NCBI GenBank assembly: GCA_017517305.1
Contig: JAFWZV010000017.1
Coordinates: 53,671 to 117,670 of the forward strand
Direction of reading: 5' to 3'
DNA length: 64,000 nucleotides
From: Lachnospiraceae bacterium
GTDB taxonomy: Bacteria > Bacillota > Clostridia > Lachnospirales > Lachnospiraceae
Each line of letters begins with the position of its first letter. The stretch's first letter is position 1. The notes below the pieces were generated by a model. The model was not told the DNA's origin and ran no database searches. It saw only the letters and a program-made list of their open reading frames with translations. The position numbers were made by a program, and so were the translations under genes. This document shows, in pieces, positions 1 to 64,000 of this stretch.

Positions 1-1472
1 CTTGACTCAAAGAGTCCTGCCTCAAGAGCTATATCCTCATAGGTACTGGCTGTAATAATTAGCTGATTATTCTTTACTGAAACACTTAAATCCTCTATCT
101 TCTGGGTATGGCTCTTATCTAATACATTTGCAATTCTAAGAATTGCGGTAAGCTTTGCAATATTCATATAATCACAACCATCAAGCTCCGCAGATACCTT
201 ATTCTTACCTGGAAGATAATGAGTGTTGTACTTTACAATATTAGCAACCTCCATACGTTCCTTGTGAGAGAAGCCTATAATCTCTGTATTGGCTATGATG
301 TAGTAAGAATTCTTAGCTGCATCATTCATATTTATGAAGTTACCACAGTCATGAAGTAAAGCACTTATCTGAAGCTGTAATCTTTCAATTTTACCCATAC
401 CATATGGCTTCTTAACCGCATCAAATATTTTAAGGGCATAGTCTGCAATTCTCTCTATATGGCTCTTATTACATCTGTATCTTCTTGCAATATTGTGAGC
501 TGACGCAATAACATCCTCCTCAAAATTATGGTCGAATACAACCCTGCTTCCCTCATCCATGTAGTTAGCTGTAATACCGTCATTAAAGTCAACATTTGGG
601 AAATATATTTCCTCCGCCTTACAGTTATTCAGGAAGGACTGATAGATAATTATGTTAGGCAGCATCAGGGTTGCTCTCTCATAAGGGATACCATACTTTT
701 CTGATATCTCCTGAGGATGGTGCCCGATTATAAGCTTATAAAGCTCCTCAAACTGCTCCTTACTAATCCTGTCTCCCACGCCAAGCTCCGGCACCAGTTT
801 CTTTATAGATGCGGCAACCTCACCTACGGCAATAACATTCTTAATCTCTTTATCGTTAAGGTATATATTTCTAAATGTTACAATATCATTCTCCACGTAC
901 TCAGACATTATCTTATCTAATCGACCTGACTTAGAGCCCATCATAGAAAGATAATCTCTTACTCGAACTGCACCGATAGGAATATTCTCTGTTACTATCA
1001 GGTTATTTTTGTCAAACAAAGATATCTGAACACTACCTGCACCTACATCTACAAAAGCTGTGTTCTTGCTAACCACCTGGTGGAAGTCCTCATATTTTGC
1101 CACCATGCCCTTAAGGTTAATATATCTTTGCTCCGAGTTACTTAAGACCTTAACCTCCAGATTGGTATTACGCTTAATAGCATCAAGTACAATGTCAGTA
1201 TTCTCAGCCTCTCTAACCGCACTGGTAGCAAAGGCTCTGTACTCTGTAACCTGATACTCCTTCATTTTCTTCTTAAAGGAATTCAGAACATCACATATTT
1301 GATTAATGGAGTCTGTACCCAAAAATCCATTGCTGTAGGTATCCTTACCAAGCTCTATAATACGGCTTACTCTATCAATGGACTTAAATGATTTTCTGCC
1401 GTTAATCTCATATATTCTCATAGCTATCTCATTGGAGCCAACGTAAATAGCTGCGAACATTTTGTATGCCAT
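1..1472 (-). CDS. Ppx/GppA-type phosphatase with C-terminal HD domain (3' end outside window)
   Basis: The frame is open from an ATG at 1472 to the left edge, about 490 codons, so the C-terminus is missing. A GGAGGTGG ribosome binding site lies 6-7 bases before the ATG. The N-terminal half reads as an ASKHA-fold exopolyphosphatase/guanosine pentaphosphatase: AAIYVGSNEIAMRI (phosphate-1 loop), ATSAVREAEN and FVDVGAGSVQISLF (phosphate-2 loop). The C-terminal third carries HD-type motifs (ISALLHDCGNFI, then IIGFSHKER), as in two-domain Ppx/GppA proteins. Family knowledge: these enzymes hydrolyse polyphosphate or pppGpp. Oddity: the Asp usually found in the first loop (xxDxGSN) is Tyr here, so activity should not be assumed. 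It lies about 20 bases after the folBK stop on the same strand and may be co-transcribed with it. Confidence 0.85.
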   Translation of the reverse strand, partial: MAYKMFAAIYVGSNEIAMRIYEINGRKSFKSIDRVSRIIELGKDTYSNGFLGTDSINQICDVLNSFKKKMKEYQVTEYRAFATSAVREAENTDIVLDAIKRNTNLEVKVLSNSEQRYINLKGMVAKYEDFHQVVSKNTAFVDVGAGSVQISLFDKNNLIVTENIPIGAVRVRDYLSMMGSKSGRLDKIMSEYVENDIVTFRNIYLNDKEIKNVIAVGEVAASIKKLVPELGVGDRISKEQFEELYKLIIGHHPQEISEKYGIPYERATLMLPNIIIYQSFLNNCKAEEIYFPNVDFNDGITANYMDEGSRVVFDHNFEEDVIASAHNIARRYRCNKSHIERIADYALKIFDAVKKPYGMGKIERLQLQISALLHDCGNFINMNDAAKNSYYIIANTEIIGFSHKERMEVANIVKYNTHYLPGKNKVSAELDGCDYMNIAKLTAILRIANVLDKSHTQKIEDLSVSVKNNQLIITASTYEDIALEAGLFES

Positions 1473-1489
1473 GTAACCACCTCCGAAAT

Positions 1490-2320
1490 CTATAGTTTTA
1501 TATCTTCTCCTATTAATGTTTCATACAGTTCCATAACAGTCTTTCCCACCCCTGGATGCACTGCAAATGGAGCTATCTCAAATAAAGGCTTAAGCACAAA
1601 TTCTCTCTTAGTCATCTCTACATGAGGAATCTTAAGCTTCTCCTCCATCACTATGTCTCTATCGTATAATAATATGTCAATATCTAGAGTTCTAGGTCCC
1701 CAGTGTATAAGTCGCTTTCTTCCGGCGCTTTGCTCAATATCATTGATTACACTGAGAAGCTCCATTGGTGTGTACAGTGTTTCTATCTCCACACAACCAT
1801 TCAAAAAATCATCCTGCTCCACATCACCATATGGCTCTGTAACAATGTACTCTGACACCTTATTCACCCTAATATATTCATCCTTATTAAGCTGATCTAT
1901 GGCAAAGTCAAGATATCCCTCTTTGTCTCCTAAGTTAGACCCAAGTCCAAGATATACAATATGCTTCTTACGAACAATATCAACACACACTGTATCAAAA
2001 CTCATAGGAATTGGAGCCTTAGGCTTGCTAATAACAAGATGTATCTCCTTAATTAACTCGTAATTAAGAAGTATAGCTCCAGCCACTGTCTCAGCTACCG
2101 CCTCTATAAGGTCGAATTTTTCTCTGGTCATAATGTCCTTAATCAATTCACATACAGTGGCATAATTAACAGTCTTAGAGAGGTCATCCTTAATGCCTGC
2201 TTCACGCAGGTCAAGGTATAGCTCTGCAGAAATGAAAAAAGGTTGGCCCTTTTGCTTCTCTTCCTCTAAGACACCGTGATATGCAAATATTTCTAAGTCC
2301 TTAATGAGTATTTTATCCAT
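1490..2320 (-). CDS. folBK: Fused dihydroneopterin aldolase / HPPK (FolB-FolK)
   Basis: This 276-residue protein joins two consecutive steps of folate synthesis. Residues 1-118 are FolB (starts MDKILIKDLEIFAYHGV), which cleaves dihydroneopterin to 6-hydroxymethyl-dihydropterin. Residues about 120-276 are FolK, which pyrophosphorylates that product with ATP, with HPPK signatures GLGSNLGDK and GPRTLDIDILLYD. I start it at 2320 because TTGAGG sits 6 bases upstream. The frame stays open 12 codons further up, but that stretch runs into a GC-rich hairpin and is not FolB-like. FolP lies 337 bases upstream on the same strand and the phosphatase gene follows at once. The fusion itself is common in Firmicutes. 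Confidence 0.93.
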   Translation of the reverse strand: MDKILIKDLEIFAYHGVLEEEKQKGQPFFISAELYLDLREAGIKDDLSKTVNYATVCELIKDIMTREKFDLIEAVAETVAGAILLNYELIKEIHLVISKPKAPIPMSFDTVCVDIVRKKHIVYLGLGSNLGDKEGYLDFAIDQLNKDEYIRVNKVSEYIVTEPYGDVEQDDFLNGCVEIETLYTPMELLSVINDIEQSAGRKRLIHWGPRTLDIDILLYDRDIVMEEKLKIPHVEMTKREFVLKPLFEIAPFAVHPGVGKTVMELYETLIGEDIKL

Positions 2321-2337
2321 ATTATACCTCAAGCGAC

Positions 2338-2455
2338 GGGCTGGGCAAATATACATACTGGCCGACCTGCCTAGGGATAAGGCTTCGCTGACACTTAAAA
2401 CGGTCAGCTCCGCCTTACCCAGGCGCGGTCGGAATATAATTTATTGGCCCAGCCC
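2338..2455 (-). repeat. GC-rich imperfect inverted repeat just upstream of folBK
   Basis: A 9-bp perfect outer helix (2338-2346 with 2447-2455, GGGCTGGGC/GCCCAGCCC) encloses a long inner hairpin. Its paired segments are CCGACC 2362-2367 with GGTCGG 2427-2432, then GCCT, GGG and TAAGGC on the left with AGGC, CCC and GCCTTA on the right, then GCTGAC 2387-2392 with GTCAGC 2403-2408, around a 10-base loop. On the minus strand it ends about 10 bases before the folBK ribosome binding site. It has no U-run, so it is not an ordinary terminator. It is far richer in G+C than its surroundings. The rest of 2321-2657 shows nothing recognisable. Confidence 0.75.
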
Positions 2456-2657
2456 TGTTTTGTTCTAGGCTTTGTATTTACAGGCAATTTTCATTTTCAT
2501 ATCATCTGACACTTTCATTTGTCTATATTTTTTTGTTCACACGCTCTTTTTATGATAACATATTTTGCTACATTATTCTATCATTTTTGTATATTCTTCT
2601 TACCGTTCTTCTCACTTAATTCCTACCAAAAATCACGTTTAATTCTTTCATGTATGG

Positions 2658-3482
2658 CTACTCTTTCATAATGCCATAAACGGTCTTAAGGGCGCGGTAA
2701 TTTGCCTTTACGTTGTGCACTCTGAAGAAGGTGCAACCCTTCATGTATCCGTATACTGAAGTGGCCATTGTGCCTTCATCTCTTTCTTCTACAGGTAGGT
2801 CTAATAGGTTTCCTATCATTGATTTTCTAGAGGTTCCCAGTAAGATTGGATAGTCTAAGGCTTTAAGCTCGCTAAGGTGCTTCATAACCTTTACATTTTG
2901 CTCATAGGTTTTGCCAAAGCCTATACCTGGGTCTAGCATTATCTTATCCTTAGGAATGCCTGCAGCCAAGGCAATTCTTACACTTTCATTTAGGTCGTCC
3001 TTTATATCATCCATTAGATCATAATAGTTGGTGTTATCTCTATTATGCATCAGGCAGCAGGCCACTCCTGACTTAGCAATTACAGCTGCCATATCCTCAT
3101 CATACTTTAAGCCCCAGATATCATTTATCATATCAGCCCCAGCTAATATGCCTGCCTGCGCCACCTTAGCCTTGTATGTATCCAGAGATACTGGCACATT
3201 AAAATGCTCCTTAATTGCTTCTATTATAAAGCAGGTTCTTTCTATTTCCTCTGCCACAGAAATCTGGGTATGGCCTGGTCTGGTGGATTCTCCGCCCACA
3301 TCTATTATGTCTGCTCCATCATTAATCATATCCCGTACATGTCTTAGGGCCTTATCAACGTCAGATATATCTCCCTCTCTATAAAACTGTCCACCATCAG
3401 AAAAAGAATCCGGTGTGACATTAAGGATTCCCATTATATATGGTCTTTTACCAACGTGAAATTCCTTCCTACCTATAATCAT
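2658..3482 (-). CDS. folP: Dihydropteroate synthase
   Basis: This 274-residue TIM-barrel enzyme condenses 6-hydroxymethyl-dihydropterin pyrophosphate with p-aminobenzoate to give dihydropteroate; it is the sulfonamide target. Both family signatures are intact: GILNVTPDSFSDGG near residue 18 and DVGGESTRPG near residue 62. Length is normal for the family. It follows the HD-domain gene by 14 bases in the folC - HD - folP order, consistent with one transcript. A 337-base gap containing a structured repeat separates it from folBK, and no terminator is visible after its stop. Confidence 0.97.
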   Translation of the reverse strand: MIIGRKEFHVGKRPYIMGILNVTPDSFSDGGQFYREGDISDVDKALRHVRDMINDGADIIDVGGESTRPGHTQISVAEEIERTCFIIEAIKEHFNVPVSLDTYKAKVAQAGILAGADMINDIWGLKYDEDMAAVIAKSGVACCLMHNRDNTNYYDLMDDIKDDLNESVRIALAAGIPKDKIMLDPGIGFGKTYEQNVKVMKHLSELKALDYPILLGTSRKSMIGNLLDLPVEERDEGTMATSVYGYMKGCTFFRVHNVKANYRALKTVYGIMKE

Positions 3483-3496
3483 ACCGCATTCTCCTC

Positions 3497-3982
3497 TTAT
3501 ACTGTGATACCTTTATTCTTTTTTGATTCTTCCCAATAACAGCTATCATAAGCCTTACAGCTAAAGCAGTTACGAGATAGTTTGTCCGCCTTAAAAAGAA
3601 GATAATTTAGAGACCTTTTATCCTCTCCCTTTTTAAGCTCTTTATGATTTTTTATAGCCTGACATATCAACCGACAATCAGCCTCATCAAAGCCGGCATC
3701 TCTTAAAATACCTAAGGCAATATCTCCTCCAGCTTCATGGTGAGACACACCTTTTTCATATTCCAAATTTCTGCCAATATCGTGAAGCAGAGCCATGGCA
3801 TATATTGTTTCTTTATCAAAGCCTAAGCTCTCCTCCAAATTAATTATATAGCTTATTCGCGCCACATCTAAGAGATGTTCTATACCATGAAGACAATATA
3901 TTCTATCTATCTCAGCTTCATTTATTCTACTTAAATGCTCCTTAAATGTAGCATTAGCCAATATGTTATCTATCTTACTCAT
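3497..3982 (-). CDS. HD-domain phosphohydrolase in the folate operon
   Basis: This 161-residue protein is chosen to start at the ATG at 3982 (MSKIDNILANATF), which has GGAG 9 bases upstream and lies 16 bases after the folC stop. A longer frame to 4096 would overlap folC and has no homology-like sequence. The HD metal-dependent phosphohydrolase pattern is clear: HGIEHLLDVAR, then LLHDIGRN, then a downstream HH pair (SHHEAGGD). The tail holds a cysteine group (CFSCKAYDSCYW) that could bind a metal or cluster. Position between folC and folP suggests a folate-related substrate. Dephosphorylation of dihydroneopterin triphosphate is a step with no assigned gene here, so that is a reasonable but unproven role. 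Confidence 0.8.
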   Translation of the reverse strand: MSKIDNILANATFKEHLSRINEAEIDRIYCLHGIEHLLDVARISYIINLEESLGFDKETIYAMALLHDIGRNLEYEKGVSHHEAGGDIALGILRDAGFDEADCRLICQAIKNHKELKKGEDKRSLNYLLFKADKLSRNCFSCKAYDSCYWEESKKNKGITV

Positions 3983-3998
3983 TATAATCTCCAAAGCA

Positions 3999-5273
3999 TT
4001 ATTCCTTATGCTTGCTATAGTCGTAATTAATATATTCTGCCAAAAAGCTAAGGGAACCACACACCATAACCACATCCTCAGGCTCTGCCATATCATAAGC
4101 CATAGTTATGGCTTCCTCAGCGTTGCAAGCTGTAGTGGCAGGCACTCCATTTACCAAAAGTAACTCTGATAAAATCTCCTTATCCAAACCTCTTGGAGTA
4201 TCTGGAGTTATGGCAATGGCATATGACATAGTATCCTTAAGTATGTCTACCATCTTGTCATATTCCTTATCCTTTAGCACTCCTATTATATAAATAATTT
4301 GCTTATTTGTAAAATATTTATTCAGACTTGAGTTAAGCACACTCCAAGCCTTTTCATTGTGAGCACCATCTATTATAGTAAGAGGCTCTTGATTCACCAC
4401 AGTAAATCGTCCCAGCCAATTAGTATTCTTAATTGCTCTAGCTATAATATCATAATCTAGTTCAAATACCACCTGAGCTATCTCAATAGCAGTACAGGCA
4501 TTTTCTATCTGAAATGTACCGGACAAGCTTATGCTATACTCTCCATTCTTATAAGTAAATACACTTCCTGACACATCCTCTGATATAACGTTTATATTTT
4601 CCTGTTCAACCTCAATATATGCTGTGTTAAGCTGCATACATCTATTCCTTAACACCTCTGATACCTTAGCACTTTGTGGATGGGATATGCAGACAGAATT
4701 CTCCTTAATTATCTTGGATTTATTCAAAGCAATCTCCTCCACTGTATCTCCCAGAAAGGACATATGATCTAGACTTATGGATGCGAAAATTGATGCAACC
4801 GGGTGTTCAAGCACATTTGTAGCATCCAGAGCACCACCCATACCGCATTCAATAAGAGCCACATCAACTTTCATTTCCTTAAAATACAAAAATGCAATGG
4901 CTGTTTCTATCTCAAAGGCACTAGGACTACCTAGCCCCTCCGCCTCCATAGCCTCCACCTGCTCTTTAATTACGGAAACATACCTAGGAAATTCTTCCTC
5001 AAGCATATTCTCCTTATTAATTTGGAAGCGTTCTAGATAGGTCATTATTGTAGGCGAAATATATCTTCCCACCTTCATTCCTGCTTCTATTAATATATCC
5101 TGCAAAAACGCAAAAATAGAGCCCTTGCCGTTAGTACCACCTATATGAAGGCATTTTACATCCTTCTGGGGGTTTCCTAATCTGGTAAGTAGCTCCTTAA
5201 TATTATCTAAGCCGGGCGTAATGCCCAGCTTATTTTTATCTTCTATAAATTGTTTCGCCGACGGTAAATCCAT
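3999..5273 (-). CDS. folC: Folylpolyglutamate / dihydrofolate synthase
   Basis: This 424-residue Mur-ligase-family enzyme adds glutamate to dihydropteroate and then to folates, using ATP. The P-loop is visible as GGTNGKGS near residue 46, after the typical opening KLGITPGLDNI. Further Mur-type motifs are IECGMGGALDATNV and DGAHNEKA. Length is normal. It starts 5 bases after the deacetylase stop, so both are probably on one transcript, and the HD gene follows 16 bases later. Nothing suggests truncation. Confidence 0.96.
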   Translation of the reverse strand: MDLPSAKQFIEDKNKLGITPGLDNIKELLTRLGNPQKDVKCLHIGGTNGKGSIFAFLQDILIEAGMKVGRYISPTIMTYLERFQINKENMLEEEFPRYVSVIKEQVEAMEAEGLGSPSAFEIETAIAFLYFKEMKVDVALIECGMGGALDATNVLEHPVASIFASISLDHMSFLGDTVEEIALNKSKIIKENSVCISHPQSAKVSEVLRNRCMQLNTAYIEVEQENINVISEDVSGSVFTYKNGEYSISLSGTFQIENACTAIEIAQVVFELDYDIIARAIKNTNWLGRFTVVNQEPLTIIDGAHNEKAWSVLNSSLNKYFTNKQIIYIIGVLKDKEYDKMVDILKDTMSYAIAITPDTPRGLDKEILSELLLVNGVPATTACNAEEAITMAYDMAEPEDVVMVCGSLSFLAEYINYDYSKHKE

Positions 5274-5278
5274 ATATA

Positions 5279-6373
5279 CTATTCTCCCTCATAGGTTACA
5301 TGCTGTACTGGTATGGTATTATCATCGATTGGGCAAATCTGATATCCCTCGCTCTTAAGAGTGTCTATCAGTTGTTGCAAACTAAGAGCTGTATTTGGAT
5401 TGTCCCTCAAATCATGAAGCAGCACTATGGAATCACAGTTATTTGCTCTTACAGAGCTCATAACATTTTCATTAAGCTCCTCTGGAGTAAGGGAAAAGTC
5501 TACCGAATCCTCTGACAGAGAATTCCAATCATAATATGTAATACCATCCTCATATAAATAACCCATTAAATCCTGAATGTCAACACCCGATACAGAATTT
5601 GAGCTTCCACCAGGAAATCTGTAATACTTACAATCCACTCCTGTCTGCTCATATATAAAATCATGTATAGCTGTTACATCCTCCTTGAATGTAGCCTCAC
5701 TAGCATAAATGTCATCATACACATGAGTATAGGAATGCATAGCTAAGGTATGGCCTTCATCTACAATTCTTTTATACATAGGCCATAGGCTCTTATCAGG
5801 ATTGTATACTACAAAGAAGGTTGCCTTTACATCATTAGCCTTTAATACATCTAATATTTCATCAGTATGCTCACTTGGTCCATCATCAAAGGTAAGATAT
5901 ACCTTGTACTTACTTTTCACAGATATGCTTTCACTCTCTGTTGTTGGTGTGGATTGGCTTACCCCATCATCCGAAATAGATATATCTTCTATTCCGCCTG
6001 CGGCATCATCACTTCCCATAAGTACATGTGTTGATTCTCCCGGATCCTTCTCTAGGTCAGCAGCCGCACCTTGGTCTAAAATCAAAGCATCCTTACTGCT
6101 AAGAAGCTCTGTTGTCTCAGGTGCCTCAACTATACTCTCTACCTGACTCTTCACACTAAGCTCTTGGGCTAACTCATCAGCTCTAGCATCCAATTTATTA
6201 AGCTTAACCATCAGATAAAGGCAGAAGAACACAGGCACAAGGCATACCACAATAAATCCACACATGATAAACCTCTTAATGTTATCCACATTCCTTCTGT
6301 TATAAGAATTTTCTTCATTATAATCCATTATTTCTTCTAAATATTCAATTTCTGTCTCGTCAATGTCTCTCAT
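5279..6373 (-). CDS. Membrane-anchored polysaccharide deacetylase (NodB domain)
   Basis: Starting at the ATG at 6373 (AAAGGA 9 bases upstream) gives 364 residues; a longer frame to 6472 enters a hairpin-forming leader and is unlikely to be coding. A single membrane segment lies near residues 33-58 after an acidic cytoplasmic stretch. An acidic Ser/Asp-rich linker follows, then a NodB domain from about residue 157. The catalytic/metal signatures are LTFDDGPS and HSYTH, and RFPGGSS follows. Such enzymes remove acetyl groups from peptidoglycan or other cell-wall N-acetyl sugars outside the cell. It is a cell-envelope gene heading the folate run, probably by chance of operon structure. Confidence 0.9.
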   Translation of the reverse strand: MRDIDETEIEYLEEIMDYNEENSYNRRNVDNIKRFIMCGFIVVCLVPVFFCLYLMVKLNKLDARADELAQELSVKSQVESIVEAPETTELLSSKDALILDQGAAADLEKDPGESTHVLMGSDDAAGGIEDISISDDGVSQSTPTTESESISVKSKYKVYLTFDDGPSEHTDEILDVLKANDVKATFFVVYNPDKSLWPMYKRIVDEGHTLAMHSYTHVYDDIYASEATFKEDVTAIHDFIYEQTGVDCKYYRFPGGSSNSVSGVDIQDLMGYLYEDGITYYDWNSLSEDSVDFSLTPEELNENVMSSVRANNCDSIVLLHDLRDNPNTALSLQQLIDTLKSEGYQICPIDDNTIPVQHVTYEGE

Positions 6374-6758
6374 AAAAAAATCCTTTACTTTTCTATATAT
6401 TGTGTTATAATAATCACGAAATACAAATTCTATGGTGCGACTTTTTACGGACTTCCGAAAAAAAGGTCGCATTTTTTATTGTAAACCTTTTCTAATATTA
6501 TGTCAAGTAAATATGTGAAGTGAACTTTAATTAAATGTAACATTTTCGTAATATTGTCCACAGAAGACAACCACGCATTTACTAAGTTTTCCACTTTGTC
6601 CACATAGTTATCCACACATTTTTGTAACAATTATATCACCCATTTTAGTTTACATAACGCGAATACATAATCTTACACTTAATTTTATCTCTACTTTAAG
6701 TCAACAAATAATCCTACCTTGAATATATTATTGTAAGCATATTTGAAAGGAAAAATAT
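6374..6758. other. Intergenic region with DnaA-box-like cluster and leader hairpin
   Basis: This 385-base gap separates divergent genes. At 6436-6471 an imperfect hairpin (arms TGCGAC and GTCGCA) lies in the 5' leader of the deacetylase gene; read on the plus strand it is followed by a T-run. At 6554-6616 four DnaA-box-like 9-mers lie in one orientation: TTGTCCACA (6554-6562), TTTTCCACT (6587-6595), TTGTCCACA (6596-6604) and TTATCCACA (6608-6616). The last is a perfect match to the consensus. No dnaA, dnaN or other origin gene is near. Confidence 0.5.
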
Positions 6759-7643
6759 ATGTCAAAAAGCGGATGCTGCAACAAAACAATTGTAAGCGAC
6801 CTGATAAATAACGGAATGTCTGGACACGAATGTGTAGATGTGTGTATCAATCCTCAGTGTGGAGAGCCACAATTTCTCACAGTATTAGCTCCTGTGGTTT
6901 ATGACCAGCTTGGTATCAACATTTGTAGAACCTTCGATTTACCTGATACTATTCCTACAACCTACCCTACTGCTGTCTACGCCAGCGCTGAGGTTATAGA
7001 TATAGCATTTTTAACAACTGGAGATTCCACAGTCACAGTTGAGCCTATTACTTCAAGACCTAACTGCTACGAAATTACCTTAACTAACCTTTCTGTAACC
7101 TTTGCCATAAAGCTTTATGATTGCTGTAAGCGATTACTGGGCACAGTTGAAGTAGCAGGTATAATTTATCTTCCACCTGTTACAACAGACGAGAGCTATA
7201 ACGAAGATACCAACCCAACTTCTCTGGTTGTGAATTTATTTGCTCCATATGGTGTTGTTTACACAGGGGGTGATATAGCCTCTCCTGCACTCAATGTTAT
7301 AGGTTTTTCAACCACCAACAGTCAGCTTGAGCAAGGATTAAATCTTATGGCTATCCCTAAGGTAATTGATTTGGATATAGTAGATGGCACTATTACAGTG
7401 GGACTTTCTCTTATATTAAATTCCATTTACTTCACCCACTACCAGCTACCTCATAATGGCAAGTCTGTTATATCTAAGGGAAGCACATCTCAGACAGAAG
7501 GCTCTCTTTGTCTTGATTTTGTAAAGGGTAATCTTTTAGGTAGAAGTATAAAGCCATTAGAAAGCTGCGACCCTCTCTCAGAGAAGCAGATATGTGAATT
7601 AGCAGATATTACTAGTTGCCTAAATTTTAACAACCAGGATTAA
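6759..7643 (+). CDS. Cys-containing protein of unknown function
   Basis: A 294-residue protein with a good ribosome binding site (GAAAGG, 8 bases upstream). I do not recognise a named family. It opens with several cysteines (GCC near residue 5, CVDVC near 24, C at 33), and contains PNCYEITLTN and LYDCCKRLLGTVEV. There is no signal peptide or membrane segment. The mid-section is beta-rich and low in charge, the sort of composition seen in clostridial structural or coat-like proteins, but that is impression, not evidence. It is monocistronic or paired with the lipoprotein gene 92 bases downstream. Confidence 0.75.
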   Translation: MSKSGCCNKTIVSDLINNGMSGHECVDVCINPQCGEPQFLTVLAPVVYDQLGINICRTFDLPDTIPTTYPTAVYASAEVIDIAFLTTGDSTVTVEPITSRPNCYEITLTNLSVTFAIKLYDCCKRLLGTVEVAGIIYLPPVTTDESYNEDTNPTSLVVNLFAPYGVVYTGGDIASPALNVIGFSTTNSQLEQGLNLMAIPKVIDLDIVDGTITVGLSLILNSIYFTHYQLPHNGKSVISKGSTSQTEGSLCLDFVKGNLLGRSIKPLESCDPLSEKQICELADITSCLNFNNQD

Positions 7644-7675
7644 TTTTCCATTATTTAACAAAATAAAAAATAAAT

Positions 7676-7728
7676 AATCTCCTTATTTTAGGCAATACTA
7701 TGTGTATAATTCTTTATATAAGGAGATT
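7676..7728 (+). promoter_or_regulatory. Inverted repeat covering the lipoprotein Shine-Dalgarno
   Basis: AATCTCCTTAT (7676-7686) is the exact reverse complement of ATAAGGAGATT (7718-7728), which contains the AAGGAG ribosome binding site of the gene starting at 7736. A TATAAT at 7705-7710 sits in the loop. If transcription starts upstream, the site would be hidden; if it starts at that TATAAT, the left arm is not in the mRNA. Confidence 0.45.
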
Positions 7729-7735
7729 AAATAAT

Positions 7736-8137
7736 ATGAAAAAATTCAAGAAGGCTTTATTACTTTCTCTATCTCTTGTTGTATTTTCTTGCTTCTTCGC
7801 AGGCTGTGGCAACAAGAACAAGGACGATAACACTGGGAGTACTAGTGGAACAGAAACCACACAGAACTCTAACAACAATATTGGGAATGATGGAAATACC
7901 ATCACAGACGATATAGGAAATGGTATGGAAGATGTTACAGATGGTATTGTAGGCGGTGTTGAAGATGTTACAGACGGTATTGTAGATGGTGTTGAGGATG
8001 TTACAGATGGCAATGATATGAACAATAACAGCAATAACAACAATGCCAACAACAACAACAGCAACAACACTAACAATAACTCAAATAACAAGACCACAGA
8101 AACAACAACTGAATCTAGCAGTAACAATAGCAGATAA
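7736..8137 (+). CDS. Small Asn-rich lipoprotein with 11-residue repeats
   Basis: The ATG at 7736 follows AAGGAGAT by 8 bases and gives 133 residues. Residues 1-23 are a lipoprotein signal peptide ending in the lipobox FAGC. The mature part is low-complexity: an 11-residue unit EDVTDGIVxGV occurs twice and a half (33-bp DNA repeat at 7928-8010), followed by a tail made almost only of Asn, Ser and Thr. Such sequences are flexible surface spacers, and no catalytic domain is present. Function is unknown. The gene ends just before a strong bidirectional terminator. Confidence 0.8.
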   Translation: MKKFKKALLLSLSLVVFSCFFAGCGNKNKDDNTGSTSGTETTQNSNNNIGNDGNTITDDIGNGMEDVTDGIVGGVEDVTDGIVDGVEDVTDGNDMNNNSNNNNANNNNSNNTNNNSNNKTTETTTESSSNNSR

Positions 8138-8143
8138 CAAAGA

Positions 8144-8177
8144 GACCAGGAGAATTATGAATCATAATCTCCTGGTC
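8144..8177. terminator. Bidirectional intrinsic terminator
   Basis: Arms GACCAGGAGA (8144-8153) and TCTCCTGGTC pair, extended by TTATGA-type bases around a short loop, and ATTATTTT follows on the plus strand. It separates the lipoprotein gene (+) from the membrane protein gene (-). Confidence 0.85.
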
Positions 8178-8196
8178 ATTATTTTAAACAGTTATT

Positions 8197-8556
8197 TCAA
8201 TCATCTTTGGGCATAGAGAAAGCCTTATCCTTTTTATTAAGCATTTCATCATATTGTACATACATTTTCTGAACACTATTTTCCAATAGATAATAATGCA
8301 TTATATATGGTATAAGAAGAATCAACAACGCTACGGTAAGGGCCAAGGCTATCATAGAGCTTGTATAATTACAGTAAATCATAGTAACTGTTGTCATCAA
8401 AGCAAACAGCACTGTTACAATCAGGTGCACCAATCTCTCATGTGCAAAGAAACCAATCTGAACCAAATGCTTCTTAATCTCCTCATCCCAATCAGCATCA
8501 TCTGTTTTAATCAATTCATCAATGTATTTTAAATATGCAAGTACCCTCTTTTTCAT
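8197..8556 (-). CDS. Small two-helix membrane protein, unknown
   Basis: A protein of 119 residues starting at the ATG at 8556 (MKKRVLAYLKYIDEL); a GTG three codons upstream is an alternative, and AAAGG lies before both. An N-terminal amphipathic, charged region is followed by two hydrophobic segments (about residues 41-60 and 65-88, LIVTVLFALMTTVTMIY and MIALALTVALLILLIPYIM) and a charged tail. No family is recognised. It stands alone between two plus-strand genes. Confidence 0.7.
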   Translation of the reverse strand: MKKRVLAYLKYIDELIKTDDADWDEEIKKHLVQIGFFAHERLVHLIVTVLFALMTTVTMIYCNYTSSMIALALTVALLILLIPYIMHYYLLENSVQKMYVQYDEMLNKKDKAFSMPKDD

Positions 8557-8709
8557 TCCTATCACAACCTTTGTATTTATTTGTATGTTATTTTAAACGT
8601 TTTTCATAGATTTGGAAAGATAAAATCGGATTTTTTCCTTATAATAACATAGTAATCAATAAAAATTGGTGGTATAATATGCATTAGTTTGAAATACGGA
8701 GGAGAAATT

Positions 8710-10077
8710 ATGCCAGACAATATAAATAACAATAACAACGACGACGAAAAGGATGATTACGAAAAGTATTGTTACCTTTGTAAAAGACCTGAGTCAAGTG
8801 CAGGTCCTTTTATCTCTATGCCAGGTAACATGCATATATGTAACCAGTGTATGCAAAAAAGCTTTGACGCATTAAGCAATAATCCTATGTCTTTCTTAGA
8901 CTTAAGTAAAATGCCTAATATAAACCTGTCAGAGTTTATGCCATTTAACGACCTTCCTAAATCTCAGAAGGTTAAGAAGAAAAAGACTAAGGAAAAGAAG
9001 GAGGAGGTTCCTCTTACTATGGAGAATATTCCTGCCCCTCATAAGATTAAAGCTATGCTTGATGAATATGTGGTTGGACAGGACTATGCCAAAAAATGTA
9101 TCTCTGTAGCCGTTTATAACCATTACAAGAGGGTTATAACTAACACTATGGATGATATTGAAATCGAAAAGTCAAATATGCTTATGCTGGGCCCTACAGG
9201 CTGTGGTAAAACATACCTGGTTAAGACTATTGCTAAGCTATTGAATGTTCCACTTGCAATCACTGACGCAACCTCTCTAACTGAGGCCGGCTACATAGGT
9301 GATGATGTTGAGAGTATTCTCTCTAAGCTTTTGGCTGTAGCTGATAATGATGTGGAGAAGGCTGAGCGTGGTATAGTATTTATCGATGAGATAGACAAGA
9401 TTGCCAAGAAGAAGGAAACTCATAGCAGAGATGTGAGCGGTGAGTCAGTTCAGCAGGGTCTTCTTAAAATATTAGAGGGAGCTGAGGTGGAGGTTCCTGT
9501 AGGTTCTAGTAGTAAAAATGCTATGACTCCTCTTACTACAATGAATACTAAGAACATATTATTTATCTGTGGTGGAGCATTTCCTGAGATTGAGAAAATT
9601 ATTGCAGCAAGACTTAATAAGCAATCAGCTATAGGCTTTAACGCAGACCTTAAGGATAAGCACAAGGATAATATGAATATCATCAAAGAGGTAACCAATG
9701 AAGACCTTAGAGATTTCGGTATGATTCCTGAGTTTATCGGTAGACTTCCAGTTTTATTTACATTGGATGCTTTAGACAAGGATATGTATATAAAGATTTT
9801 GAAGGAGCCTAAGAATGCGATTCTCAAGCAGTACAAGAAGCTTCTAGCTCTTGATGAGGTAGATCTTCAGTTTGACGAAAGCGCATATGAAGCCATCGCA
9901 GAGCTTGCCTTAGAGAGAAAGACTGGCGCCAGAGCACTTCGCTCAATTATTGAGAAGTTTATGCTAGACATTATGTACCAGATTCCTAGAGATGACAGCA
10001 TTGGTAGAGTCACCATCACTGGGGATTATATTAAGGGTACAGGTTCACCTATTATTGAGCTTAGGGGAACATTTTAA
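8710..10077 (+). CDS. clpX: ATP-dependent Clp protease ATP-binding subunit ClpX
   Basis: This AAA+ unfoldase feeds substrates to ClpP. The ATG at 8710 after GGAGGAG gives 455 residues, some 30 longer than usual because of an Asn/Asp-rich N-terminus and a Lys/Glu linker. A C4-type zinc-binding domain is present (CYLCKRPESS ... CNQCMQ, residues about 20-48). Walker A is GPTGCGKT, Walker B is IVFIDEIDKIA, and the ClpP-docking tripeptide IGF is present (SAIGFNADL). The ClpX-specific tail (ALERKTGARALRSI) is intact. clpP and tig are not adjacent, unlike in many Firmicutes. A glycerophosphodiesterase gene follows at 33 bases. Confidence 0.94.
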   Translation: MPDNINNNNNDDEKDDYEKYCYLCKRPESSAGPFISMPGNMHICNQCMQKSFDALSNNPMSFLDLSKMPNINLSEFMPFNDLPKSQKVKKKKTKEKKEEVPLTMENIPAPHKIKAMLDEYVVGQDYAKKCISVAVYNHYKRVITNTMDDIEIEKSNMLMLGPTGCGKTYLVKTIAKLLNVPLAITDATSLTEAGYIGDDVESILSKLLAVADNDVEKAERGIVFIDEIDKIAKKKETHSRDVSGESVQQGLLKILEGAEVEVPVGSSSKNAMTPLTTMNTKNILFICGGAFPEIEKIIAARLNKQSAIGFNADLKDKHKDNMNIIKEVTNEDLRDFGMIPEFIGRLPVLFTLDALDKDMYIKILKEPKNAILKQYKKLLALDEVDLQFDESAYEAIAELALERKTGARALRSIIEKFMLDIMYQIPRDDSIGRVTITGDYIKGTGSPIIELRGTF

Positions 10078-10110
10078 ATAATATAGAAACTTTTTGGGGA
10101 GGTTCTTTAT

Positions 10111-10833
10111 ATGAGAACTGCTATTATAGCCCACCGTGGGGCTTCAAAGCTAGCGGGCACAGATAATACCATCGAAAGCTTTGAACTTGCCATCTGTCTT
10201 GGGGCTGATTATGTGGAGATGGACATTAGACAGACTAAGGATAAAAAACTGGTGGTTTTTCATGATGATATAATGGATGACACGCCTATTAAATTTCTAA
10301 CCTTTGAGGAGCTTAATAATAAGGCTTCCGAAAAAGGTTATTCGGTACCATTATTTGAAGATGTATTAAAGCTGTGCCAAGGAAAAATCAAGCTTGACAT
10401 AGAGTTAAAGGAAACCGGTTATGAATTCAAGGTTTTGTCTCTTGTGAAAAAATATTATTCCTATGATGGATTTATGATAAAATCCTTCTTAGATACTGCT
10501 GTAAAAAAGGTAGAGCTTCTAGACAAGAAAGTAAATACAGGGCTTCTTCTAGGTTACAAAAAAGCCGATGTTAAAAGACGTGTAAATGAATTCCTTCCTA
10601 GCAGAAGACTTAAGCTACTGGATGTGGATTTCGTTTCTCCAAACCATAAGCTAGTAACATGGGATTATATGCTTCGTATGAGGCTTCTCAAGAAGAAGGT
10701 TTATGTGTGGACAGTTAACGACGAAGCAATTATGAAAAAGCTTCTTAAGAAAAAAGTTGATGGAATTATAACTGATTCCCCTGACATAGCAATTTCAGTC
10801 AGGGATGCTTACTATAAAGGAAAGGGCCTCTAA
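10111..10833 (+). CDS. Glycerophosphodiester phosphodiesterase
   Basis: This 240-residue cytoplasmic TIM-barrel enzyme splits glycerophosphodiesters into glycerol-3-phosphate and an alcohol. The catalytic pattern is clear: AHRGAS at the N-terminus, GADYVEMDIRQTKD with the metal-binding Glu/Asp, and VVFHDD. There is no signal peptide. Length is typical for the short GlpQ/UgpQ type. It is preceded by GGGGAGG and followed 16 bases later by proC, so clpX, this gene and proC probably form one transcript. Confidence 0.92.
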   Translation: MRTAIIAHRGASKLAGTDNTIESFELAICLGADYVEMDIRQTKDKKLVVFHDDIMDDTPIKFLTFEELNNKASEKGYSVPLFEDVLKLCQGKIKLDIELKETGYEFKVLSLVKKYYSYDGFMIKSFLDTAVKKVELLDKKVNTGLLLGYKKADVKRRVNEFLPSRRLKLLDVDFVSPNHKLVTWDYMLRMRLLKKKVYVWTVNDEAIMKKLLKKKVDGIITDSPDIAISVRDAYYKGKGL

Positions 10834-10849
10834 GGGTTAGGGTATTTAT

Positions 10850-11650
10850 ATGAATTACAAGATTGGTTTTATAGGCTGTGGAAATATGGCTTCAGCCATT
10901 ATTCAGGGTATTATCAAGAAGACTGATATTAAGAATAATGATATTATTGTTTCTGACGCATCAGAAGTAGCTATTGCAAAGGCCGCTGATGATTTAGGTG
11001 TCAATGCTACAAGAAGCAATACCAGAGTTGTATCCGAATGCGAGGTATTATTCTTGTCAATTAAGCCTCAATTCTACGAGACTGTTCTTACAGAAATCAA
11101 GGATATTATCTCACCAGATCAAATTATAGTAACCATCGCTCCTGGAAAGACAATTGCTTGGGTAGAGTCAATCTTAGGAGATAACATTAAGCTTGTAAGA
11201 ACTATGCCTAACACACCTGCCCTCGTAGGTGAAGGTGTAACGGGAGTATGCAAGAACTCTAATGTTACTGATGCTGACTTTACATATGTTATGAGCTTAC
11301 TTTCAAGCTTTGGTATGGCTGAAGCAATACCAGAAAGCCTTATGGATGTATGTGTTTCTGTAAGTGGAAGCTCACCAGCATACGTATTCATGTTCATCGA
11401 AGCCATGGCTGACGCTGCAGTAGCAGATGGAATGCCAAGGGACAAAGCATACAAGTTCGCAGCCCAAGCAGTACTGGGAAGTGCTAAGATGGTTTTAGAA
11501 ACCGGCAAGCACCCTGGAGAGCTAAAGGATATGGTATGCTCCCCTGGTGGAACTACCATCGAGGCTGTTCGTGTCCTAGAAGAAAAAGGCTTCCGCAGTG
11601 CTGTCATCGAAGCCATGAAGGCTTGCACTGCTAAGGCTAAGGGGCTGTAA
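10850..11650 (+). CDS. proC: Pyrroline-5-carboxylate reductase
   Basis: This 266-residue NAD(P)H enzyme makes the last step of proline synthesis. The N-terminal Rossmann motif is GFIGCGNMASAI, and the C-terminal dimerisation domain carries the family signature around GKHPGELKDMVCSPGGTT. Length is normal and no residue stands out. Its TAA stop (11648-11650) forms the first bases of the outer arm of the large palindromic element that follows. Confidence 0.96.
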   Translation: MNYKIGFIGCGNMASAIIQGIIKKTDIKNNDIIVSDASEVAIAKAADDLGVNATRSNTRVVSECEVLFLSIKPQFYETVLTEIKDIISPDQIIVTIAPGKTIAWVESILGDNIKLVRTMPNTPALVGEGVTGVCKNSNVTDADFTYVMSLLSSFGMAEAIPESLMDVCVSVSGSSPAYVFMFIEAMADAAVADGMPRDKAYKFAAQAVLGSAKMVLETGKHPGELKDMVCSPGGTTIEAVRVLEEKGFRSAVIEAMKACTAKAKGL

Positions 11651-11670
11651 ATAACATTATAGGAAGTTAG

Positions 11671-12005
11671 AGCAAAAGTTTTCAGACCTGCATATACAAT
11701 TTTGTATGTGCAGGTTTTCTTATGCTCCGGTTCAAGTGATATGGGTACTTTAAAACACGCTTCGTCGTGATGATTTTTTGAATATTCGGGTAAGGTTATC
11801 TAAGACGGACGAGGGCCGCTTTCAACCGTACGTCCATGTACGTGAAAGCTACGCTGGCATCCATGCCAGCGTGCCCTCTAGTAGTCAGCCGAATATTAAA
11901 AATCTATCACTCCTACGCTATCGTTATCAAGCACCCATATCACCTGAACCTTAAGCTTTAACAAACAATGCACACACAAAATTGCATAGCAGGGAAAACT
12001 TTTGC
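11671..12005. repeat. Long hairpin arm A of the palindromic element
   Basis: AGCAAAAGTTTTC (11671-11683) pairs perfectly with 11993-12005. Pairing continues inward through 11686-11714 with 11965-11992, 11729-11749 with 11930-11950 (19 of 21) and 11767-11789 with 11890-11910. The tip is a three-way junction: GAGGGC (11811-11816) pairs with GCCCTC (11873-11878), enclosing hairpin 11818-11849 (GCTTTCA/TGAAAGC, then CGTAC/GTACG) and the perfect 10-bp hairpin 11851-11872 (ACGCTGGCAT/ATGCCAGCGT with a CC loop). Confidence 0.8.
11686..11719 (+). terminator. Possible proC terminator within arm A
   Basis: CCTGCATATACA and TGTATGTGCAGG form a local hairpin followed by TTTTCTT, which fits an intrinsic terminator for proC. 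The same bases can instead pair with 11965-11992 in the larger fold. Confidence 0.5.
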
Positions 12006-12043
12006 TATCGCCTTTGGCGATAAAGTCACTTGCCGAAGGCATT

Positions 12044-12362
12044 GAAAAGCTGACCTCTTGAGCTTGTGCTTAATTCTTAGATATGTAAGGCTTAAGTTCT
12101 GAGAGGTATTAAAGCTACGATAGCAAAGGAGCAATAGTTTTTCTTATGTCCGATTACATATAACAGCCATGGTTTGACAGGACGTCAAACCAAGCCTCAG
12201 CGGAGCCACGGATGGCGACTCTGAGGCGGTGGCGGAAGCTGTGAAAACCTTTCTCGGACATCTAGAAAAACATTGTGACGACGCGTGTAGCGTAATACCT
12301 CTCGGGCCTTAAGCCGAAAAAGCTGACCAACCTAAGCACAAGCTTAAGCTGGTCAGCTTTTC
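12044..12362. repeat. Long hairpin arm B of the palindromic element
   Basis: GAAAAGCTGACC (12044-12055) pairs with GGTCAGCTTTTC (12351-12362). The AGCTTGTGCTTA stretch, GGCTTAAG, GAGAGGTATT, GCTAC, GTTTTTCT and ATGTCCGA (12146-12153) then each find their complement in order up to TCGGACAT (12254-12261). The tip is again a junction: ACAGC (12163-12167) with GCTGT (12238-12242), enclosing GGTTTGAC/GTCAAACC (12171-12191) and GCCTCAG/CTGAGGC (12194-12227). AAAAGCTGACC (12318-12328) with GGTCAGCTTTT (12351-12361) is an alternative terminator-like hairpin. Confidence 0.8.
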
Positions 12363-12390
12363 AACTTCTTATAATGTTATTTATATGAAA

Positions 12391-12906
12391 TTATAATGCA
12401 AATGATCCTTCCTCGCCATCAGCTGTGAAGTATACCATTCCTGTCTCTGGCTGGTAATATACGTTAAGAGTCTTGATTGACTTCTTTCCACTTACCTCTA
12501 CTGCCTTAGCTACGATATCAGCTGTGTTAACCTGACCGTTAGCATACTCGATGATAACTGTCTCAGTTGCCTTCTTAGCTGGAGCTGCCTTCTTAGCAGG
12601 TGCCTTCTTAGCTGGAGCCTTAGTCTCTGCCTTCTTCTCAGCTGCCTTTGGAGCTGCTGCCTTAGTCTCTGCCTTCTTTGCAGGTGCCTTCTTAGCTGGA
12701 GCTGCCTTAGCCTCTGTCTTCTTCTCAGCTGCCTTTGGAGCCTCTGCCTTCTTCTCCTCTGTCTTCTTAGCTGGAGCTGCCTTCTTAGCAGGTGCCTTCT
12801 TAGCTGGAGCCTTAGTCTCTGCCTTCTTTGCCTCTGCTTCCTTAGCTGCCTTAGCTGCCTCTACCTTAGCCATAGTTGAATCAACTGTTGCCTTCTTAAC
12901 TGCCAT
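12391..12906 (-). CDS. Lys/Ala/Pro-rich histone-H1-like protein (DUF6465-like C-terminus)
   Basis: The ATG at 12906 has GGAGG 9 bases upstream; the frame extends further but without a site. The product is 171 residues. Residues about 10-115 are low-complexity repeats of the AKKAPAKKA type interspersed with Glu-rich blocks, resembling eukaryotic H1 tails and bacterial HctB/AlgP-type DNA-binding tails. Residues about 116-171 form a small folded domain (VIIEYANGQVNTADIV ... YQPETGMVYFTADG), which resembles the Lachnospiraceae family I know as DUF6465. A role in nucleoid packing is an inference from charge only. Repeat number is likely variable between strains. Confidence 0.8.
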   Translation of the reverse strand: MAVKKATVDSTMAKVEAAKAAKEAEAKKAETKAPAKKAPAKKAAPAKKTEEKKAEAPKAAEKKTEAKAAPAKKAPAKKAETKAAAPKAAEKKAETKAPAKKAPAKKAAPAKKATETVIIEYANGQVNTADIVAKAVEVSGKKSIKTLNVYYQPETGMVYFTADGEEGSFAL

Positions 12907-13115
12907 TGTTACTACCTCCATAAAAGTATTATAATATTCTATATGTTCACCAATGATGTCTGTTTCTTTTTCGCTAGGATTGATAATACCCCTTTTTTCT
13001 AGGTTTTGCAAGGTTTTTCGACATTTTCTTAAGTATTTACCAATGGATTTTGATAAAGTTCAAAAAAAAAATACATTTTGCACAAAGATTTTTTTGTCTT
13101 TGCGCAAAATGTATT

Positions 13116-13721
13116 TTAATTTTTATGTCGTTGCTTAAAGCTAATATACTTTGGTAAATCTCTACACAGGTTAGTAATCTCAAACCCATATATATTCATA
13201 TCCTCACGTTCTTCTATACGAACAAGTATACCAGTTAGATTTAGCTCATAACCATTTTCCTCATATATCAGATTTGCTCTATCGCCCATATTAAGCCCTA
13301 ATTCTTTAGTTCTATCTGCCAAGCCAAAGCCTGTAGCACTTACATCCTTAATCATAACCTTCATAGAGCCACGACCAACCATCTTCAGAGTTCCTATATT
13401 AGATACCGACACCCTAAAGCTACCTCGCCTATTATGCCTTATTCCCTCACAGGCAACCTGAAGCACATATTCATTCTTGTAATTCACTACTCTTGCCTGC
13501 TTCCACAAATATGGAACATTCTCATCCAACAAGCACTCAAGTTGAACCTTAACATTGTCAAAATTAAGTTTTTGGGGGGATTCAAAATCAATACCAATAA
13601 TGGCTACCGCATCATTAATTACCTTCTTGATGTAGCCTTCAAGTCTCATCTGGTTGTCTGCGGTGCTGACTAAGAGAGTTATTCGGCTTTCTGCCTCTAA
13701 TTCAGATAATCTTATTCCCAC
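13116..13721 (-). CDS. PilZ-domain c-di-GMP-binding protein (YcgR-like)
   Basis: The best start is GTG at 13721 (GGAGG 7 bases upstream), giving 201 residues; an in-frame ATG at 13793 has no site. The N-terminal half resembles the YcgR-N (PilZN) beta-barrel. The C-terminal PilZ domain shows both ligand motifs: RHNRRGSFRV (RxxxR) and DVSATGFGL (D/NxSxxG). Such proteins bind cyclic-di-GMP and slow flagellar motors or change envelope functions. A GGDEF/EAL protein at 36807 is a possible partner enzyme. No motility gene is adjacent. Confidence 0.9.
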   Translation of the reverse strand: MGIRLSELEAESRITLLVSTADNQMRLEGYIKKVINDAVAIIGIDFESPQKLNFDNVKVQLECLLDENVPYLWKQARVVNYKNEYVLQVACEGIRHNRRGSFRVSVSNIGTLKMVGRGSMKVMIKDVSATGFGLADRTKELGLNMGDRANLIYEENGYELNLTGILVRIEEREDMNIYGFEITNLCRDLPKYISFKQRHKN

Positions 13722-13817
13722 AAGTAATCCTCCATTATTATATGCAACTCCAATATTTAGTCCAATTTTAAATGATTTCCTGCATTTTTTCAATGTATTT
13801 CGACGGGAATATAAAAA

Positions 13818-13843
13818 ATGGTAGCGCTTTAAAGCGCTACCAT
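13818..13843 (-). terminator. Intrinsic terminator of the rubrerythrin gene
   Basis: A perfect 26-bp palindrome (ATGGTAGCGC, TTTAAA centre, GCGCTACCAT), followed on the minus strand by TTTTTTATAT. It begins about 10 bases after the rubrerythrin stop. Confidence 0.88.
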
Positions 13844-13853
13844 AAAAGTAATT

Positions 13854-14399
13854 TTATGCCTTGAAGTATCTGTTGTAAAGTCCCTCAAATGCCTTACCAT
13901 GTCTAGCCTCATCTCTAGCCATCTCATGCACTGTATCATGGATTGCGTCAAGGTCAAGTGCCTTAGCTCTCTTAGCAAGGTCAAACTTACCTAAAGTTGC
14001 TCCATTCTCAGCCTCAATTCTCATCTCAAGATTCTTCTTAGTTGAGTCAGTTACAACCTCTCCTAAAAGCTCTGCGAACTTAGCTGCATGCTCTGCCTCT
14101 TCGTAAGCTGCCTTCTCCCAGTAGAGACCGATCTCTGGGTATCCCTCTCTATGTGCTACTCTAGCCATAGCAAGGTACATTCCTACCTCAGTGCACTCTC
14201 CCATAAAGTTTGCTCTTAAATCTTCCATTATATCTTCTGGTGCACCCTGAGCTACTCCAACAACATGCTCTGCTGCCCAAACTCTCTCAGCTGCCTGCTC
14301 TACAAACTTCTCAGCTGGTACATTACACTGTGGGCATCTCTCTGGTGCCGCATCTCCCTCATGAACATATCCACATACGCTACATACAAATTTACTCAT
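13854..14399 (-). CDS. rbr: Rubrerythrin, rubredoxin domain first
   Basis: A protein of 181 residues from the ATG at 14399 (AAAGGAG upstream). Residues 1-36 form a rubredoxin-like iron site (CSVCGY ... CPQC), followed by a ferritin-like four-helix bundle with di-iron ligands ([31 protein letters not shown]). This is the domain order of reverse rubrerythrins, which reduce hydrogen peroxide and oxygen in anaerobes. A 15-bp Fur-type palindrome lies 63 bases upstream of the start, pointing to control by iron or peroxide. It is a single-gene unit with its own terminator. Confidence 0.95.
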
Positions 14400-14461
14400 A
14401 ATCTTATCTCCTTTCAATGTAGAAAAAATTTTTATCTAACAGTTATGATTTTGCTATTTAA

Positions 14462-14476
14462 TAATGATAATCATTA
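14462..14476. promoter_or_regulatory. Fur-family operator upstream of rubrerythrin
   Basis: TAATGATAATCATTA is a perfect 7-1-7 palindrome and contains AATGATAATCATT, the centre of the classical Fur box. PerR or Fur could bind; the sequence cannot tell them apart. Confidence 0.7.
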
Positions 14477-14576
14477 CTGTTTTGTTCTGAACTCAATATA
14501 CCACAAGGATTTTAATATGTCAACTGCTTTTTGATAATTTTTTTCACAAATATTTATGTAAAAAATATACAGGGAA

Positions 14577-15947
14577 TTAACCCTGCATATTTTCTACTAT
14601 TTCCTTCAAATTCATGCCATTTGAAGCCTTTATTAAAGCTATATCCTCTGGATTCATAACAGACATAAGGTAAAGTGCAACCTCTCCATTATCCTTAAAG
14701 GAATAACATTTTATCTGAGACTCTGAATCCTGCACAGCCTTTACATACTGCTGTGAAAGCTCTCCTACCACAACTAATTCATCTATATTCTTAGTGGCTA
14801 GGTACTTGCCCACTTCATAGTGGAATTCCTCACTATTTTCGCCCAACTCAAACATATCACCTAGTACCGCAATTTTCTTGCCCTCTGAATCTAAGTCTGC
14901 AAGAACATCTATGCTTGCCTTCATAGAATCAGGACTGGCATTATAGGTATCATCAATTATGGTGTATTTCCCAGGCACATTAATCAGCTTTTGTCTTAAT
15001 CCCTTAAAATTCTTGTATCCCTCAACTGCCTTTTTTAAATCAAGTCCCATATATCTTGTTATTGCAAGTCCTGCCAAGGAATTGCCAACATTATGCTTGC
15101 CTAAGGCGTTAAGCTCCACAGGTATTCTAACGTCATCGCACACAAAATCATAATAATACTTATAATTCTCCTGGCGAATGTTTTCTGCTCTATAATCACA
15201 CCATTCTTCAGTACCGTAGAACTGTGCTTTCTCATTCATCTGACCTCTTAGCTCTGCAAGCATAGGGTTATCGCCGTTTAGTAGCACTAATCCATCTGGA
15301 TTCATATGTGTTGTAATAGCAAGCTTTTCTCTTCTAGTTACCTCTATAGAACCAAATCTCTCCATATGAGCCAGACCAATATTAGTTATTACGCATATAT
15401 CCGGCTTAGATATATCTGACAGAATCTCCATCTTACCCACGTCATCAATTCCATGTTCAAGTACCGCAACCTTATGCTTTCTGGTAATTCTGTCCACACA
15501 GGTAGGTAACCCCTCCTGTGAATTGTAATTCTTTTCAGTCTGATATGTATTAATGTTTTCACTTAAAGCTGTAGCTATCATCTCTCTGGTTGTTGTCTTT
15601 CCAACACTTCCAGTAACACCGATAACAGGTATTCTATTAATGCGATTTTCTCTAATATATTTTGCCAAAGCCTGATGTGCCTTTAACACATCACTAACAT
15701 AAATGTATGGCTTCTCTGAGATAACAATTCCTGTGTGCTGTGAAGTAAATGTAGCCGCACCTATTTCCATAGCACTTTCTATAAATCTATGTCCGTCCAC
15801 ATTATTTCCTACGAATGGAACAAATAAATCTCCCTCTTTTATCCTTCTGGAGTCATCACACACATCTTTAATTTGAACATCCTCGCTACCACTTAGAAGA
15901 ACTCCTCCCGTGGCTTCTAATACATCCTTAACAGTTATGTCAAACAT
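14577..15947 (-). CDS. murF: UDP-MurNAc-tripeptide D-Ala-D-Ala ligase
   Basis: This 456-residue Mur ligase joins D-Ala-D-Ala to the UDP-MurNAc tripeptide, the last cytoplasmic peptidoglycan precursor step. ATP-binding GVTGSVGKTTTREM lies near residue 110, and the Mur ligase signatures VLEHGIDDVGKMEIL and DDTYNASPDSMKAS are intact. Length is normal. No ddl gene is adjacent. The DJ-1 gene lies 45 bases upstream on the same strand. Confidence 0.96.
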   Translation of the reverse strand: MFDITVKDVLEATGGVLLSGSEDVQIKDVCDDSRRIKEGDLFVPFVGNNVDGHRFIESAMEIGAATFTSQHTGIVISEKPYIYVSDVLKAHQALAKYIRENRINRIPVIGVTGSVGKTTTREMIATALSENINTYQTEKNYNSQEGLPTCVDRITRKHKVAVLEHGIDDVGKMEILSDISKPDICVITNIGLAHMERFGSIEVTRREKLAITTHMNPDGLVLLNGDNPMLAELRGQMNEKAQFYGTEEWCDYRAENIRQENYKYYYDFVCDDVRIPVELNALGKHNVGNSLAGLAITRYMGLDLKKAVEGYKNFKGLRQKLINVPGKYTIIDDTYNASPDSMKASIDVLADLDSEGKKIAVLGDMFELGENSEEFHYEVGKYLATKNIDELVVVGELSQQYVKAVQDSESQIKCYSFKDNGEVALYLMSVMNPEDIALIKASNGMNLKEIVENMQG

Positions 15948-15992
15948 GTCTATCTCCTTTTTTTATAATCTCTTGCTTTCTAATACATTTAC

Positions 15993-16541
15993 TTATAGCT
16001 TATAAACAATAGCCTTAGCCAAATTATTGGCAGTATCCTCATCTATAAGCTCACATATAATAGCAAGAGCAAAATCTATAGCAGTTCCAAGTCCTCTACT
16101 TGTAATAATATTCTCATCAATAACTACAGGATCATATTTTACGATGGCATCTGTAAGACCATCCTCCATACCTGGATAGCAGGTTGCATACTTGCCCTTA
16201 AGCAAACCCATCTTACCAAATATAGTTGGGGCCGCACAAATTGCAGCAATATACTTTCCCCTGTTATTATATGTCTTAATCATAGTTTCAAGACCAAGAT
16301 GTGCAGCCAAGTTAGTAGTTCCTGGCATTCCGCCTGGAAGAATAAGCATATCCACGTCATCATCAGCCTTGTCAAATACCTTGTCCATCTTAACGGTTAT
16401 ACCATGAGCACCCTTTACCTCTTTAATACCGGTAACTGATACCATATCAACCTCTATCTTTGCTCTTCTTAACAAATCCACAACTGTAAGAGCCTCAACC
16501 TCTTCAAAACCAGTTGCAAAATACATATTTACCTTACTCAT
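15993..16541 (-). CDS. DJ-1/PfpI family protein (YajL-like)
   Basis: The ATG at 16541 has GGAGG 8 bases upstream and gives 182 residues. The sequence matches the DJ-1/ThiJ class-I glutamine-amidotransferase-like fold: MYFATGFEEVEALTVVDLLRRA at the start contains the conserved Glu, and AAICAAPTIFGK holds the nucleophile-elbow cysteine. Related proteins act as glyoxalases, deglycases or redox-linked chaperones, and the exact reaction cannot be read from sequence. It is likely co-transcribed with murF. Confidence 0.92.
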   Translation of the reverse strand: MSKVNMYFATGFEEVEALTVVDLLRRAKIEVDMVSVTGIKEVKGAHGITVKMDKVFDKADDDVDMLILPGGMPGTTNLAAHLGLETMIKTYNNRGKYIAAICAAPTIFGKMGLLKGKYATCYPGMEDGLTDAIVKYDPVVIDENIITSRGLGTAIDFALAIICELIDEDTANNLAKAIVYKL

Positions 16542-16614
16542 ATAATCCTCCAAATATTATAGTAGTCGTACAAATAATTATTTGAAATATATTTTTATGC
16601 ATGTATAAAAATAG

Positions 16615-16644
16615 TTATACAACCATACAGAGATAGTATATAAT
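16615..16644 (+). promoter_or_regulatory. Candidate sigma-A promoter for the CYTH gene
   Basis: TTATAC (16615-16620), an 18-base spacer and TATAAT (16639-16644), 60 bases before the ATG at 16704. Confidence 0.4.
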
Positions 16645-16703
16645 ATATAGGAAAAATATTCAATTTAATATTTGAAATTAACCAAATAAGGAGTGAAATA
16701 TAT

Positions 16704-17219
16704 ATGGAGATAGAAAGAAAATTTTTAATTAAGAATAATGCCTTTGATTTAGAAAAATATGATTATATTGAGATACAACAAGCATATATATCCACATCTC
16801 CTGTAATACGTGTACGAAAAAGATGCATCGTTACTGCAGCTTCCGATGAAGCTAAAGCTACAGAATATATTTTAACAGTAAAATCCAAGGGCATGCTAAG
16901 CCGTCAGGAATTCGAGCTTCAGCTTACACAGGAGGATTACCAAAACCTCCTCAAGAAGGCTGAGGGAAATGTTATTACTAAGAGACGCTATATTATCCCT
17001 CTTGACAATGGCCTTACCCTTGAGCTTGACTATTTCAAGGATTTATTTGATGGTCTTGTTATGGGCGAAATCGAGTTCTCAGATGAGGATGAAGCAAAAA
17101 AATATAACCTCCCTGATTTTATTCTTAGAGAGGTTACATTTGATAAGCGTTATCATAATAGCAATATGAGTATTATGCCACCTGAGGAAATCTCAGACCT
17201 GATTGTCCTTTCTCATTGA
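16704..17219 (+). CDS. CYTH-domain triphosphate tunnel protein
   Basis: A protein of 171 residues opening with MEIERKFLI, the ExExK signature of CYTH (adenylate cyclase class IV / thiamine triphosphatase) proteins. Further acidic and basic strands (VIRVRKR, YILTVKSKG, LELDYF, GEIEFSDEDE) are those lining the tunnel that binds inorganic or nucleoside triphosphates. Bacterial members are mostly tripolyphosphatases, so that is likelier than cAMP synthesis. AAGGAG lies 11 bases upstream. Its last 27 bases overlap the end of the convergent DUF1189-like gene. Confidence 0.9.
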   Translation: MEIERKFLIKNNAFDLEKYDYIEIQQAYISTSPVIRVRKRCIVTAASDEAKATEYILTVKSKGMLSRQEFELQLTQEDYQNLLKKAEGNVITKRRYIIPLDNGLTLELDYFKDLFDGLVMGEIEFSDEDEAKKYNLPDFILREVTFDKRYHNSNMSIMPPEEISDLIVLSH

Positions 17220-17966
17220 TACCATAGCAGTAGTCATAAAATGTATGGATACAAATATGGTTACCATACTTACTATAGTTGGACTAATTAATCTCATGGC
17301 TATGTTAAAATTGGTAATAATCATACCAAGGGACATACCATAGAAGCAAAGCATAAATACCTGCCCAAAGGATAGTCCGAGCTCAAATTGTTTATTCATA
17401 GAATTATACATTATAGTAAGTATCAATGCATAAAAGCCATACTTCAAAAAGAACAGAAAACTCATTATCAGATAGCATAGGAATAAGGACACATATATAG
17501 CCGGTATTAAACTCACCAGACTATCATTGGAAAATCCTTCTCCAAATATCTCTTCTAGTGGTACTATGGAATCCATCCATATTTCCTCTCCTATTACAGT
17601 TACAACTCTCATGTTTTTGCTACCTATGGCAAAATATGTTCCATCTGTAGTGAGTTCCTTATCAGGAACTGTATAATAGGTTGTATCAATCAAAAACACT
17701 GCGGAACCAGCAGTCATTCTAAAGGGTTCCTCTATAGTAAGCTTTTCACCATCATAGGTAATAGGAGCCATAGTCTCACTAAATAGCTTATTCATACCAC
17801 CAAAGCCTGCAATAATAGCGGCAGTTGGCACTACAAAGGTAACCAATCCTAAAACTAGCACTACAACCGATACAAAAAGCACTGATCTGCTTGCTTTTAA
17901 TCCCAATATTTCTTTATACTTTGAGGGCTTAAAAAGTCCGTACCATATTTGTTCTGAAAACGTCAT
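17193..17966 (-). CDS. DUF1189-like membrane protein
   Basis: A protein of 257 residues with a hydrophobic segment near 28-53, a largely extracytoplasmic central region (about 60-150), and three or four more membrane segments (about 155-180, 185-235, 240-252). The opening MTFSEQIWYGLFKPSKYKEI resembles DUF1189 proteins. Function is unknown. It starts 9 bases after the degenerate kinase gene and likely works with it or with the HAD gene. The 3' end overlaps the convergent CYTH gene by 27 bases. Confidence 0.8.
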   Translation of the reverse strand: MTFSEQIWYGLFKPSKYKEILGLKASRSVLFVSVVVLVLGLVTFVVPTAAIIAGFGGMNKLFSETMAPITYDGEKLTIEEPFRMTAGSAVFLIDTTYYTVPDKELTTDGTYFAIGSKNMRVVTVIGEEIWMDSIVPLEEIFGEGFSNDSLVSLIPAIYVSLFLCYLIMSFLFFLKYGFYALILTIMYNSMNKQFELGLSFGQVFMLCFYGMSLGMIITNFNIAMRLISPTIVSMVTIFVSIHFMTTAMVSMRKDNQV

Positions 17967-17975
17967 CTTATCTTT

Positions 17976-19769
17976 CTACTCCTTAATTATAAATCCCTCT
18001 TTTGGAATCTTCACTGTCACTATTGTTCCCTTATCAGGCTTAGTTTTAATCTCAACCGCACCCTTACAACCATTCTTTATTCTCTTTCTAATGGATTTAA
18101 AGGATTGCTTACCTGCAAATCTCTTATCAGGGCCAATACCCTTTCCGTTATCTACAATCTGTATAGCATAGCAGTCTAATCTTTCATAGCTTCTAAACAC
18201 TATTCTGCTACCTGCATCAGACTTTAATGCGCCCATAAGAACTGCATTTTCAACCAATGGCTCTATAGTGTTAAATGGTACCAAGAAATCTGTTACCTTA
18301 TCCTCCACAGTTATCTCAAGGTCAGGATTTTTCCTCTTCTGAATACCTAGGAAAGCCTTTATATACTCAAGCTCCTGAGAGAATGGTACTAAATCCTTCT
18401 CATTGATGGCCATCAGGTTATATTTCATGTACATAGAGGTATCATATACCAGTCTACTATTTTCTCTATCGTTATCCTTAAGAGCATTTACAGCAATATT
18501 CATACCGCTGTATATAAGAGCTGTATTGATATTCTTAACCATATCATCCCTCTCATGCTCCACATGGCTTATAGCCTGTTCCTTTTCCTTATTCATCTCC
18601 TTGATTATACTCTTTTGGGTTGCAACCACCAAAAGTATAAGGAAAATGTACACTCCTGTCTGAAGTGCCACTCCATCGTAAGGCAGATAAAAATCGAATA
18701 TTGATAATATAGCCTCTGCCAAACATGCTATGGTAAGGACCAGGTTGGCAAACAGATTACTGTAAATAGTCTTATCTGAATATGTGTCTGCTGCCAAATA
18801 CATAATTCCAGATAAAAGTATAAGACCTATAGTTATTAACACCTTAGTAAAGGTCTCATAGGTTGCAAAATCACACACCTTCATAAACTGGAACACAAGT
18901 CCAGTGAGAAAGTTAACGGCATACACATACATTGCAATCTCAAAGATTTTGGCAAATCTTCGCTTAACTGCAAAGCATCTCTGATGCATAATGTATACCA
19001 CTGGCATAAGGAGCAATATGATAATATTAGTCATATACACTCCGAACACATTTCCATTAAATAACTCAACAATAGGATTGTCACTTATACACCAAAGGGC
19101 TGTTAATAGTATAAATCCAAAGGCGTATATAGATTTTCTCTTGTCAACATTTACATTCTTCATAAATACCAGAGATATTCCCAGAAGAATTGTAACTATA
19201 ATAAGAGTTACAGCTATAATAAAGCCTACACCATTTTCCTTAATAATATTGGCAATGGCGTCTCCCTTTGTTCCGTAATAAATGCTTCCAATGTTACCAC
19301 TGTATTTGCCATATGCGGAAGCAATGTATATAGATATAATATCGCCTGGCTTTGCAGTACCTATGCTTATTATATTCTGGCAAGGAACAGCGTTATTCAT
19401 ATAGGTCTGGTTAGTCAAAACTCCGTTAGAGTATATCTTCTCCTGACCAATAGTTACCACCACATTCTGAAACTGGGTCTCAAATAAAAGCACAGAGGTC
19501 TCAGTTACATCATCAGGCACCTTATGCATTATAAGAAGGGTCTCTCCTGCCTCTGCATCTATCTTAGTAGGAAGATCAATTAGCTGGTCAGCCTCTCCTC
19601 TATAGTCTCTTAAAATCCAGTTGGAATTTAGATCTCTAATTTGAGCTCCAGTAATCTTATTCTCATTCATAGGTGAAAACTTTGTGGCAAATAAAATTGC
19701 CGAACCTATAGCTAATAAAATTGTGGCTATAACAAGTATATTAAGTTGTTTTAGCTTTCGTTCATTCAT
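17976..19769 (-). CDS. LytS/YpdA-like membrane histidine kinase lacking the phospho-His
   Basis: A protein of 597 residues: one N-terminal membrane segment (about 10-30), an extracytoplasmic beta-rich domain (31-180), seven or so membrane helices (about 180-385, a 7TMR-DISM-like layout), a short coiled coil, then a His_kinase/HATPase region (about 400-595). The ATPase part shows FNTIEPLVENAVLMGAL (N-box) and VDNGKGIGPD (G1 box). The segment that in this family reads xNPHFLFNxLN here reads NINTALIYSGMN, with no histidine, so it cannot autophosphorylate in the usual way. No LytTR response regulator is adjacent. Confidence 0.82.
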   Translation of the reverse strand: MNERKLKQLNILVIATILLAIGSAILFATKFSPMNENKITGAQIRDLNSNWILRDYRGEADQLIDLPTKIDAEAGETLLIMHKVPDDVTETSVLLFETQFQNVVVTIGQEKIYSNGVLTNQTYMNNAVPCQNIISIGTAKPGDIISIYIASAYGKYSGNIGSIYYGTKGDAIANIIKENGVGFIIAVTLIIVTILLGISLVFMKNVNVDKRKSIYAFGFILLTALWCISDNPIVELFNGNVFGVYMTNIIILLLMPVVYIMHQRCFAVKRRFAKIFEIAMYVYAVNFLTGLVFQFMKVCDFATYETFTKVLITIGLILLSGIMYLAADTYSDKTIYSNLFANLVLTIACLAEAILSIFDFYLPYDGVALQTGVYIFLILLVVATQKSIIKEMNKEKEQAISHVEHERDDMVKNINTALIYSGMNIAVNALKDNDRENSRLVYDTSMYMKYNLMAINEKDLVPFSQELEYIKAFLGIQKRKNPDLEITVEDKVTDFLVPFNTIEPLVENAVLMGALKSDAGSRIVFRSYERLDCYAIQIVDNGKGIGPDKRFAGKQSFKSIRKRIKNGCKGAVEIKTKPDKGTIVTVKIPKEGFIIKE

Positions 19770-19772
19770 TGA

Positions 19773-20576
19773 TTAAATCACTCCAAAATGCTTCATAGCC
19801 TTATATATTCCATCATTCTCAACAGTGTCTGTTCTATAAGAAGCTACCTTGGCAACTTCATCTGAGCACACACCCATTGCAATGCTGTTTGGTACATATT
19901 TTAACATCTCTAAGTCGTTATTACTATCACCAAATACAAAAACATTTTCTATTGGCACATTATAGTAATCCATAAGGAATTTTATGCCTGTAGCCTTTGA
20001 ATAACCATGTGGAACAAGCTCCATAAAGGAATCACTTCTTATAATGCACTGAAAATCTGTACTTACCGCTTGTTTGAATTTATCCAGATTAGGATTACCT
20101 GCCCCATGCCAAACTGCCAGCTTGTCAAAAACAAAATCCTCTGAGTGGATGTCATCTACAACCTTGACACCCATACCAATAAAGTAGTCCAAAATCTTTC
20201 TGTGCTCTCCACCTGGTATAATCCCATCAAAGGCAACATGATTCTTGTGCTCAAATATTCCCTTGTAGCCATATTTTCTACAAAGCTCAGCTATTTTTAC
20301 AGATTCTTCTCTACCATATGGAACATATAATATTTCCTTACCATCTGCATATATATTAGTTCCACAGCCACATACAAAGCCATCAAAACCAGGCTGACGA
20401 ATATAATCATCAACTGTTGCATATACCCTGCCGGTGTTTATAAAGCATTTGTGTCCTTTTGCTCTAGCTTTTATGATAGCTTCCTTTGTACTTTCCGGAT
20501 AATATTTTTCAGAATCGTCAGTTATAAGAGTGCCGTCTATATCAAAGAACAGCAACTTCATGTTTTGATTATTCAT
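19773..20576 (-). CDS. HAD superfamily hydrolase, Cof/IIB type
   Basis: A protein of 267 residues with the HAD motifs in order: LFFDIDGTLITDD (motif I, nucleophile Asp), NTGR (motif II), the Lys in SKATGIKFLMDYY (motif III) and FGDSNNDLEML (motif IV). The cap is the C2B type between motifs II and III. Such enzymes dephosphorylate sugar phosphates, FMN or pyridoxal phosphate. AGGAG lies 5 bases before the ATG. It is followed after 3 bases by the kinase-like gene. Confidence 0.93.
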   Translation of the reverse strand: MNNQNMKLLFFDIDGTLITDDSEKYYPESTKEAIIKARAKGHKCFINTGRVYATVDDYIRQPGFDGFVCGCGTNIYADGKEILYVPYGREESVKIAELCRKYGYKGIFEHKNHVAFDGIIPGGEHRKILDYFIGMGVKVVDDIHSEDFVFDKLAVWHGAGNPNLDKFKQAVSTDFQCIIRSDSFMELVPHGYSKATGIKFLMDYYNVPIENVFVFGDSNNDLEMLKYVPNSIAMGVCSDEVAKVASYRTDTVENDGIYKAMKHFGVI

Positions 20577-20664
20577 ACATACTCCTATTGCATGGATTTT
20601 ACTATGTGTATTTTCAGCTATGTTAAAACCAAATCCAGTATATACGGTAAATTATCTAGCTTAA

Positions 20665-21126
20665 TTACATCTGCTTCATAAGATTAATCATCTCGATAGC
20701 TCCAAGAGCACAGTCATAGCCCTTGTTACCAGCCTTTGTACCTGCTCTCTCAATAGCCTGCTCAATATTTTCAGTAGTAACAATACCGAACATTACAGGA
20801 ACCTCTGTCTCCATAGATACAGCCGCAATTCCCTTAGAAACTTCATTACATACATAGTCATAATGGCTTGTAGCACCTCTTATTACTGTTCCAAGACAGA
20901 TTACTGCATCATACTTTCCTGACTTAGCCATCTTCTTAGCTGCAAGTGGAATCTCAAATGCGCCAGGTACCCATGCAAGAGTGATATCATCCTCACTTAC
21001 ATTATGTCTTGTAAGACCATCTACAGCACCACCAATAAGCTTTGAAACGATGAACTCATTAAATCTAGCTGCTACTATACCAATCTTTACTCCCTCTACT
21101 ACCATCTTTCCTTCTAATGTTTTCAT
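20665..21126 (-). CDS. ribH: 6,7-dimethyl-8-ribityllumazine synthase
   Basis: The ATG at 21126 (GGAGG upstream) gives 153 residues; the open frame extends 21 codons further without a site. The enzyme condenses 5-amino-6-ribitylamino-uracil with dihydroxybutanone phosphate. Family motifs are intact: [45 protein letters not shown] and [11 protein letters not shown]. It is the last gene of the rib operon. Confidence 0.96.
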
Positions 21127-21225
21127 AATTTTTTCCTCCTGATATATGTTTTTTATTCTCGGTTTCCCGGACGCCCTATGAGACATCATATAAAATTTGT
21201 TTTACCCTACGTCGTCTAAAATTAT

Positions 21226-22443
21226 TTAGTCTTCTATATTATTAAGGATGTGTCCCATCTTCTCCTTCTTGGTTTTAAGATAGAAGATGTCGTGCACTCC
21301 TGGTTCCATTTCGATTGGAACTCTCTCTACGATTTCTAGGTTATAGCCCTTAAGACCGTACATCTTTAGTGGGTTGTTAGTCATAAGGCGAAGCTGCTTA
21401 ATTCCAAGGTCTACAAGAATTTGAGTTCCTATAGTGTAGTCTCTTGCGTCTTCTGGGAAGCCAAGTTCTAAGTTTGCTTCAACTGTATCTCTACCATTAT
21501 CCTGAAGCTGGTAGGCTCTAATCTTATTGATAAGACCTATGCCTCGGCCTTCCTGTCTCATGTAAAGAAGTACTCCTCGTCCCTCCTTAGCTATCATTTT
21601 CATAGCTGCATCATACTGCTGACCACAGTCGCAACGAGCTGAGCCTAAGGCATCACCTGTAAGACACTCCGAATGTACTCTACAAAGCACAGGTGCACCA
21701 TCTGTTATGTCTCCCTTTACAAGTGCTACATGATGCTCACCATTAAGCTTGTTGATGTATCCGTGAATTGTGAACTCACCATATCTAGTTGGCATCTTAG
21801 CCTTAGCTACACACTCTACAAACACTTCGTGTTCCTTGCGGTACTGTACCAGCTTCTCTATAGTTGATATCTTAAGATTGTGTTTCTTAGCAAACTCCAC
21901 TAGATCATCTAAACGAGCCATATTTCCATCATCTCGCATAATCTCACAGCAAAGACCTACCGGCTTTAATCCAGCCAGCTTTACAAGATCCACAGTAGCC
22001 TCAGTATGTCCCTGTCTTTCGATTACTCCACCAGGCTTAGCCTCTAATGGAAACATGTGTCCCGGTCTTCTAAAGTCTGATGGCTTGGCATCATCCTCCA
22101 CAAACTTTCTAGCTGTAATTCCTCTCTCATAGGCTGAAATTCCTGTGGTTGTATCCACGTGGTCAACCGAAACTGAAAATGCAGTGCAATGATTATCAGT
22201 ATTGGTTATGCACATCTGTGGAAGATTAAGTCTGTCTGTGTACTCTGGTGCCATAGGCATACAGATAAGTCCCTTAGCATAGCTTGCCATAAAGTTTACA
22301 TTTTCAGTTGTTGCAAACTCAGCTGCACAGATTACATCTCCTTCATTCTCCCTGTCCTCATCATCAAGGATTACAACTATTTTACCCTGTCTTAAATCCT
22401 CTAGGATTTCCTCGATTGAGTTAAATTCTACTTTATTACTCAT
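21226..22443 (-). CDS. ribBA: Bifunctional DHBP synthase / GTP cyclohydrolase II
   Basis: A protein of 405 residues. The N-terminal half is RibB, making dihydroxybutanone phosphate from ribulose-5-phosphate ([30 protein letters not shown]). The C-terminal half is RibA, opening GTP ([20 protein letters not shown] with the zinc cysteines, [11 protein letters not shown]). Both active sites look complete. It starts 79 bases after the ribE stop. Confidence 0.97.
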
Positions 22444-22522
22444 CTAGTATTATTCCTCCTGTTAGTAATATAGATTTATTATTTTATATTATTATTTTGT
22501 CTGATTTTCCTCTTTGATTAGT

Positions 22523-23239
22523 TTACATAAATCCATTTTTCATAAGAAAATCTGCATCGATATTGGACTTCCCTGCTTGACCATGCCTAGCATTTCTAGT
22601 GTGACTTAATCTAGTTTCACTTGCACCTGTCACAGCAGCTTGCGAACCACTGCTTAATCCCAAAAGCTTCTCCACGTATTTTCCTATAACATCATTTTCC
22701 AGATTAACAGTGTCTCCTGGCTTCTTCATAAGAAGAGTGGTCTCCCCAGCAGTATGTGGGATTATAGACACCTTAAAACAAGTGTTATCCACATATGCCA
22801 CAGTAAGGCTTATACCATCTATAGCTATGGAGCCCTTCTCTATAATGTACTTCAATATGCTTGTAGGAGCATCTATAGTCACCCATACCGCATTATCTTC
22901 TCTCACAAAGCTTCTAATAGTTCCACAGCCATCTATATGTCCTGACACTATGTGTCCTCCAAAGCGACCATTTGCAGCCATCGCTCTCTCCAGGTTAACC
23001 TTGCTTCCTGTACTTAGCTCACCTAGGGATGACCTTCTCATAGTCTCTGCCATTACATCCGCAGTAAATGTATTGCCACTAATGGTTGTTGCAGTGAGGC
23101 ACACGCCATTAACAGCTATACTATCACCTATATTTGAATCCTTGGTGACCACAGAGCCCTGTATAGTTAAGGTTGCGGATTTTGCACCTTTTTTTATGCT
23201 CTTTATCTCACCGATTTCTTCTATAATTCCGGTAAACAT
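22523..23239 (-). CDS. ribE: Riboflavin synthase, alpha subunit type
   Basis: The ATG at 23239 (MFTGIIEEIG, AAAGGA upstream) gives 238 residues; longer open sequence upstream is not family-like. The enzyme dismutates two lumazine molecules to riboflavin. Two homologous lumazine-binding barrels are visible, each with its GSK/KGS-type ending (NLERAMAANGRFGGHIVSGHID in the first contact region, ISLTVAYVD in the second). The last 35 residues extend past the usual end and are Ser/Ala/Asn-rich. Confidence 0.95.
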   Translation of the reverse strand: MFTGIIEEIGEIKSIKKGAKSATLTIQGSVVTKDSNIGDSIAVNGVCLTATTISGNTFTADVMAETMRRSSLGELSTGSKVNLERAMAANGRFGGHIVSGHIDGCGTIRSFVREDNAVWVTIDAPTSILKYIIEKGSIAIDGISLTVAYVDNTCFKVSIIPHTAGETTLLMKKPGDTVNLENDVIGKYVEKLLGLSSGSQAAVTGASETRLSHTRNARHGQAGKSNIDADFLMKNGFM

Positions 23240-23325
23240 ATTTGTTTCCTTTCTATCATTATATCCATTCATACATAGCATTATTTCTATGGTACCTAAT
23301 GCTACCCAAAGCATTGCGCTTTATT

Positions 23326-24738
23326 CTATGCTTGTTCTAACTGTTCCATAAGCTCATCTATGTCCAATAAATCTCTTTGATTTCTCAGAGACATCTTAAG
23401 ACGCACTAATTTGTCCAGCTTGGTAAATATATATGCTTCTTCTCCTGATTCCACAACAATAAGCTTATCATCATTGTTAGTACCTGCTATATGCCATAGC
23501 TCATCTTCCTTATAGCAACAGGTAGAGTATGGAGCTGTAGCCTTTTTGTCAACCACCACACTAAGCTGACTTAGAGTATCCTCATCCCAGTTGTTATAGA
23601 ACTCCTCTCTATCTACGATTATTTCAGGCAATCTGTATCTATTCTTATTTAGATAAACAACCTTTATATCATCAAATATTTTCTCTACTGATTCTAAATC
23701 AAACAGCTTTGCAAGACTCGGTGAATCTACTCCCTGTCCCTCTACAGGTGTCAGCGCATCCTTACCACCAAATATCTTTGGAGCAACATACATATGCACC
23801 TCACTTACTATACCCTGCATAACCGCACTGTAATTAAGTGTTCCTCCACCTTCAAGCAATATACTGTCGATGCTCATCTCTCCAAGAATTCCCATTAACT
23901 CTCTTAGATTTATATGTCCATCTACCATACCTACAGGGATTATCTTCACTCCAAGCTGTTCCAGCTTTTCTATCTTATCTGATGAAGCTTCATACACCTT
24001 ATCTCCCACTGCAACTATGGTTGGAACCTGTGTTGCTGTCTTTACAATATTTGAAGTCTCAGGAAGCTGTAGTCTGGTGTCACATATTATTCTTATAGGA
24101 TTTCTTCCTCCCTCTATGCGACAGGTAAGTTGTGGGTCATCCTCAAGTACTGTTCCTATACCAACCATTATACCCACATATTGATTACGACTTTCCTGAA
24201 CCTTCATTCTGGATACCTCATTGGTGATCCATTTGCTCTCTCCAGTGTATGCCGCAATCTTGCCATCCATAGTCATAGCATATTTCATAACAACATATGG
24301 TGTTCTAGTTGTAATGTAGTGAAAAAACACTCTATTAATCTCATCACATTTATTCTTAAGCACATGTGTTGTTACCTTTATTCCATGTTTTCTAAGGTAT
24401 TCATAGCCCTTTCCCGACACCATCTCATTAGGGTCATCAGAGCCTACATATACATGTTTTATCTTGTGCTCTACTATAGCTTCCACACATGGTGGCTGCT
24501 TTCCATAATGACAACAAGGCTCTAAGGTAACATACATATCTGCACCTTCAGCGTCCTCAGTAAGATTAGCAAATGCATGTCTTTCTGCATGTAGCTCTCC
24601 ATATCTTACATGATATCCTTCGCCTATCACTTTTCCATTCTTTACAATTACTGCTCCCACCAAAGGATTAGGATTCACTGCGCCTATTCCCTTTTTAGCC
24701 AATTCTATGGCTCTAAGCATATATCTTTCTTGGTACAT
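23326..24738 (-). CDS. ribD: Bifunctional riboflavin deaminase/reductase with extra C-terminal domain
   Basis: This 470-residue protein carries the pyrimidine deaminase (residues 1-145; HAERHAF zinc site, EPCCHYGKQPPC) and the RibD reductase domain (about 146-360; KYAMTMDGKIA, SKWITNE, ILLEGGGTLNYS). Usual RibD proteins stop near residue 365. Here about 100 residues follow, with a compact alpha/beta pattern (LSVVVDKKATAPYSTC, LIVVESGEEAYIFTKLD) ending in a helix. That extension has no name I recognise. AAAGGAGG precedes the ATG. It is the first gene of the operon controlled by the FMN riboswitch. Confidence 0.93.
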   Translation of the reverse strand: MYQERYMLRAIELAKKGIGAVNPNPLVGAVIVKNGKVIGEGYHVRYGELHAERHAFANLTEDAEGADMYVTLEPCCHYGKQPPCVEAIVEHKIKHVYVGSDDPNEMVSGKGYEYLRKHGIKVTTHVLKNKCDEINRVFFHYITTRTPYVVMKYAMTMDGKIAAYTGESKWITNEVSRMKVQESRNQYVGIMVGIGTVLEDDPQLTCRIEGGRNPIRIICDTRLQLPETSNIVKTATQVPTIVAVGDKVYEASSDKIEKLEQLGVKIIPVGMVDGHINLRELMGILGEMSIDSILLEGGGTLNYSAVMQGIVSEVHMYVAPKIFGGKDALTPVEGQGVDSPSLAKLFDLESVEKIFDDIKVVYLNKNRYRLPEIIVDREEFYNNWDEDTLSQLSVVVDKKATAPYSTCCYKEDELWHIAGTNNDDKLIVVESGEEAYIFTKLDKLVRLKMSLRNQRDLLDIDELMEQLEQA

Positions 24739-24841
24739 AGCTTCCTCCTTTTGAGAATCACCTTACGTTCTTACAATTCCATAGCAAATACTGCCATATA
24801 TGCTATGCACATATCTATAACAATGCACATCTCATTCCAGC

Positions 24842-25020
24842 TTGGGCAGTGGATGTCTCTTTTTATCTATATGCCCAAATTTTTCCTATCACTTTTGTTT
24901 CTTTTGAATTTCCTGGACACTGGCTGGCAGTTTCTTCATATATGCCCAAATTTTTGGCACCATTTCTGTTTCTTTCGAATTTCCTGGGCACTGGCTGGTA
25001 GTTTCTTCATATATGCCCAA
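24842..25020 (-). repeat. 71-bp tandem repeat forming three hairpins in the ribD leader
   Basis: TGCCCA recurs at 24872, 24943 and 25014, exactly 71 bases apart. Each copy has a complementary partner 29 bases before it on the plus strand: TGGGCA at 24843, TGGACA at 24914 and TGGGCA at 24985. The intermediate changed pair remains a G-U pair in the minus-strand RNA. Units 2 and 3 are near-identical over about 60 bases; unit 1 is diverged. The array lies between the riboswitch terminator and ribD. The rest of 24739-24841 shows nothing recognisable. Confidence 0.75.
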
Positions 25021-25040
25021 AATATCAAGTATATAAAAAA

Positions 25041-25064
25041 CTGCCCTGAATTTATTCAGGGCAG
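25041..25064 (-). terminator. Riboswitch-controlled terminator of the rib operon
   Basis: On the minus strand CTGCCCTGAA, AATA-type loop and TTCAGGGCAG form a hairpin followed by TTTTTTATA. The 5' arm CTGCCCTGAA is exactly complementary to TTCAGGGCAG at the start of the aptamer (plus 25251-25260), giving a ready antiterminator. Confidence 0.88.
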
Positions 25065-25143
25065 TAACAATTCGCATAGATAATGTCGCAGGCATAATCG
25101 TCATTTCTTATACAGACCTAAAACATATCCCACGACTTTCTCA

Positions 25144-25262
25144 ACTTCTTCCATCCAGACTATACTGTCGGCACCAGAGTCTCACTGGTTCATGCCTTAC
25201 GGCTCGCGGGCTTATGCACAAAGCATTTACCGCCGGTAGGGACTTCCACCCTGCCCTGAAGT
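25144..25262 (-). ncRNA. FMN riboswitch (RFN element)
   Basis: Minus-strand landmarks match the RFN consensus: AGGGCAGGGTGGAAGTCCC, ACCGGCGGTAAATGC, AGCCCGCGAGC, a variable hairpin with CCAGTGAGACTCTGG, GCCGACAGTATAGTCTGGAT and GGAAGAAG. P1 pairs ACTTC with GAAGT (plus 25258-25262 with 25144-25148). FMN binding is expected to stabilise P1, free the terminator arm at 25041 and stop transcription before ribD. Confidence 0.96.
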
Positions 25263-25286
25263 ATTATTTAATTTTACACTATGCTT

Positions 25287-25314
25287 ATTATACTATTATT
25301 ATAGTATTTTTCAA
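25287..25314 (-). promoter_or_regulatory. Promoter of the rib operon
   Basis: On the minus strand TTGAAA (25309-25314), a 16-base spacer and TATAAT (25287-25292), about 20 bases before the aptamer. It starts right after the ABC operon ends. Confidence 0.65.
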
Positions 25315-25324
25315 TACCTAAATA

Positions 25325-26428
25325 TTAGGAATTCTCCGCAGTAATTACAACCTTGCCATCCTCAACAGAAATCTTAACCTTGTTGGTATCTATACCTGCT
25401 GCCTCAAGCATTTCCTGATTAAGTTGAACTCGTCCGGCCTTATCAAGCACTGAGTATTCCTCGTGGGCATCGTCACCAAGCTCCATGCCTTCCATGTTGT
25501 CAATCTTTTCTCTGTACTGAGCCTTCATAATTTTCTCAGTACTAATCTTTCCGTCAGATATCATAACTACTCTATCAACCTTATTTGCCAGCTTCATATC
25601 GTGGGTAACTATGATAATGGTAAGTCCAAGCTCCCTGTTTAACTCTCGGAACAAATCCTGAATCATATTTGAAGTCTTGGTGTCTACCGCACCTGTAGGC
25701 TCATCTGCAAGTAAGATTTCCGGCTCATTAGCTAAGGCTACAGCTATAGCTATACGCTGCTGCTCACCACCGGACATCTGATGAGGATAGGAATCCTTCT
25801 TATGGCTCATACCTACCATATCAATAAGCTTTAATGCCTTTTCACGCTTTTCTTTACCCTTAATTCCAGTAAAGTTCATAGCAAATTCTATATTCTCTAA
25901 AGACGTAAGATATCCCAGTAGATTTCTACCACTTTTCTGCCATACAAAGCCAACTGTTTTCTTACGGTAGCTTACCATCTCCTTGTCTGTCATCTCCGAC
26001 AAGTTTTTACCACCTACAGTAATCTTACCTGCCGATGGTTTTTCCAAGCCACCGATTATGTTCATCAAGGTACTTTTTCCACTACCACTTTTACCGATTA
26101 CTGATAGCAGCTCACCTCTTCTTATCTCCATATCAAGACCTTGCAGAGCCATAACCTCCACGTCCTCTGTCTTGAATATTTTAACCAAGCTATCGCAGGA
26201 GATGAAAACATCCTTGCCAGCAGCAACACCATCACCGCCTGACGCCAAGCTATCTTCGTCAACCATAGTACCATCTCTGCCAGTTACCGATATTTTGTCA
26301 CCAGGTACATCATTTATATCTACAGCTTCATCAGCATAATCTATGTGTGAAGGAACGTTGTAGTTATGAGTAGACTCTTCCATATCTAGCCCTGCATTAT
26401 TTAATTCTCTAGTTCTCATATCTTCCAA
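25325..26428 (-). CDS. ABC transporter ATPase with AbrB-like C-terminal domain
   Basis: A protein of 367 residues. A LolD/MacB-type ATPase occupies about residues 80-300: Walker A GKSGSGKST, signature MSGGEQQRIAIA, Walker B ILLADEPTG, His switch VTHD. The first 80 residues are an acidic, disordered-looking extension. The last 45 residues (SVLDKAGRVQLNQEMLEAAG ... KISVEDGKVVI) follow the pattern of a SpoVT/AbrB swapped-hairpin half-site. That is a DNA-binding or dimerisation fold not normally found on ABC ATPases. The gene overlaps the preceding ATPase gene by 20 bases and ends the seven-gene operon. Confidence 0.88.
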   Translation of the reverse strand: MEDMRTRELNNAGLDMEESTHNYNVPSHIDYADEAVDINDVPGDKISVTGRDGTMVDEDSLASGGDGVAAGKDVFISCDSLVKIFKTEDVEVMALQGLDMEIRRGELLSVIGKSGSGKSTLMNIIGGLEKPSAGKITVGGKNLSEMTDKEMVSYRKKTVGFVWQKSGRNLLGYLTSLENIEFAMNFTGIKGKEKREKALKLIDMVGMSHKKDSYPHQMSGGEQQRIAIAVALANEPEILLADEPTGAVDTKTSNMIQDLFRELNRELGLTIIIVTHDMKLANKVDRVVMISDGKISTEKIMKAQYREKIDNMEGMELGDDAHEEYSVLDKAGRVQLNQEMLEAAGIDTNKVKISVEDGKVVITAENS

Positions 26429-27110
26429 CTATCTCACCATCCTCTACCTCGTAAACCACATCTCCCATCTCCATAAGGTTAGGGTCGTGGGTGGTCATTA
26501 CTATAGTTATTCCCTCCTGCTCTACCAGCTTCTTAAAGAGATGCATAACCTTAAGTCCTGTTTCTGTGTCCAAAGCGCCTGTAGGCTCATCTGCAAATAT
26601 AATCTTCGGTCTATGGGCAATGGCTCTTGCTATAGCAACACGCTGCTGTTCACCACCAGACATCTGTCCCGGCATATGCTGCATTCTCTCGCCCATACCT
26701 ACTATGTTAAGGCACTGCTTGATTCTCTCATCATACTCACCCTCACACTCTGCAAGTCTCATGGCAAAGTCAACATTCTCGTAAGCATTCATAATGGGAA
26801 TCAATGCAACCGACTGGAATACAAAGCCTATATCCTTTCTTCTCATAGCCTCACGTTCGCTGTCTGACAGCTCCCCAATTTCATTTCCGTCAAATATTAC
26901 CTGTCCGTCTGTGGCCTTATCTAAGGCTCCAAGTATGTTAAGCAGGGTTGTCTTTCCACTGCCTGAGCGACCCTTAAGTATGGTAAGTGAACCTCTGGGA
27001 ATTTTTATATCCACACCTTTAAGAGCATAGAAATCTTCTCCGCCAGTTTTAAAGCAACGAACTATGCCAGTGCCAATCAATATATTCTCTTCATAATTAT
27101 ACATTTGCAT
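26409..27110 (-). CDS. ABC transporter ATPase (LolD/MacB-type)
   Basis: A protein of 233 residues with complete ATPase motifs: Walker A GRSGSGKTT, Q-loop region FVFQSVALI, signature MSGGEQQRVAIA, Walker B IIFADEPTGAL, switch TTHD. It belongs to the family that powers FtsX-type mechanotransmission permeases. It starts 3 bases after the permease stop, with GAGGAG inside the end of that gene. Together with the next ATPase it probably makes a heterodimer driving the 943-residue permease. Confidence 0.93.
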   Translation of the reverse strand: MQMYNYEENILIGTGIVRCFKTGGEDFYALKGVDIKIPRGSLTILKGRSGSGKTTLLNILGALDKATDGQVIFDGNEIGELSDSEREAMRRKDIGFVFQSVALIPIMNAYENVDFAMRLAECEGEYDERIKQCLNIVGMGERMQHMPGQMSGGEQQRVAIARAIAHRPKIIFADEPTGALDTETGLKVMHLFKKLVEQEGITIVMTTHDPNLMEMGDVVYEVEDGEIVGRYEN

Positions 27111-27113
27111 AGC

Positions 27114-29945
27114 CTACTCCTCTCCCAGCTTAAGAGCCTGTGTAATATTAAGGGACTTAATTAGCTTTCTAAGTACCAAGATACAAACCAATATCATAAG
27201 CACTATAACCACTGAAAGCTTTACTATATCTCCCATTTCAAAATAAATATAAATATCTAAGTTATGCTTCTCTGGCAGATAAACAATACCGAAAAGCTTT
27301 ACGAACAAAATGGTAGAAACCATTCCAACCACACCACCAGCTATAACTGATAAGAATGTACTGAATATATGCTCGTTAATAAGCATTCCATTTACATCCT
27401 TAAGGGACATACCCATAGCTCTATATACACCGAACAAAAGCTCTCTTTGTCTTATAGATGATATCCAGTAAATCAAAAATCCTATTGCACAAAGGATAAG
27501 GGCTATAACAAAGCTTAGGGTAAACATACCATTGGTAATCTGAATCATAGGTGAATTCTTCATTCTAGTAATATCTTCATCAAGAATACCTATGCTCTCT
27601 ACATCAACCTTACTAGCATCTAAGAAGCCTTCTACATCCTGATAGCTTGCTCCCTCTGACAAATGCATCCACACCTGATATGGTGATATCTTAAAGCTTT
27701 TTGCCACAGTAGCGTAGTTTGCAACCACCAGGTAATTTTCCTTTAATTCTCCATTTTCATCATAGTAATATCTATCGTAGCCTGGCCAATCATCCACTAT
27801 AGCCGTTACCTGTCCCACCATAGTGCCTCTTACAGTCTCTGCTTTCTGAGGGATGGCACCCATTCGACTTACTCTAAAGCTATCTCCTACATTTATTCCT
27901 AGCTCCTTAGCAAGATTTGATGATATAACAACTCCATTTTGCTTAGCTGCCATAGAATTAAGATGATTATACCAATGAGTATCCTTATTAAGCTCATCCT
28001 TAAAATATGCCGTTCTTCCAAACTCATCTGTAATAATACCTCTAAGCATACAGTTCTTAATATCCTTGCCAGAGTATGATACTGTAGCCTTATCATCACA
28101 TATTACTCTGGTTATATTGTCACATATTCCCTTATCGACAAGCTGCTGATACTTATTATAATCTGGCTCCTGAAACTCGTAATCCACGTCTCTAACAGGA
28201 ATAAAGAATATCTTGTTTTCCCATTTTTCCTGAAGAACTATATCCGCACCATTTTCGTAGTATATTCTATCCTCGTTATTCCTATTTATAGTTCTTGCCG
28301 TATTGGCATTGAATAATCCTAAGGACACTGTCAGTATTAAGAATACAGATATAAAGCCCTGCTTTCTTGTGGTTCTCGTAATCTGTAAGAAGGATGCGTA
28401 CATAGATGGCTTCCATCTCTTCTTTCCAAGCTTATAAACAAGCTTTACCAGATAGTGAGTAAGTCTTAACACCACCAGACCAAGACCTATTATAAAAATC
28501 AGAGAATCCAGGAATATCATAGGATCCATCTTATTTCCTGCGATAGCATTCGCTCTTATATTTTCCAAATCCTGATTAAAGTTATAAAGCAAATATATGG
28601 ACACACCTAAGATAATAACGTCTACAAAATATTTCTCCCATACTGGCTTCTTGCCTGAGGATGCATCAGACTTGTGTTCCACTATAGATACCTTTGTGGC
28701 TGATATAACAGGAACTAGGACAAATATTATTCCAACAAGACCTGCTATCAGTCCATAGATTAGCATCTCTGGAGCAAATGTATACATCCATATATTATCA
28801 AAGGAGAAGGTTAAAAAGTCTGTGGTTCCTGCTGCCAGCTTACATAGCACATAAGACAGTGGTAATCCCACCACAAGTCCTAAGAATGCCACTATTCCTG
28901 CCTGAAGGGCATACATTGCTATAACCTGCAATCTGCTTAAACCTCTACTTCTATGCATAGCGATTTCATTTCTCTCTGACTCTACTATCTGCTTAGAAAC
29001 CATGAAGATAAAGGCAAGCACCATTCCAAGTATAGGTAGCTCCAGTACCCATAGAATAATATTTACAGTTTTTCGTTCTAACTTAAAATCATCTATTATC
29101 TCCTGAAATGAATAGAAAAAATTAGAATCTGCCTTCACGAACTCCTGCATATAGTACTCTATATCATCCACATTATTGCTGGTAATATCAATATAATCAA
29201 GCATAGTATAATGCTTGTAATTCACAGTATAGCTAGTGCTGTCTGTTCTGTAATTAGCCATGATATAATCAAAGGCTTCTGCATCTACGAATACATGCTC
29301 TGTAAATGCATTTGGCTCCATCTGCCAATAAAGATCAGCATTGTCCCTCTCCTTAAATATACCAGTAATCTGAAGCTTTAAAGTGTCACCCTTTTCATCC
29401 TTCCAATTTACAAAGTTTAGTATCTCACCCTCTATAAGACCGTACTCATCCATTACATTTTCCGGAATGATACAGGTAATTAGTCCTTCACCTGTGGAAG
29501 GGGCTGCACCTAATCCATCGCCTTTAAGAAGCTCACTGTGTTCTACAATATCTGGCATATAGGTAATCTTAAGATAATTACCCTTGCTTCCGTAGCTACC
29601 CTGACAGCTTTCCTCATCAAAGTAAACAATAGTCTGCTTAGCCAGCACATCCACATCTGTAAGGTACTCTGTCCATACCTTATGGTAATTCTCTACACCA
29701 GCTACCACCTCCTGCACTCCATTTAGACCTTCCACATTGTAAGCGCCAGGCCTTCCTATAACAACAGGATATTCATTGTCCTCCTCCACAACCTGTCTAA
29801 AGCTACTGTCTAAAAGCATGTTAAGAGAACCCTTCTTAAACATAGGTTGGCAAGAAAAAACTGCCACCAAAAATGCCATACCAAGAAGAAGACACAGGGT
29901 AAGCCATAGCTTATTTTTAATTTTCTTAATAATCATATGAAACAT
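27114..29945 (-). CDS. FtsX/MacB-type ABC permease, two extracellular domains
   Basis: This 943-residue protein has about ten membrane helices. One N-terminal helix (about 13-32) is followed by an extracellular domain of some 260 residues, then helices near 295-320, 340-370, 390-415, 435-455, 470-495 and 525-545, then a second extracellular domain (about 550-790), and three final helices. FtsX-domain patterns are visible (MVSKQIVESERNEIAMHRSR and RQRELLFGVYRAMG). Permeases of this kind transmit ATP-driven motion to extracytoplasmic partners rather than pumping through a pore. Partners here are most likely the two adaptor lipoproteins upstream. Confidence 0.9.
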   Translation of the reverse strand: MFHMIIKKIKNKLWLTLCLLLGMAFLVAVFSCQPMFKKGSLNMLLDSSFRQVVEEDNEYPVVIGRPGAYNVEGLNGVQEVVAGVENYHKVWTEYLTDVDVLAKQTIVYFDEESCQGSYGSKGNYLKITYMPDIVEHSELLKGDGLGAAPSTGEGLITCIIPENVMDEYGLIEGEILNFVNWKDEKGDTLKLQITGIFKERDNADLYWQMEPNAFTEHVFVDAEAFDYIMANYRTDSTSYTVNYKHYTMLDYIDITSNNVDDIEYYMQEFVKADSNFFYSFQEIIDDFKLERKTVNIILWVLELPILGMVLAFIFMVSKQIVESERNEIAMHRSRGLSRLQVIAMYALQAGIVAFLGLVVGLPLSYVLCKLAAGTTDFLTFSFDNIWMYTFAPEMLIYGLIAGLVGIIFVLVPVISATKVSIVEHKSDASSGKKPVWEKYFVDVIILGVSIYLLYNFNQDLENIRANAIAGNKMDPMIFLDSLIFIIGLGLVVLRLTHYLVKLVYKLGKKRWKPSMYASFLQITRTTRKQGFISVFLILTVSLGLFNANTARTINRNNEDRIYYENGADIVLQEKWENKIFFIPVRDVDYEFQEPDYNKYQQLVDKGICDNITRVICDDKATVSYSGKDIKNCMLRGIITDEFGRTAYFKDELNKDTHWYNHLNSMAAKQNGVVISSNLAKELGINVGDSFRVSRMGAIPQKAETVRGTMVGQVTAIVDDWPGYDRYYYDENGELKENYLVVANYATVAKSFKISPYQVWMHLSEGASYQDVEGFLDASKVDVESIGILDEDITRMKNSPMIQITNGMFTLSFVIALILCAIGFLIYWISSIRQRELLFGVYRAMGMSLKDVNGMLINEHIFSTFLSVIAGGVVGMVSTILFVKLFGIVYLPEKHNLDIYIYFEMGDIVKLSVVIVLMILVCILVLRKLIKSLNITQALKLGEE

Positions 29946-29966
29946 ACATCAAACCTCTTTACTCTC

Positions 29967-32381
29967 TTATTTATCTTCTTCCTTCTCTGTGTATTCCACA
30001 GCAATAACATCTCCTGCCTTAAGACCACTTATAATACAAACATCTTCTGTATAGCCAGCAGTTCCTACGCACTGAACATAGTGTTTAACTAGCTGACCAT
30101 CTACTATTTTCCACACAAAGGTGTAGGTAACAGTACCTTCACCAGCCTTCACTCTATCCTCACGATAGACATAGTTTCCAGGAATCACTACAGAATTCTT
30201 GATGCTTTTCTTTGGATAACGGGCTACATAGTCCTTATCCAAGCCATAAAATTTTTCGTCATTCATCTTAACAAAATATCTAGCAGCCTGATCTCCTGAA
30301 TTATTGCTTATATAAACCTTGTTATCAATGTGGGTAAAATAAAAGCTTCCGTCATTGCCATTTATTCCCACAACAGTTCCTTCATAGGTACTGTCTCCAT
30401 GTACAAATTTAATTGACTGATTAATCTTAAGTGCATCCTCACTTCTAAGCTCCACCAAACTACTTGATGGAACCTCTATGTTGAATAGCCTATCTCCAAC
30501 CTTAATATTTTTGCCTAGCTTAAGGTTTAGATTTGTAATCTTACCCGACCTTTTTGCGTATATATTTACAGCTCCATTGCCATCATTATTACAGCTAACC
30601 TTATTATACTGCTGCTCCATAACACCAAGCTGATAGGTGTAATTAAGCTCTTCCAACTGCTTATTCAGTTTAAGCACCTCTAACTGACAATTAAGCTCTT
30701 CGTAGAGATATGGACTAACCTTCTCTTCTTCAGCATCAGTTGGTGTAGCATCTGTAGGTGTAGTGGTAGTATCAGCTTCAGCATTATCACCTGATGAAGT
30801 TGCATCTGTTGGTGTTGCCTGTGGGGCAATGGCATCTGTAGGGGTTGACATTTCCCCATCGCCTGATGAATTTGTTCCATTATTCTCCGATTCATCACCG
30901 CTGTTGTCATCAGCATTTCCAGCCTCTTCCTCAGCCTGTTTCCTTGCAATATATGCAGCCTCAATCTCATCCTCTTTTTCGCTTATACTCTTATTGATGG
31001 CCTCCATAGTTGCCACATGGGCTGCCTTGAAATTAATGATTCCATTATACATCTGTGTAAGACTTGCACTACCCTCATTAGTTCTTATAGTACAGATTAA
31101 ATCTCCTACGCTAACCTCCTGTCCTTGAGTTACGGCTATATTTTCTATCTGCCCCTCGTATTCTGAATAAAACTTCTTCCTAGTGGTTTCCTTAATAGAA
31201 TAAAAATCAGACTCCTCTGTTGCCAGATAATCGTCGTAACCTACAGTATACTCCTCATAGCTTTCAGGAAGCACGGAATCAGATGTATAATACACCATTT
31301 CTCCCTCTGAAAGCCCTGAGATTACCTCTGTATAAAATGTATCCGAAGCACCTAATTCTACATATCTGATTTCCTTTCCCTCACCATTTTTTACATAGAC
31401 AAAGTCTCCCTGCTCATCCTCATACAAGGAGTCATTACCTACTATCAACGAATCCCTAGTTTCTGTTTTCTGAAGGAATACAGGTACATTGCTTCCAACC
31501 TCAGGCATATCACCCTCACCTTCATACTTCATCCTTATAGGAGGGGTTAAACTCCTTGCCTGAGCAGTCATAAGCTCTTCTGGAAGGTATTCATACAGTT
31601 TAAGCATCTGCCTTTTACCATCCTTGATGGTATAGTATACAGGATATATTTTCTCCAGCTTATGCCCCTTCTCATCTCCTGGAAGCTCTATGTAGCAATC
31701 CTCATAATCGGATATTATCACTACGTTATCACAGCTATTTACAGTATCCGAATCCGCCAAATCCTTAATATATGTAACATAGCCACTGTGAGATGCCACA
31801 AGTGTTCCATCTCCTGCAACCTTTTGCTGCTTAGCAATCTCCTCATCAAGGGCTCTTTGCTGATGATTATAGAAAAGCTCATCATAGCTGTGATTTTCCT
31901 GCAAAACCGCCAACTGAGTTTTAAGCGCTTCCTCTCCCTCTACATCACCATTTTCCTGAGCACCTTTTATTTTGTACTCAAGCTCCTTCTTGTTCTGCTC
32001 ATATATCTTACAGTTTATATCCCAGGCATTGTAATTAAGAGACTTCTGTCCACTAAGGGAGCTTATCTGTTCTGTAGCGCCCTCACTATCCGCCTCTACA
32101 ATAACAGTACCTGCCTCCACATAATCACCAACTTCAACCTTCACCTCTGACACCTTTACAGTTGTAAGATAAAAGTGACAATAATCTGTAGGCACTACTA
32201 CACCATCTCTTATTTCTATATCACCTACATTGCCCATCTCAACAGGGCGATAGGATTCATTAACCGCTACTGGCTTTTGAAGCTCTGGTGCTTCCATAGC
32301 TTCCTTGCCACAGCCTGTAGTAAGAAGCAGCATGGCACATAACATATATGAAATTTTAGCTTTTACATTCTTTAATTTCAC
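29967..32381 (-). CDS. Large HlyD/MacA-like adaptor lipoprotein
   Basis: A protein of 804 residues with a lipoprotein signal peptide (lipobox LTTGC near residue 24). The start is GTG, overlapping the previous stop by one base (TAGTG). It contains two biotinyl-lipoyl-like halves (VEVGDYVEAGTVIVEADSE and VTQGQEVSVGDLICTI), coiled-coil stretches (about 105-175 and 440-500), and a Thr/Asp/Pro-rich linker (TPTDAT repeats, about 520-575). A later barrel has VKAGEGTVTYTFV and LKAGDVIAVEY. In Gram-negatives such adaptors bridge to an outer membrane channel. Here there is no outer membrane, so it more likely forms an extracytoplasmic tube or sensor on the permease. Confidence 0.87.
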   Translation of the reverse strand: MKLKNVKAKISYMLCAMLLLTTGCGKEAMEAPELQKPVAVNESYRPVEMGNVGDIEIRDGVVVPTDYCHFYLTTVKVSEVKVEVGDYVEAGTVIVEADSEGATEQISSLSGQKSLNYNAWDINCKIYEQNKKELEYKIKGAQENGDVEGEEALKTQLAVLQENHSYDELFYNHQQRALDEEIAKQQKVAGDGTLVASHSGYVTYIKDLADSDTVNSCDNVVIISDYEDCYIELPGDEKGHKLEKIYPVYYTIKDGKRQMLKLYEYLPEELMTAQARSLTPPIRMKYEGEGDMPEVGSNVPVFLQKTETRDSLIVGNDSLYEDEQGDFVYVKNGEGKEIRYVELGASDTFYTEVISGLSEGEMVYYTSDSVLPESYEEYTVGYDDYLATEESDFYSIKETTRKKFYSEYEGQIENIAVTQGQEVSVGDLICTIRTNEGSASLTQMYNGIINFKAAHVATMEAINKSISEKEDEIEAAYIARKQAEEEAGNADDNSGDESENNGTNSSGDGEMSTPTDAIAPQATPTDATSSGDNAEADTTTTPTDATPTDAEEEKVSPYLYEELNCQLEVLKLNKQLEELNYTYQLGVMEQQYNKVSCNNDGNGAVNIYAKRSGKITNLNLKLGKNIKVGDRLFNIEVPSSSLVELRSEDALKINQSIKFVHGDSTYEGTVVGINGNDGSFYFTHIDNKVYISNNSGDQAARYFVKMNDEKFYGLDKDYVARYPKKSIKNSVVIPGNYVYREDRVKAGEGTVTYTFVWKIVDGQLVKHYVQCVGTAGYTEDVCIISGLKAGDVIAVEYTEKEEDK

Positions 32382-33373
32382 TAGTTAATCACCACCTTTT
32401 CACCCTGGTTAAGACCAGTCTCAATTACAGTCATACCCTCTATAGTCTGACCCACGGTAACTGACACTGCTTCTCTAAAACCATTCTCATCAAGAGTGTA
32501 AACATATGTAGCCTCATCTACAGAGAACACACAATCCTCCGGCACATAAAGCACATCCTTAAGAGCTGGCTTATTAAGCACCATAGTCATCTTCTCCACA
32601 CCTGTCACTCCATCTATGGCCATAGTAAAGTTAAGCTTTCTACCTTCTTCTCCCTCTAGCTCTTCTATGGACACAAGGCGCAAGCTATAAGTGGAATTAG
32701 CATAGGTTGCTTCGTATATTTCATCCACCTTAAAATCAAATTCATCTGTTGTAGTGGCATAGTACTCCCCTGTACCATATATAAGGGTAAGCACATTGTC
32801 ACCAGAATTAACCACACCATAATCAAGCAAATCTGAAACCATAATTACAGTTCCATTACCCTCAGCCTTTATACTGTAGCTTTCTAGCTTTGCATTAAGC
32901 TCCTGAATGTAGAGACTACAAACCTCCATATCCTGCTTAAGTGTCCTGATTGCTTCTGTATAATCCTGCTCGCTATCTATCTCCATAAGCTTAGTATAGT
33001 GGTCGATAAGCAGTTGATCTTCAGTTCTCTGGTTTTCATAGCTGGTTATCTGCTCAGAAATATCCCCTGCCTTAAAGCTAACCAAGGTCTGTCCTTCAGT
33101 CACCATATCGCCCTCAGTTACATATATCTGATCTACCTCCATCTCATCCTGCCTTGGGAAATAGTTCTTCCTCTGAAATGTATCCGAGGTAACCTCAAGA
33201 GTAAGAGTAGGCACTATATCTCCTCTCTCCACACTTACTGTCTCGTAGGTGATTTTCTCATATTCACTTATTCTAACATTTGCCCTCTCCTGATCGTTAG
33301 ACTTCCCACAGCCTGTAAGAAGCATGGAACATCCAAGAAAGCAAATTATAATTCCTACTAAACTCTTTTTCAT
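32381..33373 (-). CDS. HlyD/MacA-like adaptor lipoprotein
   Basis: The ATG at 33373 follows GGAGG by 5 bases and gives 330 residues. The signal peptide ends in the lipobox LLTGC. Lipoyl halves are visible at YVTEGDMVTEGQTLVSFKAGD, with a coiled-coil between them and a second half near YGVVNSGDNVLTLIYG. The final VTVGQTIEGMTVIETGLNQGEKVV is the membrane-proximal pattern of efflux adaptors. It pairs with the 804-residue adaptor that follows it. Two unequal adaptors for one permease is unusual. Confidence 0.88.
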   Translation of the reverse strand: MKKSLVGIIICFLGCSMLLTGCGKSNDQERANVRISEYEKITYETVSVERGDIVPTLTLEVTSDTFQRKNYFPRQDEMEVDQIYVTEGDMVTEGQTLVSFKAGDISEQITSYENQRTEDQLLIDHYTKLMEIDSEQDYTEAIRTLKQDMEVCSLYIQELNAKLESYSIKAEGNGTVIMVSDLLDYGVVNSGDNVLTLIYGTGEYYATTTDEFDFKVDEIYEATYANSTYSLRLVSIEELEGEEGRKLNFTMAIDGVTGVEKMTMVLNKPALKDVLYVPEDCVFSVDEATYVYTLDENGFREAVSVTVGQTIEGMTVIETGLNQGEKVVIN

Positions 33374-33457
33374 TATAGCCTCCAAAAGGTTAAGATATTT
33401 TTAAGTTGATTTTAAACTAGTTTCTATTATATCAGTAAATTGTACACTATGTCATCT

Positions 33458-34924
33458 CTAATATAAGTCAATATCAAATGGATCCTCAGCCCATATAAAA
33501 TCTACTATAGAGCCGTCTAGAGCATTGACGCCGAATCTGGCACAGGGTTCACTATAATAGGTGGTTTTGTGTATATCCATAGAATAGTAATACACCCACA
33601 CAGGAACCAATGCATATCCTTCATCCTCATAATATGTAGCAATATATTTTAACTCTATAGTACCTATGTCGTTATCTATAATAGGTCTTTCGTCAACATA
33701 TTTTATGGCCATATCATTGATATAATCAAAGTCCATAAGAATGGCATCGTCTGAAAGTTTTTCTGTCACCTGATAACCTGTAGAAAATGAGATATTATAT
33801 ATTCCATCATCGGTTACAGTTACATATATGTATTCCTGAAAATTCCCAAGCTCTTCACCATATACTTGAGTCATCTTCAAACCATTATATCCATGTGCTA
33901 CATAGCCCACATCTAAATTTCCATATCTTTTGGCGAATATAAAGCAGTATCCATTAGCCTTTTGTGGACCGTACACTGCCTCACCATCTCTTATGGTATA
34001 GTAATCTGAGGTCATAACACAGTAGGTGTAGATATTGTCGATTTCTTCAAATCCTAAGTTTTTCAAAGCATCAAGGGCATCTCTTCTAGCTTCCTCTTCA
34101 TCAACTACATTCTCTCCAGAAAACATAGTTGTTCTCTCATTAATCATCTCATAGCCATGTACTATTGAATCGGAGTAAACATTTGACATGCTTATTACAC
34201 CATATGGCACCCCACCTGTAGGCTCCACATATTGCACAGTCATATCCCATTCTTCTCCATCAACCTTACCTCTTAGTCTAGTCTTACTTTTGCGGGTAGT
34301 AATGGAATCATCAGGTGTATCTTCATAACTTTCTCTAGTCTCCTTGTAAAGTAGCTGACCATCCGAAAGCTCCACATAATTGCTTTCCTCATACTTTGAA
34401 AGTTCATAATCTATACTGTTAATTACATCCTCTGGTGCATATGGTATAGTACAGCAAGGTAACTTATAATATTTTTGCCCCGCTCTGCTTTCTCCCCCAT
34501 AATACTCTATAAGCTGGGTAGCATGCTCTCTTTCAGCATAAAGCTCCTCTTCATTACATATTTCAAAAGGCTTAATAACCTTATACTCACCATTATCAAA
34601 AAGCTTGTCCGCATAGCCTTTTACAAGCTCATCATCTATAGGCACAAAGGATAATCCATACACCCCTATATTCTCTGTGGTCTCTGCAATAACCTTGGCA
34701 TCGATAATCGTCTTTTGGTCTCCTGCCACATTCGCATTTGACACATAATTAACTGTCTCCGGATAGGTGTATGTAGCTTGGGCATCCATAGAAGTTGCAC
34801 TTCCTACACTTACATTTTCACCTTCTACAGCACTTAGCTTGTCTTGTATGTCGTCGTTCTTACCCCTGCCACAGCCAGTGCATAAGATTATAATTAATAA
34901 TATTGATAATAATACTTTCTTCAT
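33458..34924 (-). CDS. Lipoprotein of the exporter operon (paralogue A, DUF6034-like)
   Basis: A protein of 488 residues with a lipoprotein signal (LCTGC). It aligns along its whole length with the 475-residue protein upstream: shared phrases include YADKLFDNGEY, LRGKVDGEEWDM / LRGNVDGDEWEL, KNLGFEEIDNIYTY / KKLGFDKIDNISTF, FQEYI, and an ending FGVNALDGSI. I associate this arrangement with the Lachnospiraceae family DUF6034, with moderate confidence. Function is unknown. Being first in an ABC operon, it may sense envelope stress, act as substrate receptor, or be the protein moved. Confidence 0.82.
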   Translation of the reverse strand: MKKVLLSILLIIILCTGCGRGKNDDIQDKLSAVEGENVSVGSATSMDAQATYTYPETVNYVSNANVAGDQKTIIDAKVIAETTENIGVYGLSFVPIDDELVKGYADKLFDNGEYKVIKPFEICNEEELYAEREHATQLIEYYGGESRAGQKYYKLPCCTIPYAPEDVINSIDYELSKYEESNYVELSDGQLLYKETRESYEDTPDDSITTRKSKTRLRGKVDGEEWDMTVQYVEPTGGVPYGVISMSNVYSDSIVHGYEMINERTTMFSGENVVDEEEARRDALDALKNLGFEEIDNIYTYCVMTSDYYTIRDGEAVYGPQKANGYCFIFAKRYGNLDVGYVAHGYNGLKMTQVYGEELGNFQEYIYVTVTDDGIYNISFSTGYQVTEKLSDDAILMDFDYINDMAIKYVDERPIIDNDIGTIELKYIATYYEDEGYALVPVWVYYYSMDIHKTTYYSEPCARFGVNALDGSIVDFIWAEDPFDIDLY

Positions 34925-34960
34925 AATCTTTCTCGTATCCTTTCTTCTATTCCCTACTCA

Positions 34961-36388
34961 TCAATAACTCCATACATGGGCAGCATAATTCTCAAATCCA
35001 AATTCTATAATACTTCCATCTAAGGCGTTAACACCAAAGCAGGTAGAGTCCCAGCCACCAACATCAATCTCCGTAGAATATAACCAAACAGGCACCAAGG
35101 CATAGTCCTCTTCACCATAATAGGTTATTACATATTCTAATTCTATATTGGAAATTGTAAGTGTAAACGGAAAACTTTCCTCTATATATTTCTTAGCTAT
35201 TATATCAACATCCTCAAAGCTTAAAAGCTCTGCATCATCAGTTAATTCTACCGGCTCATCATAACCCTTGTAAAATGATACCTCAAGAATTCCCTCGCTA
35301 GTAATGTTCACATGAATATATTCCTGAAAGCATGCCTGCTCTATACCATGCACCTTTGCATATGTAGGTGTATCAATAACATAGGAACTATTCAAAAATG
35401 CCAGGGGCAGACTATCATACCTAGGTGCAAATATAAATCTATAACCGTCATTTACTTCCTTATCATCCACCTTGGTCACTAACTGAAATGTACTTATGTT
35501 ATCGATTTTATCAAAGCCCAGCTTCTTTAAAAATTCTTCCGAATCTGCTCTTGCAGCATCTATGTCAAGCAAATTGTTTCCATAACAGCTTGTAGCAAAA
35601 TCATTTACACCTACACATTGGGTAATCTCTGTATCTGTGTAAACCTTATACATAATCATAACATCATAATCATGCTTATTATTTTCGTTGGTGCCATAGG
35701 CTCTAAGCTCCCACTCATCACCATCCACATTTCCTCTTAGCTTCCCCTTTTTAGCTATTACCTCTCCTGCTATGTTTCCTTCATCATCAAAGTCCTCATA
35801 GCTTTCCTGATATAAAATCTGATTTCCCTTATATTCTACCACATTACTTTCCTGAAACTCTGACATCTGCTGATCAATCATAGTAATATTTTGCTCCGGA
35901 CCTATACTTATGGGACTATGCACTCCATAGTGCTGCTTCACTCCTGCACCATCTGTACCTCCATAATAGCTCCATATATCCATATAATGATTTCGCTCTA
36001 CATTAAGTTCCTCTAGATTGCTTATCTGGTAAGGCTTAACCACTGTATATTCTCCATTATCAAAAAGCTTATCAGCATAGTCTCTGATATAGGCGTCATC
36101 CATAGGTGTGTAGCTTAGGCTGAATACTGAAATGTCATCTGTCTGGGTGGCTGATACTTTAGCATCTACCTTAATAAACCTTCCTGAATTAAGCTTACTT
36201 GATAACTCATAGGATACTGACTCCGGCATACTGTATGTTTCATCATCCTTTTTATTTTCTTCCCCCACTATGGATTCACCACTATCGAGAGAAGATAATT
36301 TCTCATCTATCTCCTGACCTTCTTTGTTATTACAGCCTGATAGTGAAAAAATAAGTATCATAACTCCTACAAACAATCTCTTCCACAT
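34961..36388 (-). CDS. Lipoprotein of the exporter operon (paralogue B, DUF6034-like)
   Basis: A protein of 475 residues with lipobox LSGC near residue 19; it is a tandem paralogue of the next gene, sharing motif order throughout at moderate identity. Acidic, Tyr-rich and extracytoplasmic. It is the first gene of the seven-gene operon, which runs 11 kb to 25325 with gaps of at most about 85 bases. A short tandem repeat array lies 110-250 bases upstream. Confidence 0.82.
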   Translation of the reverse strand: MWKRLFVGVMILIFSLSGCNNKEGQEIDEKLSSLDSGESIVGEENKKDDETYSMPESVSYELSSKLNSGRFIKVDAKVSATQTDDISVFSLSYTPMDDAYIRDYADKLFDNGEYTVVKPYQISNLEELNVERNHYMDIWSYYGGTDGAGVKQHYGVHSPISIGPEQNITMIDQQMSEFQESNVVEYKGNQILYQESYEDFDDEGNIAGEVIAKKGKLRGNVDGDEWELRAYGTNENNKHDYDVMIMYKVYTDTEITQCVGVNDFATSCYGNNLLDIDAARADSEEFLKKLGFDKIDNISTFQLVTKVDDKEVNDGYRFIFAPRYDSLPLAFLNSSYVIDTPTYAKVHGIEQACFQEYIHVNITSEGILEVSFYKGYDEPVELTDDAELLSFEDVDIIAKKYIEESFPFTLTISNIELEYVITYYGEEDYALVPVWLYSTEIDVGGWDSTCFGVNALDGSIIEFGFENYAAHVWSY

Positions 36389-36495
36389 ACCTACACCCCC
36401 ATCATAAGTTATTCTACACTGTATTATAAAATGTAATTGTATCTAAAATGTATCATAAAAAACTAATTTTTTATTCCTCCCGAAAATCAGTTCCC

Positions 36496-36750
36496 CATAC
36501 CCACCAAAGCAAGCTTTTTCTCAAACCTAGGGTACAGGAATTAGCTTCTGCTTCCCCATACCCGCCAAAGCACACATTTCCACAATCCTAGGGTATACAA
36601 AACAATTTCTGCCTCCTCATACCCACCAAGGCATACATTTCCACAATCCTAGGGTATACAAAACAATTTCTGCCTCCTCATACCCACCAAGGCATACATT
36701 TCCACAATCCTAGGGTATACGAACTAACTTCCACCCCCTCATACCCACAA
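36496..36750 (-). repeat. 61-bp tandem repeat, four units plus a partial fifth
   Basis: CATACCC begins at 36496, 36557, 36618, 36679 and 36740, exactly 61 bases apart. Units 2-4 are nearly identical; unit 1 is diverged. Within each unit ATACCC has a complement GGGTAT 33 bases later (unit 1 is one base short), and an additional AGG/CCT pair lies inside, so every unit can form a hairpin. Read on the minus strand, the loop holds AGGATT and TGGAAA. Confidence 0.85.
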
Positions 36751-36758
36751 AACAACAA

Positions 36759-36786
36759 CAGCCAGTACAACACTTTGTACTGGCTG
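36759..36786 (-). terminator. Terminator of the GGDEF/EAL gene
   Basis: Arms ACAGCCAGTACA and TGTACTGGCTG pair; on the minus strand TTGTTGTTTTG follows. It lies about 20 bases after the stop codon at 36807. Confidence 0.75.
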
Positions 36787-36806
36787 TTAATCTTTAAAAT
36801 ATTAAC

Positions 36807-38729
36807 TTACGCTGACTTCTCTATAAGCTCCATAAAATCCTGATCACTTACTGCCTTAGAATAGTACCATCCCTGCATATAGTGGCATCCTATATCAGCA
36901 AGATGATTCTTCATATCCTCGGTCTCCACACCCTCGGCTACTATGAGAAGCTGTAATTCATTAAGCATTCTGATAGTATATTCAAGGGTTATACCTGCCT
37001 TAACATTCTTAAATGCTTCCCAGATAATACTCTTATCCAGCTTAATAATAGAAAATGGCATCTGATTAATGTAATCAATGTTAGAATAGCCTGAGCCATA
37101 ATCATCAAGGGATAACTTGATTCCATACTCCACTAACTCAGAGATGTTAGCATCAACCACAGACACATCACCTATAGTTGCGGTCTCTGTTATCTCTATA
37201 TTAATCTGATCCGGTGTAACATCATATTCCTCAAGAATTTTCTTAACTCTTCCCGCAAAGCCTTTATGCATAAGCTGAACTGTACTAATATTAACCTCTA
37301 TGTACTCTATACTTGAATCCTTAAGATTAAAATCCCTGATAAATCGACAAACCTTCTCAAGTATCATATCTCCAAGTTCAACTATAAGTCCGTGCTTTTC
37401 TGCCAGCGGTATAAACTCATCTGGCGATATCCAACCAAGCTCATCATCCTTAAGTCTAACCAATGCCTCTGCTGAATTATAAGCATCCTTTCCAATAGAA
37501 AATATAGGCTGATAGTGAACCATTATTTCCTCTCTGTCCATGGCAAGCTTTACAGCCTTCTCCACAGCCTTCTCTCTTCTCACATTGTCAAGCTTCATAT
37601 CTGAAGCATAGCTTATATTGCCCTTCTTGGTCTTCTTAGCTAGGGCCATGGAATAATCCATAATATCAACCAGCTCACCCATATCAGCAGCATCCTGTGG
37701 ACACTTGACTATACAGATAGATGCAGACATCATAACCGCCTCACCATCCCCTGTATACCAAGGGTGCATAAACCTCTCATGAACCTCCTCTGCTATCTCC
37801 GGTATCTGAGACAGGTCTTTATCCATAACAGCGCAAAACTGGTCTGAACCAAATCTAAATACCTCACCAGGATATTTTAAACTGTTAAGATATTCCCCAA
37901 CCTGTAGCAGAAGATTATCTCCCACATCGATACCATAGGTTTTATTAATAAGCTTAAAGTCATCCATAGCAATAAGGAACACACCCATGCTTTTGTTAAC
38001 CTCGAATCTATATGTAATATAATCATTCATAAATCTTCGGTTAAACTGTCCCGTAGTTGTATCCATAACCGCATATGGATTCTGTAAATAGTGATATATA
38101 GTCATACATCCTGTTACTAAAGTAAAGGAGAACATGGTTGCGATACCTGTTATCTGTAACACTAACGCTACTATACAGAATACAAAATTTAGAATCATTA
38201 TAATACATTTTCTAAATGTAATCTCCTTGGAAAGCTTACCAATGTTACTAAAGGCTGTAAGCATCATAGCTACACTTATAACATATGGTATAACAAAGCC
38301 CTTGTGTACCAGTATCTTCTTATCCTCTATAACAAATAGCCACTCAGTAAAAGGATTTAATATCATCAAGACCACACAAGCAACTGTAGCTATCTTGATA
38401 TTTTTCACAAAAATCTCTAAATTTTTCTGTGGAACCTTGGTTAGTAGCTTTACATAATAAGCAAAGAAGAGACAAGCAGTAAGTATAGCAAGCATCTGAC
38501 CATACAGCACTATATACATAGCTCTATCGTCAATATAATTTCTAAATCTGCCGAAGAAAACCTCTATAATCTCAACAGAAATTACAAGCATTATTCCTAC
38601 GCATACACCGAGGAAAGCTTTATGAGCTCTAGACGGTATTCTCTTTTCATTGCCATACCATATGAACAGCATCACCAAACCAAATGCTGCCGCAAAATCG
38701 TAGGCCAAATCCCAATTAGATATATTCAT
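36807..38729 (-). CDS. Membrane GGDEF-EAL protein, probable c-di-GMP phosphodiesterase
   Basis: A protein of 640 residues: six or seven membrane helices (1-215), a GGDEF domain (about 220-375), and an EAL domain (about 385-630). The GGDEF signature reads GSDQF (FRFGSDQFCAVM), so cyclase activity is doubtful. The EAL domain keeps the key groups: YQPIF, SAEALVRL (EAL), NIEITETA and DDYGSGYSN with SIIKLDKS. It is therefore likely a phosphodiesterase, perhaps tuned by GTP on the degenerate domain. The PilZ protein at 13116 is a possible receptor in the same pathway. It stands upstream of a good terminator. Confidence 0.9.
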   Translation of the reverse strand: MNISNWDLAYDFAAAFGLVMLFIWYGNEKRIPSRAHKAFLGVCVGIMLVISVEIIEVFFGRFRNYIDDRAMYIVLYGQMLAILTACLFFAYYVKLLTKVPQKNLEIFVKNIKIATVACVVLMILNPFTEWLFVIEDKKILVHKGFVIPYVISVAMMLTAFSNIGKLSKEITFRKCIIMILNFVFCIVALVLQITGIATMFSFTLVTGCMTIYHYLQNPYAVMDTTTGQFNRRFMNDYITYRFEVNKSMGVFLIAMDDFKLINKTYGIDVGDNLLLQVGEYLNSLKYPGEVFRFGSDQFCAVMDKDLSQIPEIAEEVHERFMHPWYTGDGEAVMMSASICIVKCPQDAADMGELVDIMDYSMALAKKTKKGNISYASDMKLDNVRREKAVEKAVKLAMDREEIMVHYQPIFSIGKDAYNSAEALVRLKDDELGWISPDEFIPLAEKHGLIVELGDMILEKVCRFIRDFNLKDSSIEYIEVNISTVQLMHKGFAGRVKKILEEYDVTPDQINIEITETATIGDVSVVDANISELVEYGIKLSLDDYGSGYSNIDYINQMPFSIIKLDKSIIWEAFKNVKAGITLEYTIRMLNELQLLIVAEGVETEDMKNHLADIGCHYMQGWYYSKAVSDQDFMELIEKSA

Positions 38730-38794
38730 ATACCTATCATCTCCTCATCTGCACCCCTTAAACCAATCCTTAAGCTTAAGGTCCATACCCCTCT

Positions 38795-39745
38795 TTACTC
38801 AAACCACACATTCATATCCACAGAGCCCTCAACTCCGTACACATATCCTGTATCCGTATACTGCCAACCAACATATTCATATGGAAAGTTAGGCATATTA
38901 GAATACTGAGCTAACCAAAGCTTGTAATTGTATAATCTTGACATATCAAGACTCATAGCATACCAGTTTCTATTAGCATAAATCATAGGTTCATAGCCTG
39001 CTGCCTTTACAGTCTCACAAAAGGCCACCACACTGTCTGTTCTGTCCTCTACAGAGATTCCATTAGTTCTGGCGCCCTCTGTAAATGCATCCTCAGTATC
39101 TATAACTACAGGACCATCTATTCCAAGTCCTGCAATATTATTTAACACAAAATTGGCTTCCTCTAAGCCCTCATCATAATTAATAGCCTGACTATAGAAA
39201 TATACTCCCACCTTCAAGCCTACTTCCTTAGCTCCAGATACATTCTCTAAAAACATGCTATCTAAATTCACAGAGCCACCACTGTAGCCTCTATAACCAA
39301 CACGAACTATGGCCATATCAACTCCACCTTCATCCTTAACCTGCTGCCAGTCAATATACCCTTGAAATTCTGACACGTCGATGGTTATGGTAGTAAGTCT
39401 GTCTCCAGCTTCATTGTGGTAATACATTTCATTGCCATTCTCTATATAAAAATTCTCAGTCTCATAGTCGTTCCTAGGTGCTCCCTCTGCAATCTTGTAA
39501 AATTCCACATTAGGAATTTCACCTATAAGAATGTAGCTAGCTTCAGCAAAGCTCCAGAAATTATTCTGAATCATCTCTGCCTCATAGCCTGGTTCAAAGG
39601 TCCAAGCAAGCTCAGATGGAACCACTATCTCCGGATAGGTTTCATGCTTCTCCTTAATATTAATTCCAATAATTACTCCAATTAACACTAACATAAGCAG
39701 CGAACCCAATATAAGTATTATTTTAATAAGTTGTACTCGTTGCAT
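38795..39745 (-). CDS. Membrane-anchored GH25 muramidase
   Basis: A protein of 316 residues with one N-terminal anchor helix (about 8-30), an 85-residue spacer, and a GH25 lysozyme domain (about 118-312). Catalytic acids fit DVSEFQGYIDW (Asp) and VVIDTEDAF (Asp/Glu). AIVRVGYRGY and GVYFYSQA are typical strands of the barrel, and WLAQY and WQYTDTGYV end it. It should cut beta-1,4 MurNAc-GlcNAc bonds at the cell surface during wall turnover. It precedes the GGDEF/EAL gene by 65 bases and may share its transcript. Confidence 0.92.
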   Translation of the reverse strand: MQRVQLIKIILILGSLLMLVLIGVIIGINIKEKHETYPEIVVPSELAWTFEPGYEAEMIQNNFWSFAEASYILIGEIPNVEFYKIAEGAPRNDYETENFYIENGNEMYYHNEAGDRLTTITIDVSEFQGYIDWQQVKDEGGVDMAIVRVGYRGYSGGSVNLDSMFLENVSGAKEVGLKVGVYFYSQAINYDEGLEEANFVLNNIAGLGIDGPVVIDTEDAFTEGARTNGISVEDRTDSVVAFCETVKAAGYEPMIYANRNWYAMSLDMSRLYNYKLWLAQYSNMPNFPYEYVGWQYTDTGYVYGVEGSVDMNVWFE

Positions 39746-39884
39746 ATATCCCCTAAAGAAGTATTTCTCCTCAATAATCTACAAATCATCAAAAATATCG
39801 TATTATTTCATAGCATAATCTGTGCATCTTACCTTAATAATTTTATCATAAAAAAACATATATCACAACTATGATTGCGTTGTT

Positions 39885-41909
39885 TTATATACTAATTTTT
39901 TCTTTTTTGTCGTCCAAAAGCTTATACCCCAGCACAGGACAAACAATAGCCACCAAAACTGCAAATAAACCTGTAAGCATTCTATCAGTGGCACTTGTCA
40001 TCTCCAAAAATGAAAATGCTTTAACCAAGCCAAGTGGATAATACATTGCCACACAGGCTAAGGTATTATTCATAAAGTGCACCAGCATACCTGGAATTAT
40101 ACTTCTTGACTTGTGCCCAATATAAGCTATTACTCCTCCTAAGAATGCAGTTGTAAAAAACTTCACCAAGCTCATATGGAATATACCAAATAATGCTGCA
40201 TTGAGAAGTATAGCAGTTATAAGCTTTAATCTATTCTCTAAGGCTGAGAACACATATCCTCTAAAGAACAGCTCCTCACAAATCGCAGGTGTCACCGCCA
40301 TCACAAGTAAGCCTAATACAAACTCCTCTGGAAAATAACCTTCTAGTCCCTCCTGTGAAGCCTTAGCGCTCTCCTTAAATATGCTAGCAGATATGCCTGA
40401 AATAACTAGTGACCAGGCTATGGTTCCTACACCCAAAATCACTCCGCCAAAAAGCTTGCGTGGTTTACATAATCTCAATTTAAAGGTGTCCTTAATACTC
40501 TTTTTAGAGTACAAAGCCACAAGTAAAGGAAATGCCACAAAAAGCAACTGACTTGCAACAAGTCCTGCAGAACCATATTTTAACTGCAGACTACTACCAA
40601 CATACAGATATATTAATGCCATAAGAATTACAACAAATCCACAATCTCCTAAGGTAGGCACTCCACCCTTTTTCATATTAGAACGCTTTTCAAATAACTG
40701 AATACCTGCTTGGCCGTCTCCAAACATAATTGACTCACTGTTATATATCTTTCCAAGAATTAAAACTGCCACAACGCCATAGATAATGTTGCTAATTAAG
40801 ACAAGCATTATATTAATGTAATTAAATTTGAACACCAATAAGTCTCTAAGCAATAAGCAAAGATTTGCCACCGGCACTAAGGACATATTTCTGGTAAGCT
40901 CAATATTAGGTATGAAGGATATAAATGAAGCTAACATTACCACAAGAGTAACAGGGGTAATATAATTATTTGCCTCCTTATAGCTCTTAGCAAATGCACA
41001 CACGCACATAGATAGAGCACTGACAAATATAGCGAAGGCAAATACGCAGAGCACTCCTATAATCATAGGTGGTATGAATTTACTTACATCAAAGCTTCCG
41101 AAAACCTCTGCTCCTAGAGAAGACATCATATTAAACATATATGCCATAACACCACACATGGAGATAAGGTTAAGCAGTGCAGATGCTATACCGAATAAAC
41201 CTACTGCCAAAAACTTACTAAATATCAATTCCTGACTTGTTACAGGAAGAGTTAAAACTGTCTCTAAGGTTCCTCTTTCCTTCTCACCTGAGGTTGTATC
41301 TATAGCAGGATACATAGTTCCCATAAGAATGCTTACAACCAACATAAATGGCAATATAGAGCCCATAAGACTTCCTGTAGATTCCTCTGCTGTAGATTTA
41401 TCAACATAGCGAACCTTAACAGGATTTAAAACCTTGTCAGGATCAAGACCTGCTTCCACAAGGGCAGCCTCTGTTTCACCCTTTGCATATTCATCTATCA
41501 CTTCAAGCACCACATCCACTGCATAATTTGATCTAGTAGATGCAGATAGATAGTGGATATTAATTAAATCACTGCCATCCTTCTCCTCAACAACCAAATA
41601 AGCGTCTATGGAGCCATTTAACAAATCCCCTTCTATATCCGAACTTGATACCAGGTTCACACTGTAGGACTCCTCATCCACATCCTTTATAAGCTGTGAA
41701 TATTCCTCTAGCTTATCCCCCTGAACACATATGTTGTAGGTGCTCTTGGCCATATCCTGTGACACCGTTGTCATAACCTGCATACTAAGAAGCATAATTA
41801 AAGGATATATCACAAGTGGTACAACCACCATCATAAGCACCGTTTTCTTATCTCTTAGAACATCTAACATTTCCTTCTTAAAGAGCTGCTTTATAATCTT
41901 GCCATTCAT
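39885..41909 (-). CDS. NatB-type ABC permease fused to a CPBP intramembrane protease
   Basis: The ATG at 41909 has GGAGG 13 bases upstream and lies 1 base past the ATPase stop; the product is 674 residues. The first 400 residues are an ABC-2 permease: one helix (about 20-45), a long extracytoplasmic loop, and six helices. The last 260 residues hold six to seven more helices with CPBP (CAAX-like) motifs: EELFFRGYVFSALE (EExxxR) and HMSLVKFF, then HFMNNTLA. This fusion is a recognised family. It may export and trim a small membrane-associated substrate; Na+ export by the NatAB type is the alternative. Confidence 0.9.
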   Translation of the reverse strand: MNGKIIKQLFKKEMLDVLRDKKTVLMMVVVPLVIYPLIMLLSMQVMTTVSQDMAKSTYNICVQGDKLEEYSQLIKDVDEESYSVNLVSSSDIEGDLLNGSIDAYLVVEEKDGSDLINIHYLSASTRSNYAVDVVLEVIDEYAKGETEAALVEAGLDPDKVLNPVKVRYVDKSTAEESTGSLMGSILPFMLVVSILMGTMYPAIDTTSGEKERGTLETVLTLPVTSQELIFSKFLAVGLFGIASALLNLISMCGVMAYMFNMMSSLGAEVFGSFDVSKFIPPMIIGVLCVFAFAIFVSALSMCVCAFAKSYKEANNYITPVTLVVMLASFISFIPNIELTRNMSLVPVANLCLLLRDLLVFKFNYINIMLVLISNIIYGVVAVLILGKIYNSESIMFGDGQAGIQLFEKRSNMKKGGVPTLGDCGFVVILMALIYLYVGSSLQLKYGSAGLVASQLLFVAFPLLVALYSKKSIKDTFKLRLCKPRKLFGGVILGVGTIAWSLVISGISASIFKESAKASQEGLEGYFPEEFVLGLLVMAVTPAICEELFFRGYVFSALENRLKLITAILLNAALFGIFHMSLVKFFTTAFLGGVIAYIGHKSRSIIPGMLVHFMNNTLACVAMYYPLGLVKAFSFLEMTSATDRMLTGLFAVLVAIVCPVLGYKLLDDKKEKISI

Positions 41910-41910
41910 G

Positions 41911-42672
41911 CTACTCCACCTCCTTAATAAGACTGTTAAAGATATCTCTAAGCTTATCCTCACCAGTCATGGCCTTAAGCTCAGCTAAGGTGCCCTGAGC
42001 AATTATTTTTCCCTTATCTAAAAGAATGATTCTGTCGCAAAGGTACTCTGCCTCCTCCATGTAATGGGTAGAATAAAGCACAGTCTTTCCCTGCTCACGT
42101 TCACTCTTCATAAATTCTATAATGGAGTTACTACTTATAATATCAAGTCCCAAGGTTGGTTCATCAAAAATGTATAGCTTAGGATTGTGAATAAGGCATC
42201 TTGATATGGAAGCTCTCTGAGTCTGGCCTGTAGAAAGCTTCTCTATTCTATTATCTATAAATTCTCCCAAATTAAGTATACGAGAAATTTTTTCTATTCT
42301 AAAATCGATTTCTTCCTTGGTTAAACCATATATGTTCCCTAATATATCTAAAAGCTCTCTTGTGCTAAGTCTTCCATATAGCTTTGTATTGCCTGATAGA
42401 TAACCGATATTTGCCTTTATCTTAGTCACGTCTGACTGAATCTGTCCGTCAATGCTCATATGAATTTCTCCTGAGGTTGGCTTCATAAGCATGCCAAGCA
42501 TTCTAAGCAATGTGGTTTTACCTGCACCGTTAGGTCCCAAAACTCCCACGATTTCCCCTGCACCTACATTAAGAGATATGTCATCCACTGCATTAAAGCT
42601 TATCTTCTTTTGCTTTTTCTCATGTCTCTCAAAGGTTTTAATTAGGTTATTTGCAACCAATATATTCTCCAT
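41911..42672 (-). CDS. ABC transporter ATPase (NatA-like)
   Basis: The ATG at 42672 follows GGAGGAGAACA and gives 253 residues. Motifs are complete: GPNGAGKTT (Walker A), LSTGQTQRASIS (signature), LYIFDEPTLGLD (Walker B), STHYMEE (switch). It belongs to the single-ATPase class of ABC-2 exporters. Its partner is the permease-protease that follows immediately. A terminator separates it from the gene upstream, so this two-gene unit has its own promoter, not identified. Confidence 0.93.
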   Translation of the reverse strand: MENILVANNLIKTFERHEKKQKKISFNAVDDISLNVGAGEIVGVLGPNGAGKTTLLRMLGMLMKPTSGEIHMSIDGQIQSDVTKIKANIGYLSGNTKLYGRLSTRELLDILGNIYGLTKEEIDFRIEKISRILNLGEFIDNRIEKLSTGQTQRASISRCLIHNPKLYIFDEPTLGLDIISSNSIIEFMKSEREQGKTVLYSTHYMEEAEYLCDRIILLDKGKIIAQGTLAELKAMTGEDKLRDIFNSLIKEVE

Positions 42673-42702
42673 TGTTCTCCTCCAATTTTCAATAAAATAA
42701 AA

Positions 42703-42730
42703 GCTGCCAAAGCTTTGCGACCTTGGCAGC
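42703..42730 (-). terminator. Terminator of the hydrolase-methyltransferase gene
   Basis: GCTGCCAA (42703-42710) pairs with TTGGCAGC (42723-42730); the minus strand continues TTTTATTTTATT. Confidence 0.82.
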
Positions 42731-42769
42731 ACATATATCCTCTAATATCTCACTTAAGCTCCCCTTAGC

Positions 42770-44488
42770 CTAAATCTTAATCTCATATTTTTCACTGCCA
42801 AACTTGGCGCGAATTATCTTGTGGTTATAGGTAAGCCCATTGTAAGCAAGCCTTGCTTTGGTAGACAGCTTCTTCTCCTTTATTGGCTCTAGATATTTGT
42901 TTAATGGAATTTCATCCATTAATCTATATTCCAAATTCCAACCACTGAAGAATTTATAAGCATCATCTATAGATAGCTTCCTTTTTCTCTTTCTAAATAT
43001 ACCCTTTCCTGGTCTCAAATTCTGCCATGTAGCCACTCCCTTTGAGGTAGTTGTAAACACCATCTCGCATCCAGGAAACTTCTCCAACAATGTGTCAAAC
43101 ATTAGTCTGATTACACTTGTAGACATATAGTTTAAGGCATCATTACATACAAACAGCACTCCCTGATTACGCTTGCATTCTATCTCGTTAATCCAAGATA
43201 AATCCCCCTCACTTCTACCAACAGTAATCTCTCTGGAGTTTACACCATACATTCTACGACGAACGGCCATGGTGTTATGAGTGTCTATGCTATACCATCT
43301 AATTCTACCATTATCCACTCGGTTAAACATATTGTCTAGTCTGCAACCAATATTAATTATAGTACAATTTGGGTATTGGTCTATATATCTCTTAACAAGC
43401 TTATCACAGGCAGCATATCTAGCCATGGTGATCATATTTCTATATTCATTCCTAACCTTAGGTAGCTTTGCACCGGTTAGTGACTTCTTATTCTCAAATA
43501 TGAATTTTAAGGTCCAATCATCCTTCATAACCTCAGGATAGGTTTTTGTCCAATCGGAAATTCGCTTCAAAGGCAACAAATCTGGCAGGGAGGCCTTATA
43601 GGTTCCCCCAACAACATCCACCAAATATTTGTATGCCATAAGAGCGTTCTGTGATTTTGAATGCACTATAAAGTTATGATTTTCCTCCTCAAACTCGAAA
43701 AATCTTATATTTATACCCTGTAGCTTTGCTCTGTTATAAAAATTCCTTGCATAAGCATTGAACATATCATAGGTACCGGAGAAAATCACCATATCATCAC
43801 AAATATCAGTTAAATCCTCCTCATAATAAGGACTTGTATAAAGGGTTTTAACAGCATAATCCTTAACCCAGTATGTGTTAATAAAATCCTTAGCTCCCTC
43901 ACTAAAGAAATATCTATCCTCATAGACTACATTTTCTTCAATCTGTGTTTCAAGCTCCTTGTCAAAGAACTCTGTATCCATAGCCGGAGAAAGCATAATA
44001 AGCTGATCTGGCTTTCTAAGGCCATCCTCCCACGCAAGATGAGTAAGAGATAGGGCTAACCCTGCGCCAGATGAATCTCCCAAGAGTATAATCTTTTCAA
44101 CATCAAAGCTTTTAGAAAAGTTTGCATAGGATTTACAAAGCATATCAAACAGCTCTCTACAGGAAGCCTCCGGTGCCAGAGGGTACATAGGCACATAAAG
44201 GCCCTTTCCAGTCTCCAAAGCAACATCTGTAATCAGCTTCCACTGCTCCAAGGAAATGTTATGACACATATTGCTACCATAAATATATATGATGTACTCT
44301 CCATCAAAGCCACTCTTAGGCACCAAACGATAGCTCTTGCAGCCTGCGTCCTTAAGCTCAGTAACCTCGAACTTCTTCTCCACAAAGCTAGGCAGCTTAT
44401 GATAGTACTTTTTCCTCTTCTTAAGCACTAGGGTTTTAAGCTTTTCCTTATCCATCTTCAGTTTTTTACGGGGAACTCTTTTTCTCAT
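42770..44488 (-). CDS. Alpha/beta-hydrolase fused to a SAM-dependent methyltransferase
   Basis: A protein of 572 residues. Residues about 35-290 are an HSL-type alpha/beta hydrolase: nucleophile elbow GDSSGAGLAL, acid in SGTYDMFNAY, and His in EENHNF. The oxyanion-hole HGGG of the family is replaced by YGSN (IYIYGSNMCHN). Residues about 310-572 resemble the LCMT/PPM1-type O-methyltransferases, with a SAM loop INIGCRLDNMFNRV, then YSIDTHNTMAVRR, and FVCNDALNYMS. No signal peptide. Combining an esterase with a carboxyl-type methyltransferase suggests opposite or sequential action on an ester. Substrate is unknown. It follows galE by 21 bases and may share its promoter. Confidence 0.85.
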   Translation of the reverse strand: MRKRVPRKKLKMDKEKLKTLVLKKRKKYYHKLPSFVEKKFEVTELKDAGCKSYRLVPKSGFDGEYIIYIYGSNMCHNISLEQWKLITDVALETGKGLYVPMYPLAPEASCRELFDMLCKSYANFSKSFDVEKIILLGDSSGAGLALSLTHLAWEDGLRKPDQLIMLSPAMDTEFFDKELETQIEENVVYEDRYFFSEGAKDFINTYWVKDYAVKTLYTSPYYEEDLTDICDDMVIFSGTYDMFNAYARNFYNRAKLQGINIRFFEFEEENHNFIVHSKSQNALMAYKYLVDVVGGTYKASLPDLLPLKRISDWTKTYPEVMKDDWTLKFIFENKKSLTGAKLPKVRNEYRNMITMARYAACDKLVKRYIDQYPNCTIINIGCRLDNMFNRVDNGRIRWYSIDTHNTMAVRRRMYGVNSREITVGRSEGDLSWINEIECKRNQGVLFVCNDALNYMSTSVIRLMFDTLLEKFPGCEMVFTTTSKGVATWQNLRPGKGIFRKRKRKLSIDDAYKFFSGWNLEYRLMDEIPLNKYLEPIKEKKLSTKARLAYNGLTYNHKIIRAKFGSEKYEIKI

Positions 44489-44509
44489 AAAAACCTCAAA
44501 ATTAGTATA

Positions 44510-45526
44510 TTACTGGTTATAACCATTAGGATTCATACTCTGCCATCTATAGGAATCCTGACACATCTTATCTATATCATACATAGCCTCCCAGCCAAGC
44601 TCCTCCTTGGCCTTGTCAGGATTAGCATAACATGTAGCTATATCTCCTGCTCTTCTAGGCTTAATCTCATAATTAATTGGCTTGCCACAGGCCTTCTCGT
44701 AAGCCTTAACCACCTGAAGCACACTATATCCTGTACCTGTTCCAAGATTATATATAGAAAGGCCACTATTGTCCTCTATCTTCTTGAGAGCCTTAACATG
44801 ACCCTTAGCTAAATCTACAACATGAATATAATCTCTCACACCTGTTCCATCTGGTGTATCATAATCGTTGCCAAATACTCCTAAGCACTCCAGCTTACCC
44901 ACTGCAACCTTTGCAATATAAGGTACAAGATTATTAGGTATTCCACTTGGATCCTCACCTATAAGACCACTTTCATGAGCTCCTATAGGATTGAAATATC
45001 TAAGCAATACCACATTCCATTCCTTATCTGCCTTCTGAATATCTGACAGCATCTGCTCTAACATACTCTTTGTATGTCCGTAAGGATTTGTAATTTCTCC
45101 CTTAGGACAGTTCTCTGTTATAGGAATCTCCGCAGGATCTCCATATACAGTTGCCGAAGAGCTAAATATAATATTCTTAACACCCTTATCCTGCATAACC
45201 TTACATAGATTTAGGGTACCTGTAATATTATTATTGTAATATTCCCATGGCTTAGCCACAGACTCACCTACCGCCTTAAGTCCTGCAAAATGAATCACTG
45301 CATCTATTTTTTCTACTTCAAAGATATTTCTTAATCCATCTATATCAAGTAAATCCACCGGATAAAATGGTATATTACTGCCAGTTATCTTCTCTACTCT
45401 TCTTACTGCTTCCTTGCTGGAATTAATCAGGTTATCCACAACAACCACCTTATATCCAGCCTCTATAAGCTCCACGCAGGTATGACTTCCTATAAATCCA
45501 GCCCCACCAGTTACAAGTATATTCAT
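44510..45526 (-). CDS. galE: UDP-glucose 4-epimerase
   Basis: This 338-residue short-chain dehydrogenase interconverts UDP-glucose and UDP-galactose with tightly bound NAD. The NAD motif is GGAGFIGSHTC; the catalytic pair is seen in FSSSATVYG and NPYGHTKSM (YxxxK). FNPIGAHESG and GTGTGYSVLQ are typical GalE signatures. Length is normal. A promoter lies about 45 bases upstream. The hydrolase-methyltransferase gene follows by 21 bases. Confidence 0.96.
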   Translation of the reverse strand: MNILVTGGAGFIGSHTCVELIEAGYKVVVVDNLINSSKEAVRRVEKITGSNIPFYPVDLLDIDGLRNIFEVEKIDAVIHFAGLKAVGESVAKPWEYYNNNITGTLNLCKVMQDKGVKNIIFSSSATVYGDPAEIPITENCPKGEITNPYGHTKSMLEQMLSDIQKADKEWNVVLLRYFNPIGAHESGLIGEDPSGIPNNLVPYIAKVAVGKLECLGVFGNDYDTPDGTGVRDYIHVVDLAKGHVKALKKIEDNSGLSIYNLGTGTGYSVLQVVKAYEKACGKPINYEIKPRRAGDIATCYANPDKAKEELGWEAMYDIDKMCQDSYRWQSMNPNGYNQ

Positions 45527-45570
45527 AACAATCCTCCATACATTTCAAAATATTACCATACTTAAGCTTG

Positions 45571-45598
45571 ATTATATCACATTTTCCTTATCTGTAAA
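45571..45598 (-). promoter_or_regulatory. Promoter of galE
   Basis: On the minus strand TTTACA (45593-45598), a 16-base spacer and TATAAT (45571-45576), about 45 bases before the ATG. Confidence 0.65.
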
Positions 45599-45607
45599 AG
45601 AGAAAAA

Positions 45608-45641
45608 GGGATGCAAACTGAAACCATTCAATTTGCATCCC
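45608..45641 (-). terminator. Terminator of the tRNA-Leu gene
   Basis: GGGATGCAAA (45608-45617) pairs with TTTGCATCCC (45632-45641); TTTTTCTCTTT follows on the minus strand. Confidence 0.85.
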
Positions 45642-45645
45642 TTCG

Positions 45646-45729
45646 TGCAGATGACGGGAGTCGAACCCGAACCCACTTACGTGGACATGAACCTGAATCA
45701 TGCGCGTATGCCAATTCCGCCACATCTGC
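45646..45729 (-). tRNA. tRNA-Leu (anticodon CAG)
   Basis: An 84-base class II tRNA without an encoded CCA. The acceptor stem is GCAGATG/CATCTGC, the anticodon arm is CATGA-TTCAGGT-TCATG with anticodon CAG, the long variable arm is CCACG/AAGTGG-type, and the T arm contains GGTTCGACTCC. Promoter and terminator are both visible, so it is a single-gene unit. Confidence 0.95.
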
Positions 45730-45743
45730 TTACAGCATATAGC

Positions 45744-45773
45744 ATCATAACATTTTTAAGTTCGGATTGTCAA
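45744..45773 (-). promoter_or_regulatory. Promoter of tRNA-Leu
   Basis: On the minus strand TTGACA (45768-45773), an 18-base spacer and TATGAT (45744-45749), about 15 bases before the tRNA 5' end. Confidence 0.75.
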
Positions 45774-45812
45774 TCATCATCTTATATTAAAATAATACAG
45801 TTTTCTCTAATT

Positions 45813-46907
45813 TTACTGGGCATCTGTAGCAGTTGCCTGTACAGGTGTAGCGTTCTCCACAAGGAAGTCTACTACCTTCTCAGATAATGCATAGTAAGCC
45901 ACATCCTCATCAGTATATGTCTCTGCAAATACCTTCTCATCAGTAATTCCCATGCTCTCCATCATCTCAGCCTTAAAATCTGCGATTTCCTTATCGTTAA
46001 CAGTAATATTCTCAGCCTTTGCTATAGCACACATTACTATCTTCTCTGTGAAGAAGTCCTTTACCAAATTTGAAACCTCCTCCTTGAAGGCATCTGATGA
46101 CTCGAAGCCATAATAAGCAACAACAAAGTCATTCAGTGAATAGTTATAGCTTATTGCCTCACTTTCAACCTGAGCAACAGTGTCGTCTATAAGCTGCTGC
46201 ATCTCCTTCTGAGGATACTCATTAACTGTTGACGCATTAATTACTGCTGTAACAACGGCTGTCTTATTGTAATCCTCATCAGTTGAAGTTGCATTCTCAG
46301 TTAATGTGGTTAAAATATACTCCTCGTATGCTGCAACAGTATCATAATCTGTATTAGCAGCAACGAATGCATCATTATACTCAGGATATGTCTTCTCTAC
46401 CTTAGAATTAATAGTAATAGTAAATACTGCTTCCTGACCTGCAAGACTAGCCTCACCATAATCTTCTGGGAAGGTTACATTGATATCAAACCTTTCACCC
46501 ACACTGTGACCAACTATCTGCTCCTCGAAGCCAGGTATCATCTGACCAGAACCAAGCTCAAGCTCCCATCCAGCGTATGAACCACCATCAAACTCAACCC
46601 CATCAAGAGTTCCAACGAAATCTATGTTCACTGTATCTCCGTCATTTGCAACACCTGTAGTTACCTCTTCACTTGTGGCATATGCATCTAAAAGCATATC
46701 AACCTGATACTGAACATCAGCATCAGTAATCTCTGTCTTCATCTCATTGTACTCTACTCCCTTATACTCTCCAAGAGTACAGTAAGCTGAATACTTATCT
46801 ACCATATTGCTAGCAAGCTTTTCACCCTTTTTTCCACAACCTGTAGTAAGAACCAAGCTAGTTGCAACTAAAAACACAAGACTTAGCTTCTTTAAATTTT
46901 TCTTCAT
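45813..46907 (-). CDS. Secreted trigger-factor-like FKBP lipoprotein
   Basis: A protein of 364 residues with a lipoprotein signal (lipobox LTTGC, Cys near residue 24). Residues about 85-175 are an FKBP-type peptidyl-prolyl isomerase domain (VNIDFVGTLDGVEFDGG, GSGQMIPGFEEQIVG, NVTFPEDYGEASLAGQEAVF). Residues about 185-345 are a helical trigger-factor C-terminal chaperone domain. The ribosome-binding N-domain of trigger factor is missing and replaced by the signal peptide. It is thus a surface-anchored foldase/holdase for exported proteins, parallel to the parvulin foldase at 50650. It stands alone on its transcript. Confidence 0.92.
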   Translation of the reverse strand: MKKNLKKLSLVFLVATSLVLTTGCGKKGEKLASNMVDKYSAYCTLGEYKGVEYNEMKTEITDADVQYQVDMLLDAYATSEEVTTGVANDGDTVNIDFVGTLDGVEFDGGSYAGWELELGSGQMIPGFEEQIVGHSVGERFDINVTFPEDYGEASLAGQEAVFTITINSKVEKTYPEYNDAFVAANTDYDTVAAYEEYILTTLTENATSTDEDYNKTAVVTAVINASTVNEYPQKEMQQLIDDTVAQVESEAISYNYSLNDFVVAYYGFESSDAFKEEVSNLVKDFFTEKIVMCAIAKAENITVNDKEIADFKAEMMESMGITDEKVFAETYTDEDVAYYALSEKVVDFLVENATPVQATATDAQ

Positions 46908-47041
46908 TGTTTCATTTCCCTTCTATAATTAATTGTATCCTACTAAATATAATAGCACTCTAACTTTTATAACACATTTTCTTATAAAAATAAAGCAGTT
47001 TTAGCATTTTCACACTTAAATCACACCATTGCTCTTATGCA

Positions 47042-47057
47042 ACACTATATATAGTGT
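47042..47057. promoter_or_regulatory. NrdR box 1
   Basis: ACACTATATATAGTGT is a perfect 16-bp palindrome matching the NrdR consensus (ACACwATATATwGTGT). It lies 190 bases upstream of the nrdD -35. Confidence 0.85.
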
Positions 47058-47084
47058 CAAAACAACTTAACACCACTAATCAAC

Positions 47085-47096
47085 CACTATATAGTG
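47085..47096. promoter_or_regulatory. Short NrdR-like palindrome
   Basis: CACTATATAGTG is a perfect 12-bp palindrome sharing both NrdR half-sites but shorter in the centre. Its centre is 41 bases from box 1, about four helical turns. Confidence 0.55.
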
Positions 47097-47206
47097 AATG
47101 TTTATTCATCCCCCTAAAACCCTTATAAATAAAGGCTTTAGCCTGTTTTTTACCACCTCCAAGTTTACATAAAAATCGCAACATATAGTAATTTTTTTAT
47201 AAAAAA

Positions 47207-47222
47207 ACACAATATTTAGTGT
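47207..47222. promoter_or_regulatory. NrdR box at the nrdD promoter
   Basis: ACACAATATTTAGTGT matches the NrdR consensus and ends 8 bases before the -35 hexamer. Confidence 0.8.
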
Positions 47223-47230
47223 CTTTCCTC

Positions 47231-47259
47231 TTTACAACCCACTACTCCTTTGCTATAAT
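47231..47259 (+). promoter_or_regulatory. Promoter of nrdD
   Basis: TTTACA (47231-47236), a 17-base spacer and TATAAT (47254-47259), giving a leader of about 130 bases. Confidence 0.8.
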
Positions 47260-47314
47260 GAGTACACTGCAGAAAGAAGCGGTAATAATTAAATTCTTTG
47301 AGTACAATTACTTG

Positions 47315-47343
47315 CATAAGCCTTCCACTTCGGAAGGCTTATG
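47315..47343 (+). other. Strong hairpin in the nrdD 5' leader
   Basis: CATAAGCCTTCC (47315-47326) and GGAAGGCTTATG (47332-47343) form a perfect 12-bp stem with a 5-base loop. No U-run follows, so it is not a typical terminator. It ends about 50 bases before the nrdD start. Confidence 0.75.
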
Positions 47344-47394
47344 TAGCGACATCATATAAGGATTTATAACAGAGAATAGAAAAGGGGAGGACAA

Positions 47395-49521
47395 ATGAAG
47401 GTAATTAAAAGAGATGGTCATACCGTAACCTATGACCGTTCAAAGATCATCATCGCCATTCAGAAGGCAAACGCAGAGGTAGAACCTTGCGAGAAAATTT
47501 CAGACGAGAAAATCGAGGAGATAGTTCAGGGAATCGAAGCTAAGAATCGTAACAGAATGTTAGTTGAAGATATTCAGGATATCATCGAGCAAAAGCTTAT
47601 GGATGAAAGAAAGTTCGTATTGGCTAAGACCTATATCATATATCGTTATACTAGAGAGCTTGTTCGTAAAGCAAATACTACTGACGATTCTATCTTAAGT
47701 CTTATCCAGAATCGTAATAAGGATGTTATGGAGGAGAATTCAAATAAGAACGCAACTGTAGCCTCCACCCAGAGAGACCTTATTGCAGGTGAGGTTTCTA
47801 AAGACCTTACTAGAAGGGTTCTTCTTCCTGAGAAGATTTCAAAGGCACATGACGAGGGAGTTCTTCATTTCCATGATGCAGATTATTTCCTCCAGCCTAT
47901 ATTTAACTGCTGTCTTATCAACATCGGGGATATGCTTGATAACGGCACTGTAATGAATGGAAAGCTTATTGAAAGTCCTAAGAGCTTTCAGGTAGCTTGT
48001 ACAGTTATGACTCAGATTATTTCTTCTGTTGCCAGCAGCCAGTACGGTGGCCAGTCTGTAGATGTAAGACATTTGGGTAAATACTTAAGAAAAAGCTACA
48101 ACAAATATAAGACTAAGCTTGTAGAGGATTTTGGTGATAAGATAGATGACGAAATCCTTGAGAAGATGGCTAAGGATAGACTTAATGATGAGCTTCGCTC
48201 AGGTGTTCAGACTATCCAATACCAGATTAATACATTGATGACTACAAATGGTCAGTCACCATTCGTTACTCTCTTCCTTAACCTAGATCCTAAAGACGAG
48301 TATGTTGAGGAGAACGCAATTATTATAGAGGAGATTCTTCGTCAGAGACTTGAAGGTATCAAGAATGAGAAGGGTGTTTATGTAACTCCTGCTTTCCCTA
48401 AGCTTATTTATGTCCTTGATGAGCATAACTGCTTAAAGGGTGGCAAGTATGATTATATCACTAAGCTTGCTGTTAAGTGTTCAGCTAAGAGACTTTATCC
48501 TGACTATATCTCAGCTAAGAAGATGAGAGAAAATTATGAAGGCAATGTATTCTCATGTATGGGATGTCGTTCATTCCTTTCTACATGGAAGGATGAGGAT
48601 GGTAATTACAAGTGGGAAGGACGTTTCAACCAGGGAGTTGTAAGTCTTAATCTTCCACAGATTGGTCTCATCGCCAAGGGTGACCAGGACAAGTTCTGGA
48701 AGCTTTTAGAGGAAAGACTTAACCTTTGCTACGAGGCACTTATGTGTCGTCACCACGCACTTCACGGAATCACATCTGATGTGAGCCCTGTTCACTGGCA
48801 GTATGGTGCCATTGCAAGACTTAAGAAGGGTGAGAAGATTGATAAGCTTCTACATGACGGCTACTCTACTATCTCACTTGGATACATCGGACTTTACGAG
48901 GTAACTAAGCTTATGACTGGATGTAGCCACACTGAGCCAGGTGGTGAGGAATTTGCTCTTAAGGTTATGAAGAAGCTTAAGGCATCCTGTGATAAGTGGA
49001 AAGAGGAAACAGGACTTGGATTCGGTCTATATGGTACTCCGGCCGAAAGTCTTTGCTATAGATTTGCACGTATTGATCAGGAGAAATTCGGTACTGTTGA
49101 GGATATTACAGATAAGGGTTATTACACTAACTCATACCATGTAGATGTTCGTGAAAAGATAGATGCATTTAGCAAGTTTAGATTTGAGAGTCAATTCCAG
49201 AATATTTCATCTGGTGGTGCAATCTCATATGTTGAAATTCCAAATATGAGACACAACCTAGAGGCTCTCGAGGAGGTTGTTAGATTTATCTATGACAATA
49301 TCCAGTATGCTGAGTTTAATACCAAGTCAGACTACTGTCATGTATGTGATTATGACGGCGAGATAATTATTAATGATAATAACGAGTGGGAGTGTCCACA
49401 GTGCGGTAACAAGGAGCATTCTAAGATGAATGTTACAAGAAGAACCTGTGGTTACCTTGGTGAAAACTTCTGGAACGTTGGAAAAACCAAGGAGATTAAG
49501 CAGCGTACTCTTCACCTGTAA
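47395..49521 (+). CDS. nrdD: Anaerobic ribonucleoside-triphosphate reductase, large subunit
   Basis: This 708-residue glycyl-radical enzyme makes dNTPs from NTPs without oxygen. Residues 1-95 are an ATP-cone regulating domain (VIKRDGHTVTYDRSKI). The catalytic barrel follows, and near the C-terminus lie a zinc site (CHVCDY ... CPQCG) and the glycyl-radical loop RRTCGYLGENFW. GGGGAGG precedes the ATG. nrdG, its activase, is next. With NrdR boxes upstream, repression by NrdR at high dATP is expected. Confidence 0.97.
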   Translation: MKVIKRDGHTVTYDRSKIIIAIQKANAEVEPCEKISDEKIEEIVQGIEAKNRNRMLVEDIQDIIEQKLMDERKFVLAKTYIIYRYTRELVRKANTTDDSILSLIQNRNKDVMEENSNKNATVASTQRDLIAGEVSKDLTRRVLLPEKISKAHDEGVLHFHDADYFLQPIFNCCLINIGDMLDNGTVMNGKLIESPKSFQVACTVMTQIISSVASSQYGGQSVDVRHLGKYLRKSYNKYKTKLVEDFGDKIDDEILEKMAKDRLNDELRSGVQTIQYQINTLMTTNGQSPFVTLFLNLDPKDEYVEENAIIIEEILRQRLEGIKNEKGVYVTPAFPKLIYVLDEHNCLKGGKYDYITKLAVKCSAKRLYPDYISAKKMRENYEGNVFSCMGCRSFLSTWKDEDGNYKWEGRFNQGVVSLNLPQIGLIAKGDQDKFWKLLEERLNLCYEALMCRHHALHGITSDVSPVHWQYGAIARLKKGEKIDKLLHDGYSTISLGYIGLYEVTKLMTGCSHTEPGGEEFALKVMKKLKASCDKWKEETGLGFGLYGTPAESLCYRFARIDQEKFGTVEDITDKGYYTNSYHVDVREKIDAFSKFRFESQFQNISSGGAISYVEIPNMRHNLEALEEVVRFIYDNIQYAEFNTKSDYCHVCDYDGEIIINDNNEWECPQCGNKEHSKMNVTRRTCGYLGENFWNVGKTKEIKQRTLHL

Positions 49522-49539
49522 ATTAGATTTTGACTTTAG

Positions 49540-49563
49540 TGGAGTAGGTTAACACCTACTCCA
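49540..49563 (+). other. Intercistronic hairpin between nrdD and nrdG
   Basis: TGGAGTAGGT (49540-49549) and ACCTACTCCA (49554-49563) form a 10-bp stem with a TAAC loop and no U-run. It may protect the nrdD message or tune nrdG output. Confidence 0.6.
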
Positions 49564-49590
49564 TTAACATAATATGATGGAGTTTATACA

Positions 49591-50124
49591 ATGAATTATG
49601 CAGATATAAAAACAATCGATGTGGCCAACGGACCAGGAGTTAGAGTTTCCCTCTTTGTGTCAGGCTGTAGCCATCACTGCGAGGACTGTTTTAACAAGGA
49701 AACATGGGATTTCCATTTTGGTCAATTATTTGGAGAAAAGGAAATTGATACCATTATTGAATACATGTCCCAAGACCATATAAAAGGTTTTTCTCTCCTG
49801 GGAGGTGAACCCTTTGAATTTACTAACCAACAGGGAATTCTTCCTTTGCTTCGCAGAATTAAAGAGGTTTATCCAGACAAAGATATATGGTGCTGGACAG
49901 GGTACCTATTTGATACAGAAATACGGGATAACATGATGACAAAATGGCCAGAGACCAAGGAAATTCTTAGTTATATAGATGTGTTAGTTGACGGCAGATT
50001 TGAAAAGGACAAGAAGAATTTATCACTTCGTTTTAGAGGTTCCTCTAATCAAAGAATTATTGATGTAAAGAAATCTTTGGATTCAGGAGATGTAGTGCTT
50101 TGGAATGAAGCTGATACCATATAG
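49591..50124 (+). CDS. nrdG: Anaerobic ribonucleotide reductase activase
   Basis: This 177-residue radical-SAM enzyme installs the glycyl radical on NrdD. The cluster motif is SGCSHHCEDC (CxxxCxxC) followed by FNKETWDF; the SAM-binding GGEPF is in FSLLGGEPFEF. Length is normal for the short NrdG type. It follows nrdD by 69 bases, with a hairpin in between, and precedes dut by 27 bases. Confidence 0.96.
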   Translation: MNYADIKTIDVANGPGVRVSLFVSGCSHHCEDCFNKETWDFHFGQLFGEKEIDTIIEYMSQDHIKGFSLLGGEPFEFTNQQGILPLLRRIKEVYPDKDIWCWTGYLFDTEIRDNMMTKWPETKEILSYIDVLVDGRFEKDKKNLSLRFRGSSNQRIIDVKKSLDSGDVVLWNEADTI

Positions 50125-50151
50125 AATATAAAACACAGAAAGGTAAAATAA

Positions 50152-50601
50152 ATGATTACAAATATTCCAGTTAATATAAAGAAATTAAAAGATGATGCTA
50201 TTATCCCTACCTACGGTTCAGAGTTTGCTGCAGGAGCAGACCTTTATGCATGTATTCCTGAACCAATTATTATACAGCCTGGTGAGACAGCATTTATCCC
50301 TACAGGTCTTGCCATGGAGCTACCTATAGGCTACGCAGGTCTTATCTATGCCAGAAGTGGTTTAGCTTGTAAGAAAGGCTTAGCACCAGCTAATAAAGTA
50401 GGAGTTATCGATTCTGACTATCGTGGAGAGGTAATGGTAGCTCTTCATAATCACTCAAACCAAATGGTTGAAGTTGCCATAGGAGAGCGAATTGCTCAGT
50501 TTGTTATTACACCATATATTGCAGCGGTATTCAACACCGTTGACAATCTAGATGAGACTACCCGCGGAGCCGGAGGTTTCGGCTCCACTGGAAGTCACTA
50601 A
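50152..50601 (+). CDS. dut: dUTP diphosphatase
   Basis: A 149-residue trimeric dUTPase that hydrolyses dUTP to dUMP. The five family motifs can be followed: AAGADLYAC, RSGLA, GVIDSDYRGE, RIAQFVI, and RGAGGFGSTG at the C-terminus. Placement after nrdD-nrdG makes a coherent deoxynucleotide supply operon, presumably sharing NrdR control. It ends at a strong terminator. Confidence 0.97.
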   Translation: MITNIPVNIKKLKDDAIIPTYGSEFAAGADLYACIPEPIIIQPGETAFIPTGLAMELPIGYAGLIYARSGLACKKGLAPANKVGVIDSDYRGEVMVALHNHSNQMVEVAIGERIAQFVITPYIAAVFNTVDNLDETTRGAGGFGSTGSH

Positions 50602-50606
50602 AAAAC

Positions 50607-50644
50607 AGGATGTGCATCCTAAATTGATTAAAGATGCACATCCT
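50607..50644. terminator. Bidirectional terminator between dut and the foldase gene
   Basis: AGGATGTGCATC (50607-50618) pairs with GATGCACATCCT (50633-50644). ATTTTTTA follows on the plus strand and a T-run of five on the minus strand. Confidence 0.88.
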
Positions 50645-50649
50645 ATTTT

Positions 50650-51714
50650 TTACTTAAATGTTATTTTATTATACACTTCCATATCCACAGATTTTTCATA
50701 AGAAAAATCATTGTCAATGGTCATTCGCCATGCAGTAAGATGGTTATCCATAGCCTCTACCATCATTTCTTCTCTAATAATTTCCTTCCTGGAATTAGTT
50801 GCCTTTTGGTCCGTTAAGGCTATCATCTGAAATACATGGTATCCATACTCAGTCTCAATTACTGTGGAGTAGTCTCCATTTTTCATAGAGTACAGTAGAT
50901 TATACACGTCCTCTCCATAGGTTTCATATATGGCCTCCGGAGAAAGAGTTTGCTCCTTTGCATTCTCAAGATTGTAATACTCTGCCAAGGTCTCAATATT
51001 TCCTGCTTCACGGTCTCCATCTATAGATGACGTTGCTAGAGCACTACAGGCTTGAAGTGCATTCTGGTACTGAATTGCCTTATCCTCTGCCGAATATGGT
51101 GTTATCACCCCATTATCATCTATAGTATAACATTGAAAATACATATCATAAAAGGTAGTCATTCTAGCCTTCTCATCAGATACCTCTATAGGAGTATCCT
51201 TCAAAACCTTTTCCTTAACCTTCCTTGCAATGGTATTTTCCTCCATGACCTTATATACCTTGTCATAGTTTAATTCCATGTCAGCTATATCTTGATCAGT
51301 TAATCCCTCATAGAAAACTGTTGCTTCATTAGTGATATTATTTTTCTCCACATCAGAAAGTTCTATTTTATACTCGCCAGCATGAGCAACTAACGTCTTA
51401 ACTCGTACTATTTCCTCAACGATTTCTTCTTTTACCACATCAGTCATAGGTATTTTTTCTCCGTCCTTACCGTCAAGGTTTAAAGACCATACATCCTCGC
51501 CATACTGTCTCACATATCTTTCCCCAACAGTCTTAGAGTAAATGTACACCTCGCCTAAGGTTACAATATTGTCTCCGTATTGGAAAACAACTGTAGCATT
51601 GGCATCTACCTTCTCCTGTTTTTTATCTTTATTGCAACCTGAAAGCACCAAAAGTAGTACCATCATAAGCGCTACTATTCTAATGTACCTTCTGGACACA
51701 AATCCCTTATTCAT
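50650..51714 (-). CDS. PrsA/SurA-like parvulin foldase lipoprotein
   Basis: A protein of 354 residues with lipobox LSGC near residue 27. A helical SurA/PrsA N-domain spans about 40-180, and a parvulin-like domain about 185-305 (TVIETEYGYHVFQMIAL is the typical end strand). The parvulin part is weak in its early motifs, so isomerase activity is uncertain and chaperone activity is safer. Start and Mfd stop overlap by four bases, so it is translationally coupled to mfd. It ends the glmU-pth-mfd operon. Confidence 0.88.
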   Translation of the reverse strand: MNKGFVSRRYIRIVALMMVLLLVLSGCNKDKKQEKVDANATVVFQYGDNIVTLGEVYIYSKTVGERYVRQYGEDVWSLNLDGKDGEKIPMTDVVKEEIVEEIVRVKTLVAHAGEYKIELSDVEKNNITNEATVFYEGLTDQDIADMELNYDKVYKVMEENTIARKVKEKVLKDTPIEVSDEKARMTTFYDMYFQCYTIDDNGVITPYSAEDKAIQYQNALQACSALATSSIDGDREAGNIETLAEYYNLENAKEQTLSPEAIYETYGEDVYNLLYSMKNGDYSTVIETEYGYHVFQMIALTDQKATNSRKEIIREEMMVEAMDNHLTAWRMTIDNDFSYEKSVDMEVYNKITFK

Positions 51715-54700
51715 GATTCGTCCTCCTTAATATCTTCCTTTGCATCAGTCTGAGTAAGAGTAAGCATTCTCTCTAACGTATCACCTACAAGCTCTAACAG
51801 TTCATCCTGCTCCTTAACAGCAGTCTTTAATCTAAAGCCACCCTGAGGACCTCCAACAAACCTTAGCTTGCCATCAAAGGTTTTCATGAAAGCATCCAAA
51901 AGATTAACATCAAGTGGTGCCTCCTGCCAAAGCTTAAAGCTTAGCTCACCACCAACAAGCTTTACTTCTGTAACATATGCACTGTGAGCAAGAGCCTTTA
52001 GACACGCAACCTTAAGAAGTCTCATAAAAGTCTTTGGTACTTCACCAAATCGGTCTTTTACCTCCTCAAGAATAGAGTCCGCCCCTTCCTGACTTTCTAT
52101 TTTAGAGATTCTCTTATATAAGTCAAGCTTTAAGTACTCATTTTTCACATAATTTTCAGGAATATGAGCATCCACAGGCAAATCTATGGAGGATGAAAAG
52201 TCTGCCTTTTCTCCCTGACCTGACAGCTTCTTTATAGCATTTCCAAGCATCTTGCAGTATAAATCATAGCCCACTGCCTCTATGTTTCCAGACTGCTCCT
52301 GGCCTAGCAGGTTACCTGCTCCTCTGATTTCCAAATCTCTCATAGAAATCTTGTAGCCTGAGCCAAGGTCAGTAAACTCTCTTATGGCTTTAAGCCTCTT
52401 CTCCGCAGTTTCCTTTATAAGCCTATCCCTCTTGTACATAAGAAATGCATAGGCGCTTCTGTTAGATCTTCCTACACGACCTCTAAGCTGGTACAGCTGT
52501 GATAATCCAAACTTGTCTGCATCATGAATAATAATGGTATTAACATTAGGAATATCAAGACCTGTCTCTATAATAGTGGTGGACACCAGCACATCTATCT
52601 CCTTCTTAATAAACCGATGCATAATATCCTCTAGCTCTCTCTCATTCATCTTTCCATGTGCAAACTCAATCTTAGCATCAGGAAGTACACCTCTAAGCTC
52701 AGTAGCTATATCTGCAATAGTATTTACACGATTATATACATAGTACACCTGTCCATTTCTGTTAAGCTCTCTATTAATAGCTTCCTTAACCAGACCAAGG
52801 TCATATTCCATAACATAGGTCTGAATAGGCAACCTATCCACTGGTGCCTCTTCCAGTAAGCTGATATCACGAAGCCCAACCATGCTCATATGAAGGGTTC
52901 TTGGAATTGGTGTTGCAGTAAGGGTAAGCACATCTACAGTCTTCTTCATCTGCTTTATCTGTTCCTTGTGCTTTACACCAAAGCGCTGCTCCTCGTCAAT
53001 AATAAGCAAACCAAGATTCTTAAATACCACATCCTTAGAGAGTATTCTATGGGTACCAATAATAATATCTACAATACCCTCCTTAAGCTGCTTTAGAGCC
53101 TCAGTTATCTCTTTTCTAGTACAAAAACGTGACAGCATTCTAATATTAATAGGGAAATCCTTCATTCTATCACAGAAGGTATTGTAATGCTGTTCTGCTA
53201 ATATAGTAGTAGGCACAAGATATGCCACCTGTTTGTTATCCTGTACAGCCTTAAATGCTGCTCTTATAGCCACCTCAGTCTTGCCAAAGCCCACATCTCC
53301 GCATACAAGTCTATCCATAATCTTGTCGCTTTCCATATCCTGCTTGGTCTCATCAATAGCTTTCTGCTGGTCTAAGGTTTCCTCATAAGGGAACATTTCC
53401 TCAAATTCCCTCTGCCAAATGGAGTCCTCAGAATAGGAAAATCCTCTGCTGGACTCTCTTATGGCATACAAATTAATAAGCTCCTGGGCAATGTCGTCCA
53501 CATGCTCTCTAACCCTCTGTCTAACCTTCTGCCATTCTGAACCACCCAGCTTATTAAGCTTTGGTTTAGCCCCCTCCTTACCGGAGAATTTGCCTATCAT
53601 ATCAAGCTGTTCAACTGGAATAAAAAGCTGGCTACCCTTCTCATATTCTATGGTAATATAATCCTTAAGTCTTCCATCGGTTTCTACACCCTGAATTCCC
53701 TTATATATACCAATTCCGTGATTTTGGTGAACCACATAATCTCCTACAGATACATCTGCAAAGCTGTTAATCTTATCTCCATGAAACTTAGGGAGTCGCT
53801 TTCTCTTCTTAAGCTCCTTATCAGTAAATATATCCCCCTCACCTATAACTATAAGCTTAGCCTCAGGAATTTCAAAACCTGCCTCAATTCTTCCCACAGT
53901 GACCATAACCTCTGTAGGTGTCATTACTCTATCTGTATTCTCTGAAAAATATACCTCTAAATCGTAATCTCTCAAATCACCAGCAAGTCTCTTACCTCTA
54001 GTTCCTGAAGGAGAAAGAATTACTGTTTTGTAACCTTTTTTTCTAAATCCGGCAATATCCTTAGCCAGAGAATTAATATTATCCTTGTAGCTTATAATGC
54101 TTCTAGAATTAATATTTACACTTTCCTTCTCTCCCCAAGCAATTGCCTTCTTGTAGAGAGTTTCCATCAAAATACATTTTCTACCTGCAAGTCTTCCAAC
54201 TATAGCTTTACCATCATACAAAATATTAGCCTGTGTAGGAAGCACGTAACCTCCCTCCAAACGGTCCTTCATGGACTCTTCTATATGCATGGTATAGGTT
54301 ATTGCCTTCTCATAAACCTTCTCTGGCTCATCAACAAATATAAAACTCTCCTCTGGAATGTAATCAAGAAATGATACCGTTTCATCATAGAAATATTCCA
54401 CCAAGCTATCCAAACCTGTTGTAGAATTAAATTCCTTAAGCTCTTCCTTAATATTTTCCACCATTCTTTTTAGTCTGGCATATTGCTCAGTCCTAAATTG
54501 CTCCTTCAAAAGCTTTGACTGTTTGTCATACTCCTTTTGAAGCTTCTTTAGACCTTTATCTATCATATCCTCTGTAAGAGACATCTCTACAGCAGGGTAA
54601 ATGCTTATGCTGTTACATGTCTCTATAGATCTTTGACTTTCCACATCAAACATTCGTATAGAATCTACATCATCTCCCCACAGCTCAACACGATAAGGAC

Positions 54701-55259
54701 ACTCTTCAGTAAGCGGGAATATGTCAATTATTCCTCCTCTAACTGAAAACTGTCCTGTTTCCTCTACCATTGATGTTTTCTCATAGCCCAAGCTTACAAG
54801 CTGCGCCGATAATTTAGCTATATCTACAGTCTGACCTTGACTGATTTCTATTACATTTCCTGTTATGTGGGACATCCTAGGGAGCTTATCCATTAGACCA
54901 TCAATTGTAGTCACAATGGTAAGCTGATTTCCCGAAGATATCTCCTTAAATATATCTAATCTGCTCTTTACAGTGGCATTTCCATGAATGTCTGCGTAGT
55001 AAAACAGCAAATCCTTTGCAGGATAGTAATGCACTCGTCTGTCATAGAAACGATAGTCCTCCTCTATCTGTCTGGCCCTTCTCTCACTGTGGGTAACAAT
55101 AAGCTTTACTCTACTATTCTCCCCTAGAGAATCCATAATTAAAGGACTAACTCTTCCATCTATTCCCCATACATTTATGGGAAATACACCCTTATCTATA
55201 GCTTCCTTGGCCTGTTTATAACCCTGGTGCTCTTTAAATGCATTCTTAATAGCCTGCAT
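51711..55259 (-). CDS. mfd: Transcription-repair coupling factor
   Basis: This 1182-residue ATP-dependent translocase removes RNA polymerase stalled at damage and recruits UvrABC. Domains in order: UvrB-like region (about 1-320), CarD-like RNA polymerase interacting domain (about 490-560, VGDYVVHQNHGIGIYKG), RecG-like helicase (about 610-980; GDVGFGKTEVAIRAA, IIDEEQRFGVKHKE, TATPIPRTLHMS, QLRGRVGRS) and a TRCF C-terminal domain. Length is normal. It follows pth by 15 bases. Confidence 0.97.
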   Translation of the reverse strand: MQAIKNAFKEHQGYKQAKEAIDKGVFPINVWGIDGRVSPLIMDSLGENSRVKLIVTHSERRARQIEEDYRFYDRRVHYYPAKDLLFYYADIHGNATVKSRLDIFKEISSGNQLTIVTTIDGLMDKLPRMSHITGNVIEISQGQTVDIAKLSAQLVSLGYEKTSMVEETGQFSVRGGIIDIFPLTEECPYRVELWGDDVDSIRMFDVESQRSIETCNSISIYPAVEMSLTEDMIDKGLKKLQKEYDKQSKLLKEQFRTEQYARLKRMVENIKEELKEFNSTTGLDSLVEYFYDETVSFLDYIPEESFIFVDEPEKVYEKAITYTMHIEESMKDRLEGGYVLPTQANILYDGKAIVGRLAGRKCILMETLYKKAIAWGEKESVNINSRSIISYKDNINSLAKDIAGFRKKGYKTVILSPSGTRGKRLAGDLRDYDLEVYFSENTDRVMTPTEVMVTVGRIEAGFEIPEAKLIVIGEGDIFTDKELKKRKRLPKFHGDKINSFADVSVGDYVVHQNHGIGIYKGIQGVETDGRLKDYITIEYEKGSQLFIPVEQLDMIGKFSGKEGAKPKLNKLGGSEWQKVRQRVREHVDDIAQELINLYAIRESSRGFSYSEDSIWQREFEEMFPYEETLDQQKAIDETKQDMESDKIMDRLVCGDVGFGKTEVAIRAAFKAVQDNKQVAYLVPTTILAEQHYNTFCDRMKDFPINIRMLSRFCTRKEITEALKQLKEGIVDIIIGTHRILSKDVVFKNLGLLIIDEEQRFGVKHKEQIKQMKKTVDVLTLTATPIPRTLHMSMVGLRDISLLEEAPVDRLPIQTYVMEYDLGLVKEAINRELNRNGQVYYVYNRVNTIADIATELRGVLPDAKIEFAHGKMNERELEDIMHRFIKKEIDVLVSTTIIETGLDIPNVNTIIIHDADKFGLSQLYQLRGRVGRSNRSAYAFLMYKRDRLIKETAEKRLKAIREFTDLGSGYKISMRDLEIRGAGNLLGQEQSGNIEAVGYDLYCKMLGNAIKKLSGQGEKADFSSSIDLPVDAHIPENYVKNEYLKLDLYKRISKIESQEGADSILEEVKDRFGEVPKTFMRLLKVACLKALAHSAYVTEVKLVGGELSFKLWQEAPLDVNLLDAFMKTFDGKLRFVGGPQGGFRLKTAVKEQDELLELVGDTLERMLTLTQTDAKEDIKEDES

Positions 55260-55274
55260 AAAGCTCCTCCCGGT

Positions 55275-55832
55275 TTAATTAAACCTATTCATTGCCATAT
55301 CTGCTCCCTCTGTAATAATTGTGGCCACCGCCTTTGTGGCAAGCTCTGCCGCCTCTCTTATTACAGGTTGTTCCTCCTTAGTAAAACGTCCTAGCACGTA
55401 GTCTATCAAATCCATTTTAGGTGGTTTCTCTCCTACGCCTACCTTTATTCGGGTAAACTCCTGTGTTCCCAGATGAGCTATAATATTCTTTATTCCATTA
55501 TGCCCTCCAGCACTACCCTTTTTTCTTATTCTGAGCTTTCCAACATCCAGACTTATATCATCATATATTACAATCAAGTCTGTCTCATCACACTTATAAT
55601 AATCTAAAAGCTCTCTAACACTTTCTCCACTAAGATTCATAAATGTCTGAGGCATAGCAAGAATTACCTTCTCACCCTCAATTATACCCTTACCTATCAG
55701 TGCCTTATGCTTCTTAGTATCTACCGCGATGCCATAAGCGTCGCTTATATTATATATTACTGAAAAACCTACGTTATGTCTTGTACCTGCGTACTTATCT
55801 GTGGGATTTCCTAACCCGACTATTATCTTCAT
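55275..55832 (-). CDS. pth: Peptidyl-tRNA hydrolase
   Basis: The ATG at 55832 (MKIIVGLGNPTDKYAGTRHN, GGAG upstream) gives 185 residues. The enzyme releases tRNA from dropped-off peptidyl-tRNA. Catalytic His is in TRHNVGF and Asp in VIYDDISL; GSAGGHNGIKNI binds the substrate. Typical Firmicute order glmU-like - pth - mfd - foldase. It follows the GlmU-like gene by 69 bases. Confidence 0.97.
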   Translation of the reverse strand: MKIIVGLGNPTDKYAGTRHNVGFSVIYNISDAYGIAVDTKKHKALIGKGIIEGEKVILAMPQTFMNLSGESVRELLDYYKCDETDLIVIYDDISLDVGKLRIRKKGSAGGHNGIKNIIAHLGTQEFTRIKVGVGEKPPKMDLIDYVLGRFTKEEQPVIREAAELATKAVATIITEGADMAMNRFN

Positions 55833-55901
55833 AAATATGCTCCTTTTTATCAAAAATCTAGCCCATTACACAAATCTCTCAGGCAAGCATATTCGTACAA
55901 A

Positions 55902-56636
55902 TTATCTATTGATCATAATTTCTTCTGCTTCCTGAAGCTGGGCAATGGTATTAACGCCCTTTATCTCATTAACCTTTTCGCCTGTCACTGGCATGGCTGA
56001 AGATTTAAGTCCAATCTTCTTAATCAACGCAATAGTGTCAGTTAAGTAATATTCTCCAGCCGCATTATCATTGCTTAAAAGCTCTAAGCTTGCTGACAAT
56101 GCTTCTGAGTTAAATATATACATTCCTGAATTAATCTCATTGACAAGAAGCTCCTCTTCGCTGCCATCCTTTTGCTCTACAATCTTTGTAAAGTTGCCAT
56201 CGGCATCTCTTATTATTCTTCCATAGCCAGTTGGATCATCTACTATAGCAGAAAGAACTGTTACACCATTTGCTTCCTTTCTATGAGTGTCCACAAGGGC
56301 TTTAAGTGTCTCTCCTGTAATAAGAGGAGTATCTCCACACAAAACTATAGTATCCCCTTCTGTGCCAATAAAGTCCTTGGCACATTTTACTGCATGTCCT
56401 GTGCCAAGCTGTTCAGTCTGCTCTGCATAATCCACAATATCATATATTGCAGACTTTACTTCTCCTGCCTTGTATCCAACTATAACACATACATCTAAGG
56501 CTCCTGCATCCTTTGCTGCCTTAATTACATAATGCACCATTGGTTGCTCTAAGCACTTATGTACAACCTTTGGTAACTCCGAATTCATTCTTGTCCCCTT
56601 GCCAGCTGCCAAAATAACCGCCTTTAACTTATTCAT
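55902..56636 (-). CDS. glmU: GlmU-type uridylyltransferase, no acetyltransferase domain
   Basis: This 244-residue protein is the pyrophosphorylase half of GlmU, making UDP-GlcNAc from GlcNAc-1-phosphate. It has the nucleotide loop VILAAGKGTRMNSELPKVVH, GTGHAVKCA, CGDTPLI and the catalytic-site phrases VNEINSGMYIF and NAAGEYYLTD. A full GlmU has about 455 residues with a left-handed beta-helix acetyltransferase. Here the frame ends cleanly and pth follows, so this is not a frameshift. The acetyl step must be supplied by another gene outside the window. Confidence 0.9.
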   Translation of the reverse strand: MNKLKAVILAAGKGTRMNSELPKVVHKCLEQPMVHYVIKAAKDAGALDVCVIVGYKAGEVKSAIYDIVDYAEQTEQLGTGHAVKCAKDFIGTEGDTIVLCGDTPLITGETLKALVDTHRKEANGVTVLSAIVDDPTGYGRIIRDADGNFTKIVEQKDGSEEELLVNEINSGMYIFNSEALSASLELLSNDNAAGEYYLTDTIALIKKIGLKSSAMPVTGEKVNEIKGVNTIAQLQEAEEIMINR

Positions 56637-56661
56637 AACATTTCTTTCCTTTCTTTTTAGC

Positions 56662-57528
56662 CTATTTTAAACCTGTCTTTATTTTCTCAGTAAGCTGATT
56701 AGCATCCTCTTGTGTGTTTTGTAATATATATAATTTATTCTCATATGGCGTTTCATAAACAGCCACACTTGTCTCAAAATAATTATTGATATGTAAGGAT
56801 AACACAACTGGGCTTTCACTGTTAGCTCCCATGGTAGCTTTAGTTAATATTTCTCCACCATAGTCATTATACTCAATGACTGTATAATACTTCATCCCCT
56901 CTGTAGTTTCCTCAGAGTAAGCATATACATCATTGACATATTCATTATCTAGTATTGTATTGCCTGCTCTGTCCTGTATAGCAATATTTCTATTGTTAAA
57001 ATTAATATGTCCAGTATACTGAGTCTCATCTATTTCGTTGGTGTAAATATATAACTCCTCTCTGACTAGGTTTTCTATTCGATCATAGGCTCTTACAAAC
57101 TGCCTATTTGACACACTTATTCCACCTGTTTTATTAGTACCATTAGCCGAATAAATTGTCATATACTTTACTGTGCCTGATATTCCGTCCTTATTGCCTA
57201 CATCCTCCCTAAGGTTATATAAGTCCTCTGCAATAATAAGTCCCTTTATCTCCTCTATCTCCTCTGGAGTTAATTGTAGTGTCATCTCCGGAATGCCCTC
57301 TGCACCAAACCATCTGACAAAGTCACTGGCGTATATTTTAACAGTTCCATCCACATATATCATTATGTTTGTAGTATAAATTTCGTAGGTTTCAACTCCA
57401 CCCTTTGGTGTACTGGTAAGAAGAATAAGCTCATTATCACCAGCAACAAACTCCTTACTTTTTTCCTTGCATCCACCAAACATCAAAGTCAAGCAAAGCA
57501 TTAAAACCACAGCAATATATCTTTTCAA
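56662..57528 (-). CDS. Lipoprotein of unknown function
   Basis: I prefer the TTG at 57528 (GAGGTG 6 bases upstream), giving about 288 residues with the lipobox FGGC. A GTG at 57540 is an alternative. The mature part is acidic, with a region LTPEEIEEIKGLIIAEDLYNL typical of extracytoplasmic helical turns and a C-terminal beta-rich half. No family is recognised. It is first in the operon with glmU, pth, mfd and the foldase, starting 25 bases before glmU. Confidence 0.72.
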   Translation of the reverse strand: MKRYIAVVLMLCLTLMFGGCKEKSKEFVAGDNELILLTSTPKGGVETYEIYTTNIMIYVDGTVKIYASDFVRWFGAEGIPEMTLQLTPEEIEEIKGLIIAEDLYNLREDVGNKDGISGTVKYMTIYSANGTNKTGGISVSNRQFVRAYDRIENLVREELYIYTNEIDETQYTGHINFNNRNIAIQDRAGNTILDNEYVNDVYAYSEETTEGMKYYTVIEYNDYGGEILTKATMGANSESPVVLSLHINNYFETSVAVYETPYENKLYILQNTQEDANQLTEKIKTGLK

Positions 57529-57611
57529 ATCACACCTCACATCGTTAAATCACTTATATAAAATCATAGATATTTAATTATAACATATGAAATTATTTTT
57601 TCCAAGAAAAA

Positions 57612-57645
57612 GTGACTCCAGGATACTATGGTACCCTGGAGTCAC
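57612..57645 (-). terminator. Terminator of the feo operon
   Basis: GTGACTCCAGG (57612-57622) pairs with CCTGGAGTCAC (57635-57645); TTTTTCTTGG follows on the minus strand. The stem overlaps the last codons and stop of the small Cys-rich gene. Confidence 0.9.
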
Positions 57646-57781
57646 ATTTACCCTTAGAGCTACACTGCTTGGCATAAGGACAACCTATACAGGTTTCTCC
57701 ACGTTTTTTTGCCTTGTATAGATATAGGGATATAGCTCCCACTATTAAAATTACGATTAAAATTATTGCTACATCTACCAT
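57626..57781 (-). CDS. FeoB-associated small Cys-rich membrane protein
   Basis: This 51-residue gene begins 2 bases after the feoB stop. It has one hydrophobic helix at the N-terminus (about 2-22, MVDVAIILIVILIVGAISLY) followed by Lys-rich sequence and four cysteines (CIGCPYAKQCSSKGKC). This is the layout of the small FeoB-associated family (PF12669-like), thought to replace FeoC in Clostridia and possibly bind iron or a cluster. The final residues CDSRVP and the stop are encoded inside the terminator stem. FeoC-like regulatory function is an inference. Confidence 0.85.
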   Translation of the reverse strand: MVDVAIILIVILIVGAISLYLYKAKKRGETCIGCPYAKQCSSKGKCDSRVP

Positions 57782-57783
57782 AA

Positions 57784-59784
57784 TTATTTACTAATTGCAT
57801 ACTCCTTCTTTAACTGCTTATTTGTATTATTAATAAGTGCTATAACAATTGCCACCATGATAACAATTGCCACTAAACCTGCAATTGCCGGACCAGCTGC
57901 AAGTGAAGCTGCATCTGTAACAAGTGTACCAATTGTATATACAAGATATGCTACTGTGAAACCAACTCCAAGCTGAAGTCCGATTCCGCCCCATATCCAC
58001 TTTGCACTCTTCATCTCTGAATTCATAGCGCCAATAGCCGCAAAACACGGTGGAGAATATAGGTTGAACATCATATATGCAAGAGCTGCAACCTTAGTGA
58101 TGGCCATAACACCGGCAACCTCAGCTCCAGAACCCTCCATCATAGCAAGCTCCTCAGTATCGATAAGGTTATCAAGTCCCACGAAGCAAACTGCAAGGGT
58201 ACCAACTACATTTTCCTTAGCAATAAAGCCTGTTATTGCTGCCGCTGCTAACTCCCAGCTAAGTACACCTACAAATGGTACAAGTATGTACGCAAATGGT
58301 CCTGCGATAGAAGCAAGGATTGACTCATCAGCTGATGCAGCCTCCTTAAAGCTCCAATTAAAGGTCTGCATAATCTGCACTGCTGTGTTGCAAAGTAAGA
58401 TAATAGTAGCAGCCTTTACGATATATGCCCAACCACGGCTACACATTGACTTAAATGCCCCCAAGAGGCTTGGTGCCTTGTACTCTGGAAGCTCTATAAT
58501 AAAGAATGACTTTCTAGCCTTGTATCCTGCAATCTTGTTAACAAGTAATGCTGAAAGGAAGATAAGTAAGATACCTACGAAGTAAGCTACTGTACTTACC
58601 CAACCAGCACCATCGAAGAAAGCGCCAGCGAAAAGTGCAATAACCGGTACCTTAGCACCACATGGCATAAATGGAGCGATCATAGCTGTTGCTCTTCTCT
58701 CTCTCTCGTTACGGATTGTACGGCTTGCCATAATACCAGGGACTGCACAACCGATAGTGATAACAAAAGGAATAACTGACTTTCCTGAAAGACCAACCTT
58801 CTTAAAGATTGGATCAAGTACTACTGCCACACGTGACATATATCCACAATCCTCTAATAAAGCGATGAGGAAGTACATAACCATAACCAGTGGAAGGAAT
58901 CCAATAACTGCGATTACACCACCAATAACACCATCGATTAAGAGAGCGTAAAGAAGTGGTGACGCATCACCAACCTTGTCTCCTACCCATCCTTGGAATG
59001 ACTCTAACCATGCCACCAATGTATCTGCGATAAATGGTCCAACCCATGCCTGAGATATCTGGAACACTAAGTACATAACTACTGCAAATATAGGAATACC
59101 TAGCCATTTATTAGTAAGTACATTATCAAGCTTATCACCGAAGTTTTTATCCTTAGTCAAAACCTTACGAGTCTCTACATCCTTAACAATAGCATTTACA
59201 AAATCAAAACGCTTTCTATCAGCAGCCTCAACAGCAGCCTTATCTGTAAGATCAACATCGCCCTGTATATATGGTGCCTTCTGAGAAGTACCCTTTAGCT
59301 CTACAGCCTTAGCAATAAGCTCCTTATGGCCCTCTCCAGTAGTTGATGTAGTAGGTATTACAGGACAACCAAGCTTCTCTGACAAGGTATCCGCATCAAT
59401 TATAGTCTCCTTGGACTCATTAACATCACTCTTGTTAAGAGCTACAACCATAGGAATACCAAGCTCTAATAACTGAGTTGTAAAGAATAAGCTTCTGCTA
59501 AGATTAGTACCATCTACTATATTAATGATAACATCAGGATTATCCTCCTTAACATAGCTACTTGTAACACTTTCCTCAGATGTAAAAGGTGACATGGAGT
59601 AAGCCCCTGGAAGGTCTACTGCCACAAGCTCCTCACCTGCCTCATAAAGACTCTTCTTAATAGGGCTTTCTTTCTTATCTACGGTAACACCAGCCCAGTT
59701 ACCAACACGCTCATTCTTGCCAGTAATTGCATTGTATAACGTAGTCTTACCGCTATTTGGATTACCTGTTAAAGCAATTCTCAT
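57784..59784 (-). CDS. feoB: Ferrous iron transport protein B
   Basis: This 666-residue protein is the membrane Fe2+ transporter. Residues 1-170 are a small GTPase (G1 GNPNSGKTT, G3 DLPGAYSM, G4 NKSD), followed by a short linker and about eleven membrane helices with Gate-domain patterns (IPFVITIGCAVPGIMASRTI, FMPCGAKVPV). Length is normal for the shorter Firmicute type. It follows feoA by 115 bases that contain a candidate metal-regulator site. The small Cys-rich protein follows at once. Confidence 0.97.
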   Translation of the reverse strand: MRIALTGNPNSGKTTLYNAITGKNERVGNWAGVTVDKKESPIKKSLYEAGEELVAVDLPGAYSMSPFTSEESVTSSYVKEDNPDVIINIVDGTNLSRSLFFTTQLLELGIPMVVALNKSDVNESKETIIDADTLSEKLGCPVIPTTSTTGEGHKELIAKAVELKGTSQKAPYIQGDVDLTDKAAVEAADRKRFDFVNAIVKDVETRKVLTKDKNFGDKLDNVLTNKWLGIPIFAVVMYLVFQISQAWVGPFIADTLVAWLESFQGWVGDKVGDASPLLYALLIDGVIGGVIAVIGFLPLVMVMYFLIALLEDCGYMSRVAVVLDPIFKKVGLSGKSVIPFVITIGCAVPGIMASRTIRNERERRATAMIAPFMPCGAKVPVIALFAGAFFDGAGWVSTVAYFVGILLIFLSALLVNKIAGYKARKSFFIIELPEYKAPSLLGAFKSMCSRGWAYIVKAATIILLCNTAVQIMQTFNWSFKEAASADESILASIAGPFAYILVPFVGVLSWELAAAAITGFIAKENVVGTLAVCFVGLDNLIDTEELAMMEGSGAEVAGVMAITKVAALAYMMFNLYSPPCFAAIGAMNSEMKSAKWIWGGIGLQLGVGFTVAYLVYTIGTLVTDAASLAAGPAIAGLVAIVIMVAIVIALINNTNKQLKKEYAISK

Positions 59785-59843
59785 TGTTTTTTCCTCCTAA
59801 AATATATAATAAAGTGAAAATAATTACTTACTATCGATAATAT

Positions 59844-59859
59844 GTTAGTTTCTCCTAAC
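59844..59859. promoter_or_regulatory. Candidate metal-regulator operator between feoA and feoB
   Basis: GTTAGTTTCTCCTAAC is a 5-6-5 perfect inverted repeat, 60 bases before feoB. It shares its layout with the site at 60137, and the DtxR-family gene is divergently encoded nearby. Confidence 0.5.
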
Positions 59860-59899
59860 TCATTACCCAAAAAAATTTTGGTTTCGTAATAATAGCATT

Positions 59900-60115
59900 T
59901 TACCGAACTATTATTGCAGACGCTAACTGAATATCAATATTATATCTGGCATCCTTGATAGAAACTGTAAGGTTCTTCTTCCTTTTGGCCACAACTGTGA
60001 TACTTTCACCGCTATAACAACCCAAAGAGAACAAAAATGCATTCAATTCCTCATCATCAGTCAAAATTTCTTCGATAATATAATCTTTTCCTTCTAATGC
60101 CTCAGCTAAACTCAT
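59900..60115 (-). CDS. feoA: Ferrous iron transport protein A
   Basis: A 71-residue cytoplasmic SH3-like protein that helps FeoB. The core pattern is LFSLGCYSGESITVVAKRK followed by ARYNIDIQLASAIIV. Length is normal. It is the first gene of the feo operon, with its own strong promoter and an operator-like repeat. Confidence 0.93.
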   Translation of the reverse strand: MSLAEALEGKDYIIEEILTDDEELNAFLFSLGCYSGESITVVAKRKKNLTVSIKDARYNIDIQLASAIIVR

Positions 60116-60136
60116 ACTTTCACCTCTAAGTTTGTA

Positions 60137-60152
60137 GTTATCCTTGCCTAAC
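60137..60152. promoter_or_regulatory. Candidate metal-regulator operator at the feoA promoter
   Basis: GTTATCCTTGCCTAAC overlaps the expected transcription start, 8 bases downstream of the -10. It is a 4/5 match to the inverted repeat at 59844. Confidence 0.5.
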
Positions 60153-60159
60153 CACCGTT

Positions 60160-60188
60160 ACAATATCACCACTGGGAAACTTTGTCAA
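60160..60188 (-). promoter_or_regulatory. Promoter of feoAB
   Basis: On the minus strand TTGACA (60183-60188), a 17-base spacer and TATTGT (60160-60165). Confidence 0.8.
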
Positions 60189-60283
60189 GTGTAAATTAAG
60201 TTTTAGTAGGAAATTTTTTCAATTTATGCTATACTTTTTAAAGCTATATAATATACCAATTTACGATAAGGTGGGGATTTATA

Positions 60284-60652
60284 ATGAAGATACAGGAATC
60301 AGCTGAGGATTACTTAGAAGCCATACTTCACCTCAGTAAAAAATTAGAATTTGTTCGCTCTATAGATGTGGTTCACCACTTAGGCTACTCTAAGCCAAGC
60401 GTTAGTGTATACCTTAAAAACCTTAGAATCAACGGTTATATCAATGTGGACTCAGAGGGTCACATTACCCTTACCAATACTGGTATGGAGATTGCCAGTC
60501 GTATAGATGAGCGCCATGAGATGCTGGCTCAGATTCTTATGAAGCTGGGAGTTAGCAGGGATGTTGCCTACGAGGACGCATGTGGTATGGAGCATCATAT
60601 TAGTGATGAAAGCTTTAATGCAATTAAATCCTACTTTGAAAAGCTTTCATAG
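60284..60652 (+). CDS. DtxR/MntR-family metal-dependent repressor
   Basis: A protein of 122 residues. Residues 1-65 are an Fe_dep_repress winged helix (MKIQESAEDYLEAILHLSKK, SKPSVSVYLKNLRINGYI), and 66-122 the dimerisation/metal-binding region (ERHEMLAQILMKLGV, DACGMEHHISDESF). The metal residues E, H and C/M-type ligands are in place. There is no SH3-like C-terminal domain, as in MntR. It is divergent from feoAB, so it is the likely iron-dependent repressor of that operon; manganese sensing is the alternative. Confidence 0.93.
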   Translation: MKIQESAEDYLEAILHLSKKLEFVRSIDVVHHLGYSKPSVSVYLKNLRINGYINVDSEGHITLTNTGMEIASRIDERHEMLAQILMKLGVSRDVAYEDACGMEHHISDESFNAIKSYFEKLS

Positions 60653-60667
60653 ATAATTAAAAATGTA

Positions 60668-60703
60668 ATGACCTCTTGTGAGCATCACCCTATGAGAGGT
60701 CAT
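60668..60703 (+). terminator. Terminator after the DtxR-family gene
   Basis: ATGACCTCT (60668-60676) pairs with AGAGGTCAT (60695-60703), then TTTTTA. Confidence 0.8.
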
Positions 60704-60740
60704 TTTTATGCCTTATTTTATATTCAAAAAGGAGTTTCAT

Positions 60741-61847
60741 ATGAGCAAAATATTAAGCTTTATAAAGAATGAAATAGTTTTTTCCATAGCTATGGTGCTA
60801 GCCATTATATCCTCATTTATAGTGCCACCTTCAAAAGCGTACATAGAATACATAGATTTTAGAACCCTAGCACTGTTACTGGGACTTATGCTGGTGGTTC
60901 AAGGTTTAAAAAGCTGTGGATTATTCGACTCCTTAGTTGCAACCCTGGTAAAAAAGGTTAGCTCTAAGCGCTCACTGGCACTTATGCTGGTTAGTCTCTG
61001 TTTCTTTGGAAGTATGCTTATAACAAATGATGTTGCCCTAATCACCTTTGTTCCCTTCACCATAATGGTTTTGGCACTTTGTGATGATTCTAAGTATAGC
61101 ATATACCTTATTGTATTAGAAACTGTGGCAGCAAATCTAGGAAGTATGTTTACTCCTATAGGTAACCCTCAAAACCTATACTTATACTCAATATCAGGTA
61201 TGAGCATGGGAGAGTTCTTAAAGCTAATGTTCCCATACACTGCCCTATCCTTTGTATTACTTGTAATAGCCATATACTTCGTGGACAATGAGCCCTTCGG
61301 TGGTTCTAGAAGCCATTTCCCTGAGGGTAACATATCCAAAGCTCCACTTGTAATATACATAGCTTTGTTCCTACTTTGCATACTTACAGTGCTTTATGTA
61401 GTGGACTATAGGATAATGCTTGCTGTGGTTATAGTTACAATCTTTATAATGAACAAACAGCTATTGCTTAAGGCTGATTATATTCTATTACTTACCTTTA
61501 TTGCATTCTTTGTATTCATAGGAAATATGAAGAACATTCAGGTAATAAGCGATTTCTTGGGTTCTGTGGTAAATAACCGAGAGGTATATGTTTCAGTAGC
61601 TGCCAGCCAGCTTGTTAGCAATGTACCTGCTGCCATGCTTTTATCTGGCTTCACCACTAATTACCAACGCCTAATAATAGGCACAAATATAGGTGGACTT
61701 GGAACCATTATAGCCTCTATGGCCAGCCTAATCTCATACAAATTCTATTGCAAAATAAGTGGTAGCAACCAGAAAATGTATATGATGAAATTTACAGTAG
61801 TTAACCTTTTATTCTTGGCAATATTATTATGCTTCTATATGATATAA
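60741..61847 (+). CDS. ArsB/NhaD/SLC13-type ion transporter
   Basis: Start at the ATG at 60741 (AAAAAGGAG upstream) gives 368 residues; the longer frame starts inside a terminator. About ten membrane helices are seen, with two half-repeats of the ion-transporter fold: LITNDVALITFVPF and NLGSMFTPIGNPQNLYLY in the first half, and SQLVSNVPAAML in the second. These are family signatures of divalent-anion/arsenite and Na+/H+-type transporters. The substrate cannot be read. It is alone on its transcript. Confidence 0.86.
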   Translation: MSKILSFIKNEIVFSIAMVLAIISSFIVPPSKAYIEYIDFRTLALLLGLMLVVQGLKSCGLFDSLVATLVKKVSSKRSLALMLVSLCFFGSMLITNDVALITFVPFTIMVLALCDDSKYSIYLIVLETVAANLGSMFTPIGNPQNLYLYSISGMSMGEFLKLMFPYTALSFVLLVIAIYFVDNEPFGGSRSHFPEGNISKAPLVIYIALFLLCILTVLYVVDYRIMLAVVIVTIFIMNKQLLLKADYILLLTFIAFFVFIGNMKNIQVISDFLGSVVNNREVYVSVAASQLVSNVPAAMLLSGFTTNYQRLIIGTNIGGLGTIIASMASLISYKFYCKISGSNQKMYMMKFTVVNLLFLAILLCFYMI

Positions 61848-61852
61848 AAAAC

Positions 61853-61882
61853 AAGGATGAGTAATGTACTCATCCTTGCTTT
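61853..61882. terminator. Bidirectional terminator between convergent genes
   Basis: AAGGATGAGTA (61853-61863) pairs with TACTCATCCTT (61867-61877); T-rich sequence follows on both strands. Confidence 0.85.
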
Positions 61883-61885
61883 TTA

Positions 61886-62536
61886 TTACTGCACAACTCT
61901 CTCAAAATCGCTAGCTGGGTGCTTACACCATGGACAGATAAAATCGTCTGGTATTGGATCACCCTCGTATATATATCCGCATATTTTACATTTCCATATT
62001 ACCTTACCCTCTGGAGTAGTACCTATCTGCTCCACCTGAGTTTTAATATGCTGATGATAATATGCATAGGTTGCAGAAGGAACATCATTTATAATTTTTC
62101 CATCAGTTACCTCACAGATAAACAAAGTGTGGGTTCCAAGATCCACTGTTTCTTTTACCTTACAAGAAATATAAGAATTCACGCCCTTAGCAATATACAT
62201 AATTCCATTAGCGCTTCTCTTACAGGAATCTAAGTTTTCCTTCATCCACTCTCCTGAAGCTGGAGAGAATTTATCCACTTCTCTTCCTGACTGAAATCCA
62301 AAATGCTTAATCATATCAAACTCACAATCCTCATTGATAACAGATACATTAAACATACCTGTTCTAAGTATCATATCATGAGTGTAATTGCTCTTGTTCA
62401 GTGCTACAGACACCACATTAGGCGTAGTCGTAAGCTGAGTAGTGGTGTTGATAATGCAACCATTATCCTTGTCACCCTCCTTAGCAGTACATACAAAGAT
62501 TCCATAGCTTAAATTGTTCATTACTTTTGCATCCAT
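61886..62536 (-). CDS. Flavin reductase-rubredoxin fusion (high-molecular-weight rubredoxin type)
   Basis: A protein of 216 residues. Residues 1-155 resemble a flavin reductase-like FMN-binding barrel (YGIFVCTAKEGDKDNGCIIN, TTTPNVVSVALNKSNYT). Residues about 170-216 are rubredoxin (CKICGYIYEGDPIPDDFICPWCKHP, with two CxxC iron pairs). This is the layout of the Moorella Hrb protein, an electron donor in oxygen/nitric-oxide/peroxide defence. It fits the rubrerythrin and other anaerobe defences in the window. No diiron flavoprotein partner is adjacent. Confidence 0.9.
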   Translation of the reverse strand: MDAKVMNNLSYGIFVCTAKEGDKDNGCIINTTTQLTTTPNVVSVALNKSNYTHDMILRTGMFNVSVINEDCEFDMIKHFGFQSGREVDKFSPASGEWMKENLDSCKRSANGIMYIAKGVNSYISCKVKETVDLGTHTLFICEVTDGKIINDVPSATYAYYHQHIKTQVEQIGTTPEGKVIWKCKICGYIYEGDPIPDDFICPWCKHPASDFERVVQ

Positions 62537-62604
62537 AATGCTCCTCCTTCTCCTTAGGGATATGAAAGATTATCCCCTTCATTACATTTATACATACATT
62601 ACAC

Positions 62605-63390
62605 TTATCCAAGCGCCACATCAAGTATCATCATAATCACAAAGCCTATAGCAAAGCCTATGGTTCCAATGTTTGAGTGCTCTCCCACGGCTGATTCCGG
62701 TATAAGCTCCTCCACAACAACATATATCATGGCTCCTGCAGCAAAGGCCAATAGATATGGCATTGCACCTATAAGGTATGTGGATAACAGTATAGTAATG
62801 ATCGCCCCTATAGGTTCAACTACACCAGATAAGCTTCCATACAAAAATGCTTTCTTCTTACCCTCGCCAGCAGCGCATACAGGCATAGAAATTATGGCTC
62901 CCTCTGGGAAATTCTGTATGGCTATACCTATTGTAAGTGCCATAGCACCCATAAAGGTTATATTGGCCTCACCAGATAGCATTCCTGCAAATGTAACACC
63001 CACAGCCATTCCCTCTGGAATATTATGTAAGGTTACTGCAAGTATAAGCATGGTTGATTTCTTAAGATTAACTTTAGGCCCCTCCGCCTGCTCATCAGCA
63101 AGATGTAAATGTGGAATCAATTTATCCAGTAATAATAAGAATATTACACCTAACAATAATCCAACTGCCGCTGGTACAAAGGATTTTTTACCCATTCCAC
63201 TGGCTTCGGCCATATTAATAGCTGGAATAAGCAAGGACCATACTGAAGCAGCAATCATAACTCCGGCTGCAAAACCGGAAAGAGCCTTTTGCACCTTATC
63301 ATTAAGGGCTCCCTTCATAAAGAACACACAGGCCGAGCCTAGCATAGTTCCAAGAAATGGTACCCATATTGCAATTAAAACCTCTCTCAT
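62605..63390 (-). CDS. ZIP-family metal transporter
   Basis: A protein of 261 residues with about eight membrane helices and the ZIP binuclear metal motifs HNIPEGMAVGV and QNFPEGAIISMP. A loop with His (KLIPHLHLADEQAEG) lies between helices 3 and 4. Such proteins import Zn2+, Fe2+ or Mn2+. A perfect Fur-consensus site lies about 175 bases upstream, so iron uptake is a likely role. Confidence 0.92.
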   Translation of the reverse strand: MREVLIAIWVPFLGTMLGSACVFFMKGALNDKVQKALSGFAAGVMIAASVWSLLIPAINMAEASGMGKKSFVPAAVGLLLGVIFLLLLDKLIPHLHLADEQAEGPKVNLKKSTMLILAVTLHNIPEGMAVGVTFAGMLSGEANITFMGAMALTIGIAIQNFPEGAIISMPVCAAGEGKKKAFLYGSLSGVVEPIGAIITILLSTYLIGAMPYLLAFAAGAMIYVVVEELIPESAVGEHSNIGTIGFAIGFVIMMILDVALG

Positions 63391-63562
63391 TTTATCCCTC
63401 CTCTTTTTTAGGATTAAATAATTATCTCCGCAAATAGTGCCATACTTGAAATTATATTTCTTACCTATAGCACTATATTATCATATGCAAATTTTGGAAT
63501 TTGTTGCATTTGGTTGATAAAACTATAATATCATCAAATAAATTTAATGTCTATAGATAAAA

Positions 63563-63577
63563 TGATAATAATTATCA
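63563..63577. promoter_or_regulatory. Fur box upstream of the ZIP transporter
   Basis: TGATAATAATTATCA matches the 7-1-7 Fur consensus TGATAATnATTATCA at every base. It sits between the surface-protein terminator and the ZIP gene. Confidence 0.82.
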
Positions 63578-63597
63578 CTTTTATTAATTATAAAAAT

Positions 63598-63627
63598 TAG
63601 ACACAATCCTAAAAAAGATTGTGTCTA
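63598..63627 (-). terminator. Terminator of the ChW surface protein gene
   Basis: TAGACACAATC (63598-63608) pairs with GATTGTGTCTA (63617-63627); on the minus strand a T-run follows. Confidence 0.8.
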
Positions 63628-63633
63628 ACTATA

Positions 63634-64000
63634 TTATTTCTCTATATAAGCTCTTGAATCCTTAGAGGTGATTCCAGCATATGCTGTAGTAGGCGCCTGT
63701 CCCTTAGGCATAATAACAATCTGTATTCCCTCAAGTCTTTTTGAGTGTCCTGCTGTTCCTGCCGGTGCACCATTAGACGCCCAACCAAGCCAACCAAAGG
63801 CCTCAGCATGAACTCTATAGTAGATATCATAATGCTCTGCCATCTCACCTGTAAGAGTAATGCATATAGCCTCAAGTCTCTTAGACTCTCCAGAAGTTCC
63901 TGCCATAGCACCATTTTGTCTCCAGGTTGCAGGGTTACTTAGGTCTGTTCCCTGCCAAGCGTATTTTTCCACGTGAGTGGTGTATGCTATTCCACCCTCA
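63634..64000 (-). CDS. ChW-repeat surface protein, C-terminal end (partial)
   Basis: The frame is open to the right edge, so only about the last 122 residues are seen. It carries two ChW (clostridial hydrophobic W) units: GIAYTTHVEKYAWQ ... NGAMAGTSGESKRLEAI and IYYRVHAEAFGWLGWASNGAPAGTAGHSKRLEGI. The in-frame GTG at 63972 is internal, not a start. ChW domains attach secreted proteins to clostridial cell surfaces or substrates. The enzyme or adhesin part is outside the window. Confidence 0.9.
   Translation of the reverse strand, partial: EGGIAYTTHVEKYAWQGTDLSNPATWRQNGAMAGTSGESKRLEAICITLTGEMAEHYDIYYRVHAEAFGWLGWASNGAPAGTAGHSKRLEGIQIVIMPKGQAPTTAYAGITSKDSRAYIEK

Follow-up and report, generated by a model that had tools for sequence, protein, structure and literature searches.

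The 736-bp element at positions 11648-12383 of the window (the whole 64,000-nt stretch of Lachnospiraceae DNA analysed here) is bounded by a terminal inverted repeat and contains two TwoAYGGAY RNA modules (RF01731) in divergent orientation, each of which closes a long arm; close to either end there is also an intrinsic terminator that faces inward. We favour the view, with confidence that is evenly balanced, that it acts as a dispersed terminator in both directions, and that RNA reading through it, from whichever side, carries one putative dual-site CsrA ligand. The element fills the space between the 3' ends of two convergent genes: the left gene, labelled proC in a preliminary description of the sequence, ends in a TAA stop codon whose TA opens the element, and the right neighbour is a Lys/Ala-rich ORF on the minus strand (12391-13011). 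The interval 11648-12383 contains no ORF of 60 aa or more.

Strong structure in this interval, claimed in the preliminary description, is real: the minimum free energy (MFE) is -338.9 kcal/mol for the plus strand (z -18.7) and -337.7 kcal/mol for the minus strand (z -29.1), with 0 of 20 shuffles as low in either case. The outer helix and both long hairpins described there are present at the positions given. The two halves of the outer helix, which form the terminal inverted repeat, are 11648-11668 and 12363-12383, with 95% of their 21 pairs formed; the left half starts with the TA inside the stop codon and the right half ends with TA. Arm A (11671-12005, closed by 11671-11683/11994-12006) folds better as the minus strand (-165.3 versus -137.2 kcal/mol), and arm B (12042-12364, closed by 12042-12055/12351-12364) folds better as the plus strand (-155.5 versus -137.2 kcal/mol, with 12044-12362 tested). 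All arms of the proposed five-way junction exist, but the plus-strand fold is predicted to be four-way, because the prediction joins the two small hairpins (12006-12022 and 12031-12041) into a single central one (12010-12040; 11 bp, -17.2 kcal/mol, 76% of the ensemble), for which 87.9% of cells pair in the six-copy alignment described below. In the minus-strand MFE structure, a local hairpin (12317-12362) replaces the base of arm B. The terminator facing the left, plus-strand gene lies at 11685-11722 (a 32-nt hairpin at 11685-11716 with the tail UUCUUA; -20.7 kcal/mol), and that facing the right, minus-strand gene lies at 12314-12357 (hairpin 12357-12322 with the tail UUUUUCGG).

An Rfam search matched both arm tips to TwoAYGGAY over the full length of the model (positions 1-168 of 168), at 11757-11920 on the minus strand in arm A (83.6 bits) and at 12121-12286 on the plus strand in arm B (102.6 bits); these scores are about twice the gathering cut-off of 43 bits. 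TwoAYGGAY was described in 2010 as a structured RNA and its function has been listed as unknown since (PMC2864571). Each arm has two loops with AYGGAY or a close variant: AUGGAU and AUGGAC in arm A (GGA at plus coordinates 11860-11862 and 11833-11835, read on the minus strand), and ACGGAU and the variant ACAGGAC in arm B (GGA at 12180-12182, ACAGGACGU, and 12210-12212, CCACGGAUGG). The arms are thus members of a known family rather than of an unrecognised RNA class, as had been suggested, and cmscan found no match to OLE/ROOL/GOLLD-type large-RNA families in 10800-13100 (E<=1). The preliminary description had correctly seen that G-U-compatible changes favour opposite strands in the two arms; this is because the TwoAYGGAY of arm B is on the plus strand and that of arm A on the minus strand, the favoured strand in each arm being that of its Rfam match. 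It follows from the opposite orientations that no single transcript has both modules in sense, and on this ground a single giant RNA was rejected. We therefore consider it very improbable that the element is one large ornate RNA of about 736 nt in the manner of OLE, ROOL or GOLLD; the long-range outer helix does covary (10 of 20 pairs), but most TwoAYGGAY copies elsewhere are single (close pairs account for 40 of 119 motifs), the promoter search was negative, and the outer repeat is absent from several copies. What has held up is the broader claim of a non-coding, structured, covarying element that exceeds two terminators.

To assess covariation over the whole element, we aligned six copies from different sites (the window, four from the congener G164 and one from G160), with pairing taken from the fold of the window's copy. 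Of the 1560 alignment cells, 88.1% pair, a figure favoured by the fold having come from one of the six aligned sequences. Both sides have changed in 87 of 266 pairs, compared with a shuffle mean of 30.3 (0 of 500 shuffles as high) and 13-33 in slid-partner controls, although gene conversion or quasipalindrome correction in inverted repeats can also produce double changes. In the outer helix, 96.3% of cells are paired and 10 of 20 pairs have changed on both sides. The TwoAYGGAY cores are the best-conserved part: an alignment of 49 sequences has invariant GGA-G columns and covarying stems, with RNAalifold recovering only the first hairpin (8 pairs) because MAFFT misaligns the second.

The element and its RNA family are dispersed. 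The window's own genome (G000) has three TwoAYGGAY motifs, and on its contig C9 a trimmed copy of the element lies behind another gene and has no TwoAYGGAY motif. The third motif in this genome (L012/L097, G000:C15, about 76147-76315) is single, lies downstream of a transketolase-like ORF, and is enclosed by the inverted repeat ATGATTGCTTAC with terminator-like hairpins. Element DNA was matched in a subset, 10 of 37 genomes, of the window's Lachnospiraceae genus (E<=0.001), with long copies at many unrelated sites in G164; searches of phages and plasmids gave no match at E<=1e-5. TwoAYGGAY itself occurs in 21 of the 150 genomes of a family-wide sample, and full scoring gave 32 motifs in G122, 31 in G086, 20 in G004, 16 in G164, 10 in G160 and 7 in G008. 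The terminal inverted repeat is found in the window's copy and nine others looked at, and is absent in L071, L074, L084, L085 and L087. TA is present at both repeat ends in nine of the ten copies (three of the ten having been found with a pattern that starts with TA). The TA-ended foldback repeat that the preliminary description had raised as evidence against its own reading is therefore sound, and the element is also found at unrelated sites.

At the window's own site, where flanks were matched in 36 of 37 congeners, 30 loci were fetched, and both flanks are present in 21: three are occupied, 16 have gaps of 32-232 bp, and two have gaps of about 1.36 kb. The occupied loci are those of the window, G164 (461 bp) and G154 (208 bp, with a flipped interior and without a TwoAYGGAY match); in G157, the contig ends inside a variant copy of the element at this site. 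Fifteen of the 16 short gaps have a hairpin with a U-tract, at -8 kcal/mol or better, in both directions. At two other sites, occupied in G164 (L071) and G160 (L084), the window's genome has a simple terminator, as judged by eye. Hence the element takes up positions that hold a terminator in related genomes, and its presence varies from species to species. The comparison of this gap in relatives that had been suggested thus gave both presence and absence, but a terminator fills the element-free sites and none is cleanly empty; relatives have a terminator instead of the element and not one interrupted by it, so these sites do not yield a clean TA duplication. The copy in G154 (L113/L102, G154:C108), which lies in the same gene gap as the window's, has kept its repeat ends, but the part within them is shorter and reversed in orientation, which gives the impression of an inversion between the terminal repeats.

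The main rival to our reading is that the element is selfish, MITE-like foldback DNA, in which the hairpins matter as DNA only, TwoAYGGAY is a mobile unit rather than an RNA gene, and the arms stay complementary through gene conversion between them or through quasipalindrome correction. Such an origin would account for a terminal repeat that, in nine of ten copies, has TA on both sides, for the dispersed copies with neither an ORF nor a detectable promoter signal, and for the shortened, flipped copy in G154. Indeed, of the features that the preliminary description had associated with foldback DNA, scattered copies and TA flanks are found; lack of covariation is not. Strand preference argues in the other direction. 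Among 85 TwoAYGGAY motifs with a reported strand, the sense strand folds better in 71, and in 36 of 41 genomes; this set, which we also used for GGA loops, terminators and (as 83 regions) promoters, leaves out L027, which coincides with L094, as well as L030-L034, for which no strand was reported, and L073, L077 and L083. The legs outside the Rfam core favour the sense strand in 15 of 18 arms in the genus, but the bias fails in other genera (four of 14), and the pooled figure is 19 of 32 (p=0.10). We suggest that the strand bias, taken as a whole, argues for RNA over selfish foldback DNA. In addition, DNA mobility does not predict CsrA-like loops or co-occurrence with CsrA (see below). For these reasons we regard selfish foldback DNA as a serious alternative that is nonetheless rather unlikely. 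A genus-wide search for matching end patterns found no autonomous partner, which is a weak negative given that the genomes are drafts. One 4.4-kb candidate in G174 was rejected as a coincidence of pattern, being hsdS coding sequence around an integrase-like ORF; at this locus (L184, G174:C12:67267-71627), inverted-repeat hsdS-like genes flank the integrase-like ORF, resembling an invertible type I restriction specificity locus.

The arrangement of modules and terminators is regular. All 20 close TwoAYGGAY pairs (<2 kb) among 119 motifs in seven genomes are divergent, minus-then-plus, with gaps of 148-490 nt within the pairs (199-226 nt in the window's genus); in the family sample, outside this set, two tandem (++) neighbours lie 1.5-1.7 kb apart, in G022 and G060. 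Because of the minus-then-plus order, transcription from either side crosses the antisense copy first and the sense copy second. Ten of 15 pairs, those of the window's genus and G008, lie between convergent genes, and five (G086, G037) lie between co-directional genes; single motifs are between divergent genes in only three of 50 classifiable cases. The nine paired elements of the genus have 18 ends, of which 16 contain an inward intrinsic terminator; a 17th lies just outside the repeat of L070 (2384-2411; the repeat ends at 2374), and none of the 20 ends tested has an outward one; this terminator test covered 15 pairs first, with L188 added afterwards. Inward terminators are not general, being found for nine of 54 motifs in other genera. 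Terminators downstream of TwoAYGGAY in the sense direction are rare (8/85 overall: 0/16 paired and 5/15 single motifs in the genus, and 3/54 elsewhere). Upstream of TwoAYGGAY, 83 regions score no better for promoter signal than shuffles or controls, and the 200-nt centre of the element, considered as a location for promoters of its own, has no enrichment. The element could be merely an elaborate bidirectional transcription terminator in which the TwoAYGGAY cores are inert passengers, as is suggested by its replacing a plain terminator at the window's site, from the inward terminators at 16 of 18 ends, and from the end hairpins that the trimmed copies L102 and L098 retain. We think this improbable, since a terminator has no need of the cores, which are the part best conserved across 49 sequences, in their GGA-G columns and covarying stems.

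Several observations connect these cores to CsrA. Across the 49 aligned sequences, the first loop is conserved at C61 (48 sequences), A62 (48), G64 (43), G65 (48), A66 (47) and G68 (48), and the second at G95 (44), G96 (49), A97 (49) and G99 (49), giving a loop consensus of CA(N)GGA(U/C)G. For CsrA, SELEX gave the consensus RUACARGGAUGU, the GGA of which lies in a hairpin loop (PMC4347634). The TwoAYGGAY loops match this consensus and, from their sequence, look like CsrA binding sites; that TwoAYGGAY binds CsrA had been suggested in 2014, without validation in that report (PMC4333381). At least two GGA hairpin loops are predicted in 69 of 85 motifs, compared with one of 85 reverse complements and eight of 255 shuffles, a count that is not independent since the covariance model itself favours such loops; the other 16 motifs have fewer than two. 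The median spacing between loop GGAs is 29 nt (27-54, n=70). Of the 150 genomes in the family sample, 80 have a CsrA match over the cut-off, and these include all 21 genomes with TwoAYGGAY (hypergeometric 4.5e-7, kinship ignored). In a class-wide sample, the corresponding numbers are 104 of 293 genomes and 27 of 29 (Fisher 1.3e-11, kinship ignored), or 17 of 18 TwoAYGGAY genomes when only over-cut-off matches are counted; the two TwoAYGGAY-positive genomes of this sample with no CsrA match, G339 and G461, are multi-contig drafts that have congeners with CsrA in the sample. CsrA travels with flagellar genes, and we have counted this against the co-occurrence as evidence for a CsrA ligand. The csrA gene of the window's genome encodes 71 aa and adjoins an ORF resembling fliW, FliW being a protein partner of CsrA; the encoded protein retains Leu4 and Arg44, which are presumably RNA-contact residues.

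We also observed a separate, roughly 80-bp palindromic repeat whose tip, GCTGACACTTAAAACGGTCAGC, is conserved, at 2356-2436 of the window (stem to about 2338-2455) and, for example, at G000:C2:18281 (L237) and G157:C11:121526 (L240), where Rfam gave no match at E<=0.1. It is often inside terminator stems. Matches number at least 25 in G000, at least 25 in G160, at least 24 in G154 and at least 24 in G157, these being lower bounds with about 24 candidates scored per genome; there are seven in G164 and none in 32 other congeners. Stems differ complementarily between copies (alignment A3, in which two of 22 rows did not align). Two copies lie directly downstream of csrA in the window's genome (L204 2132-2209 and 2263-2339; G000:C11), the first inside a terminator-like stem; neither has an Rfam match at E<=1.

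Under our preferred reading, a two-way terminator with a CsrA ligand in its read-through RNA, the transcript of either neighbouring gene would meet a terminator at its edge of the element. RNA that reads through would include first the antisense arm and next the sense arm, such that either strand would give exactly one sense TwoAYGGAY, whose two GGA hairpin loops, spaced by about 30 nt, would be available to a CsrA dimer. The read-through TwoAYGGAY might act as a CsrA ligand or decoy, or might put the 3' end of the mRNA under CsrA control. The family's dispersal may have been that of a non-autonomous, TA-ended element of MITE type, copies of which would then have been retained or trimmed as terminators. 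More speculatively, we propose a dispersed class of "CsrA-decoy terminators", in which convergent transcripts that escape termination become dual-site CsrA ligands, such that global read-through would titrate CsrA in flagellated Clostridia; this wider proposal is tentative. We found no experimentally shown CsrA-sequestering RNA in flagellated Clostridia in the literature searched.

The TwoAYGGAY family and its proposed CsrA link were already known; our search of the open-licence literature found no earlier report of a head-to-head foldback that has inward terminators, or of the restriction to csrA-bearing genomes. The arrangement gives TwoAYGGAY a genomic setting of 3' gaps, divergent pairs and terminators, and shows that a structured RNA family can be carried inside a foldback repeat which stands in for terminators. 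Its near-complete restriction to csrA-bearing genomes in two samples makes the published CsrA guess directly testable, and raises the question of whether, besides FliW, CsrA in Clostridia has RNA ligands in tens of dispersed copies per genome.

The element shares features with several known systems. As in TwoAYGGAY as described, both arm tips have two GGA hairpin loops and a covarying stem; what differs is that a single foldback, with a terminal repeat and inward terminators, unites two copies head-to-head. RUP of Streptococcus pneumoniae and the Correia/NEMIS repeats of Neisseria are gene-free, dispersed elements with short terminal repeats, TA ends and stem-loop folds (PMC2229807). The window's element has terminal repeats, TA ends, dispersal and a stem-loop fold, and no gene, in common with them, but it is three to seven times longer, it carries a conserved RNA family, and no insertion-sequence partner was found for it in the draft congener genomes. 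With bidirectional intrinsic terminators it shares the convergent gap and a hairpin with a U-tract facing each gene, but its two inward terminators are separate, about 600 nt apart, around two RNA modules. Lastly, TwoAYGGAY resembles the CsrB, CsrC, RsmY and RsmZ sRNAs in having GGA in hairpin loops and in having paired sites; it differs from them in that no promoter or sense-direction terminator was detected for the TwoAYGGAY pairs of the genus, in having only two sites per RNA, and in being dispersed, with 7-32 copies per genome in six genomes.
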